Shown here: in pieces, positions 1 to 30,209 of the stretch | How positions within the stretch are numbered: position 1 is the first letter of the stretch | Layout of the letters: every line of letters starts with the position of its first letter | DNA from: a virus | Virus record (IMG/VR): IMGVR_UViG_3300046816_000335 | Span: 1 to 30,209 of that record | Length of the DNA: 30,209 bases | Reading direction: 5' to 3' (one strand) | Notes under the pieces: generated by a model | The model's input: only the letters and a program-made list of their open reading frames with translations | Database searches by the model: none | What the model was told of the DNA's origin: nothing | Made by a program: the position numbers and the translations under genes

Positions 1-26
1 CGGCGGGGAGTTCGCGCTCCCCGCCG
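1..26. terminator. Perfect 10-bp stem-loop, possible terminator
   Basis: CGGCGGGGAG and CTCCCCGCCG form a perfect 10-bp stem around the 6-nt loop TTCGCG. It lies upstream of the first gene, so it probably ends or attenuates the transcript of the gene just outside the window. No T-run follows, so intrinsic termination is uncertain; it could also protect an mRNA end. Confidence 0.5.
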
Positions 27-59
27 TCTGCCGAACACCTTCTGTGAAAGGTGCCCGAC

Positions 60-626
60 ATGGCACAGACTACTTGCCAGCACCCTGATGGCTGCACCCG
101 TCCACGACGGAAGCGCGGCTGGTGCGAGATGCACTACCAGCGACTCATGGCGACGGGCGATGTCGGTCCCGCCGAGAAACTCACCACCTGGGGCGAGAGC
201 AAGGGCAAGGCGTGCGGCGTCGAGGGCTGCATGCACGTCATCCGAGCCGCCGGCTGGTGCGAGATGCACTACAAGCGCAACCAGATGAAGGGCGACCCTG
301 GCGGTGCTGAGCCTCTCCGCCGCATCCTTCCTGAGGAAATGCAGCACTACACGTCCGGCCAGCGGCACCGTTTCTACAAGTACGGCCTGACTGATGAGGC
401 GTTCATCGCCATGCTGGACCGTCAGGGTGGCCGCTGCTATGTCTGTCGGACCGACGCCCCGAACGGCAAGGGCTGGTCCGTCGATCACTGCCACGAGACG
501 AACACGGTCCGGTTCATCGCCTGCAACCCGTGCAATTCGGCGCTTGGTCTTATCAAGGAAGATCCTCGGATCGCACAGAGACTTCTTGAAGTCGCCATTG
601 AGTGCCAGCAGCTTCGTCTGATCTGA
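60..626 (+). CDS. Endonuclease VII-like HNH protein with two N-terminal Cys/His repeats
   Basis: Predicted recombination endonuclease VII family protein (about 188 aa), a nuclease family that cleaves branched DNA in T4-like phages. Two N-terminal repeats of the form CxxxGC...GWCEMHYxR (about residues 6-28 and 52-75) look like metal-binding fingers. The C-terminal domain carries CYVC, then DHCH, then CNPCNSALG, the hallmark order of the family. I chose ATG 60 because GAAAGG at 46-51 is well spaced for it; GTG 51 in the same frame overlaps that ribosome site. It overlaps the SD of the next gene. It may help packaging or act as a homing-type nuclease; the role in this phage is inference. Confidence 0.85.
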   Translation: MAQTTCQHPDGCTRPRRKRGWCEMHYQRLMATGDVGPAEKLTTWGESKGKACGVEGCMHVIRAAGWCEMHYKRNQMKGDPGGAEPLRRILPEEMQHYTSGQRHRFYKYGLTDEAFIAMLDRQGGRCYVCRTDAPNGKGWSVDHCHETNTVRFIACNPCNSALGLIKEDPRIAQRLLEVAIECQQLRLI

Positions 627-635
627 GGAGTTCTC

Positions 636-863
636 GTGCCCCTGACCACCGCCGACGTCCCGGACCCGTCGAAGAAGCCCGAGGCGCCCAAGGTTGAGCC
701 CCCGAAGCCGCCGGAGAAGACCGGCCTGGCCGATGCGGCTCTTTCGTCCGATCCGTTGGTGCAGAAGTTGCTGTGGGACCGCGGTCACCGCCATGGCGCG
801 GGTGATGCCCACATGGTCGCCGTGATTGACGGCGAGCTGCGCAAGCTCGGTTTCGACCTCTAG
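636..863 (+). CDS. Small hypothetical protein, Pro/Lys-rich N-terminus
   Basis: A 75-aa protein starting at GTG 636 with GAGGAG five bases upstream. The N-terminal third is rich in Pro, Lys and Glu (PEAPKVEPPKPPEK) and likely unstructured; the C-terminal half is a short amphipathic segment (DPLVQKLLWDRGHRHG). I do not recognise the family. It sits between the endonuclease VII-like gene and a terminator-like hairpin in the virion operon. Confidence 0.7.
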   Translation: MPLTTADVPDPSKKPEAPKVEPPKPPEKTGLADAALSSDPLVQKLLWDRGHRHGAGDAHMVAVIDGELRKLGFDL

Positions 864-881
864 TCCCTGATCTTCCCCGCG

Positions 882-908
882 AGCCCCGGAGCCTTCTGGC
901 CCGGGGCT
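882..908 (+). terminator. Stem-loop after 636-863 gene
   Basis: AGCCCCGG (882-889) pairs with CCGGGGCT (901-908) around an 11-nt loop. It lies 18 bases after a stop codon and ends in TTTCG, so it is a plausible weak intrinsic terminator or attenuator within the late operon. Confidence 0.5.
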
Positions 909-935
909 TTCGCATGCCCACGAAAGGAAGCCGCC

Positions 936-1055
936 ATGCAGCCCAACGTTGACGCCTGCCCGATCTGCCGTCGCCTGGATGGCGGTCACGACAAGGCCAT
1001 GCACGACATGGTCGACAACGGCGGGAAGGCCTATCCGCCGCCGAAGGTTCGATGA
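936..1055 (+). CDS. CxxC microprotein
   Basis: A 39-aa ORF beginning MQPNVDACPICRRLDGG, too short for usual gene callers. AAAGGAAG at 922-929 is a suitable ribosome site for ATG 936. The CPIC pair plus HDKAMHD could bind a metal, but only one CxxC is present. Its stop region contains the AAGGAG used by the next gene. Function unknown; coding status is inferred from SD, spacing and codon use. Confidence 0.55.
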   Translation: MQPNVDACPICRRLDGGHDKAMHDMVDNGGKAYPPPKVR

Positions 1056-1069
1056 AGGAGCAACCATCC

Positions 1070-1321
1070 ATGATTCCTGTTGTCTATGCCATGGGTTCGG
1101 AGACCGTGGGTATGCCCGACGGTTCGTCGGTGCCGGTGTCGAAGGGTTCGCACTGGCCGGCGGCTGATCCGGTGGTGGCGCGTCGACCGGGCCTGTTCTC
1201 CGAGGATGCCCGCTTCGGCCTGCTGTACACGGTGGCGCCGGCCGGTTACGACCTTGAGCTGAACGAGGTCGAAGAGGCCACCGCGAACCCGGGCGAGCGC
1301 CGGTCGGTGCGTCGTGGCTGA
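1070..1321 (+). CDS. Hypothetical virion-operon protein with shared C-terminal tail
   Basis: An 83-aa protein starting MIPVVYAMGSETV. ATG 1070 is chosen over ATG 1052 because AAGGAG (1055-1060) lies nine bases before it and inside the longer version. The body has short beta-prone stretches (GSSVPVSKGSHW, FGLLYTVAPAGYDLEL). The last residues, EEATANPGERRSVRRG, recur almost exactly at the end of the next protein. Its stop overlaps the next start by eight bases (GTGGCTGA). I cannot assign a family; a small head or connector-associated protein is possible from position. Confidence 0.75.
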   Translation: MIPVVYAMGSETVGMPDGSSVPVSKGSHWPAADPVVARRPGLFSEDARFGLLYTVAPAGYDLELNEVEEATANPGERRSVRRG

Positions 1322-1549
1322 TCCGGCCGGCCTTGTCGTCCGTACCACTGACGGCGGCACGAGGCTTCATCCTGACGCGACTGTGCTTGACATCGCGGAC
1401 TCGGGGCTCTTGCAGATCTTCGCACCCAGCGAGGTGTGGGTGGCGACCTACGCGCCCGGTACGTGGGTAAGCGTTGTCGCCCAGGACGCCCCGGCCGAAG
1501 AGGCCACCGCGAACCCGGGCGAGAAGCGCAGCGTCCGCCGTGGCTGATG
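1271..1549 (+). repeat. Duplicated C-terminal tail/junction sequence
   Basis: Positions 1271-1297 and 1497-1523 are identical over 27 bases, then diverge mostly at synonymous positions and meet again at the shared junction CGTGGCTGAT. Each copy encodes EEATANPGE(R/K)RSVRRG plus the first codons of the following gene. Confidence 0.85.
1314..1547 (+). CDS. Hypothetical protein with same C-terminal tail
   Basis: A 77-aa protein (MADPAGLVVRTTDGG...) starting at GTG 1314 within the preceding gene's end, so likely translationally coupled. The body has beta-rich segments (SEVWVATYAPGTWVSVV) with no evident similarity to the previous protein, yet it ends EEATANPGEKRSVRRG, matching its neighbour's tail. 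Its last eight bases GTGGCTGA again contain the next gene's start. Function unknown. Confidence 0.72.
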   Translation: MADPAGLVVRTTDGGTRLHPDATVLDIADSGLLQIFAPSEVWVATYAPGTWVSVVAQDAPAEEATANPGEKRSVRRG

Positions 1550-1770
1550 TGTGTCCGACCTGCCATGGCACCGGACCCGCCGCTCCCGAATGTCTGGACC
1601 TTTGGCACGGAGTGGCGACGGTGGCGCTGCCCAACCGGACCGACGCGGCCTGGGAGCGGTTGCTGCGGTTGCGTGACGAGGCCCGCTCCTTGGGCATCGA
1701 GGTCGATGACGCATGGCCGATCAAGGAACTGCTTGACGAGATCGCGGCCGCGAAGGCTGCCGAGAACTGA
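1540..1770 (+). CDS. Small CxxC protein, hypothetical
   Basis: A 76-aa protein starting at GTG 1540, inside the end of the previous gene by the same GTGGCTGA overlap. The N-terminus reads MADVCPTCHGTGPAAPEC, a DnaJ-like CxxCxGxG single knuckle with a further Cys, followed by a helical, charged C-terminal half (WERLLRLRDEARSLGIEV, IKELLDEIAAAK). It may bind zinc. No family assigned. A longer same-frame ORF upstream was rejected because its extra N-terminus is an out-of-frame reading of the preceding gene. Confidence 0.7.
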   Translation: MADVCPTCHGTGPAAPECLDLWHGVATVALPNRTDAAWERLLRLRDEARSLGIEVDDAWPIKELLDEIAAAKAAEN

Positions 1771-1791
1771 TCCCCTGCGGCCGGACTTCAT

Positions 1792-1823
1792 GGATGGTTG
1801 GCCGGCCGCAGGTTCAACCATCC
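1792..1823 (+). repeat. 9-bp inverted repeat before 1849 gene
   Basis: GGATGGTTG (1792-1800) and CAACCATCC (1815-1823) are perfect inverted copies; a second AACCATCC follows at 1827-1834. The stem sits in a 78-nt intergenic space, just before the ribosome site AAGGG (1837-1841), so it may affect translation or termination. Confidence 0.5.
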
Positions 1824-1848
1824 GTTAACCATCCACAAGGGATTGCCC

Positions 1849-2154
1849 ATGTCAGTCAACACGGAGTTAACGGTCGCCGCTTGGCGATGCCCCTGTCACC
1901 CCGGGGCGCGGTGGAGTTTCTTTGCACCCTACGAAGGTTGCCCGATCAGCGATATGAACATCGCGTCGCAGACCTTCGGCCACAGATACGCCACTGTGGC
2001 CGAGCTACAGGCCGCACACCCGGGCGTGCGGCCCTCCGCGCTTGCCGACGACGCTGACTGGTTGACCCTGCTAGAAACGTTGATTGGCGGCCGTTCGTAT
2101 CTGACGGTCGCGGGCGAGCGGGTCCTGCCGGCGGTGGCCGATGACGCAGCCTGA
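1849..2154 (+). CDS. Hypothetical protein
   Basis: A 101-aa protein (MSVNTELTVAAWRCPCHPGA...). ATG 1849 has AAGGG seven bases upstream; an earlier in-frame ATG at 1798 lies within an inverted repeat and lacks an SD. A CPCH motif near residue 14-17 and a later Cys suggest possible metal binding. The C-terminal part is mixed helix/strand (DWLTLLETLIGG, SYLTVAGERVLPAV). The end overlaps the first glycosyltransferase by 14 bases (ATG...TGA), so it probably belongs to the same transcript. No family recognised. Confidence 0.7.
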   Translation: MSVNTELTVAAWRCPCHPGARWSFFAPYEGCPISDMNIASQTFGHRYATVAELQAAHPGVRPSALADDADWLTLLETLIGGRSYLTVAGERVLPAVADDAA

Positions 2155-3658
2155 GCCGATCGAGGTGGACGACCCGTCCACCGCTGTGGCCGTCGCCTTC
2201 GTCCACAACGGCGACGAGGTCGACTACAGCTTCTTCCACTCCTACGTGCAGCTGATCCACTTCGACGCCGCGAATGAAGGCCGGACGTGGCGCGGTGGGG
2301 AGTTCAGCATCCGCGCCGGCACCGACGGTCTGGCCGCGGCGCGGAACACGGCGGTGCAGGGCTTCCTGTCCGAGTCGAAGGCGGACTGGTTCTGCTGGTT
2401 CGACACGGACATGGGCTTCGCGCCGGAGACGGTGGACCTGCTGCTGCAGGCCGCCGACCCGGCTGAGCGTCCGGTCATGGGCGGGTTGTGCTTCGCGAAC
2501 CGCGAGGTCGAGAACGACGGCATGGGTGGTCGGATCGCCCTGGCGGCGCCGGTCATCATGGACTGGAAGACGGTCGACGGGGAGCAGGGTTTCGATACCC
2601 GCTGGAATTACGCCCAGAACGCGATCGTGCGCTGCGACGGCGTGGGTTCGGCGTGTGTGCTGATCCACCGGAGCGTGTTCGAGCGGGTCCTGGCCGAGTT
2701 CGGCCCGAACTGGTACTCCCGGGCGCGTAACCCGAGCACCAACCAGTTGATCTCCGAGGACCTGTCGTTCTGCGTGCGGGCCAACGCGCTGGACATTCCG
2801 ATCCACGTGCACACCGGCGTGAAGACGACCCACGCGAAGCGCGTGTGGCTGTCGGAGACGCACTACTGGCAGCAGCGGTTGCTGAACTCCGCTCCGTCGA
2901 CGGCGGAGGGTGCGCCGATCCCGGTGGCGGCTCCTACGTGGACGGTGCCGCGGTATGCGGTGATCCCGACCCACAACCGGCCGGCCCGGCTGCTGGCGCT
3001 GGTGGTGTCGCTGGGCGCCCAGTGCGACCACATCGTGATCGTGGACAATGCCTCGACGCCGCCGGTGGACCAGGCGCACCTGCAGGCCTCGGTGCCGGAG
3101 CACTGCAGGGTTGAAGTGATCCGCGACGAGGAGCAGCCGCCGAACCTCAGCCGCATCTGGAACGTCATGTTCGACCACTGCGCTGAGGCCGAGTTGGTCG
3201 AGGATGAGACCGCCTGCGGCGACGAGGACCACTGCGCCCAATTCAAGCCGGGCCCGGCGTGGGACGTTGCCGTCTTCAACGACGACAGCGTGGTCCCGGC
3301 CGGCTGGTACAACACCGTGGCGACGGCGCTGCGCGAGCACGACTCGGCAGTGGTGGCGCACACGGCTCCGACCTCGCCTTTGCTGCTGACCGAACTCCAC
3401 AACGACCATCGCAACCGGATGGCCCCCCATGCCTTCATCATGCGGGGCGAAGTCGATCTGCGCTCCGACGAGTCGATGCAGTGGTGGTACTTCGATACAG
3501 ATCTGGACCTTCGCGCCCGCAAGGTGGGCGGTGTGCTCTCCGTCCCGGGGCCGCAGGTGATCAACGCTCAGGCCAACTCCACGACACGGGGAGCGCTTGC
3601 GGTGCAGGCCGAGAAGGATCGCATCGCTTTCGAGGCGAAGTGGGCGGGTCAGCTATGA
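2141..3658 (+). CDS. Two-domain GT-A-type glycosyltransferase
   Basis: A 505-aa protein with two GT-A-like halves. Half 1 (about 15-255) has WFDTDMGF with the DxD at 88-90 and ISEDLSFCVRA near 204-214, the acidic motif expected for the acceptor base. Half 2 (about 271-500) opens YAVIPTHNRPARL, continues IVIVDNAST and has FNDDSVVPAGW (DD at 381-382), then WWYFDTDLDLRARK. These are family 2 glycosyltransferase signatures: transfer of a sugar from a nucleotide-sugar to an acceptor, here unknown. No signal peptide or membrane segment, so it acts in the cytosol. It overlaps both neighbours and opens the sugar cassette. Bifunctional transfer (two linkages) is an inference from the two DxD sites. 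Confidence 0.85.
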   Translation: MTQPEPIEVDDPSTAVAVAFVHNGDEVDYSFFHSYVQLIHFDAANEGRTWRGGEFSIRAGTDGLAAARNTAVQGFLSESKADWFCWFDTDMGFAPETVDLLLQAADPAERPVMGGLCFANREVENDGMGGRIALAAPVIMDWKTVDGEQGFDTRWNYAQNAIVRCDGVGSACVLIHRSVFERVLAEFGPNWYSRARNPSTNQLISEDLSFCVRANALDIPIHVHTGVKTTHAKRVWLSETHYWQQRLLNSAPSTAEGAPIPVAAPTWTVPRYAVIPTHNRPARLLALVVSLGAQCDHIVIVDNASTPPVDQAHLQASVPEHCRVEVIRDEEQPPNLSRIWNVMFDHCAEAELVEDETACGDEDHCAQFKPGPAWDVAVFNDDSVVPAGWYNTVATALREHDSAVVAHTAPTSPLLLTELHNDHRNRMAPHAFIMRGEVDLRSDESMQWWYFDTDLDLRARKVGGVLSVPGPQVINAQANSTTRGALAVQAEKDRIAFEAKWAGQL

Positions 3659-4125
3659 GCGGCCGCCCGACTGACCCCGTGGCCCGGTTCTGGCGCAAGG
3701 TCAACCAAGCCGGTCCCGCTGTGGACCCAGACCTCGGCCCATGCTGGCAGTGGCTGGGCAAGCCGCATCGAGGTGGCTATGGTCGACACTCGCCGACCCC
3801 AGGCGCGATCGTCTACGCCCATCGGTACTCGTATGTCCTGCTTATTGGTGAAGTCCCCGAGGGACTCCAGCTCGACCATCTTTGCCGCAATCGGATGTGC
3901 GTTCGCCCGGAACACCTCGAGCCCGTAACCGGGAAAGAGAACATCGCCCGAGGCGAGGCGCCTACTGCAATCCACGGGCGCAAGACGCATTGCGACGCTG
4001 GGCACCGGTTGGCCGACGACAACCTTCACGTCTACACGATCCGCTCGACAGGCACTATGGGTCGTCGTTGTCGAGCGTGCGGCGCTGCGAGGGCGCGCGA
4101 ATACAGGGCGCGGGTGGCCGCATGA
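3655..4125 (+). CDS. HNH endonuclease (HNH_3 type), free-standing
   Basis: A 156-aa HNH nuclease. The N-terminus (RFWRKVNQAG...CWQWLGKPHRGGYG) and HRYSYVLLIGEVPEG lead into LDHLCRNRMCVRPEHLE (73-89), which carries the metal-binding His, Asn and His. A C-terminal zinc knuckle follows: CDAGH (113-117) and CRAC (139-142). Such nucleases in phages are usually homing-type elements that cut a cognate allele and are copied in. It overlaps the upstream gene by ATGA and the downstream glycosyltransferase by ATGA, an unusually neat fit for an invader. It is paralogous to the HNH gene at 11112-11585, which also precedes a glycosyltransferase. Confidence 0.9.
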   Translation: MSGRPTDPVARFWRKVNQAGPAVDPDLGPCWQWLGKPHRGGYGRHSPTPGAIVYAHRYSYVLLIGEVPEGLQLDHLCRNRMCVRPEHLEPVTGKENIARGEAPTAIHGRKTHCDAGHRLADDNLHVYTIRSTGTMGRRCRACGAARAREYRARVAA

Positions 4126-4730
4126 TCGGCTACGGCGCCTGCATCGGTTCGTGGGAGAAGCTGCCCTGCAACATCCTGCCGCGGGTCAAGGACCGGCCGT
4201 TGGTCGTTCTGTCCGGTCAGTCGTCGATCGCCGCGGCCTACAACGCCATCCTCGACGCCTACAAGGGTCGGGGAATGGACGCGGTGATCCTGCTCCACGA
4301 CGACCTGGAGATCACCGACCCGGCCGCGGAGTTCAAGTTCCTCGCCGCCCTCGACGAGGACGTGGCGCTGGTCGGCGTCGCCGGCGGCGGCCCGTCACTG
4401 CGGTGGTGGGACCACAACCCGATCGGCCACCAGATGACCGACTCCGGCCCGCTCGACTTCGGTCGGCGCAGCGGTGACGTGGACATGGTCGAGGGCTCGA
4501 TCGTGGCGTTCTCGCCGTGGGCGGTGGAGAACCTGCGCATCGACGAGCGCTACACCGACTTCCGGTCCGGGTGGGATGACGTCTGCCTGCATGCCCGGGC
4601 GGCCGGCAAGCGGGTCGTGGTGGCCGATGTGGACACACACCACCACACGACGGTCGGGTGGAAGTCGCCAGAGATCGAGGCGAAGTTCGTCGAGTCGGAG
4701 CGGATGTTCCGAGAGAAGTGGGCGGCATGA
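4122..4730 (+). CDS. GT2-like glycosyltransferase
   Basis: A 202-aa protein resembling the short glycosyltransferase-like family that starts GSWEKL and has SGQSSIAAAYNAILDA (31-46). LLHDDLEI (57-64) is the metal/nucleotide-binding acidic site; GWDDVCLHARA (150-160) supplies the second acidic motif; HHHTTVGW (173-180) is the conserved C-terminal His cluster. Predicted to transfer a sugar from a nucleotide donor in the cytosol; donor and acceptor unknown. The start ATG overlaps the HNH stop and its own stop overlaps the C-methyltransferase start (ATGA in both cases), so translation is probably coupled along the cassette. Confidence 0.8.
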   Translation: MIGYGACIGSWEKLPCNILPRVKDRPLVVLSGQSSIAAAYNAILDAYKGRGMDAVILLHDDLEITDPAAEFKFLAALDEDVALVGVAGGGPSLRWWDHNPIGHQMTDSGPLDFGRRSGDVDMVEGSIVAFSPWAVENLRIDERYTDFRSGWDDVCLHARAAGKRVVVADVDTHHHTTVGWKSPEIEAKFVESERMFREKWAA

Positions 4731-5926
4731 GGCGCCTGACCTGCGGCGCCTGCGCCGGCACGAAGCTGACTGTCTTCCTCGACCTCGGCCGGACGCCGTT
4801 GGCCAACCGGTACCCGGCCACCGTCGACGAGAAGGAAGCCTGGTACCCGCTGCAACTCGGCGTGTGCGGTAACTGCGGGCTGGTCCAGCTCATGGAGATC
4901 GTGGATGACCACGAGCTCTACGGCATCGACTACGGCTTCTACTCCGGCGGCTCGATGGCCCAGCTCGAGTACCACCGCCGCGGCGCGCAGCTGCTTCTGG
5001 ACCGGTTCCCGGAGCAGGCGAAGCAGCTGACCATCGAGGTGGCCTGCAACGACGGCAGCCTGCTGCAGCACTTCGAGGCCGCCGGCTGTCGCAGTCTCGG
5101 CATCGACCCAGCGGTGGGCCCGGTCGAGCAGGCGCGCGACCGGGGGCTGGATGTTATCCAGCAGGCGCTGTCGACCGAGCTCGCCCAGAAGGTTCGCGAC
5201 GAGTACGGGCCGGCCGGGTTGGTCATCGCCTACAACTCGATGGCCCACGTCCAGGACCTCAGCGACGTGCTCGCCGGCGTGCGGGCCCTGATGGACACCG
5301 ACAGCGTGGCTGTGTTCGAGGTCCAGTACCTGCCGGATCTGTTGGCCGGCAACATGTACGACCAGGTGTATCACGAGCACCGGTTCTTCTACTCGCTGCG
5401 CAGTCTGCGTCACGCCACCGGCCTGCACGGGCTGTACGTGGTCGACGCGGAGCTGATCGAGCTGCAGGGCGGCGGCATCCGCGTCACCCTGTCCGCCGAC
5501 CCGGAGGCCATCCCTTCGCCGGCGGTGGAGCGGATCGCCGACTCGGAGTGGTGGCTGGAGCACGCCTACGCCGGCTTCCAGGGCAAGGTGGACCGCACCC
5601 GCGATCACCTGCGCAGCCTGATCCTGGCCGAGGTGGCCAGCGGCGCCAGGATCGCCGGCTACGGCGCCGCGGCGAAGGCGACGACGATCCTGAACTTCTG
5701 CGGGATCGGGCCGGAGGCGCTGCAGTACGTGGTCGACACGACGCCCTACAAGCAGGGCCGGTTCGTACCCGGTACCGGCCTGCGGATCCTGTCGCCGGAG
5801 GCGGCTGCCGAGGAGCCGGTGGACACGCTGCTTCTGCTCGCGGCGAACTACCTCGGCACGGTACTGCGACACAACCCGCACAAGGGCCGCTGGATCACGC
5901 CTCAGCCGCTGCCGGCGGTGATCTGA
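4727..5926 (+). CDS. Sugar C-methyltransferase (TylC3/NovU/TcaB9-like)
   Basis: A 399-aa, full-length SAM-dependent C-methyltransferase of the family that methylates C3 or C5 of NDP-4-keto-6-deoxysugars in antibiotic pathways. Visible hallmarks, in order: an N-terminal zinc site CxxC...CxxC (C6, C9, C47, C50); SAM motif IEVACNDGSLL (103-113), an EVACNDG variant of the usual E(I/V)GSNDG; YHEHRFFYS (215-223), the active-site His/Tyr region; GYGAAAKATTILNFCGI (311-327); and DTTPYKQGRFVPGT (337-350). ATG 4727 is chosen for the ATGA overlap. It is followed at once by an RmlB-like dehydratase, which could make its 4-keto substrate. Substrate and methylated carbon are not determined by the sequence. 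Confidence 0.9.
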   Translation: MRRLTCGACAGTKLTVFLDLGRTPLANRYPATVDEKEAWYPLQLGVCGNCGLVQLMEIVDDHELYGIDYGFYSGGSMAQLEYHRRGAQLLLDRFPEQAKQLTIEVACNDGSLLQHFEAAGCRSLGIDPAVGPVEQARDRGLDVIQQALSTELAQKVRDEYGPAGLVIAYNSMAHVQDLSDVLAGVRALMDTDSVAVFEVQYLPDLLAGNMYDQVYHEHRFFYSLRSLRHATGLHGLYVVDAELIELQGGGIRVTLSADPEAIPSPAVERIADSEWWLEHAYAGFQGKVDRTRDHLRSLILAEVASGARIAGYGAAAKATTILNFCGIGPEALQYVVDTTPYKQGRFVPGTGLRILSPEAAAEEPVDTLLLLAANYLGTVLRHNPHKGRWITPQPLPAVI

Positions 5927-6945
5927 TGCGGGTACTCCTGACCGGGGCATCAGGCTTCCTGGGCGCGAACTGCCTGCGGTACCTGCTGGACGAGACGGAC
6001 TGGGACATCGTGTGCCCGGCCAGCTTCAGCCATCGCGGCGTACCGGAGCGCATCACGCAGACCGTGCGGACGAACTGCCCGGTCGATGAGTGGCAGCGGG
6101 TCACCGTTGTGACTTGCGACCTGGCGACTCCGATCGCCGACACCACCGAGGCGCTGTTTGGCGACATCGAAGCAATCATCAACTTCGCGTCGGAGTCGCA
6201 CATCCCGCGCTCGATCGCCGACCCGGTGCCGTTCGTGCAGAACAACGTCAACTCGATGCTGCACCTGCTGGAGTATGCGTGGTGCCTGCCGCACCTGAAG
6301 GCTTTCGTGCAGATCTCCACCGACGAGGTCTACGGTCCCGCCTCCGACGGCGCGCATGCGGAGTGGTCGCCGATCCTGCCGTCCACGCCGTACAGCGCGA
6401 GCAAGGCGGCGCAGGAGGCTCTGGCGATCTCGTACTGGCGGTCCTTTGGGCTGCCGCTGGTGCTGGTGAACACGATGAACCCGGTCGGGCCGATGCAGGA
6501 CCCGGAGAAGTTCGTCCCCATGGTCATCGGCCGGGTGCTGCGCGGCGAGGTCGTGAACATCCACGCCGGCCCCGACGGGGAGATCGGGTCGCGGGTCTAC
6601 GTCAACGCCCGCGACCTGGCCGCGGCGATCCTGCACCTGCTCGGCGGTGACGTCTCGCTCTACGGCCAGCCTTATGTGGACCGGCCGGACCGGTGGAACG
6701 TGGTCGGCGAGCGTGATGTCAGCAACCTGGAGTTGGCGCAGCTGATCGCCGACGAACTCGACCTTCCGCTGCGCTATGACGTGCTCCTGTCCGACCGGCC
6801 CGGACACGGCCTGCGGTACGCCCTCGACGGCACGAAGCTGGCCGACGCCGGGTGGAAACCGACGCGGCGGATCGAGGACTCAGTCGCCGAACTGGTCGCA
6901 TGGTCCAGGGCGAACCCGCTGTGGGCGAATCGGGTGCCGCGGTGA
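5926..6945 (+). CDS. NDP-sugar 4,6-dehydratase (RmlB-like extended SDR)
   Basis: A 339-aa NAD-dependent extended short-chain dehydrogenase. The Rossmann motif is TGASGFLGAN (6-15); FASESHIPRSIADP (87-100) corresponds to the AAESHVDRS segment of dTDP-glucose 4,6-dehydratases; STDEVYG (131-137) holds the Thr-Asp-Glu dehydration site; YSASK (156-160) is the YxxxK catalytic pair; DRPGHGLRYALD and a later GWKP match the C-terminal family signatures. It would convert an NDP-hexose to the 4-keto-6-deoxy form. The usual NNYGPYQFPEKLIP segment is NPVGPMQDPEKFVP here, so the nucleotide or sugar may differ from dTDP-glucose. Starts in a TGATG overlap with the C-methyltransferase stop. Confidence 0.88.
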   Translation: MRVLLTGASGFLGANCLRYLLDETDWDIVCPASFSHRGVPERITQTVRTNCPVDEWQRVTVVTCDLATPIADTTEALFGDIEAIINFASESHIPRSIADPVPFVQNNVNSMLHLLEYAWCLPHLKAFVQISTDEVYGPASDGAHAEWSPILPSTPYSASKAAQEALAISYWRSFGLPLVLVNTMNPVGPMQDPEKFVPMVIGRVLRGEVVNIHAGPDGEIGSRVYVNARDLAAAILHLLGGDVSLYGQPYVDRPDRWNVVGERDVSNLELAQLIADELDLPLRYDVLLSDRPGHGLRYALDGTKLADAGWKPTRRIEDSVAELVAWSRANPLWANRVPR

Positions 6946-7439
6946 AACTCAACCTGGGTTGCGCCGACCGGTATGTCGAAGGCTGGCACAACGTCGACCA
7001 CGAGCCGTGCCCGCATCCCCGCGACGAGACGGTCGACCTGACCGGCCCACTGCCATGGCCCGACGGCAGCATCGAACTCGTCTACGCCGGGCATCTGCTC
7101 GAGCATCTGACCTACGAGCAATGTCGGACGCTGCTGGTCGGGTTGCGAGACCTTATGGTTCCCGGCGGCCAGTTGATGGCTATCGGTCCGGACATGGCGC
7201 TGGTGGAGTCGCTGGGTACCGGCGACAGGCATGAGGTCGACGAGTTACGCCACGGCGGCCACCGGTGGCAGGGTGACGAGCACCGGTGGGAATGCACAAC
7301 CGCCCTGATTGAGGGCCTGTTGCGCGATGCGGATTGGCTTGAGGTCACCGACGTGGGTATCGCCAACGTGGCTCTCTCGTGGCCGGTCATCGACCGGGTG
7401 CCGCAGTGGCAGTTTGCGGTGAGCGCCGTAGCGCCATGA
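6942..7439 (+). CDS. Class I SAM-dependent methyltransferase
   Basis: A 165-aa methyltransferase starting at GTG 6942, overlapping the dehydratase stop (GTGA). LNLGCADRYVEGWHNVD (3-19) is the SAM-binding motif I plus the acidic end of strand 2; PWPDGSIELVYAGHLLEHL is motif II/post-motif, typical of small methyltransferases that sit beside glycosyltransferases. It is short for the fold but all core strands seem present. Substrate unknown; a sugar O-methyltransferase is a reasonable guess from the cassette. Its stop overlaps the next glycosyltransferase start (ATGA). Confidence 0.82.
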   Translation: MKLNLGCADRYVEGWHNVDHEPCPHPRDETVDLTGPLPWPDGSIELVYAGHLLEHLTYEQCRTLLVGLRDLMVPGGQLMAIGPDMALVESLGTGDRHEVDELRHGGHRWQGDEHRWECTTALIEGLLRDADWLEVTDVGIANVALSWPVIDRVPQWQFAVSAVAP

Positions 7440-8005
7440 GCATCACGGTTGTCATCCCCACGATCGACGGACGGTACGACCAGCTGCACCGGGCCATTGC
7501 CTCGGTGCACGCGCAGACGCTGCGGGCCACCGAGATCCAGGTTGAGTTCGACCGGCTCCGCACCGGCGCCGCCGCGACCCGGAACCGGGCGCTGGAGCAC
7601 GTCGAGACCGAGTACGTCGCCTTCCTCGACGACGACGACGAGCTGAAGCCGAACCATCTGCGGGTCTGTGCCCGGTACGCGGCACTGACCGGGGCGGACG
7701 TCGTCTACCCGTGGTTCGACTGTGACGGCGAGGACCCGATCGGCATGTTCGGGGTGCCGTTCTCGGCGCGGCTCCTGCGCCAGCGCAACTACATCCCGGT
7801 CACGGTGCTGGCCCGCACCGAGCTGGTCCGGGCGGCCGGCGGGTTCCAGGAACACCCGGATGAGAACGGCGACCCGTGCGAGGACTGGGGCCTGTGGCTG
7901 GCGCTGCTCGACGCTGGCGCGAAGTTCGGCCACGTACCGCAACGGACGTGGATCTGGCACATGGGCGGCGGGACGAGAGGCAAGGGCACGACATGGCCGA
8001 AGTAG
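7436..8005 (+). CDS. Family 2 glycosyltransferase
   Basis: A 189-aa GT-A glycosyltransferase. MSITVVIPTIDGRYDQLHRA opens the fold; ATRNRALE (47-54) and FLDDDDEL (63-70) form the donor/metal site; CEDWGLWLALL (148-158) is the ED catalytic-base motif near the C-terminus. The protein is short (catalytic core only) with no membrane anchor. It closes the contiguous sugar cassette, and its end overlaps the next small gene by 13 bases. Acceptor and donor unknown. Confidence 0.85.
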   Translation: MSITVVIPTIDGRYDQLHRAIASVHAQTLRATEIQVEFDRLRTGAAATRNRALEHVETEYVAFLDDDDELKPNHLRVCARYAALTGADVVYPWFDCDGEDPIGMFGVPFSARLLRQRNYIPVTVLARTELVRAAGGFQEHPDENGDPCEDWGLWLALLDAGAKFGHVPQRTWIWHMGGGTRGKGTTWPK

Positions 8006-8181
8006 ACAGCGTCCTGACCGTCACCGCTGAGGCCGAGGTGGTGACCGCGCTGGACACCCTGCTCGCGATCCGCGCGTTGGCCGAGTCGCGTCAGATGCCG
8101 GCGACCGATGGCGGACTGGCGGATCTTGCTGCGGTCTGGCCGAGAGAGATCCTTCGAATCCTCAATGGAGACCTGACGTGA
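7993..8181 (+). CDS. Small hypothetical protein
   Basis: A 62-aa, mainly helical acidic protein (MAEVDSVLTVTAEAEVV...) overlapping the end of the glycosyltransferase by 13 bases and the next start by GTGA. No motif or family recognised. The overlap on both sides and good codon use support coding. It links the sugar cassette to the virion surface genes that follow. Confidence 0.65.
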   Translation: MAEVDSVLTVTAEAEVVTALDTLLAIRALAESRQMPATDGGLADLAAVWPREILRILNGDLT

Positions 8182-8570
8182 CGACTGGACTGAGTGCGGC
8201 CAACCTCGCCAACAAGTGGCTGGACATGCTGGGCGCCACCGCCTTCAGCGCGCCAACCAACACCTACGTCAAACTCCACACCGGCGATCCCGGTAGCGCC
8301 GGTACGTCCAACGCGTCGGCCAACACCACCCGCGTCGTACTCGCCTGGTCTGCCGCGTCGGCCGGCAGCAAAGCCATTACGGCCACCCTGCCGTCCTGGG
8401 CAGCCTGGGCATCCGGCTCGGAGACGATCAGCCACATCTCGGTCTGGGACAACCTGACCGTAGGCAACTTTCTCTTCTCCGGCGCGCTGACCGCATCGAA
8501 GCCGATGACCAACGGGGACACGCTCAACCTGACATCCATGAGCATCGCCCACACCCCGATCGCAGCGTGA
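8178..8570 (+). CDS. Putative tail-fibre/decoration-like virion protein
   Basis: A 130-aa protein with the segment YVKLHTGDPGSAGTSN followed by beta-strands and SVWD. This LHTGDPG pattern is, to my knowledge, common in small actinophage virion proteins often labelled minor tail or fibre proteins. It has no transmembrane segment and is rich in Thr, Ser and Ala, a plausible acceptor for O-glycosylation. Start GTG 8178 overlaps the upstream stop. Assignment to tail rather than head is uncertain because it precedes the connector genes. Confidence 0.6.
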   Translation: MTTGLSAANLANKWLDMLGATAFSAPTNTYVKLHTGDPGSAGTSNASANTTRVVLAWSAASAGSKAITATLPSWAAWASGSETISHISVWDNLTVGNFLFSGALTASKPMTNGDTLNLTSMSIAHTPIAA

Positions 8571-8592
8571 CCTGACCGGGCGGAGGTAGCCC

Positions 8593-9774
8593 ATGGCCGC
8601 CCCCACGTTCCATTCGATCGGCACCCAGCTACAGGGCACCGTTTCCACCGCCAGCCTCGCCAAACCCGGCACCATGTCCGACGGCGATGTGGTCCTGGCC
8701 CTGGTGTTCATCAATTCCACTACCACCGTGTCGTCGGCGCCGTCGGGCTTCACGCAGGCCAGCGGTTCGCCTATCGCGGTGGCATCCGGCGGCGGCGCAC
8801 ACTCGATGGTCGCCTACTGGAAACGCGTCACCACCGCATCCGGCGAGCCGTCCACCTACGACTTCGTGCTCAGCGGCAGTCAGTACGTCAACGGCTGCGC
8901 GGCTGCCTACTCCGGCTGCGTCGCGTCGGGCACGCCGCTGGACGTGACGAACTCGGCGCACTTCGACACCAACGCCACCGCCACGCCGAACGTGGCGGTC
9001 ACCACCTCGACGGCGAACACGCTGCTCGTCTTCCAGGGCGGTAACTGGTCCGGCGGTGCATGGACGCCGCCCACCAGCTTCACCGAGCGAGTCGACACCG
9101 GCGACCGCGTCCACACCATCGACGACCTCGCCCAGGCCGCGGCTGGCTCCTCGGGCAACGTCAGCGCCACAAACGCATCTTCCGCGCCGTGCACGGCATG
9201 GCTCGGCGCGCTGCTACCAGTGGCCAGCGGTACGACGCAGAACGCCGCAGCCACGATCTCGATCACCGACACGGTCACGTCCGCCGCGACGATGACAAAA
9301 CCAGCCGATACGGCGGTCACCGTCACCGACACGGTGGCCTCTGCGGCGGCGGTCACCCGGCCAGCCGACGCCGCGGTAGCCATCACCAACACGGTTGCCT
9401 CGGCTGGTGCAGCGACCCGGCCGGCGGACGCAGTCCTGCTCACAACGGACGTCATCACCACCGCCAGCACCGTCACTCGGCCAGCAGATGCGACAAGCCT
9501 TGCCGTCACCAGCACGGTGGCCACTGCAGCCGCTGTTGCGCTCGGTGGCGCCACCTCGGTTTCAGTAACCACCGCCATCGCCAGCGCGGCCACCGTGACG
9601 CGGGCAGCCATCGCGGCCGTCTCGGTAGCGAACGTCATTACGACCGCAGCTTCCGGCGGGACGACAGCGCGCGGCACTGATGCTCGGGTCTTCGCCTCAA
9701 CCCCGCCCGGCCGGGCCACGTCTTCGTCGGGTTCCGGTCGCATCACCGCATCCAATGAGGGGAGGCGCATGTGA
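8593..9774 (+). CDS. Virion surface protein with beta-sandwich head and 20-residue repeats
   Basis: A 393-aa, Thr/Ala/Ser/Val-rich protein. Residues 1-210 look like a beta-sandwich: SDGDVVLALVFI, SAPSGFTQ, VAYWKRVTTASGEPSTYDF, AAAYSGC, TANTLLVFQGG. A similar layout forms the N-terminus of the large minor tail protein at 15944. Residues about 225-354 are six to seven imperfect 20-residue repeats (TDTVASAAAVTRPADAAVAI type), likely an elongated beta or fibrous stalk. Clear SD GGAGGT at 8582-8587. The GTG start of the connector overlaps its stop. Function as a head or tail surface spike is inference; the Thr/Ser-rich repeats are candidates for sugar attachment. Confidence 0.65.
   Translation: MAAPTFHSIGTQLQGTVSTASLAKPGTMSDGDVVLALVFINSTTTVSSAPSGFTQASGSPIAVASGGGAHSMVAYWKRVTTASGEPSTYDFVLSGSQYVNGCAAAYSGCVASGTPLDVTNSAHFDTNATATPNVAVTTSTANTLLVFQGGNWSGGAWTPPTSFTERVDTGDRVHTIDDLAQAAAGSSGNVSATNASSAPCTAWLGALLPVASGTTQNAAATISITDTVTSAATMTKPADTAVTVTDTVASAAAVTRPADAAVAITNTVASAGAATRPADAVLLTTDVITTASTVTRPADATSLAVTSTVATAAAVALGGATSVSVTTAIASAATVTRAAIAAVSVANVITTAASGGTTARGTDARVFASTPPGRATSSSGSGRITASNEGRRM
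9265..9654 (+). repeat. Tandem 60-bp coding repeats
   Basis: Six to seven degenerate units of about 60 bp encode T(D/N)TVxSAxxVTRPADAxxxx repeats. Early units keep TRPADA; later units lose it. The divergence suggests an old expansion under protein-level constraint. Confidence 0.75.
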
Positions 9775-10631
9775 CCACCCGCAGCGTCGGCGACCAGGTC
9801 GACGTCGGCTACCTCGCCACCGTCGACGGCGTCCTGACCGACGCAACGCTCACCCTCACGGTCACCGACCCGACCGGTACGCCGACCACACCATCGGTGA
9901 CACACGCCTCGACCGGTAACTATCAGTCCTCGTTCACCGTCAGTGCGGCCGGGGTGTGGTTCTGGTACTGGACCGCCTCCGGCGCGGTGGTGGACGTGAC
10001 GCCGCCGGAGTCGGTACTGGCCGCAAACCCTGGCCCGCCGACGTATGCCAGCCTCGTGGAGCTGAAGGCGTACCTCGGGATCACCGACACCACCGAGGAC
10101 CCGCAGCTGCTGGACTCGCTCATCACCGCGTCGCGCGGCATCGAGCACATCTGCGGCCGCCGGTTCTACCCGGACCTTGCCGCCACCGCCCGCCTGTTCC
10201 GCCCCCGCGACGGCTTCGCGGTCCCCGTGGACGACTTCTGGACCACGACAGACCTTGTCGTCGCGGTCGACAACGCCGACAACGGCACGTTCACCACGGT
10301 CGACGCCTCCACGTACTTCCTGGAGCCGTTCAACGGTGTCAGCGACGGTGAGGCCGGCTGGCCGTACTACCGGATCAACGCTGCCACCGGGTCATGGCCG
10401 TGCAACAACCGCCGCCCCGCGGTGCAGATCACAGCGCGCTGGGGTTGGGCCACCACGCCAGGACCGGTACATCAGGCCTGCGTCTACCTGGCCGAGGAGA
10501 CGTTCAAGATGAAGGGCTCCCCGTTCGGTGTTGCCGCGAGCGACATCCACGGCCCGATCCGGATGCGGGACAACCCGAAGGTCATGCAGATGCTGGCCCC
10601 GTACCGGGACAACGCGGTGATGATGGCATGA
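9771..10631 (+). CDS. Head-tail connector with N-terminal Ig-like domain
   Basis: A 286-aa protein. Residues about 92-260 resemble phage head-tail connector proteins of the gp6/gp15 type: YASLVELKAYLGITD, then EDPQLLDSLITASRGIEHICGRRFYP, a helical pair, and AVQITARWGWATTPGPVHQACVYLAEETF near the end. This is a ring protein that docks below the portal. Residues 1-80 form an extra beta domain (DATLTLTVTDPTGTP, STGNYQSSFTVSAAGVWFWYWTASG), like the Ig-like or carbohydrate-binding-type folds that decorate virions. GTG 9771 overlaps the upstream stop and follows AGGGGAGG. The fusion is unusual for a connector and may expose a domain at the neck. Confidence 0.78.
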   Translation: MTTRSVGDQVDVGYLATVDGVLTDATLTLTVTDPTGTPTTPSVTHASTGNYQSSFTVSAAGVWFWYWTASGAVVDVTPPESVLAANPGPPTYASLVELKAYLGITDTTEDPQLLDSLITASRGIEHICGRRFYPDLAATARLFRPRDGFAVPVDDFWTTTDLVVAVDNADNGTFTTVDASTYFLEPFNGVSDGEAGWPYYRINAATGSWPCNNRRPAVQITARWGWATTPGPVHQACVYLAEETFKMKGSPFGVAASDIHGPIRMRDNPKVMQMLAPYRDNAVMMA

Positions 10632-11053
10632 CCGACATCGAGGCTGTGTGCGACGCGATCGCGGCCAACATCATCGCCGGGATGGCCGGCGACGCGATCG
10701 CCGGCCGGACGTTCTCCATCGCCACGGACTCGATCAACCCGCCGACCGCGATCGTGGTACCGGCCCCGGGCGAGTTCCTGATGTACGACGACACGTTCGG
10801 CGGGACCAGCAACTACGACATTGTCGTGAAGATCCTCAACGGGACCCAGGACGCACCAGCGTCGCAGACCAAGCTCATGGGCTACATGAAGAAGTCCGGG
10901 GCGACCTCCATCCGGGCCGCCATCCTGTCCGACGTCAAACTCGGCGGGATCGTCTCCTACATCGAGGTTCCGGCCGCGTTGAGCTACCACAACGTCGAGT
11001 GGTCGGCGCAGCTGTTCCTCGGCTTCGAGCTGTCGGTGAAGGTGTTCGAGTAA
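10628..11053 (+). CDS. Tail terminator / neck protein candidate
   Basis: A 141-aa protein starting ATG 10628 (ATGA overlap with the connector). It begins with a helix (MTDIEAVCDAIAANIIAGMA), then strands with PPTAIVVPAP, YDIVVKIL and a late VEWSAQLFLGFELSVKVFE. Length, fold outline and position between connector and tail tube fit the tail terminator or completion proteins of siphophages, which cap the tube and join it to the head. Family membership is by pattern and context, not by a diagnostic motif. Confidence 0.6.
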   Translation: MTDIEAVCDAIAANIIAGMAGDAIAGRTFSIATDSINPPTAIVVPAPGEFLMYDDTFGGTSNYDIVVKILNGTQDAPASQTKLMGYMKKSGATSIRAAILSDVKLGGIVSYIEVPAALSYHNVEWSAQLFLGFELSVKVFE

Positions 11054-11057
11054 TAGG

Positions 11058-11085
11058 CCCGGCGGGCGCGTGCGGCGCCCCCGGG
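11058..11085 (+). terminator. Strong stem-loop after tail terminator gene
   Basis: CCCGG-c-GGGCGC pairs with GCGCCC-CCGGG around the loop GTGCG, 11 bp with one bulged base. It starts five bases after the stop at 11053 and precedes the HNH gene. There is no T-run, so it may be an attenuator or an mRNA-stabilising element. Confidence 0.55.
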
Positions 11086-11111
11086 GTTGGCCGACCGATC
11101 AGGGAGTCGAC

Positions 11112-11585
11112 ATGGGTAATCGTAAGGTCGGACAGGACTATGCCGTTGACGCCAGGCTCACGGAACGTTGGCGAGCCAAGGTAGACATGTCCGATCACCG
11201 CGGATGCTGGCTATGGCAGGGGTCCGTCATGCATAACAGTCGTTACGGGCAGATCCACGTCAAGCTAAGGAACGGCAGTTGGTCTGCGACGGTGGCCCAC
11301 CGGGTCGCCTATGAGATTTACCGCGGGCCGATACCTGAGGGGCTGGTCCTCGACCACCTGTGCCGCAACCGACAGTGCGTAAACCCAAGCCATCTCGAAG
11401 CGGTTGAGAACCGGACCAACATCCTGCGTGGCACCGGCTTCGCCGCACACCATGCCCGCAAGTCGCATTGTCCGCAAGGTCACGAGTACGGCACGGAGAA
11501 CACGTACCTCGACAAGGGCGGCATGCGTCACTGCCGCGCGTGCGGCCACGATCGATATCTGGCCAGGAAGGAGGCGAGAACTTGA
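11112..11585 (+). CDS. HNH endonuclease (HNH_3 type), second copy
   Basis: A 157-aa HNH nuclease related to the 3655-4125 protein: GCWLWQG, VAHRVAYEIYRGPIPEGL, then LDHLCRNRQCVNPSHLE (80-96) with the catalytic/metal residues, and a C-terminal knuckle SHCPQGHEY ... HCRACGHDRY. ATG 11112 has AGGGAG five bases upstream. Codon use here is less GC-rich at third positions than in flanking tail genes, suggesting a newer arrival. Its end overlaps the glycosyltransferase start (TTGA). Probably a homing-type element that separates neck genes from the tail tube gene. Confidence 0.9.
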   Translation: MGNRKVGQDYAVDARLTERWRAKVDMSDHRGCWLWQGSVMHNSRYGQIHVKLRNGSWSATVAHRVAYEIYRGPIPEGLVLDHLCRNRQCVNPSHLEAVENRTNILRGTGFAAHHARKSHCPQGHEYGTENTYLDKGGMRHCRACGHDRYLARKEART

Positions 11586-12604
11586 GGTTCCTCGTCGCGA
11601 TGCCCGCCCCGGCCTTCTCGGTCGCCGATGTGGCGGCCGGCTGGGTCGAAGCCCTCCGGGCAGGCGGCCAGCACGTCATCGAGTTCAACCATGGCGATCG
11701 ACTTTCCTTCTACGCATCCGCACTTCGCCAAGTATCAGAGAACGAATTTGTCCGTTTCCTTACGGCGGAGCAGGCCCACGAACTTGCCGTGAACGGGCTG
11801 TATGCGGCGCTTTATAAGTCGAGACCAGATGTGCTGCTCGTTGTTTCCGGGTTCTTTATCCCGCCAGAGCTTCTTGATCGTGTCCGCCGAACGGGGACCC
11901 GGGTTGTCCTGATCCACACCGAACAGCCCTACGAGCAAGACCGCCAGCTCGCGCTCGCTCCGTTTGCTGACCTGAATCTCGTTGATGACATGGTTGGCAT
12001 CGAGAATTTCCAGGCGATCGGGCCGACGGCCTATCTGCCGAAGGCCTACCGGCCCTCGATCCACAAGCCCGGCCCCGCCGTCGAGGCGCTGCGGTCAGAC
12101 CTGGCGTTCGTCGGCACCGGCTACCAGTCGCGGATCGACTTCTTCGAGGCGATGGACCTCGACGGCCTGGATGTCCTCCTGGCCGGCAACTGGCAGCAAC
12201 TGGCCGAGGATTCGCCGCTGGCGCCGTTCGTGGCGCACGACCCGGAAGAGTGCCTCGACAACGAGAAGACCGCGGACGTGTACCGGTCGGCGAAGGTCGG
12301 GCTGAACCTGTACCGGCGTGAGTCGCAGCGACCGGAACTGTCGCAGGGCTGGTCGATGGGGCCGCGCGAACTGGAGATGGCCGCGATCGGCCTCCCGTTC
12401 GCCCGTGACCCCCGCGGCGAGGGCGACGAGCTCCTGCCGATGCTGCCGACGTTCACCTCGCCGGCCGAGGCGGGCGACATCGTGCGCTGGTTCCTGGCCC
12501 ACGACGACGAGCGCGAGAAGGCCGGGGCCCTGGCCCGGGAAGCGATCGCGCACAGAACCTTCGATTCGCACGCAGCGGTCCTGCTGCGCCTGCTCAACGG
12601 ATAG
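11582..12604 (+). CDS. GT-B glycosyltransferase (group 1 / CgeB-like)
   Basis: A 340-aa GT-B-type protein. The N-terminal lobe (MRFLVAMPAPAFSVADVAAG ... RPDVLLVVSGFFIPP ... IHTEQPYEQD) is the acceptor domain; the C-terminal lobe has DLAFVGTGYQSR (173-184), VLLAGNWQ, VYRSAKVGLNLYRRE (233-247) and GPRELEMAAIGLPF (260-273), where the Glu-containing loop binds the nucleotide-sugar in this group. TTG 11582 is the start: AAGGAGG (11568-11574) lies seven bases upstream and TTGA overlaps the HNH stop. The first half (about 11690-12000) uses noticeably more A/T third positions than the second half, hinting at a mosaic join. It sits just before the tail tube gene; target unknown. Confidence 0.83.
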   Translation: MRFLVAMPAPAFSVADVAAGWVEALRAGGQHVIEFNHGDRLSFYASALRQVSENEFVRFLTAEQAHELAVNGLYAALYKSRPDVLLVVSGFFIPPELLDRVRRTGTRVVLIHTEQPYEQDRQLALAPFADLNLVDDMVGIENFQAIGPTAYLPKAYRPSIHKPGPAVEALRSDLAFVGTGYQSRIDFFEAMDLDGLDVLLAGNWQQLAEDSPLAPFVAHDPEECLDNEKTADVYRSAKVGLNLYRRESQRPELSQGWSMGPRELEMAAIGLPFARDPRGEGDELLPMLPTFTSPAEAGDIVRWFLAHDDEREKAGALAREAIAHRTFDSHAAVLLRLLNG

Positions 12605-12616
12605 GGAGTAAAAGCA

Positions 12617-13021
12617 ATGGGCCGCATCGCGGGCAGAAACGCCATCATCTACTTCGGGGCGACGAACGGCGCACAGGCGTCGCCGTTGGCGTTCGCCGCG
12701 CAGTACGCCCTGAACTTCGCCACCACCAAGATCGACGTCACGGCGTTCGGGGACCGGGGCAAGGTCTCGCTCTCTGGCCTGCCCGCGCAGTCAGGATCCA
12801 TGAACGGGTTCTACGACGACGCCACCGCCCAGACCTACACCGCCGCGGCGGACGGCCTGGCTCGCAAGCTCTACATCTACCCAAGCACCTTGACCGCCAG
12901 CCAGTACTTCTTCGGCACTGTGGTCGCCGACTTCAACAGCGACGCCACGGTGGACGGCGCGGCGACGTTCGTGTCGTCGTTCGAGGCTGCATCGGCGGAC
13001 GGCATCCAGAAGGTCGGCTGA
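12617..13021 (+). CDS. Major tail tube protein
   Basis: A 134-aa protein (MGRIAGRNAIIYFGATNG...) with the features of short siphophage tube proteins: an N-terminal strand with AQYALNFATTKIDVTAFGD, a Gly-rich loop, FYDDATAQTYTAAADGLARKLYIYPS, and a C-terminal strand-rich VASFEAASADG-like end (here VSSFEAASADGIQKVG). It follows GGGAG eight bases upstream. Location before the chaperone and tape measure genes strongly supports it. It would polymerise as hexamer rings around the tape measure. Confidence 0.85.
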   Translation: MGRIAGRNAIIYFGATNGAQASPLAFAAQYALNFATTKIDVTAFGDRGKVSLSGLPAQSGSMNGFYDDATAQTYTAAADGLARKLYIYPSTLTASQYFFGTVVADFNSDATVDGAATFVSSFEAASADGIQKVG

Positions 13022-13485
13022 TGGCCACCGGCAACGCCAACGGCCTGCGCGAGCTCCGCTACGTCGCGGACCGTTTGCGCAAGGCCGCGGCCCGTGACCT
13101 CACTCGCGAACTGGCCAAGGGCCAGCGGGCGGCGTTCCGGCCGCTGCAGAAGGAGATCGCGGCCGAGGCGCTGGCGACGTTGCCGAAGCGCGGCGGCTAC
13201 AACGTGACCATGGCGAAGGCCATCAAGGTCACGGTCACCACCGGTTTCGGCCGCAACGCCCTGCAGGCCCGGGTCTATGCCAAAGGCAAGGACGAAGCGC
13301 GCGACGTCCGCAGGGTCAACGCGGGGGAGTTGCGCCACCCGCTGTTCGGCCGCCGCAGCAACTGGCACACCACCAGGGTCCGGGCCGGCTTCGTGGACCG
13401 GCCAGTCAGGGCCCTGTCCGACCGCGTACTCAAGGAGTGCGCGGATGCCGCTCAGCGGGTCAACGAATCGATCGCGCGGGGCTAA
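13021..13485 (+). CDS. HK97 gp10-like tail/neck completion protein
   Basis: A 154-aa basic protein starting in a TGATG overlap with the tube gene. The N-terminal helix (ELRYVADRLRKAAARDLTRELAKGQ), the central strand pair (VTTGFGRNALQARVYAKG) and HPLFGRRSNWHTTRVRAGFVDRPV are typical of gp10-like proteins found at the neck or minor head. In most siphophages such a gene lies before the tube; here it lies after it. Function by family resemblance. Confidence 0.65.
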   Translation: MATGNANGLRELRYVADRLRKAAARDLTRELAKGQRAAFRPLQKEIAAEALATLPKRGGYNVTMAKAIKVTVTTGFGRNALQARVYAKGKDEARDVRRVNAGELRHPLFGRRSNWHTTRVRAGFVDRPVRALSDRVLKECADAAQRVNESIARG

Positions 13486-13509
13486 TTTCAACCATCCGAG
13501 GAGCCGAGT

Positions 13510-13932
13510 TTGTATCTCATCCTGGGCGACGCCGACCGGGAACGCCTCGGCGCACCTGAGCGCCTGTCGCTGGACCTCAGCACGATCACCAACCGTGAGG
13601 CCATCCAACTGCGCACCATGGGCTACCGCACGCCGCGGCTGTTCCGTGAGGCCCTGCGGGCCTCGCGTCTCGATGCGGACGGCAACGAGGTTACCGGCGA
13701 AGAGGACTCGAAGTTGGCCGCGGACGGCGGGAAGGTCGTCGACTTCGAGGTCGACTACAACGCGTGGACCGTGCTCGTGTGGCTGGCGCTCAAGCGGGCC
13801 GGCATCGCCACGGATGTGCGGGAGTTGGAGTTCGACCTCGACGCGGTCCGCACAGCTGATGACGAGCCGGAGGAGCCGGCGGCCCCAAAAGACGAGCCAG
13901 CACAGACGGACCCCGAGGCCTCGACAGTCTGA
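13510..13932 (+). CDS. Tail assembly chaperone (gpG-like)
   Basis: A 140-aa acidic-tailed protein at the usual place between tube and tape measure. Start is TTG 13510 with GAGGAG six bases upstream (MYLILGDADRERLG...). The core is mixed helix (REAIQLRTMGYRTPRLFREAL, YNAWTVLVWLALKRAG) and the C-terminus is a Pro/Glu/Asp-rich linker. Chaperones of this kind bind the tape measure and recruit tube subunits. The reading frame contains a CCCAAAA slippery site at 13884-13890 that would give a longer fusion form. Confidence 0.82.
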   Translation: MYLILGDADRERLGAPERLSLDLSTITNREAIQLRTMGYRTPRLFREALRASRLDADGNEVTGEEDSKLAADGGKVVDFEVDYNAWTVLVWLALKRAGIATDVRELEFDLDAVRTADDEPEEPAAPKDEPAQTDPEASTV

Positions 13933-14099
13933 CCGCTGACGACCTGGAGGAACTCCGCGACATCGCCGCGGAGATCGACGACTACCGGGTCGCGTTCCTG
14001 CGCCACTTCCCGGGCCTGTCCTGGCGCGACGTCGACGACATGCCCTTTGAACTGTGGGACGCCTGCCGCCGGACCGTGGACCAGATCGAGGGGCGGTGA
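13510..14099 (+). CDS. Tail assembly chaperone frameshift fusion (gpGT-like)
   Basis: The -1 shift at CCCAAAA (13884-13890) joins 127 residues of the gpG-like protein to 69 more from the frame ending at TGA 14097-14099, giving about 196 aa. The added domain (LTADDLEELRDIAAEIDDY, FLRHFPGLSWRDVDDMPFEL, ACRRTVDQIEG) is compact and helical, as in T domains, which bind the tube protein. No start codon with an SD precedes this second frame, and it ends four bases before the tape measure start, both as expected for a gpGT product. Most lambda-like tails need a fixed G:GT ratio. The protein-level event itself is inferred. Confidence 0.8.
13884..13890 (+). promoter_or_regulatory. -1 programmed frameshift slippery heptamer
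   Basis: C CCA AAA in the gpG frame is a canonical X XXY YYZ heptamer. Slipping one base back re-pairs CCA with CCC and AAA with AAA, and enters a frame open from 13890 to 14099. Confidence 0.85.
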
Positions 14100-14102
14100 G
14101 CC

Positions 14103-15944
14103 ATGGCCGTCTCCGCCACCCGTGATCTGAAGATCAACATTATTGAGGGCCGCGAGGGTGGCGGCTTCCTCCAGGTCGCCAACGACCTCGACAAGGTCGC
14201 CACCTCGACCGAGACTGCCGATGCGAAGACGAAGCAGTGGGCTGAGTCCTCGGCCCGGCTCAATGATGAGATCGCCAAGAGCAAGGCTCGGATCAAGGAG
14301 CTGCACGAGGAGGTTGCCAAGACCGGCGACACCTCGTTGTTTGGAGATATCCGCAAGGAAGAGACCCGGCTCCGTAACTTCGAGAACACGTTCAAGGCGC
14401 TCGCCCCGGCTGTTGAAAGCTCGATCGGTGCGGCCTTCAGCGGCATCTTCGACTCGTTCAAGGACCTCCCGTTCAAGGGCATCCTGATCACCACCCTTGT
14501 CGGCGCGGCCGTCGCCGCAGCCCCCGCGGTCGGCGCGGTCCTCGGCGGGGCCGTGCTCGGCGCAGGCGGCCTGGGCGGCATTGCGGGCGGCATCTTTGCC
14601 GCGAGCAAGAACCAGAACGTCCGCGATGCCGCCTCGGCGCTGGGCAGCGCGATCAGCAGCCAGTTCTTCGGCTCCGGCGAGTCGATGGTCGAGCCCTTGG
14701 TCAAAGGGATCCAGATCTTGCAAGAGGACTTCGCCAAGCTCGACCTGGCCAAGACGTTCCGGGAGGTCGCCCCCTACGTCGAGGCAGTGGCGCACGGCAT
14801 CGGTGGTCTGGCCGGAGAGTTCCTGCCACGGTTCAACGACGCCCTGCAAAAGGGCGGTCCGGCGCTCGCGATCCTGGCGAAACTGCTGCCACAGGTCGGC
14901 GTGGCCCTCGGCGAGATGTTCCAGAACCTCGCCGACTCGAAAGGCACCTTCGAGGGTCTCGCGTTCGGCATCAACCTGACCGTGAACCTCATCAAGGGTC
15001 TCGGCAAGGGCCTTGGCTGGCTGGGCAACCAGTTCGACGGAATGCTCCGGTTTGCCGACCGTGCCACGATGGAACTTGACGCGTTCCTGCACAAGCTCCA
15101 CATTGCCGGGCCGTTCCTTGAGCTCCTCCACAAGAACCTGTCCGCGCTGATCGGCGTCGGCGACGGCGTTATCGGCATGGTCGGCGCGGTCGGCACGGGG
15201 CTGGACAACATCGTCAACCCCATGAAGCAGGCGCAACGGGCGACCCAGGAACTCAAGGACGAGATCAAGCGCCTTGACGATGCGGCCCGGTCCTACTTCA
15301 ACGTTGCCATGTCACTCGACCAGGCCGATCAGGCCGTGGCGCAGTCGTTCCTCGACCTGCGCAACAACCTGATCAAGGGCAAGCAGAACTGGGCCGACAA
15401 CACCCAGGCCGGTCACGACAACATCAGCATGGTCCAGTCGGCGATCGACGTGTTGGAGCAGCAGCGCGAGAAGGCCATCGACAACGCGAACGGCAACAAG
15501 GCTGCGGTCGACAAGGCCAACGCCTCGTACGAGTCGCAGCTGAAGACGATCATCGACATCGCGAAGAAGGCCGGGGACAGCCAGGCGGCACTGAAGGCCC
15601 TTGCCGGCAAGTACGACGTCGAGGTCATCCTCCACGCGAGCCTCGTCGACGACATCAAGGGCCTCGGCAACGTCGGCAAGATCGCCAGCGCCGTGCTCGC
15701 CAGCTACTTCCCCCACCGCGCCTCAGGCGGCCCCGTCATGGCCGGTCAGACCTACCAGGTCGGCGAGATGGGGCCTGAGTTGTATACCCCAACCAGCAAC
15801 GGCGTGATCTCGCCGCACGGGGCGGGCGGCGGCACGCAGACCCTTACCGGCGAGGTCGTCTTCAGGGGAACCGGAGACCGGTTGGTCGACGCGATCTTCG
15901 AGGCGTTCCGCTTGAAGATCCGAGCGGGATACAGCCTCACCTGA
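14103..15944 (+). CDS. Tape measure protein
   Basis: A 613-aa tape measure, which sets tail length and is ejected through the tube. N-terminal coiled-coil (about 20-100: KTKQWAESSARLNDEIAKSKARI split by short gaps), hydrophobic Gly/Ala-rich membrane-like stretch (about 127-165, ILITTLVGAAVAAAPAVGAV), long helical middle, and the C-terminal ASGGPVMAGQTYQVGEMG (about 540-557), a very frequent tape measure end motif. At the usual ratio of about 0.15 nm per residue this predicts a short tail of roughly 90 nm. SD GAGGGG precedes ATG 14103. No peptidase or lysozyme domain is visible. Confidence 0.92.
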   Translation: MAVSATRDLKINIIEGREGGGFLQVANDLDKVATSTETADAKTKQWAESSARLNDEIAKSKARIKELHEEVAKTGDTSLFGDIRKEETRLRNFENTFKALAPAVESSIGAAFSGIFDSFKDLPFKGILITTLVGAAVAAAPAVGAVLGGAVLGAGGLGGIAGGIFAASKNQNVRDAASALGSAISSQFFGSGESMVEPLVKGIQILQEDFAKLDLAKTFREVAPYVEAVAHGIGGLAGEFLPRFNDALQKGGPALAILAKLLPQVGVALGEMFQNLADSKGTFEGLAFGINLTVNLIKGLGKGLGWLGNQFDGMLRFADRATMELDAFLHKLHIAGPFLELLHKNLSALIGVGDGVIGMVGAVGTGLDNIVNPMKQAQRATQELKDEIKRLDDAARSYFNVAMSLDQADQAVAQSFLDLRNNLIKGKQNWADNTQAGHDNISMVQSAIDVLEQQREKAIDNANGNKAAVDKANASYESQLKTIIDIAKKAGDSQAALKALAGKYDVEVILHASLVDDIKGLGNVGKIASAVLASYFPHRASGGPVMAGQTYQVGEMGPELYTPTSNGVISPHGAGGGTQTLTGEVVFRGTGDRLVDAIFEAFRLKIRAGYSLT

Positions 15945-18757
15945 TGGCTACCGCCTACCGCTCCAGCCAGTCGGTCACGAACGGCAGCGCCGGCACGTCG
16001 GTGACCGTCTCGAAGCCCACGGGCATCGTGGACACCGGCACGAATCCCGCGCGCGATCAGCTGATCGCGCTCATCGCGACGGTCGGCGCACCCACCATCA
16101 CGGCGCCCGCGGGATGGACGCTCATCACCTCCGTGGCCTCCGGCACCTCGGTCACCCTGGCCGCGTACCGGAAGCTGGCCTCGTCCGAGGGCGCCAACTG
16201 GACGTGGACGCTCGGCGCTTCCCAGCGCAACTGGGGCTGGGTCGGCGCGTACACCGGGGTCGACCCGACCAACCCGGTGACAGCGACCGGCACCGACAAC
16301 ACCCTCGACACGTCGACGGTCCTGCAGCCGTCAAGCGCCGTGATCGACTCCTTTGGCCAAGGGATCGGCGCGGCTGCCGCGGTACGGGCGGCGACGGGCG
16401 CGGCGACGACGTGGACGACGACGAGCACCGAGCGTTCTGATCTGTCCACCAACGCCGGCGCCGGCACAGACATTGCAGGCGTCATCGGCGACACGGCGTA
16501 CAGCGGAGCCCTCAACTCGTTCTACGGTCCGGTCCTGACCGCCTCGCAGGCGCAGACGGCCGGCGTGGCGATCGCACTCACCCTGCTGCCCTACTTCATC
16601 CCCTATGACGGCGGACACCTGACACTGTCCCTGGAATCTGCCCTCGGCGTCGACCCGGACAGCGACCTGTCGGTGGCCACCTGGACGGCCGTATCGGGCT
16701 ACGTCCTGCAGGACCCGGGCATCACCATCCAGGCCGGCCGTCCCAACGGCACGAGTACCGCCGACCCGACCCGCATCGCGTTCACGTTGAAGAACCTCAA
16801 CGGGGAGTGGACCAACCCGACCGGCGCCTACGCCAGGTACCTGGTGCGGAACCTGCCGTTCCGGGTGAAGGTCAGCGGCATCGGCGTTGACCCCAACGGG
16901 GAGCATCGCGGGACCGCCTTCCTGGCCAGCGCCAAGCCGCGGTGGGACAAGTCGCTGAACTACTCCGTCGTCGACGTCGTGGCTCAGGGCCGGCTGCGCC
17001 GCATGCAGCAGAACAACCAGCCTCTGCACTCGGCGGCGTACCGGACGATGCTCGGCAGTCCCACCGCAACCGTGCAGGCGGTGGCGTACTGGTCACTGGA
17101 GGACCAGTCCGGCGCAACGGCTGGCGCTTCGGCGTTCTCGGGCCACCCCGCAGCGGTGGCCACCGATATCGGGTTCGCCGGCAGCAGCGGGCTGTACCTC
17201 GGATCCGCACCGATCGCGGTGCTCTCCAGCAACACGTCATCACTGACCGCAGTCATCCCGACATACACGACTAGCGATACGTGGACCGTGGCCTTCGCGA
17301 TGAGTCTGCCCGTAGAGCCGGCCGCGCAGACGACATTGATACAGGTCCAGACGACCGGGACCGCCAGTCTGTGGCGCCTGTCCATCACCCCGGGCACCTC
17401 GGCGCTCGTCCTCGATGTCTTCGACTCGAGCGGGACAAGTCTGTTGTCGACGAACATTGCCATCGATGAGGCGAGTTACTATGCCCAGCCGGCGGTGCAC
17501 GCCTTGAGCGTGGCCAAGAGCGGCTCGGATATCAACTACGAGGCATCGGTCGACAACGTCGGGTTGAGCGGCACCCTCGCCGGCAGGACCGCTGGGCAAC
17601 TGACGGCCTGGACGACCGTTGCGTCTGACGGTTTGGCCAATGCTGCGCTGGGCCATGTTGGCGTCTTCATCGATCCGCTGGCGGATGCCAGCTACCTCAC
17701 CGTGGCCCTTCAGGACGCGATTGCCCGAGGTCACTCCGGAGAATGGCCGTGGGCCAGGTTCCAGCGGCTCTGCATCGAAAACGGCGTGCCCTACAACATG
17801 GACCAGAGCGAGAACACCGATCTCACCATGGGTCCACAGCTGGTCGATTCCCTCTTCAACCTGCTCGGCCAATGCCGCGACATCGAGGGCTGCCTCATGC
17901 ACGATGCCGGCACCGATCCGGTCGGCGCTACGGGCGTGCTGATGTTTCCGGCCAGCGACGAACGCGACAACGCCACCACCGCCCTGACACTGGACTTCGA
18001 CCTGCACCAGGTCACCGACGGCTTCGAGCCGACCCTCGACGACACCAACATCGTGAACGCCGTCGAGGCCTCCCGGATCGGCGGATCCAGCCGCACCGTC
18101 ATCGACCAGGACTCGATCGACGTCGAAGGCGAGTACAAGAGCCAGTTCTCGTTCAACGCAGAGACCGATCAGTTCCTCGCCGACCTCGCCGGTTGGCGGG
18201 TCAACCTCGGCACCCTGCGGGGCATGCGGTACCCGCAGATCGGATGGAACCTGCGCCGCTCGCCGGAACTTGTCCAGCAATGGCTTGCGTGCGCGCCAAG
18301 CTCCAAACTGGATGTAGCGAACCCGCCGTCGCAGTACCCGCCGGACCTCATCGAGTCGTTCATCGAGGGGTACCTGGAGACGCTGTCCGACTGGAACTGG
18401 ACCGTCGTCGCGAACCTCTCACCGGCCGCCGGCAACCACGTGCGGATCCTCGCCAACGACGTCGGCGACACAGACCCGGATCTCGGCCGCGACGACTGGG
18501 ACTCCTGCGTGCTGGCCGGCTCACCCAGTGCCGGCGCGACCAGCACCACGGTCACGACCACGCCGCTGATCACGACGGCCGCGGACGACTTCCCGTTCGA
18601 CGTCTTCATCTTCGGTGAGCAGATCACGATCACCAACTGCACCGGGTCCAGCAACCCGCAGACCATCACCATGACCCGCGCCGTGAACGGCGTCTCCATG
18701 GCCCACGCCGCCGGAGACGCCGTGATCCTGGCCGCCCCTCTGATCCTGACGATGTGA
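15944..18757 (+). CDS. Large minor tail protein (tail tip/adhesion)
   Basis: A 937-aa protein starting in a TGATG overlap with the tape measure stop. Residues 1-215 are a beta-sandwich (ALIATVGAPTITAPAGW, AAYRKLASSEGANWTW, WVGAYTGVDPTNPV) similar in layout to the 8593-9774 protein. Residues about 222-350 begin YDGGHLTLSLESALG and resemble the distal-tail/tip region (PFRVKVSGIG, GEHRGTAFLASAKPRWDKS). A central lectin-like part (about 380-590) has VAYWSLEDQSG and WTVAFAMSLPVEPAAQ. The C-terminal part (DDFPFDVFIFGEQITITNC, MTRAVNGVSMAHAAGDAV) is a common actinophage minor tail ending. It probably forms the tail tip and contacts the host surface. Confidence 0.82.
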   Translation: MATAYRSSQSVTNGSAGTSVTVSKPTGIVDTGTNPARDQLIALIATVGAPTITAPAGWTLITSVASGTSVTLAAYRKLASSEGANWTWTLGASQRNWGWVGAYTGVDPTNPVTATGTDNTLDTSTVLQPSSAVIDSFGQGIGAAAAVRAATGAATTWTTTSTERSDLSTNAGAGTDIAGVIGDTAYSGALNSFYGPVLTASQAQTAGVAIALTLLPYFIPYDGGHLTLSLESALGVDPDSDLSVATWTAVSGYVLQDPGITIQAGRPNGTSTADPTRIAFTLKNLNGEWTNPTGAYARYLVRNLPFRVKVSGIGVDPNGEHRGTAFLASAKPRWDKSLNYSVVDVVAQGRLRRMQQNNQPLHSAAYRTMLGSPTATVQAVAYWSLEDQSGATAGASAFSGHPAAVATDIGFAGSSGLYLGSAPIAVLSSNTSSLTAVIPTYTTSDTWTVAFAMSLPVEPAAQTTLIQVQTTGTASLWRLSITPGTSALVLDVFDSSGTSLLSTNIAIDEASYYAQPAVHALSVAKSGSDINYEASVDNVGLSGTLAGRTAGQLTAWTTVASDGLANAALGHVGVFIDPLADASYLTVALQDAIARGHSGEWPWARFQRLCIENGVPYNMDQSENTDLTMGPQLVDSLFNLLGQCRDIEGCLMHDAGTDPVGATGVLMFPASDERDNATTALTLDFDLHQVTDGFEPTLDDTNIVNAVEASRIGGSSRTVIDQDSIDVEGEYKSQFSFNAETDQFLADLAGWRVNLGTLRGMRYPQIGWNLRRSPELVQQWLACAPSSKLDVANPPSQYPPDLIESFIEGYLETLSDWNWTVVANLSPAAGNHVRILANDVGDTDPDLGRDDWDSCVLAGSPSAGATSTTVTTTPLITTAADDFPFDVFIFGEQITITNCTGSSNPQTITMTRAVNGVSMAHAAGDAVILAAPLILTM

Positions 18758-18764
18758 GGTACTG

Positions 18765-19256
18765 ATGGGCGCCTGGACCGGCACTGTTCCCAGCCATGCA
18801 GCGGGCGCGAAATCGAAGGCGTCGAAGCTGCAGACGATCGACGACATCCTCACGGCCCTGACCGGCTCGTGGACGGACTTCTCGGCGTCGTTCACCATCA
18901 CCGCCTCGGTGACGCCGCCGACGAAGGGCAACTCGACCTACACCGCGGCGTATGTTCAGGTCGGCAAGACGGTCGACTACACCTTCTCAGTGACGGTCGG
19001 CTCGACCTTTGTGGCCGGCTCCGGAGACTACCGATTCCTGCTCCCGGTGACCGCGGTCATGGGCAGCTGCATTGGTGTCGTCCGGATCCTGGACTCCGGC
19101 ACCTCGTACTACGTGGCTGCCCTGACGATGCAGAACTCGACACATCTCGAAGCGGTCAAGGACGGCTCCGCCACGCTCGTGGGTTCGGCCGGCCCCGGCA
19201 CGGCATGGGCGACGGGGGACATCATCCGCGGCCAGATCCGATACGAGGCCGCCTGA
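18765..19256 (+). CDS. Minor tail protein, probable tip/receptor-side
   Basis: A 163-aa protein with an N-terminal linker (MGAWTGTVPSHAAGAKSKAS), a short helix (LQTIDDILTALTGSW) and then a strand-rich C-terminal domain (YVQVGKTVDYTFSVTVGSTF, GDYRFLLPVTAVMGSC). This layout is frequent for small actinophage tail-tip proteins placed between the large minor tail protein and the endolysin. No enzyme motif is visible. Ribosome site GAGGT precedes ATG 18765. Receptor-binding role is inferred from position. Confidence 0.68.
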   Translation: MGAWTGTVPSHAAGAKSKASKLQTIDDILTALTGSWTDFSASFTITASVTPPTKGNSTYTAAYVQVGKTVDYTFSVTVGSTFVAGSGDYRFLLPVTAVMGSCIGVVRILDSGTSYYVAALTMQNSTHLEAVKDGSATLVGSAGPGTAWATGDIIRGQIRYEAA

Positions 19257-20191
19257 TGGCCCTCACCGAGTTCCCCGACGTCTCCCACTACCAGGCCGGC
19301 ATGTCCCTCACCGGCTCACCGGCGGCGATCGCGAAGTGCACGCAGGGCACGTTCTACCTCGACCCGTCCTACGCCAACTTCAAGGCCCAGGCGCTGGCGC
19401 TGGCCATCCCGTTCGCCGCGTACCACTGGGTCGACGGCAGCGACCTGCAGGCCCAAGCGGCCCGCTGCTACTCGGTGGCCGGGCGGACGCCGGTGATGTG
19501 GGACTGCGAGGCGGCCGGCGCCACCGTGCCGCGGATCGCGGACCTGACCGCCCGGTACCGCAAGCTCGGCGGGACGGCCTCGCTGGTCTACCTGCCGCAC
19601 TGGTGGTGGCAGCAGCTCGGATCCCCGGACCTGCGCCCGCTGGCCGCGCTCGGTCTGTCGCTGGTCTCCTCGAGCTACCCGCCGGGCGGCTACTCAGACA
19701 ACGGCCCCGGCTGGGCACCCTACGGCGGCATGACGCCGGTGGTGTGGCAGTACACCGACAAGCCGCACGACATGAACGCCTTCAAGGGCACCGCCGCAGA
19801 ACTGGCGGCGCTATTCGCCGGCAGCCACGTGCCGCCGGCACTGGTCAAACCGAAGGGCAAGCGCATGCGCGGATACAAGGCGTCCGACAACGCGACCGTC
19901 TACGTCGGAGACGGCGTCCAGTGCCGGACCAACTTCAGCTGGAAGCAGTTCTGCTTCATGGTCGACCTCGGCCTGCTCGAGCCGCCACCGGCCGGCCAGA
20001 CCACGGCCGGGCCGGGCAAGTACGACTCGATGGTCTGGGTCCTGCCCGCCGGTGAGGTCCTCAACTACGCCGGCGTCCTCGCGTCGGACGGCGGCACGCC
20101 TGGCGCCCCGATCGACCTCGCAGCGGTCGAGGCCGCGGCGGAGAAGGGTGCCAAGGAAGGCATCGAAGGCGCCACCATCCACACCGCGTAG
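19256..20191 (+). CDS. Endolysin, GH25 muramidase
   Basis: A 311-aa endolysin. The catalytic domain (about 5-190) is glycoside hydrolase 25: PDVSHYQ (7-13) gives the first Asp, MWDCEAAG (81-88) the DxE pair, and PVVWQYTD (161-168) the conserved late strand. It would cut the glycan chain of peptidoglycan during lysis. Residues about 200-311 form a separate C-terminal part with DNATVYVGDGVQCRTNF and a helical tail (AAVEAAAEKGAKEGIEG), likely for wall binding. There is no signal peptide, so export needs a holin. It starts in a TGATG overlap with the tail gene, with holin candidates just downstream. Confidence 0.9.
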   Translation: MALTEFPDVSHYQAGMSLTGSPAAIAKCTQGTFYLDPSYANFKAQALALAIPFAAYHWVDGSDLQAQAARCYSVAGRTPVMWDCEAAGATVPRIADLTARYRKLGGTASLVYLPHWWWQQLGSPDLRPLAALGLSLVSSSYPPGGYSDNGPGWAPYGGMTPVVWQYTDKPHDMNAFKGTAAELAALFAGSHVPPALVKPKGKRMRGYKASDNATVYVGDGVQCRTNFSWKQFCFMVDLGLLEPPPAGQTTAGPGKYDSMVWVLPAGEVLNYAGVLASDGGTPGAPIDLAAVEAAAEKGAKEGIEGATIHTA

Positions 20192-20218
20192 TACCTGCAC
20201 CACGGGGGAGGGGGCGCG

Positions 20219-20437
20219 GTGTCGCCCTTCATGTACTGGCTGGCCGGCGGCGGCCTGGTCGGGCTGCTCACCATGCTGGCCCGACTGTTCCTGCGCCTGC
20301 ACAACGATGTGGTGCAGTCCGAGCGGCGCCGCGCGGATGACGCGGTGGCGCGGGCGGTGGCCGCCGAGAAGCGGGCCGATCTGCGGGAGGACCAGATGGC
20401 CATACTCCTCGGCCGGGTACGGGAGCCTGCGCCGTGA
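20219..20437 (+). CDS. Small membrane protein with coiled-coil, holin-like
   Basis: A 72-aa protein starting GTG 20219 after GGGGGAGGGGG. One N-terminal membrane segment (about 4-24, YWLAGGGLVGLLTMLARLFL) is followed by a charged helix (SERRRADDAVARAVAAEKRADLR) that could form a coiled coil. It lies directly after the endolysin, as holin or spanin-like lysis genes do. One membrane segment plus a cytoplasmic helix would fit a class III-like holin or an antiholin. The stop overlaps the next start (GTGA). Confidence 0.6.
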   Translation: MSPFMYWLAGGGLVGLLTMLARLFLRLHNDVVQSERRRADDAVARAVAAEKRADLREDQMAILLGRVREPAP

Positions 20438-20625
20438 GGTGGTGGTGGCGGCGCAAGCCCACGAACGGGACCGCGCACGCCCGCGCCGAGCAGGAAGCCA
20501 AACTGCGGGCGGCGCAGCGGATGACGCCGGTCTACGAGCAGTGGGCCGAACGGATCGCCGACCTGCCCGCGGACGAGTTGGCGGCACGGATGCGTCTGGC
20601 CATGACGATCGTGAGGCACTCGTGA
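20434..20625 (+). CDS. Small hypothetical protein in lysis region
   Basis: A 63-aa protein beginning MRWWWRRKP and ending in a helix (YEQWAERIADLPADELAARMRLAMTIVRH). Similar short WWRR-starting proteins sit beside lysis genes in other actinophages, as far as I recall; no function is known to me. It is not strongly hydrophobic, so it is not itself a holin. It overlaps both neighbours (GTGA each), so it is part of the lysis operon. Confidence 0.62.
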   Translation: MRWWWRRKPTNGTAHARAEQEAKLRAAQRMTPVYEQWAERIADLPADELAARMRLAMTIVRHS

Positions 20626-20891
20626 ACGTCCACGTCGTCATCGTGCTGGAGTGGCTGGTCATCCTCGTCGGCCTGACCTTGTTCCAGGCGTTCCACGGCT
20701 GGCCGGGCAAGTACGCCGACCCGGTCATGGCGTGGCACCTCGGCGTGATGACCGCCGCCCAGCAGCTGGAGATCGCTGCGTTGTTCATGGCCGGGGTGTC
20801 GCTGATGCCCTCGGTCCTCGCCTACGGCGCCTCGGCCGCCATCGTGTACTGGCGCCTGTGGCTGCTGCTGCGCACCCGCCGCAAGATCTGA
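20622..20891 (+). CDS. Two-to-three-helix membrane protein, lysis region
   Basis: An 89-aa protein starting GTG 20622. Membrane segments at about 3-24 (VHVVIVLEWLVILVGLTLFQ) and 45-82 (two short helices, AALFMAGVSLMPSVLAYGAS and AAIVYWRLWLLL), ending in basic RTRRKI. The topology allows a holin role, but the spacing of segments and the linker GWPGKYADPVMAWHL are not diagnostic. It precedes a more typical two-helix holin candidate. Confidence 0.6.
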   Translation: MNVHVVIVLEWLVILVGLTLFQAFHGWPGKYADPVMAWHLGVMTAAQQLEIAALFMAGVSLMPSVLAYGASAAIVYWRLWLLLRTRRKI

Positions 20892-20907
20892 TCACCGGAG
20901 GTACGAC

Positions 20908-21093
20908 ATGACCAGACTCGCCGAGTGCGCCAAGGCCTGCGTGGCCGTCGGCACAGCCGCCCTCGTGGCCGTCCAGGCGCTCATCCCGATGTCGCCCACC
21001 GAGCACGGCTGGGTGGCGGTCGCGCTGGCCGGCCTCGGCGCGGCCGCCGTGTACCGGGTTCCGAACGCGCCGGCCGAGCCGGCGCCGAAGTGA
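20908..21093 (+). CDS. Probable holin (two-helix, actinophage type)
   Basis: A 61-aa protein with two membrane segments: about 5-27 (AECAKACVAVGTAALVAVQA) and 34-52 (HGWVAVALAGLGAAAVYRVP), with a Pro-rich C-terminus. The pattern AKACVA...EHGWVAVALAGLGAAAVY..PN is common to small phage holin-like proteins next to actinophage endolysins. It would form the membrane lesion that releases the GH25 lysin. GGAGG lies upstream of ATG 20908. It overlaps the next gene by GTGA. Confidence 0.72.
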   Translation: MTRLAECAKACVAVGTAALVAVQALIPMSPTEHGWVAVALAGLGAAAVYRVPNAPAEPAPK

Positions 21094-21731
21094 CCTACGA
21101 CAGCCGCCCGGAGACGCTGCTGCACAGCCAGCGCGTCGGCGAACTCATGGTGCAGGTGGCCAAAGAGGTGCTCGACCGGTCAACCTGCCATGACCGCAGC
21201 AAGACGCTGCCACCCGAGGTCGAGACCTTCGACGAGTTCACGCCGAAGCTCAAGGGCTCCACCTACGGCACTGACGAGTACAAGAGCTTCCTCGTCGCGA
21301 TGGGCGAAGGCCTCGCCCATCACTACGCCCACAACCGGCACCACCCGGAGCACTTCCGCAACGGCGTGGACGATATGACTCTCGCCGACCTCGTCGAGAT
21401 GCTCGCCGACTGGAAGGCCGCCACCGAACGGCACGATACTGGCGACCTGGCCAAGAGTCTGCTGATCCAGCAGGAGCGCTTCGGCCTGTCCGACCAGTTG
21501 GTGCGGATCCTGCGGAATACCGCCCTGCGCTACCGCTGGCTGACGGGCCAGCCCTGCGGCGCTGAGACCAGCCACTATCGCGGCGAGCACTGGGTCTGCA
21601 ACGTGACCGTTGACTCGCTCGGCAAGCACGAAGGCACCCATGAAGACGGCTCCTGGGGTCCCGGTGCCGAATGGCCGCAGAACTCCACCGATGCTCCGAC
21701 CGCACCCGCGGCCGGTCCCAATAAGGAGTGA
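21090..21731 (+). CDS. DUF5662-like protein, HD-type residue pattern
   Basis: A 213-aa protein matching, by memory of its conserved blocks, the DUF5662 phage family. Residues include H12, CHDRSK (33-38), LAHHYAHNRHHPEH (75-88) and DLVEMLADWKAAT (100-112). This His, His-Asp, His, Asp spacing resembles HD-superfamily metal phosphohydrolases, but function is unproven. The C-terminal part (155-185) adds CGAETSHYRGEHWVC ... HEGTHEDGS, a likely metal knuckle. GTG 21090 overlaps the holin stop. Its place just after lysis genes and before a secreted protein suggests an accessory (moron-like) role. Confidence 0.7.
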   Translation: MTYDSRPETLLHSQRVGELMVQVAKEVLDRSTCHDRSKTLPPEVETFDEFTPKLKGSTYGTDEYKSFLVAMGEGLAHHYAHNRHHPEHFRNGVDDMTLADLVEMLADWKAATERHDTGDLAKSLLIQQERFGLSDQLVRILRNTALRYRWLTGQPCGAETSHYRGEHWVCNVTVDSLGKHEGTHEDGSWGPGAEWPQNSTDAPTAPAAGPNKE

Positions 21732-21733
21732 CG

Positions 21734-22837
21734 ATGCACAAGCACCGCGCACCGATGAGCAAACGCAGGGCGATCCTCGCCCTCACCGCAGCCCTGGCCC
21801 TCGTGGCCGGGGTTTTGTTCGTTTCAGGCGGTCACAACGCCGCCGGCCCAGTGGGCAGCCAGCAGGTCGCCGGCACCGCCCCGGGCAACGTCTGCGTCGG
21901 GGGACTCCCGGACGCTGACGGCAACTACACGATGCAGTGCCACCAGGACCCGGCCAGCCCGTCGTCGAGCCCCACCGCTGGACCGACCACGCCGCCCGCC
22001 ACAACGCCTCCTACGACCACACCGCCGGCAACGACGCCCCCTGCCACTACGCCGCCGCCGACGTCAACGCCGCCCAGTGGGCCGCTGACGGGCTGCATCG
22101 CCCATCCTGGCGTGTGCGGGTACCCGGACGCCTCGAGCACGGGAACGCCCGCGGGTATTGCCCTGAAGACGTTCACCGGCACCATCACCGCCGGGACGAC
22201 GTATGACGGGTACGCGTTCGGCTGCCTGTCCTTCAAGGCCGCCAACGTCACGATCCGGAACTCGTCGGTGCGGTGCGCCAACAACTCCTACGCCATCGAC
22301 TCGCTCGACACCTCGGGCACGTTCACGATCGAGCACACCACCATCGTGTGCACCGGCGGGTCCGGCGGTACGGCCATCGGCGAGGACCACGTGGCCGCGC
22401 GGTGGGTCGACATCAGTAACTGCGAGAACGGCGCCGACGCCAACAACGTGTTCAGCATCCGCGACTCCTACATCCACGACATGCTGAAGAACCCGAACCT
22501 GCACACGGATGGCATCCAGGTGTGGCCCGGCGCGACCAACATCGTGTTCGTGCATAACACCGTCCTGATGCACAACCAGGGTGGCGGCCAGAACTCCGCG
22601 TTCACCTCCGGCGGGCCCGGCGGCGGACCTCAGGGTCACTTCGTGGTGACCGACGACATCCTCGACTTCGGCAACTACATCGTCTACTGGTCCGGCAACG
22701 CGGGCGTGCTGGCCAACAACCGGTTCGGCAACCTCGGTAGCCCGGGCAATGCCCCGTTCGGGTACTGCGACGGGTGCGGCACGGCCACGAAGTCCGGCAA
22801 CGTTCTGGACAGCACCGGCGCAGCGTTGGCGGTGTGA
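21734..22837 (+). CDS. Secreted/anchored right-handed beta-helix protein
   Basis: A 367-aa protein. Basic start MHKHRAPMSKRR plus a hydrophobic stretch (about 12-32) gives a signal peptide or N-terminal anchor; residues about 73-117 are a Pro/Thr-rich linker (TTPPATTPPTTTPPATTPP type); residues about 135-360 are beta-helix coils with N-ladder turns (AANVTIRNSSVRC, SFTIEHTT-like, ARWVDISNCENGADANN, NIVFVHNTVLMHNQGGGQNS, NAGVLANNRFGNLG). This fold occurs in polysaccharide lyases/hydrolases and in phage spikes, but a signal peptide means export by the host, not virion assembly. ATG 21734 is chosen since AAGGAG is at 21723-21728. Catalytic residues cannot be assigned. Possible lysogenic conversion factor. 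Confidence 0.8.
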   Translation: MHKHRAPMSKRRAILALTAALALVAGVLFVSGGHNAAGPVGSQQVAGTAPGNVCVGGLPDADGNYTMQCHQDPASPSSSPTAGPTTPPATTPPTTTPPATTPPATTPPPTSTPPSGPLTGCIAHPGVCGYPDASSTGTPAGIALKTFTGTITAGTTYDGYAFGCLSFKAANVTIRNSSVRCANNSYAIDSLDTSGTFTIEHTTIVCTGGSGGTAIGEDHVAARWVDISNCENGADANNVFSIRDSYIHDMLKNPNLHTDGIQVWPGATNIVFVHNTVLMHNQGGGQNSAFTSGGPGGGPQGHFVVTDDILDFGNYIVYWSGNAGVLANNRFGNLGSPGNAPFGYCDGCGTATKSGNVLDSTGAALAV

Positions 22838-22906
22838 CATGGAAAATGGCTGACATGAACGACGGCTGATGCTCGGGTAACCCCCGACGGGTAAACCCCG
22901 AGACGC

Positions 22907-22949
22907 AAAAAGGCGCCGCGCCTGCCCTCACGGGTAGGTGCGGCGCCTT
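22907..22949. terminator. Bidirectional intrinsic terminator
   Basis: AAGGCGCCGC (22910-22919) pairs perfectly with GCGGCGCCTT (22940-22949), and CCTGCCC/GGGTAGG extends the stem inward with one G-U pair. An A-run precedes it and TTCGTCGTTT follows. It sits between convergent genes (rightward beta-helix gene, leftward 22957-23193), as expected. A second smaller hairpin (CTCGGG/CCCGAG, 22872-22902) precedes it. Confidence 0.88.
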
Positions 22950-22956
22950 CGTCGTT

Positions 22957-23193
22957 TCACTCGTTGCCGTCGTCTTCTTCTTCACGACCAGGCGACATCG
23001 CGATGCCATCTTTGTACCGGCGCCGGGCATCCTCGACTCGGGCAGCGTCACCCTCGGCGAGCAGCCACACCATGCCGTAAAACTCCTCGATCGTCTCGTA
23101 CGCATCGCCCTGCGTCTCGGTTGCGATCGTCATACGGCGCCAGTTGCGGAGCTTTCCCTCGTCATTCACTGCGTGGTTATACGATCCGGCCAC
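22957..23193 (-). CDS. Small hypothetical phage protein
   Basis: A 78-aa acidic protein (MAGSYNHAVNDEGKLRNWRR... ending EEEDDGNE) read leftward. GTG at 23193 is preceded by GAGGAGG seven bases upstream; the longer frame from 23289 lacks an SD. SYNHAVNDEG followed by GDAYETIEEFYGMVWLLA resembles small proteins I recall from other actinophages, without known function. It ends just before the bidirectional terminator. Confidence 0.72.
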   Translation of the reverse strand: MAGSYNHAVNDEGKLRNWRRMTIATETQGDAYETIEEFYGMVWLLAEGDAARVEDARRRYKDGIAMSPGREEEDDGNE

Positions 23194-23232
23194 GACGTGG
23201 CCTCCTCTCTCATCCGTCGATGCGGATGGAGC

Positions 23233-23265
23233 GAGGCAGGGAACCCGGATGGAGTCCCCTGCCTC
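23233..23265 (-). repeat. 9-bp stem-loop between two leftward genes
   Basis: GAGGCAGGG (23233-23241) pairs perfectly with CCCTGCCTC (23257-23265). It lies in the leader of the 22957-23193 gene. It may attenuate the leftward transcript, but it lacks a T-run. Confidence 0.5.
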
Positions 23266-23318
23266 ACCCTCACCGTACCGAGCGGCCATCCGGACCGCTG
23301 GGCCCGTCTGGCACTACC

Positions 23319-23960
23319 TCAGCGGCTCGCCGGTGCCGGGCTCACAGGAGCCACGTCGCCTTCGCCTTCGAGCTGCTCGATCATCTGAACCGGGGTCCGC
23401 TTGCGGCCCTTCGCCTTGGATGCGTTCCGACGCCGTGTTGCCGCCGCCTTGACCGCTGCCGCCTTCCGCCGTGCCGTGACGATCGGGTCGACCACCGGCT
23501 CCATGGCCGCCGTCTCGATCGCCTCAACCGTGCGGGCCAGCCGGCCCAGCTCGATCAGGGAGATCGTCGCGACGAACATCATGCCGTCGATGATCAATGG
23601 GTAGAAGTACTTGGCGGTACCGGACTCACCCAGGGTCTGGGCAACCGACTCCATGTGCCAGTACGACACCCAGCCGGCGAAGCCGCCGACCGCGAAGGTC
23701 ACGACCAACCGGACCGCACCGAGCACGCGGCTCTGAATCGGGATCCGGCTGACCAGTTCAATACAGGCGAAGAGCACCAGCGGGGCCAGCGCCGACAGCG
23801 CAGCACCGGAAGCGATCTTCCAGGTGGGGTCGCTCGCGGCCTCGGGCCGGGTGAGCGAGTGGAGCACGTTGGCGGAGACCGACGCGGCGATCCCGAAAGC
23901 CAGGACGCCTCGCGTTCCGCGGAGCAGGTTGCGCACCTGCTCGGTCGAGAAGTGGATCAT
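23319..23960 (-). CDS. DUF2637-like membrane protein
   Basis: A 213-aa protein starting MIHFSTEQVRNLLRG with TGGAGGGG just upstream on the minus strand; a longer frame from 24029 was not chosen. Four hydrophobic segments fall at about 18-40, 52-75, 84-105 and 120-145 (the last two around FAVGGFAGWVSYWHM and YPLIIDGMMFVATISLIEL). The C-terminus is Lys/Arg/Ala-rich (TARRKAAAVKAAATRRRNAS), so it likely binds nucleic acid or membrane lipids. This resembles the DUF2637 family found on actinobacterial plasmids, integrative elements and phages; function unknown. It is read leftward with the 22957 gene. Confidence 0.78.
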   Translation of the reverse strand: MIHFSTEQVRNLLRGTRGVLAFGIAASVSANVLHSLTRPEAASDPTWKIASGAALSALAPLVLFACIELVSRIPIQSRVLGAVRLVVTFAVGGFAGWVSYWHMESVAQTLGESGTAKYFYPLIIDGMMFVATISLIELGRLARTVEAIETAAMEPVVDPIVTARRKAAAVKAAATRRRNASKAKGRKRTPVQMIEQLEGEGDVAPVSPAPASR

Positions 23961-24732
23961 TACCCCTCCAGGGGCGGGTCGCTTGATGCACCGTGCGCCA
24001 AGGCCCCCGCGGCCGGCGCTCTGGTGCAATCCCCGAGCGCGCCTGTGGCTGCTGCTCGGTCTGTGCTATTTCGGCGGGCGGACCCCCGTAGGCCGCCCCA
24101 CCTGACCAGCCCTCAAGGGGCGGCCGAGGCGACATGCGCACGTGCTTGCAGCGGTCGGTCCTCGGCTCGTAACGGTCGTGCCCCGCTGCGGTGTCGAACC
24201 GCTGCCGTCCTCTTGCGGGGTAGGTGCCGGGATGCGCTCCCGGCCGGCGATCACGGATGTCGCTCCGACTCGGCTATCCAGATATGGCGGAAACCCTCTC
24301 AGCAGGTCCTCGGCGCTGATTCCCTGAGCCACCTGTCGCGGCAGTGGCCCACCTTCGCCCGTTACAGCGGCGTCCCGCGTCGATCACAGCTCGACGGCTG
24401 GGCTGGCATTGCTGCGTGAACCTCCGGGTGCCGCCCCCTTCGCGCTGGTCTGACGCCCTGGTGTTCGTCCGGGCTGCCTGCGCGCTCACTGGAGTAGGTC
24501 CGTGGCCCCGGCGCCGGTCGCGACTAGCGCGGTGTCGTCTGCTCGGGGCGGGTCGTGCTCCGTCTTACTGCGGCGGATCCTTTTGCTGTCAGCGGGGCTT
24601 GTCTTTTTCACGGCGCGGGGTGGCTTCTGGTTCCGGCCTGCCCTTTGCGGTGCTCCCGCTCTCCTGCTGTACCTCAAGCATAGCATACGGGTATGCGTAG
24701 CGCAAGGCATAGCGCTCAGCTATGCTCGCCTC
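23961..24732. other. About 770 bases without a convincing gene
   Basis: Open frames exist on both strands here but they are Arg/Pro/Ser-rich, lack good SDs, and codon use is mixed. Visible structure: GGCCGCCCC (24091-24099) pairs with GGGGCGGCC (24117-24125); CCCCGC (24181-24186) with GCGGGG (24215-24220) enclosing GCGGT-GTCGA-ACCGC; and the palindromic promoter region at 24677-24732. It may hold the leftward promoter of the DUF2637-like gene and a decayed gene, but I cannot name one. Confidence 0.5.
24683..24725. promoter_or_regulatory. Paired palindromes / operator before leaderless HTH gene
   Basis: GCATAC-GG-GTATGC (24683-24696) is a perfect palindrome. GCATAGC-GCTCA-GCTATGC (24707-24725) is a second. 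Both follow a CAAG(G)CATAGC half, so the units are also direct repeats. The -10-like TATGCT at 24721-24726 overlaps the second palindrome and stands six bases before ATG 24733. Likely an autoregulatory operator. Confidence 0.65.
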
Positions 24733-24939
24733 ATGCCCTACGACCTGTCCAACCTGGAGCGACTCGGCCGTCGCGCCGAGAAGGCTCGCGCCGAGCTCGC
24801 CGAGCTGCTGCCGCAGATCCGGGCCGAGGTGACCGCGGCGCTTGATGGCGGCGCGCGCCAGACCGACGTGGCCAAGGCCGCCCGGTACACCAGAGACGCC
24901 ATCTACAAGATCGGCCTACGACCGAGGGGTACGCCGTGA
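24733..24939 (+). CDS. Small helix-turn-helix protein, probably leaderless
   Basis: A 68-aa protein: a long helix (LERLGRRAEKARAELAELLPQIRAEVTAALDGG) followed by a predicted HTH (ARQTDVAKAARYTRDAIYKI). It is probably a DNA-binding regulator. No SD precedes ATG 24733; instead a TATGCT -10 hexamer ends six bases before it, so transcription would begin at or next to the A of the start codon. Two palindromes overlap this promoter. Its stop overlaps the next gene's GTG. Confidence 0.75.
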   Translation: MPYDLSNLERLGRRAEKARAELAELLPQIRAEVTAALDGGARQTDVAKAARYTRDAIYKIGLRPRGTP

Positions 24940-25220
24940 TGATCTCGGCACGCTCGCCCAAGTGCATTCACGGCACTCGCGGAGGCGTAGAGCACGCCGC
25001 ATCCAACTGCCGGACCTGCCCAACGGACAACGCCGAGTATCAGCGTTGGTGCACGTTCTGGGACGCCCTGCCCTATGCGTGGCGGTGGGACAAGCCCAAA
25101 CCGGGCGCCATCGTCGTCTATGGGCACTGGGAGATTCGCGAGTCAGGCGAGCCGGTCAACGCTGAGGTCGTGCTCTCTCACCTGCGCGGTATGGCCGTAA
25201 CGGTGGTGGGGTTGTGGTGA
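24936..25220 (+). CDS. Hypothetical Cys/His-containing protein
   Basis: A 94-aa protein (MMISARSPKCIHGTRGG...). Residues about 10-29 carry KCIHGTRGG ... HAASNCRTCP, a possible zinc knuckle, followed by WCTFWDALPYAWRWDKP and a strand-rich end. GTG 24936 overlaps the HTH gene stop (GTGA), so it is probably co-transcribed. No family assigned. Confidence 0.65.
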   Translation: MMISARSPKCIHGTRGGVEHAASNCRTCPTDNAEYQRWCTFWDALPYAWRWDKPKPGAIVVYGHWEIRESGEPVNAEVVLSHLRGMAVTVVGLW

Positions 25221-25268
25221 CCGATCGGCCAGTCCCGATCAAGCGGACGGACCGACAGACTCGGCTGT

Positions 25269-25529
25269 ATGACTCAGCCGCCGATCGTCCCGGGCTACCC
25301 GCAGGAGCCTGAGCCCACCGCGCCGATCGAGCCAGCGCTAGTCGCGCCGCAGCCGCAGATCATCTACGTACAGGCGCCCGCGGCGGACAGTCAGGCCGTC
25401 TCGCGGGGCATCGTCAGCGGGGCCGGCACACTTGTCATCATCATGCTGGCGGTCTGCCTGGGCATCCCGCTGACCTGCGGGGCGTTCTGGGTCATCATCG
25501 CGGGCATCGGCAAGCTGACCGGTTCCTGA
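25269..25529 (+). CDS. Small Pro-rich membrane protein
   Basis: An 86-aa protein with a Pro-rich N-terminal half (PPIVPGYPQEPEPTAPIEP), then one or two hydrophobic helices (about 50-82, TLVIIMLAVCLGIPLTCGAF and FWVIIAGIG). No signal peptidase site is evident, so it is likely an inner-membrane protein. No clear SD is seen before ATG 25269. Function unknown; small proteins of this layout are frequent in actinophage accessory regions. Confidence 0.62.
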   Translation: MTQPPIVPGYPQEPEPTAPIEPALVAPQPQIIYVQAPAADSQAVSRGIVSGAGTLVIIMLAVCLGIPLTCGAFWVIIAGIGKLTGS

Positions 25530-25541
25530 GCGGCCATCCAC

Positions 25542-25730
25542 TCAGCGCCCGGGGATAACCGCTATCCGCATCGGCGGGGCGACAGGAAGGGGCGGCGCCT
25601 GACACGGTGGCTCCGGGTTCAGGTCCTGGGCCACGCAGTCAGCGAACACCCAGCCGGCCAGGTCCTCAAGGCCCATGTCCTCGCCGGACTCGGCCCAGCG
25701 GCGGATGGCTTCACTCAGGAAAAGGCTCAC
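25542..25730 (-). CDS. Small hypothetical protein, leftward
   Basis: A 62-aa protein (MSLFLSEAIRRWAESGED...). GTG at 25730 has GAGGAGG seven bases upstream on the minus strand; the longer frame to 25979 adds a low-complexity Arg/Gly/Pro stretch and was rejected. The N-terminal half is helical and acidic, the C-terminal half Pro-rich. It is convergent with the membrane protein at 25269-25529. No family recognised. Confidence 0.6.
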   Translation of the reverse strand: MSLFLSEAIRRWAESGEDMGLEDLAGWVFADCVAQDLNPEPPCQAPPLPVAPPMRIAVIPGR

Positions 25731-25919
25731 GGGATTCCTCCTCGGCCGGGCACCGCCCTGTGGCAGGTACCCGGCCTCTCGGCGAGGGGTGAGCCCGCCC
25801 GCCGGTAGGCACCGGTGACCCTCAACCCATGGGGCGGGTGCCGGGCGCGACCCCTTTAACCCGCCGCGCCCGGCGGTGCCGCCGCAGTGTCTAGCTGGGG
25901 TGGCTCCTCCATCTTCACT

Positions 25920-25932
25920 GTGTAACCTAGGT
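25920..25932. promoter_or_regulatory. Candidate GntR-protein operator (GTGTAACCTAGGT)
   Basis: GTGTAAC (25920-25926) overlaps the 8-bp palindrome ACCTAGGT (25925-25932) upstream of the GntR-like gene. It matches the GTGTAAC at 26292-26298 upstream of the following gene. Operator function is inferred. Confidence 0.45.
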
Positions 25933-25966
25933 AAGTCAAGGAACCGATTGAGGTGAGGAGGCGGCC

Positions 25967-26254
25967 GTGGTTGGATCAAGTGGTCTAGCTGGGAGTGCGA
26001 CCATCATGGCCGAACCTTTCTACCGGCGTGTCCTCGCCGATATCCGCGCCCGCATCGCCTCAGGGCAGTGGCCGCCGGGTCACAAGCTGCCCACGAACGC
26101 CGCCCTGCGCGACTTCTACCGCGTCCTGCTGGACAACCCCCAACTCGCCAACGACACGGTGCAGAAGGCCGTGACGATTCTCAAGGAGTCCGGCGAGCTC
26201 CGCGGCCAGCAGGGCAAGGCCGTCTACGTGGCCGGCCACACAGAGGTCGGCTGA
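25967..26254 (+). CDS. GntR-type winged-helix regulator, DNA-binding domain only
   Basis: A 95-aa protein with the GntR winged helix: FYRRVLADIRARIASGQWPP, GHKLPTNAALRDFY, NDTVQKAVTILKESGELRGQ and GKAVYVAG (wing). Full-length GntR regulators carry a C-terminal ligand domain; here only the DNA-binding part is present, so effector control is unlikely or occurs through partners. GTG 25967 follows GGTGAGGAGG; ATG 26006 is a weaker alternative. GTGTAAC occurs upstream of it (25920-25926) and again before the next gene (26292-26298), suggesting it controls both. Confidence 0.82.
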   Translation: MVGSSGLAGSATIMAEPFYRRVLADIRARIASGQWPPGHKLPTNAALRDFYRVLLDNPQLANDTVQKAVTILKESGELRGQQGKAVYVAGHTEVG

Positions 26255-26291
26255 CCGATCGGTCGCTCAGTGTGTCCGTTTGGCGGGCAGC

Positions 26292-26322
26292 GTGTAACGG
26301 ATGGCTGGGAGTTACATATAGA
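26292..26322 (+). promoter_or_regulatory. Inverted repeat TGTAAC-N12-GTTACA with -10 hexamer
   Basis: TGTAAC (26293-26298) and GTTACA (26311-26316) are inverted copies separated by 12 bases; TATAGA (26317-26322) directly after is a good -10 box. A regulator bound here would block the promoter of the 26362 gene. The GntR-like neighbour is the obvious candidate. Confidence 0.55.
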
Positions 26323-26361
26323 ACCTGCAGGGGACACATCCACTCCCCAGGAGGTATTCCG

Positions 26362-26841
26362 TTGTCCGATTCGTCCATCACCCCTATGCCGCGCTGGATC
26401 CTGTGGACCATCGCGGCCCTGACGCTGTCCGGATTCGGTTTCGTCGCCATCACGGCTGAGCGCGTCGTGATCGGCGAGGGCGCACTGCCTGCGCCCCTCA
26501 GCTCGATCGTTGTCATCACGCTGGTCGCGGCCGTCCTGGGCCTGCTCGCCCGCGGGTACTCGCTCCAGAGCATCCGCAACAGCTCGCGGATCGAGGCCGC
26601 GATCATCGGCCACATGGACGAGCAGATCTCGACGGTTGCGGCCCGCCACGACCGTCGGATGGATCTGATCGCCGGCACCATGATCAAGCATGGGATCCTC
26701 ATGGACAGCGCCACCGTTGAGATCCCGCGCCAGAGCGCGGTGCGCGCGTACGCGAGCGTGCCCGGCGGGCCACTCGATCCGAAGGTCGTCGAGATCACCG
26801 ACCGGCTTGCCCGACGGATCACCGGCAACCTCGACGATTGA
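26362..26841 (+). CDS. Membrane protein with cytoplasmic helical tail
   Basis: A 159-aa protein starting TTG 26362 with CAGGAGG seven bases upstream. Two membrane helices (about 12-32, WILWTIAALTLSGFGFVAIT, and 44-66, SSIVVITLVAAVLGLLARGY) are followed by a long charged helix (RNSSRIEAAIIGHMDEQIS) and a C-terminal DPKVVEITDRLARRI. It is the last gene before attP. Function unknown; a small membrane protein expressed in lysogens, for example for exclusion, is a possibility only. Confidence 0.7.
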   Translation: MSDSSITPMPRWILWTIAALTLSGFGFVAITAERVVIGEGALPAPLSSIVVITLVAAVLGLLARGYSLQSIRNSSRIEAAIIGHMDEQISTVAARHDRRMDLIAGTMIKHGILMDSATVEIPRQSAVRAYASVPGGPLDPKVVEITDRLARRITGNLDD

Positions 26842-26845
26842 GGGC

Positions 26846-26864
26846 GTGCGTCATACGTGCGTCA
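26846..26864. repeat. Candidate integrase arm site, left
   Basis: GTGCGTCA-TAC-GTGCGTCA: two identical 8-mers with an 11-bp period (about one helical turn). A matching pair lies on the other side of the tRNA core at 27064-27082. This is the expected layout of arm-type sites for a tyrosine integrase. Confidence 0.65.
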
Positions 26865-26881
26865 GGACTGGCCCAGACCCT

Positions 26882-26905
26882 GCCACGTCCAGCCACGTCC
26901 AGCCA
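26882..26905. repeat. 10-bp tandem repeat left of att core
   Basis: GCCACGTCCA occurs twice head to tail (26882-26891, 26892-26901), followed by GCCA. The 10-bp period on one face of the helix suits binding of Xis or host factors in attP. Confidence 0.5.
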
Positions 26906-26960
26906 GAGAAACCGCAGGCCAGCTGCGGTGGCGGGTCGCTGACCTGCACCTCTTCCCACC

Positions 26961-27005
26961 TTGACACGGAAGAGGTCACTGGTTCAAACCCAGTATCGCC
27001 CACCA
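26961..27005 (+). other. attP core: 3' half of tRNA-Val(GAC)
   Basis: The 45 bases from TTGACAC to the terminal CCA read as a tRNA 3' half: anticodon loop TTGACAC with anticodon GAC (Val), stem GGAAG, variable AGGTC, T-arm ACTGG-TTCAAAC-CCAGT, acceptor strand ATCGCCC, and ACCA. No D-arm or 5' half lies to the left, so this is not a functional tRNA gene here. Phages that integrate into tRNA genes carry exactly such a piece so that the gene is restored after insertion. CCTCTTCC (26949-26956) pairs with GGAAGAGG (26968-26975), forming an alternative stem over the core edge. Confidence 0.85.
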
Positions 27006-27015
27006 GAGTTTGACG

Positions 27016-27053
27016 AGGTCATCGGCTTAAGTCAGCCGGTGGCCTTCTTCTTT
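27016..27053 (+). terminator. Phage-borne terminator after the tRNA 3' half
   Basis: AGGTCATCGGCT (27016-27027) pairs along 12 positions (including G-U pairs) with AGCCGGTGGCCT (27034-27045), loop TAAGTC, followed by TCTTCTTT. It lies ten bases after the CCA and reads in the tRNA direction, so after integration it could terminate the rebuilt tRNA transcript. It also spans the integrase stop codon. Confidence 0.75.
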
Positions 27054-28174
27054 GTCCGGCCGCGTGCGTCATCCGTGCGTCGCCAGCTTTCGAGCACCTT
27101 GTCATGCGCGTCCGGCGCCAAGTGTGCGTACCGGGTCGTCGTGGAATAGCTCTCATGGCCGAGCAGGGCCTGCACCCGGTACAGGTCCACGCCGTCCTGG
27201 ACCAGCCAGCTGGCCGCGGTGTGCCGCATCGCCCGCGGCGGCAGCCGGCGCACCCCGGCCGCCTCGATGGCCGGGTACCAGACCCGCAGCCGGAAGTCGG
27301 AGTCGTCGACCAGGCCGCCGCGCGGTGCGGTGAACAGGGCTGCGGACAGCGGCCGGCCGGTCATCAGGGCGGACAGGCGCGGCATCTGCCACGGCGGTAC
27401 CGGCACCGACCGGAAGCTCTTGCGGCTCTTCGGGTACTCGCGCAGCCCGGCCCTGGTAAGCACACGGGTCACCTCGACCTGCTCGCGCAGCCACGCCACC
27501 CGGTCGCCGTGCAGGCCGAAGATCTCACCGGGTCGCAGCCCGACCCACATGCCCAGCCCGACCAGGGCGGCCCACTGCGGTTGCTCGTGCCGGTCCAGCT
27601 CAGCCAGCAGCTGCTCCGCCTCGTCGTGGGTGTAGAAGTCGATCGGCGACGGCGGGACGGTGGGCAGGTCCAGGTCGGCGAATGGGTTGGACAGCACGAT
27701 GGGCGGTCGCTCGCGGCACGCGGCGTCGAACAGGGCGCTCATGACGTTGACGATCTGGTGCACGGTGTCGGCGGCGAGCACCGGCGACTCAGCGGTGCCG
27801 GCGACGCCCTTGTCCCGGGCGCGGCGCTTCTTGCGCACCACGTTGGCCCAGCCCTGGGCCTCCATCCGGGTCACGGTCTCCATCGGCCACCGGCCCCACT
27901 GGGCCTCGCAGTGGGTGCGCCAGTTCGATGCCACCTTCGCCGATGTGTTCGGGTCGACGGCCCGCGCCCTGGACCACCGCTCGTACCACTCGGCCACAGT
28001 GATCCGGCCAGAGCGTGGGTCGCGCAGGTCGCCGCGGGAGAAGTTGGCTTCGAGCTCGCGCGCCCACTCGGCCGCCTCGCGCTTAAGGGCGAACGTCTTC
28101 GAGATCCGGTCCCCGTTCGGGTGGCGCACTGTTGCCTGTTGCCTGCCCGAGGGCAGCTTGCGGATGTAGGGCAT
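27032..28174 (-). CDS. int: Tyrosine integrase
   Basis: A 380-aa tyrosine recombinase. N-terminal arm-binding part (MPYIRKLPSGRQQATVRHPN, a beta-type AP2-like start), core-binding helices (about 60-150), catalytic domain from about 180. Active-site residues: R214 in GLRPGEIFG, K249 or K252 in PKSRKSFRS, R317 in RAMRHTAAS, H340 in LLGHES, and nucleophile Y349 in TTRYAHL. The usual box II His of HxxR is Arg (R314). It should recombine attP with a tRNA-Val attB. The start ATG overlaps the repressor stop (TGATG), so the two are translated from one leftward message. Its 3' end contains one of the candidate arm sites. Confidence 0.95.
   Translation of the reverse strand: MPYIRKLPSGRQQATVRHPNGDRISKTFALKREAAEWARELEANFSRGDLRDPRSGRITVAEWYERWSRARAVDPNTSAKVASNWRTHCEAQWGRWPMETVTRMEAQGWANVVRKKRRARDKGVAGTAESPVLAADTVHQIVNVMSALFDAACRERPPIVLSNPFADLDLPTVPPSPIDFYTHDEAEQLLAELDRHEQPQWAALVGLGMWVGLRPGEIFGLHGDRVAWLREQVEVTRVLTRAGLREYPKSRKSFRSVPVPPWQMPRLSALMTGRPLSAALFTAPRGGLVDDSDFRLRVWYPAIEAAGVRRLPPRAMRHTAASWLVQDGVDLYRVQALLGHESYSTTTRYAHLAPDAHDKVLESWRRTDDARGRTKKKATG
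27064..27082. repeat. Candidate integrase arm site, right
   Basis: GTGCGTCA-TCC-GTGCGTCG repeats the left site (26846-26864) with the same 11-bp period and orientation; three of 19 positions differ or fewer by eye. It lies inside the integrase coding end, so the sequence serves both roles if functional. Confidence 0.6.
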
Positions 28175-28584
28175 CAGCCGGTCTTCCTTCGGCGGGGGGG
28201 CTGTGGCTGCGGCGACATGGCCGCGAGCATCCGCATGGTGGTGCGGATGTACTCCCTGGTCGCCTCGTTGGTGTGCGGGTCTTCGAGTTTGCGCAGCAGG
28301 GCCAGCACGTCCGGGTCGACGATCGGCTCCGGCGGTGCCGTGGTCCGCTCGGCCGCTCCCAGTGCGGCGAGCGCCTCTCTGGCCGGGATGCCGAGGCCGG
28401 CGCAGAACTGCTTCACCTTGTCCACCGTGGGCGCGGTCTGGCCGTTGCGCCACCGGTAGTAGGTGGTGGCGTTGATTCCGGTCGCCTTGACGATCTGTGC
28501 GTCGGTCATTCCACGGGCGCGCGCGTCATCGAGTGCACGGGCGATGAACCGCGCGAACCGGATCTTGTCAGCGGCCGATGGCAT
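28174..28584 (-). CDS. Immunity repressor (Cro/CI-type HTH)
   Basis: A 136-aa protein. Residues about 8-75 form an XRE-like HTH: ARFIARALDDARARGMTDAQ, then IVKATGINATTYYRWRNGQT (recognition helix), then DKVKQFCAGLGIPAREAL. The C-terminal part is helical (DPDVLALLRKLEDPHTNE, TREYIRTTMRMLAAM) with a basic end PPRRRKTG, with no LexA-like peptidase domain. ATG 28584 has no SD, but TATGTT (minus strand, forward 28591-28596) ends six bases before it: probably leaderless. Divergent from the excisionase-like gene and coupled to the integrase, the standard place for a phage repressor. Confidence 0.82.
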   Translation of the reverse strand: MPSAADKIRFARFIARALDDARARGMTDAQIVKATGINATTYYRWRNGQTAPTVDKVKQFCAGLGIPAREALAALGAAERTTAPPEPIVDPDVLALLRKLEDPHTNEATREYIRTTMRMLAAMSPQPQPPRRRKTG

Positions 28585-28804
28585 GGGCGCAACATATCCG
28601 CTGCCAGGAGGCCGGTTGTCTGCCGGCGCGGTCTTCGTGCCTCCGCGCAAGCGGTTGAGACCCGACTGTCGGAGCATCCTCCGTTCGGCTATCGAAAGTG
28701 CACCACGTTGTTTCATGCATTCATGGTGGGGAAAGTTCGGCCTCCGGAGAATCAGCCGAACGGATGAGGCACCTGCATGGAAGCAACAGGGTACGGTCAC
28801 CTGC
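28585..28804. promoter_or_regulatory. Divergent lysis/lysogeny control region
   Basis: This 220-base gap separates the leftward repressor from rightward early genes. CCGTTCGGCT (28681-28690) and AGCCGAACGG (28754-28763) are exact inverted copies; a third GTTCGGC is at 28735-28741, forming a local stem with GCCGAAC. CACCTGCATG occurs at 28770-28779 and 28798-28807. Likely repressor operators and the early promoter lie here; TACGGT (28792-28797) is a -10 candidate for the 28805 gene. Confidence 0.62.
28591..28596 (-). promoter_or_regulatory. -10 box of leaderless repressor gene
   Basis: TATGTT on the minus strand, six bases before the ATG, fits a -10 hexamer with transcription starting at the start codon. 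The same spacing is seen with TATGCT before the HTH gene at 24733. The -35 is weak. Confidence 0.55.
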
Positions 28805-29041
28805 ATGCGTGCAAGTGACGAAGCGCCCTACGGCGCCGATGCAGTAGACCGAGATCGAATCGCCTACACCCTCGAAGACACAGCGCGGCTGCTGTCCATC
28901 AGCATCCGCAAGGTCAAGTACATGGTGGACTCGGGCGAGCTTCCATCGATCAAGGTCGGCCGCGCTCGTCGAGTGCATGGAACTGCGATCGAGGACTACG
29001 CCCGCCGGCAGGCGACGCCCGGCGCCCGGGAAGCGTCATGA
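28805..29041 (+). CDS. Excisionase-like HTH protein 1
   Basis: A 78-aa protein whose core YTLEDTARLLSISIRKVKYM then VDSGELPSIKVGRARRV is the MerR/Xis-type winged HTH (HTH_17), here about residues 20-58. Such proteins act as phage excisionases or early regulators. No SD is evident; TACGGT lies seven bases before ATG 28805, so a leaderless start is possible. First gene of the rightward early operon; the next gene is a second protein of the same fold. Confidence 0.78.
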   Translation: MRASDEAPYGADAVDRDRIAYTLEDTARLLSISIRKVKYMVDSGELPSIKVGRARRVHGTAIEDYARRQATPGAREAS

Positions 29042-29307
29042 CTTCCCCGCCGCCGCAGCCGCCGCGCCCCGCTGCGCCGCCCTCGCCACCGCGCCCCAGC
29101 GGCCCGCCGAGGGTCGCAGAGGAGATGTATCCGGTCGCCGAGTTGGCCGAGATGTGGCGCTGTTCGGTCGACCACATCTACGACCTCATCGCCCGCCGCG
29201 AGATCCGCACCGTCCAGCTCGGCATCGGCCGCGCCAAGACGAGGATCCCCGCCTCGGCCGCCGACGAGTTCGTGGCCAAGCGCACCACGAAGGGTAGAGC
29301 CGCATGA
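29038..29307 (+). CDS. Excisionase-like HTH protein 2
   Basis: An 89-aa protein with a Pro-rich N-terminal leader (PPPQPPRPAAPPSPPRPSG) and a MerR/Xis-type HTH: YPVAELAEMWRCSVDHIYDL then IARREIRTVQLGIGRAKTRI (about 31-70). It overlaps the previous gene by ATGA. One of the two HTH proteins is probably Xis and the other a control protein; the sequence does not say which. Confidence 0.75.
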   Translation: MTSPPPQPPRPAAPPSPPRPSGPPRVAEEMYPVAELAEMWRCSVDHIYDLIARREIRTVQLGIGRAKTRIPASAADEFVAKRTTKGRAA

Positions 29308-29606
29308 ACTCCCGCACCCTCGTACTCGGCACCAGCCCCATGCAGCCCGGAACCCCGCACCCGTCGGCGCCTCCCGGACCCGGCCCCGGACCGTCGAAGG
29401 CGATGCGCGGCGCACCAGCCCCGGACGGCCGCCCCATCCTGCCGCCGCCGGGACCGAACCCGCAGGGGCCCAAGCCGACACCGAAGACACCCCGCTGGGC
29501 CATGGCCTGCCTCCTCGCCGCGTTCGTCCTCTTCGCCGCCGGGCTGGGCTGGTGGGACGTCTTCGTCGTCCCGCTGGCCGTGGCGGCTGTTGTGGGTGCG
29601 CGGTGA
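29304..29606 (+). CDS. Pro-rich small membrane protein
   Basis: A 100-aa protein with a Pro/Gly/Ala-rich N-terminal two thirds (APPGPGPGPSKAMRG, PPPGPNPQGPKPTPKTP) and two short hydrophobic helices at about 64-98 (WAMACLLAAFVLFAAGLGWW, VFVVPLAVAAVVGA). It overlaps both neighbours. Function unknown; membrane location is the only firm reading. Confidence 0.65.
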   Translation: MNSRTLVLGTSPMQPGTPHPSAPPGPGPGPSKAMRGAPAPDGRPILPPPGPNPQGPKPTPKTPRWAMACLLAAFVLFAAGLGWWDVFVVPLAVAAVVGAR

Positions 29607-30097
29607 GCGACATCAGCCGGGAGTCCGCCCGCGCCGTGCTTGCCGTGCCGATGGGCGACAACGACGCCGAGGCAGCCACGATCGGCGAGTACCTGACGAA
29701 GCTGCTACAGGGCGTCTGGGAAGACCGCGACGGCTTCGACGGGAAGCGACCCTTCGGCAACTCCTCCTGGGAGGGCGAGGTCTATATCGCGCTCGTCGAG
29801 GCAGGACTCGTCGCGGGAGTCATGGACGACGATTCGCTGGAGTACATGGAGGACTGCGACGAGCAGTACGCCAACCGGCTGGTCGACGCCGCCATCCAGG
29901 AGATGGGCCAGACCTGGAGCACGCCGTGCGCGGTGTGCACCCCACAGACAGGCACGACGGGCTCAGCAGCCGCCGTGAATGGTGCGCACATCCAGGGGAA
30001 CCCAATGTCGTCTGGTGCACCAGCTGGCCCGAGCCCGGCGTATACGGGCTCGGTGCCAGTGCCTCAAGGCTTCAGGGACAGCGGGTGGGCCAGATGA
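29603..30097 (+). CDS. Hypothetical early phage protein
   Basis: A 164-aa acidic protein starting GTG 29603 (GTGA overlap). The N-terminal domain (about 1-100) includes TIGEYLTKLLQGVWEDRDGF, GKRPFGNSSWEGEVYIALVE and a helical acidic end (YMEDCDEQYANRLVDAAIQE). The blocks are familiar from actinophage hypothetical proteins but I know no function. The C-terminal 45 residues are Gly/Ser/Pro-rich and probably disordered. Confidence 0.68.
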   Translation: MSDISRESARAVLAVPMGDNDAEAATIGEYLTKLLQGVWEDRDGFDGKRPFGNSSWEGEVYIALVEAGLVAGVMDDDSLEYMEDCDEQYANRLVDAAIQEMGQTWSTPCAVCTPQTGTTGSAAAVNGAHIQGNPMSSGAPAGPSPAYTGSVPVPQGFRDSGWAR

Positions 30098-30209
30098 GAG
30101 GCCTCGCCGAGAAGATCCGGTTCGCGATCCACATTCGGCGGATGCTCGCCGATATCGCCACGCCCGGACCGTGGGAGTGGGCGAACCACGACGATCACTT
30201 CTACATCGG
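30094..30209 (+). CDS. Partial early gene running out of the window
   Basis: ATG 30094 overlaps the preceding stop (ATGA) and the frame stays open to the window end: MRGLAEKIRFAIHIRRMLAD then IATPGPWEWANHDDHFYIG. The ATPGPWEW block is a pattern seen in many phage early proteins of unknown function. Only the N-terminal 38 residues are visible. Confidence 0.65.
   Translation, partial: MRGLAEKIRFAIHIRRMLADIATPGPWEWANHDDHFYI

Follow-up and report, generated by a model that had tools for sequence, protein, structure and literature searches.

The cassette described here, from an uncultured, soil-type phage, is on balance probably a phage-borne module for nucleotide-sugar tailoring and transfer that serves virion glycosylation. 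The phage most likely makes a nucleotide-linked C-methyl-6-deoxyhexose, which its glycosyltransferases (GTs) then put on virion proteins. The chemistry of the cassette is well supported by homology, and the end product and the acceptor are inferred; the predicted sugar is of the unusual carbon-methylated kind seen in antibiotics and is probably attached to the phage's own particles. The cassette adjoins virion genes and occupies positions 2141-8005, + strand, of the window (the whole analysed stretch of 30,209 nucleotides). Its genes, A to G, form one overlapping run, in which a gene probably starts a few bases ahead of the stop of the one before it. The features of the region are as follows.

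1769..1852, +, conserved leader, an H-type pseudoknot-like RNA (covariation; unmatched in Rfam)
1849..2154, +, small ORF of 101 aa, function unknown, between the leader and gene A (also in the related contig L010)
2141..3658, +, A, two-domain glycosyltransferase, 505 aa (PHROG GT N-half, PF00535 C-half)
3655..4125, +, B, HNH endonuclease (PF13392, 2.2e-11)
4122..4730, +, C, GT-A-fold glycosyltransferase, 202 aa (AlphaFold model, fold match)
4727..5926, +, D, TylC3/TcaB9/KijD1-type sugar C-methyltransferase, 399 aa (PF08421+PF13489+PF08484)
5926..6945, +, E, RmlB-like NDP-hexose 4,6-dehydratase, 339 aa (STDEVYG, YSASK)
6942..7439, +, F, class I methyltransferase, 165 aa (PHROG 6636, 2.8e-8; fold)
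7436..8005, +, G, GT2 glycosyltransferase, 189 aa (PF00535, 2e-13; PHROG 14775, 2.6e-32)
8178..8570, +, I, gp80-type virion protein (PF23140, 1.4e-27; PHROG 240 head protein)
8593..9774, +, J, Ser/Thr/Ala/Val-rich repeat protein, 29% Ser+Thr (PHROG 6813)
9771..10631, +, K, head-tail adaptor (PHROG 442, 3.5e-23)
10628..11053, +, L, tail terminator (PHROG 17840, 2.8e-14)
11582..12604, +, N, further glycosyltransferase (PF13524, 1.7e-12), between the tail terminator and tail tube genes
12617..13021, +, O, tail tube protein (PF06199, 6.4e-5; PHROG 10528)

Profile and fold matches place the genes listed in an earlier note on this DNA where that note had put them, as members of real families rather than chance ORFs. 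Its list had omitted the HNH endonuclease gene B, which is missing from the cassettes of the relatives L002 and L003 and is probably an inserted selfish gene. The note's placement of the run inside a virion operon agrees with the neighbouring genes: the gp80-type protein, head-tail adaptor, tail terminator and tail tube all lie downstream, and in relatives a prohead protease and an HK97-type capsid are found just upstream. At the nucleotide level, bases 1-25000 of the window matched no isolated phage. The capsid relatives (Gordonia, Mycobacterium and Rhodococcus phages, 40%) and the G+C content of 67% hint, loosely, at a host in the Actinomycetota; in Actinomycetota prophage-like regions with related capsids (34-38%), the cassette is absent from the stretches read.

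Over its whole length, the C-methyltransferase D can be aligned with solved sugar 3-C-methyltransferases (KijD1, 5t64, E 1.8e-73, 38% identity), and its full-length PDB matches also include TcaB9 and the mycarose 3-C-methyltransferase. It shares with TylC3, TcaB9, KijD1 and NovU the whole domain order (Methyltransf_13, SAM-binding core, Methyltransf_14), the zinc-binding CxxC...CxxC cysteines and the active-site Tyr and Tyr-x-Glu-His, whose roles we take to be those assigned from TcaB9. All 61 of the 61 readable D proteins of phages have Tyr69, Tyr215, Glu217 and His218, nearly all have the four zinc cysteines, and D is under purifying selection (dN/dS about 0.23-0.32 versus near relatives). 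D differs from the characterized enzymes in being encoded in phage virion operons, in forming a separate clade and in having YHEH rather than YDEH, although actinobacterial relatives also have YHEH. The substrates of TylC3, TcaB9 and KijD1, as studied experimentally, are 2-deoxy or 3-amino sugars; no genes for 2-deoxy or 3-amino pathways were seen with D in the cassette, which counts against the virion-glycosylation reading.

The best NCBIfam and PDB matches of E are dTDP-glucose 4,6-dehydratases, and the catalytic T-D-E and YxxxK motifs of RmlB are present. Against the RmlB equivalog TIGR01181, E scores 196.4 bits, under the cut-off of 365.1, and is therefore named RmlB-like, not RmlB. It is of the same fold family, with STDEVYG and YxxxK, as RmlB and the phage "nucleotide-sugar epimerases" of PHROG 540 (E-related genes occur in the Streptomyces phages Zuko and KimJongPhill and the Arthrobacter phages Atuin and Mimi, 42-48%), but differs from both in scoring below that cut-off and in being paired with a C-methyltransferase. 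E is also under purifying selection (dN/dS 0.26-0.29 versus near relatives). Three points count against the favoured explanation: the score of E under the RmlB cut-off, the loss of the Glu in the L005 version of E (STDSVYG), and the fact that dTDP-4-keto-6-deoxyglucose is often already made by hosts. The earlier proposal that E and D form a coherent pair, leading through an NDP-4-keto-6-deoxyhexose to a C-methyl sugar, is strengthened by the active-site residues kept in both, by the purifying selection, by the exchange as one block of C, D and the adjoining nucleotide-sugar SDR gene (E in the window), and by an SDR type that tracks the D phylogeny. No sugar nucleotidyltransferase was found in the window, and RmlA-type (NTP_transferase) genes are absent in 27/30 related records. 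The 3,5-epimerase reported as missing is indeed absent from the window; one relative, L026, does carry RmlC in its cassette (2.6e-42).

A, C, G and N each match a GT family profile or a GT fold. The N-half of A resembles a PHROG glycosyltransferase (6.3e-24) and the C-half PF00535 (1.6e-11), each half being found also alone in relatives. The Pfam match of C is weak (0.0016); its AlphaFold model (pLDDT 92, 37-sequence alignment) has the GT-A fold with Majastridin/UDP as the best PDB match (2qgi, E 4.1e-11, TMq 0.75), and the HxD and HH motifs are invariant in the 37-row alignment. N, for which a search against isolated phages gave no match, is conserved in relatives, adjoining the tail tube gene. 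The model of F shows a class I methyltransferase fold (pLDDT 94), and F is a possible sugar O-methyltransferase. J may be named, speculatively, as a candidate glycan acceptor.

In the proposed route, E would convert host dTDP-glucose (dTDP being the presumed nucleotide) into an NDP-4-keto-6-deoxyhexose. With SAM, D would methylate the carbon beside the ketone, at C-3 like TylC3/TcaB9 or at C-5 like NovU, using its conserved active site (His218/Glu217/Tyr69). A host ketoreductase would reduce C-4, or this step would be skipped, and F may O-methylate the sugar. A, C and G (and N) would then move it onto phage structural proteins, directly from cytosolic nucleotide donors. A virion target is supported by the place of the cassette between capsid and head-tail adaptor, with N beside the tail tube, by the lack of a clear membrane segment in every cassette protein (hydropathy only) and by a cassette in which neither a lipid-carrier gene nor a flippase gene was recognised. 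The position in a virion operon suggests late expression; it does not indicate the acceptor.

Relatives of D were found in 63 viral contigs, and 59/60 analysed viral D proteins form one clade (98 SH-aLRT), separate from the actinobacterial enzymes. A phage-made branched deoxysugar had been called unusual. Among sequenced isolates this is true (7/50,697 phage records, with identities of 25-37% throughout), whereas in uncultured viruses D recurs, in those 63 contigs. A genome-collection scan for close D relatives, made with two short peptide patterns that can miss relatives, gave a single match, a Nocardioides gene at 34%, and thus no prophage copy of D was found. A literature search for phage C-methyltransferases (few subscription papers covered) returned nothing on point.

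Many contigs share the order protease-capsid-[A-C-D-SDR-G]-head-tail adaptor. A nucleotide-sugar SDR adjoins D in 36 of the 54 contigs having DNA beyond D and is of three kinds, RmlB-like, true GMD, and GMD-like without the catalytic Glu; on the D tree these kinds require 2 changes, the fewest possible (13.7 in shuffles). No SDR is recognised beside D in the other 18/54, mostly larger phages with the order A-C-D-F-G-G whose records usually lack an Epimerase-family gene, so that a phage-made ketosugar is not always needed by D. Between the window and L010, A is 83% identical in nucleotides, C-D 68% and G 81%, with E replaced by a GMD-like SDR, while for L002 the values are 72% (A), 80.5% (C-D-E) and 74% (G). 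As a block, the C-D-SDR core has passed from one phage backbone to another.

The same C-methyl sugar could instead be destined for a host surface glycan, serving receptor masking or superinfection exclusion. GT2 enzymes can act on lipid-linked or surface glycans, G weakly matches the GtrB-like PHROG 22739, and Gtr-type seroconversion is a known phage strategy, but the cassette shows neither a GtrA-like flippase nor, by hydropathy, a clear membrane-spanning segment such as the membrane Gtr transferase of that strategy would need, its place between head and tail genes implies expression late in infection, and the fragment has no recognisable integrase. We consider this acceptor rather unlikely. 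It is also improbable that the product is a plain or otherwise modified 6-deoxyhexose, with D acting on something other than a nucleotide sugar and E just boosting host 4-keto-6-deoxyglucose: the many contigs with D and no SDR, the RmlB-like genes that isolated phages commonly have without D (238 records) and the sampled actinobacterial D relatives, which have no known function from these data, would fit, whereas the full-length match of D, with the conserved active site of sugar C-methyltransferases, and the adjacent, co-swapped and co-phylogenetic D and SDR argue otherwise.

Some phages, T4 among them, are well known for GTs that act on DNA, yet glycosylation of phage DNA (hypermodified bases) rather than protein is very improbable here: the 30 kb window has no recognisable gene for a hydroxymethylase or for base hypermodification, the cassette adjoins the capsid, and the PDB entries closest to C in fold are not DNA glucosyltransferases. 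That the contig is metagenomic could point to functionless cargo, host polysaccharide genes acquired in passing, or to an assembly artefact; with order and site identical in dozens of contigs from different samples, purifying selection and a phage-only clade, this idea is already contradicted and has next to no likelihood.

Noviose is made by NovT/NovU/NovW/NovS. Virion glycosylation by a phage-made C-methyl sugar would resemble the noviose pathway and the route proposed for virenose in Coxiella, in which an NDP-4-keto-6-deoxyhexose, from GDP-mannose or TDP-glucose, undergoes a TylCIII-type step (PMC3539893), in its dehydratase and C-methyltransferase and, in L026, in an RmlC-like epimerase beside the C-methyltransferase and SDR; here, however, the enzymes are split across phage variants, with no reductase recognised and no dedicated antibiotic or LPS context. 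The virions of Che8, Corndog and Myrna are glycosylated (PMC12363180, PMC11256854), and the present phage likewise has its own GTs, actinobacteriophage-type capsid relatives and a proposed virion target. Those mycobacteriophage reports concern GTs (PMC12363180), and reported phage virion glycosylation centres on transferases with host sugars, whereas here the structural operon combines the GTs with enzymes for the donor sugar. Giant viruses likewise encode rare deoxysugar synthesis for particle glycans, but they are eukaryotic viruses, and a C-methyl sugar is not mentioned there (PMC10117803). Glycochemistry could draw new sugar C-methyltransferases and 4,6-dehydratases from these cassettes, and our reading predicts specific glycan masses on specific phages.

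Since the C-D-SDR core moves as a block, related phages would carry different sugars on similar particles, and such swapping of predicted branched-sugar enzymes would let them vary their surface chemistry independently of the host. Tentatively, the phages of this group may switch their particle sugar by exchanging the core (at least three chemical kinds), as a phage counterpart of bacterial serotype switching, under the control of a previously undescribed pseudoknotted leader RNA. This leader, a testable element, occurs in 21 contigs, with a single copy in each that lies within or close to the 5' leader of gene A, and shows covariation (15 double-change cells versus 4.5 in shuffles, 0/500); an Rfam search of the window and the leader gave nothing above chance. 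It also occurs in 8 further contigs. The idea that it is exclusive to gene A was rejected, as 4 further contigs have the leader without A directly following. Stem 1 is formed by CCTGCGGCCGG and CCGGCCGCAGG and stem 2 by GGATGGTT and AACCATCC, and a second copy of AACCATCC adjoins the ribosome-binding site.

The window, a complete virus record of 30,209 bases, has no near match in isolated phages (bases 1-25000 searched against 50,697 records). Its genes lie on the + strand with short overlaps, in the order endonuclease VII, small ORFs, sugar cassette, gp80-type protein, Ser/Thr-rich repeat protein, head-tail adaptor, tail terminator, HNH endonuclease, a further glycosyltransferase (N), tail tube, tape measure candidate, large unknown protein and endolysin. 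A DUF5662 protein (20925-21731, 1.8e-33) is located 3' of the endolysin region. The cassette comprises seven genes:

A, 2141-3658, + strand: two glycosyltransferase (GT) halves
B, 3655-4125, + strand: HNH endonuclease
C, 4122-4730, + strand: GT-A fold (structure model)
D, 4727-5926, + strand: three-domain sugar C-methyltransferase architecture
E, 5926-6945, + strand: RmlB-like, catalytic motifs intact
F, 6942-7439, + strand: class I methyltransferase fold
G, 7436-8005, + strand: GT2

The earlier note had named all of these except B, and its list is right; N (11582-12604) lies beyond the stretch it described. The two halves of A are separate genes in relatives. For C the Pfam score is barely sufficient and the structure model is confident. 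B is absent in the cassettes of the related viral loci L002 and L003 and is therefore probably an insertion. A second HNH endonuclease gene (11070-11585) is found inside the virion operon; both are wedged between overlapping or abutting genes and are likely mobile insertions.

D matches KijD1, TcaB9 and mycarose 3-C-methyltransferase across its whole length. Mapping of its residues onto KijD1 places Tyr69, Tyr215, Glu217 and His218 in the Tyr, Tyr-x-Glu-His site, whose residues have a catalytic role in TcaB9. All 61 phage homologues that are readable at these sites share the four residues, and nearly all keep the four cysteines that bind zinc. E scores below the RmlB equivalog cut-off; its Thr-Asp-Glu and Tyr-x-x-x-Lys motifs are kept in the window, L002, L003, L006 and L008, the Glu is lost in L005, and L014 and L032 show TNE. 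Rough Nei-Gojobori estimates against L002-L004 put dN/dS at 0.23-0.32 in D and 0.26-0.29 in E.

A nucleotide-sugar SDR adjoins D in 36 of the 54 contigs with DNA beyond D (the contigs studied are fragments, and locus E-values are relative to their own search). Three kinds occur: RmlB-like (window, L002-L006 and, more distant, L014 and L032); true GDP-mannose 4,6-dehydratase (GMD)-like with the catalytic Glu (L019, L021, L024, L038, L040, L042, L046); and GMD-derived at 25 loci (e.g. L010 13492-14319, L026 11179-12060). In the last, judged by the GMD catalytic residues (PMC3539893), Ala stands in place of the catalytic Glu and one loop is shorter, so a 4-ketoreductase or epimerase is more likely than a dehydratase. 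The L026 cassette, of which L029 is a near copy, also carries an RmlC-like 3,5-epimerase, flanked by A and a GT4. The SDR kind changes twice on the D tree, the minimum possible (13.7 when shuffled), an agreement to which shared descent contributes. Between the window and L010, which has a GMD-derived SDR in place of E, A is 83%, G 81% and C-D 68% identical; between the window and L002, the values are 72% for A, 80.5% for C-D-E and 74% for G. C-D-SDR therefore travels between backbones as a unit, which argues that the three genes work together, with the sugar type as the changing part.

The best-supported reading of these sequences is that E and D make a C-methylated nucleotide sugar which phage GTs transfer. 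E would yield a nucleotide-linked 4-keto-6-deoxyhexose, D would C-methylate it, host enzymes might optionally reduce it, and the GTs would pass it to an acceptor. The proposed virenose route uses the same chemistry, starting from GDP-mannose or TDP-glucose (PMC3539893), which fits phage modules bringing either SDR type. As for acceptor, final sugar and benefit, which we infer, the virion is the likeliest acceptor, since the cassette lies amid head and tail genes, N adjoins the tail tube gene, no clear membrane segment was found in any cassette protein, and glycosylated virions are already known among mycobacteriophages (PMC12363180, PMC11256854). The Ser/Thr/Ala/Val-rich repetitive protein immediately 3' of the cassette (8593-9774) is a possible O-glycan acceptor.

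Among isolated phages D has only 7 matches, all remote, against 238 records with RmlB-like genes; relatives of D occur at 63 loci in uncultured viral contigs. In the tree, 59 of the 60 phage D proteins analysed group in a single clade (SH-aLRT 98) apart from 30 actinobacterial homologues; the cellular side was drawn from 397 genomes, all of one phylum. When 84,980 species genomes were scanned by pattern, a single remote cellular relative turned up. The recurrent order in many contigs is prohead protease, capsid, small ORFs, A, C (or GT4), D, SDR, G, head-tail adaptor, tail terminator, N and tail tube. Larger contigs show a second architecture, A-C-D-F-G-G, with no SDR adjoining D. Proteins annotated as 'UDP-glucose dehydrogenase' in Streptomyces phage Zuko (NC_070829 / MN204493 gene 4) and Arthrobacter phage Atuin (OK040794 gene 153) match E, the RmlB-like 4,6-dehydratase, over its full extent. 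In Zuko a GT adjoins this gene, and GT-MT-GT genes near 76-78 kb resemble G and the C-half of A. In L009 (8450-10555 of a 95 kb viral contig) an RmlB-like dehydratase is split in frame by a LAGLIDADG-domain intein, immediately after the catalytic Tyr of YxxxK.

Upstream of the cassette, positions 1769-1852 are conserved far above the flanking sequence. This leader can form two interleaved helices of the pseudoknot type (CCTGCGGCCGG/CCGGCCGCAGG and GGATGGTT/AACCATCC), and an extra copy of the 3' strand AACCATCC adjoins the ribosome-binding site. It occurs once per contig in 21 contigs (window, L002, L003, L004, L006, L010, L011, L015, L018, L023, L026, L028, L030, L031, L033, L036, L039, L045, L050, L053, L066), usually 55-107 bases 5' of the start of A or 5' of a small ORF that leads into A. 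Pairing in stem 1 holds in 100% of cells and includes three double-changed pairs; evidence for stem 2 is thinner (one compensatory pair). Double-change cells number 15, against 4.5 in shuffles (0/500) and 0-2 in slid controls. The element has no match in Rfam; its probable role is to control how the first cassette gene is translated. A wider pattern search gave more members, some ahead of other genes.

Follow-up and report, generated by a model that had tools for sequence, protein, structure and literature searches.

The locus examined here, from a soil phage, carries half of a tRNA gene beside an integrase gene, and the question is whether it is the attachment site of a free phage (attP) or a place where such a phage has already joined a chromosome. 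In the window, by which we mean the whole 30,209-base stretch of viral DNA analysed, positions 26846-27082 are, with a probability of about 95%, the attP of a temperate actinobacteriophage. This reading, proposed in the first-pass annotation, is well supported by sequence comparison, which revealed a tRNA core, an adjacent integrase gene and arm-type repeats flanking the core, a layout shared by five related viral contigs. The features of the region are as follows.

25967-26254, + strand: GntR-like winged-helix gene, left of attP, its place conserved in the five relatives.
26846-26864, + strand: left arm-type pair (P1, P2), GTGCGTCA TAC GTGCGTCA, as a whole GTGCGTCATACGTGCGTCA; 11-bp period, position kept to within 2 bp in the five relatives.
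26885-26911, + strand: candidate excisionase-binding repeats between the left arms and the core, read from the sequence as two copies of CCACGTCCAG plus CCAG with a 10-bp period.
26916-26947, + strand: imperfect inverted repeat, GCAGGCCAGC ... GCTGACCTGC, immediately left of the core.
26959-27005, + strand: common core, 47 bases equal to the 3' half of tRNA-Val(GAC), CCA included.
26961-26967, + strand: predicted 7-bp overlap (crossover) region TTGACAC, equal to the anticodon loop, halfway between the arm pairs (109 bp to either side).
27015-27046, + strand: terminator-like hairpin (fold z -4.7 here, between -4.6 and -6.1 in the five relatives).
27032-28174, - strand: gene for a tyrosine integrase of about 380 aa (Pfam PF00589, E 2.5e-18; PHROG integrase, E 2.4e-54).
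27064-27082, + strand: right arm-type pair, GTGCGTCA TCC GTGCGTCG, as a whole GTGCGTCATCCGTGCGTCG; 11-bp period, kept in the relatives.
28174-28806, - strand: HTH repressor-like gene (PHROG transcriptional repressor, E 4e-9; HTH_3), upstream of the integrase gene and overlapping it.
28463-29041, + strand: HTH_17 protein, an excisionase candidate, conserved only in the C-terminal part of the ORF.
29038-29307, + strand: HTH_17 protein, a second excisionase candidate (PHROG excisionase/regulator, E 2.7e-5; Pfam HTH_17).

All 45 bases of 26961-27005 are identical to the 3' half of tRNA-Val(GAC) genes in many actinobacterial genomes, as had been claimed from the sequence at first reading, and the CC at 26959-26960 likewise agrees with the host genes, which extends the shared core to at least 47 bp. 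The search of host genomes for the identical 45 bases that had been suggested at that stage returned at least 119 bacterial genome stretches, mostly tRNA-Val(GAC) and mainly from Nocardioides, Micromonosporaceae and Intrasporangiaceae; wherever ARAGORN called a tRNA on these host copies, it was tRNA-Val with the anticodon gac. The core is thus identical to the host attB, as in the attP of a lambda-type tyrosine integrase. Across the 30,209 bases of the window, ARAGORN and Rfam found no tRNA, which agrees with the earlier statement that the 5' half is missing. When a host 5' half was joined to the window core, tRNA-Val(gac) was called at attL and no tRNA at attR, so upon integration the tRNA is completed by the phage core. 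Among the host core copies with sufficient upstream sequence (n = 123), the tRNA 5' half was present in 106 and absent in 17. The 17 copies look like displaced halves at the far ends of other integrated elements, and tRNA-Val(GAC) therefore appears to be targeted often.

The arm-type repeats stand on both sides of this core. The left pair begins 4 bp past the stop codon of the upstream gene, and the right pair is contained in the final codons of the integrase gene (ORF end 27032), which ends inside attP. The sequence GTGCGTCA is found in three of the four units and GTGCGTCG in the other (consensus GTGCGTC(A/G)), and all are direct repeats in one orientation. Measured from the middle of the anticodon loop, the centre of each pair lies exactly 109 bp away in the window, and 109-112 bp away in the relatives, and the predicted crossover was therefore placed in the loop. 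In this way, the paired repeats with an 11-bp period described earlier were found again at 26846-26864 and 27064-27082, and the word symmetrical, which had been used for them, applies to their distance from the loop (109 bp on each side) but not to their orientation. Since the window contains two occurrences of the paired motif where 0.02 would be expected, since none of 150 shuffled 450-bp stretches held a comparable repeat, and since both sequence and position are kept in five contigs, the arm pairs are not attributable to chance.

A tyrosine recombinase gene adjoins the core, as at lambda-type sites, and its start codon overlaps the stop of the upstream repressor-like gene (TGATG). Of the catalytic set (R-K-HxxR-H/W-Y), R, K, the second R, GH and Y are present, and the histidine of HxxR is replaced by R (PPRAMRHT). 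The window and all of its close relatives share RxxR in place of HxxR at box II, while more distant relatives have H or Y. A predicted structure of the integrase was too poor (pLDDT 43) and was discarded. The true start of the neighbouring repressor-like gene is probably inside ORF 28174-28806. Elsewhere in the window, three HNH/endonuclease VII-type genes (51-626, 3259-4125 and 11070-11585) are located within or next to the head-tail gene cluster, as are glycosyltransferase and epimerase genes (2141-8005).

Five viral contigs (L121 and L126-L129) encode integrases 64-80% identical to that of the window, and all five contain the core, which is exact in L121 and L127 but in L126, L128 and L129 lacks the final A and so stops at CC. 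As in the window, arms are present on both sides: on the left, the TGCGTC pairs occupy -116 to -114 / -105 to -103, and on the right, +104 to +107 / +115 to +118; the arms are kept and the DNA between arms and core has mostly diverged. Also conserved around attP are the GntR-like gene on the left and the integrase and HTH genes on the right, and therefore the site has phage DNA to its left and right, as previously claimed for the window from its own genes. In L121, a contig of 43.9 kb, attP is about 17 kb from one end.

More distant relatives were found integrated in chromosomes. In four genomes from the Nocardioidaceae search (L160-L163), distant relatives of the integrase stand beside an intact tRNA-Val(GAC) with the identical core; the integrases found at tRNA-Val are 33-42% identical to that of the window over the aligned parts. 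A second, half-tRNA copy of the core is 50.9 kb away in G599, 51.7 kb away in G654 and on a separate contig in G560. The junction on the integrase side (attL) has right arms only and the far junction (attR) left arms only, so the arms are split between attL and attR, as expected for a lambda-type attP. The left pair in G560 is at -114/-103, the positions seen in the window. The arm spellings of the integrated relatives differ (GTGAGGAC, GTGCGCC and GTGCGGT), again in pairs with an 11-bp period.

The split of the arms bears directly on the alternatives. Because the window has both arm pairs and integrated junctions have one each, the site is attP or a tandem-prophage joint of identical sequence, and the earlier view that it is no prophage junction is supported. 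A tRNA half with an integrase gene is what attL or attR regions can also contain. However, attL would hold the tRNA 5' half, which the window has not, and attR would be devoid of the right arms and the integrase, so that either junction is hardly conceivable here. If two copies of the phage lay in tandem in a chromosome, the joint between these prophages would be identical in sequence to attP. The window is the whole of its record, which is linear, lacks end repeats, shares no 14-mers between its 300-bp ends and looks like a fragment; the earlier description as a free or circular phage genome is thus not borne out, and the record would also fit a chromosomal origin. Furthermore, stacking of elements is suggested by G654, where near 2242317 of C1 (L172) the displaced copy of the core is followed by another arm-like pair with 11-bp spacing (GTGCAACATAC GTGCAACAAGG), which suggests, by its sequence, a second element at the same tRNA. 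Against such a joint, no host gene or intact tRNA-Val, either of which had been named beforehand as speaking against attP, was recognised in the 30 kb, and in all five viral relatives attP is likewise internal and flanked by phage genes to the left and right. We therefore consider tandem prophages improbable, though less so than attL or attR.

The repeats themselves might also be the operator of another protein or chance repeats of GC-rich sequence. The right pair lies within coding sequence, so its conservation could be partly driven by the protein, but the left pair is conserved although it lies outside coding sequence in the window. Additionally, the pairs of the integrated relatives are spelled differently with the same 11-bp period, and a search with the arm pattern only, described below, picks integration sites beside integrases where scrambled motifs do not. 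This explanation is very unlikely, and attP with arm-type repeats remains the preferred reading.

By analogy with lambda-type systems, the N-terminal domain of the integrase would grip the GTGCGTC pairs and its catalytic domain the core, so that the enzyme would bridge arms and core, with strand exchange predicted within the 7-bp anticodon loop TTGACAC. The host copy of the loop is flanked by CTTCC/GGAAG. In mycobacteriophage cores, crossover usually takes place in the anticodon loop (PMC10865867). Upon insertion, the phage core would complete the split tRNA-Val gene at attL, which would then have the phage hairpin at 27015-27046 as its terminator. Of the two HTH_17 proteins, one is probably the excisionase, a candidate to act on the repeats at 26885-26911; at the matching place, L126 and L129 have tandem-like repeats with other letters. 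The inverted repeat left of the core is also found in relatives, with the strongest folds in L127-L129 (z -4 to -6) and weak ones in the window (z -2.3) and L126 (z -1.1).

To assign a host, the 3' flanks were compared, and the top five matches were all from Micromonosporaceae (Virgisporangium L018, z 7.2; Phytohabitans; Micromonospora), a sequence-based hint that this family may provide the host. AGGTCAG-type hairpins were also weighed as a possible genome-wide host element; in the host loci, CAGGTCAG was about 4-fold above permuted 8-mers. A close prophage was sought in 351 Micromonosporaceae, 299 Nocardioidaceae and 395 genomes of the class, and no integrase more than 60% identical was found. 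The best chromosomal integrase (L156, in G846) is 60% identical and located at tRNA-Pro, which a 56% identical integrase (L187) also uses. Since tRNA-Pro is used by the closer integrases and tRNA-Val by the more distant ones, target does not track overall integrase similarity; and since the integrases at tRNA-Val are so distant, the target of the window phage is inferred from the core. The same tRNA-Val core is present with differing arm repeats (GATCATGA-like and GACTAGT-like) in L123, L124 and L125, a pattern consistent with the convergence of other integrases on this target. Among annotated phages, blastn of the region obtained nothing beyond short tRNA-like matches, and the integrase reached about 31% identity at best.

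The arrangement matches the plan of cluster J mycobacteriophages closely and resembles that of cluster K1. In cluster J (Omega, BAKA), a 44-bp core is about 100 bp from the end of int and its left end is in the anticodon loop (PMC3706429). As here, a tyrosine integrase has attP on its 3' side with direct-repeat arm pairs on both sides; the cluster J phages use tRNA-Leu and arms TGCATAC(g/t), whereas the present site has tRNA-Val, TGCGTC(A/G) and right arms inside int. The likeness to Omega is one of published attP layout. In cluster K1 (CrimD; PMC3203893), two pairs of 11-bp arm repeats likewise flank the core and a stem-loop terminator lies between the core and the right arms, but the core is tmRNA, the right arms are inverted and attP is 5' of int. 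The Nocardioidaceae tRNA-Val(GAC) prophages share the identical core, a related integrase in the same orientation and 11-bp arm pairs, and differ in integrase identity and arm spelling as given above. Phages with tRNA-dependent lysogeny have a short core of about 10 bp, by which the tRNA is destroyed, and they encode a tRNA themselves (PMC10865867); this type was ruled out, because the 47-bp core is long enough to rebuild the tRNA, and the window holds no phage tRNA.

The site therefore follows a well-known plan, and the wider surprise is the same short arm motif at the sites of unrelated phages. Viral contigs were searched with a pattern blind to the core (TGCGTC N5 TGCGTC N(186-216) TGCGTC N5 TGCGTC), which matched 18 contigs. 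Two of these (L175 and L177) are low-complexity repeats, and the remaining ones look, by sequence, like integration sites. By eye, tRNA halves were seen in L176 (Ile(GAT)), L185 (Thr-like), L187 (Pro-like) and L181 (Cys-like), and a gene end in L189. A Pfam integrase that barely resembles that of the window, or not at all, is encoded by the adjoining gene in L181, L182 and L183; in L186 this gene is an ORF that is integrase-like by eye without a Pfam or PHROG match, and in L179 no integrase was detected near the arm pattern. The variant TGCATC matched 10 contigs, several of them near-copies of each other, most with a recognisable tRNA-like core, and all seven neighbouring ORFs tested were Pfam integrases. 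As controls, reversed TGCGTC matched 7 contigs with no integration site among them, while reversed TGCATC, scrambled TCGTGC and a 13-bp period matched none. Altogether, TGC(G/A)TC pairs with an 11-bp period surround other cores, many of them tRNA halves, beside diverse integrases in L174, L176, L179, L181-L183, L185-L189 and L196-L205.

These pairs, about 190-215 bp apart, may be a shared arm-binding code of very divergent tyrosine integrases with different cores, a proposal to which we give even odds. As few motifs were tested, the idea is a lead that falls short of proving a general code, and our literature search for a TGCGTCA or TGCGTC integrase arm code found no relevant paper. If true, attP sites could be located by their arms alone, with no prior knowledge of the integrase or the target. 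A compact int-attP cassette could be built for Nocardioides, Micromonosporaceae and Intrasporangiaceae, which share tRNA-Val(GAC) as a ready integration target. The recovery of different tRNA cores and divergent integrases by a search with arms only makes a testable proposition, namely that arm recognition may be conserved while core targets change.
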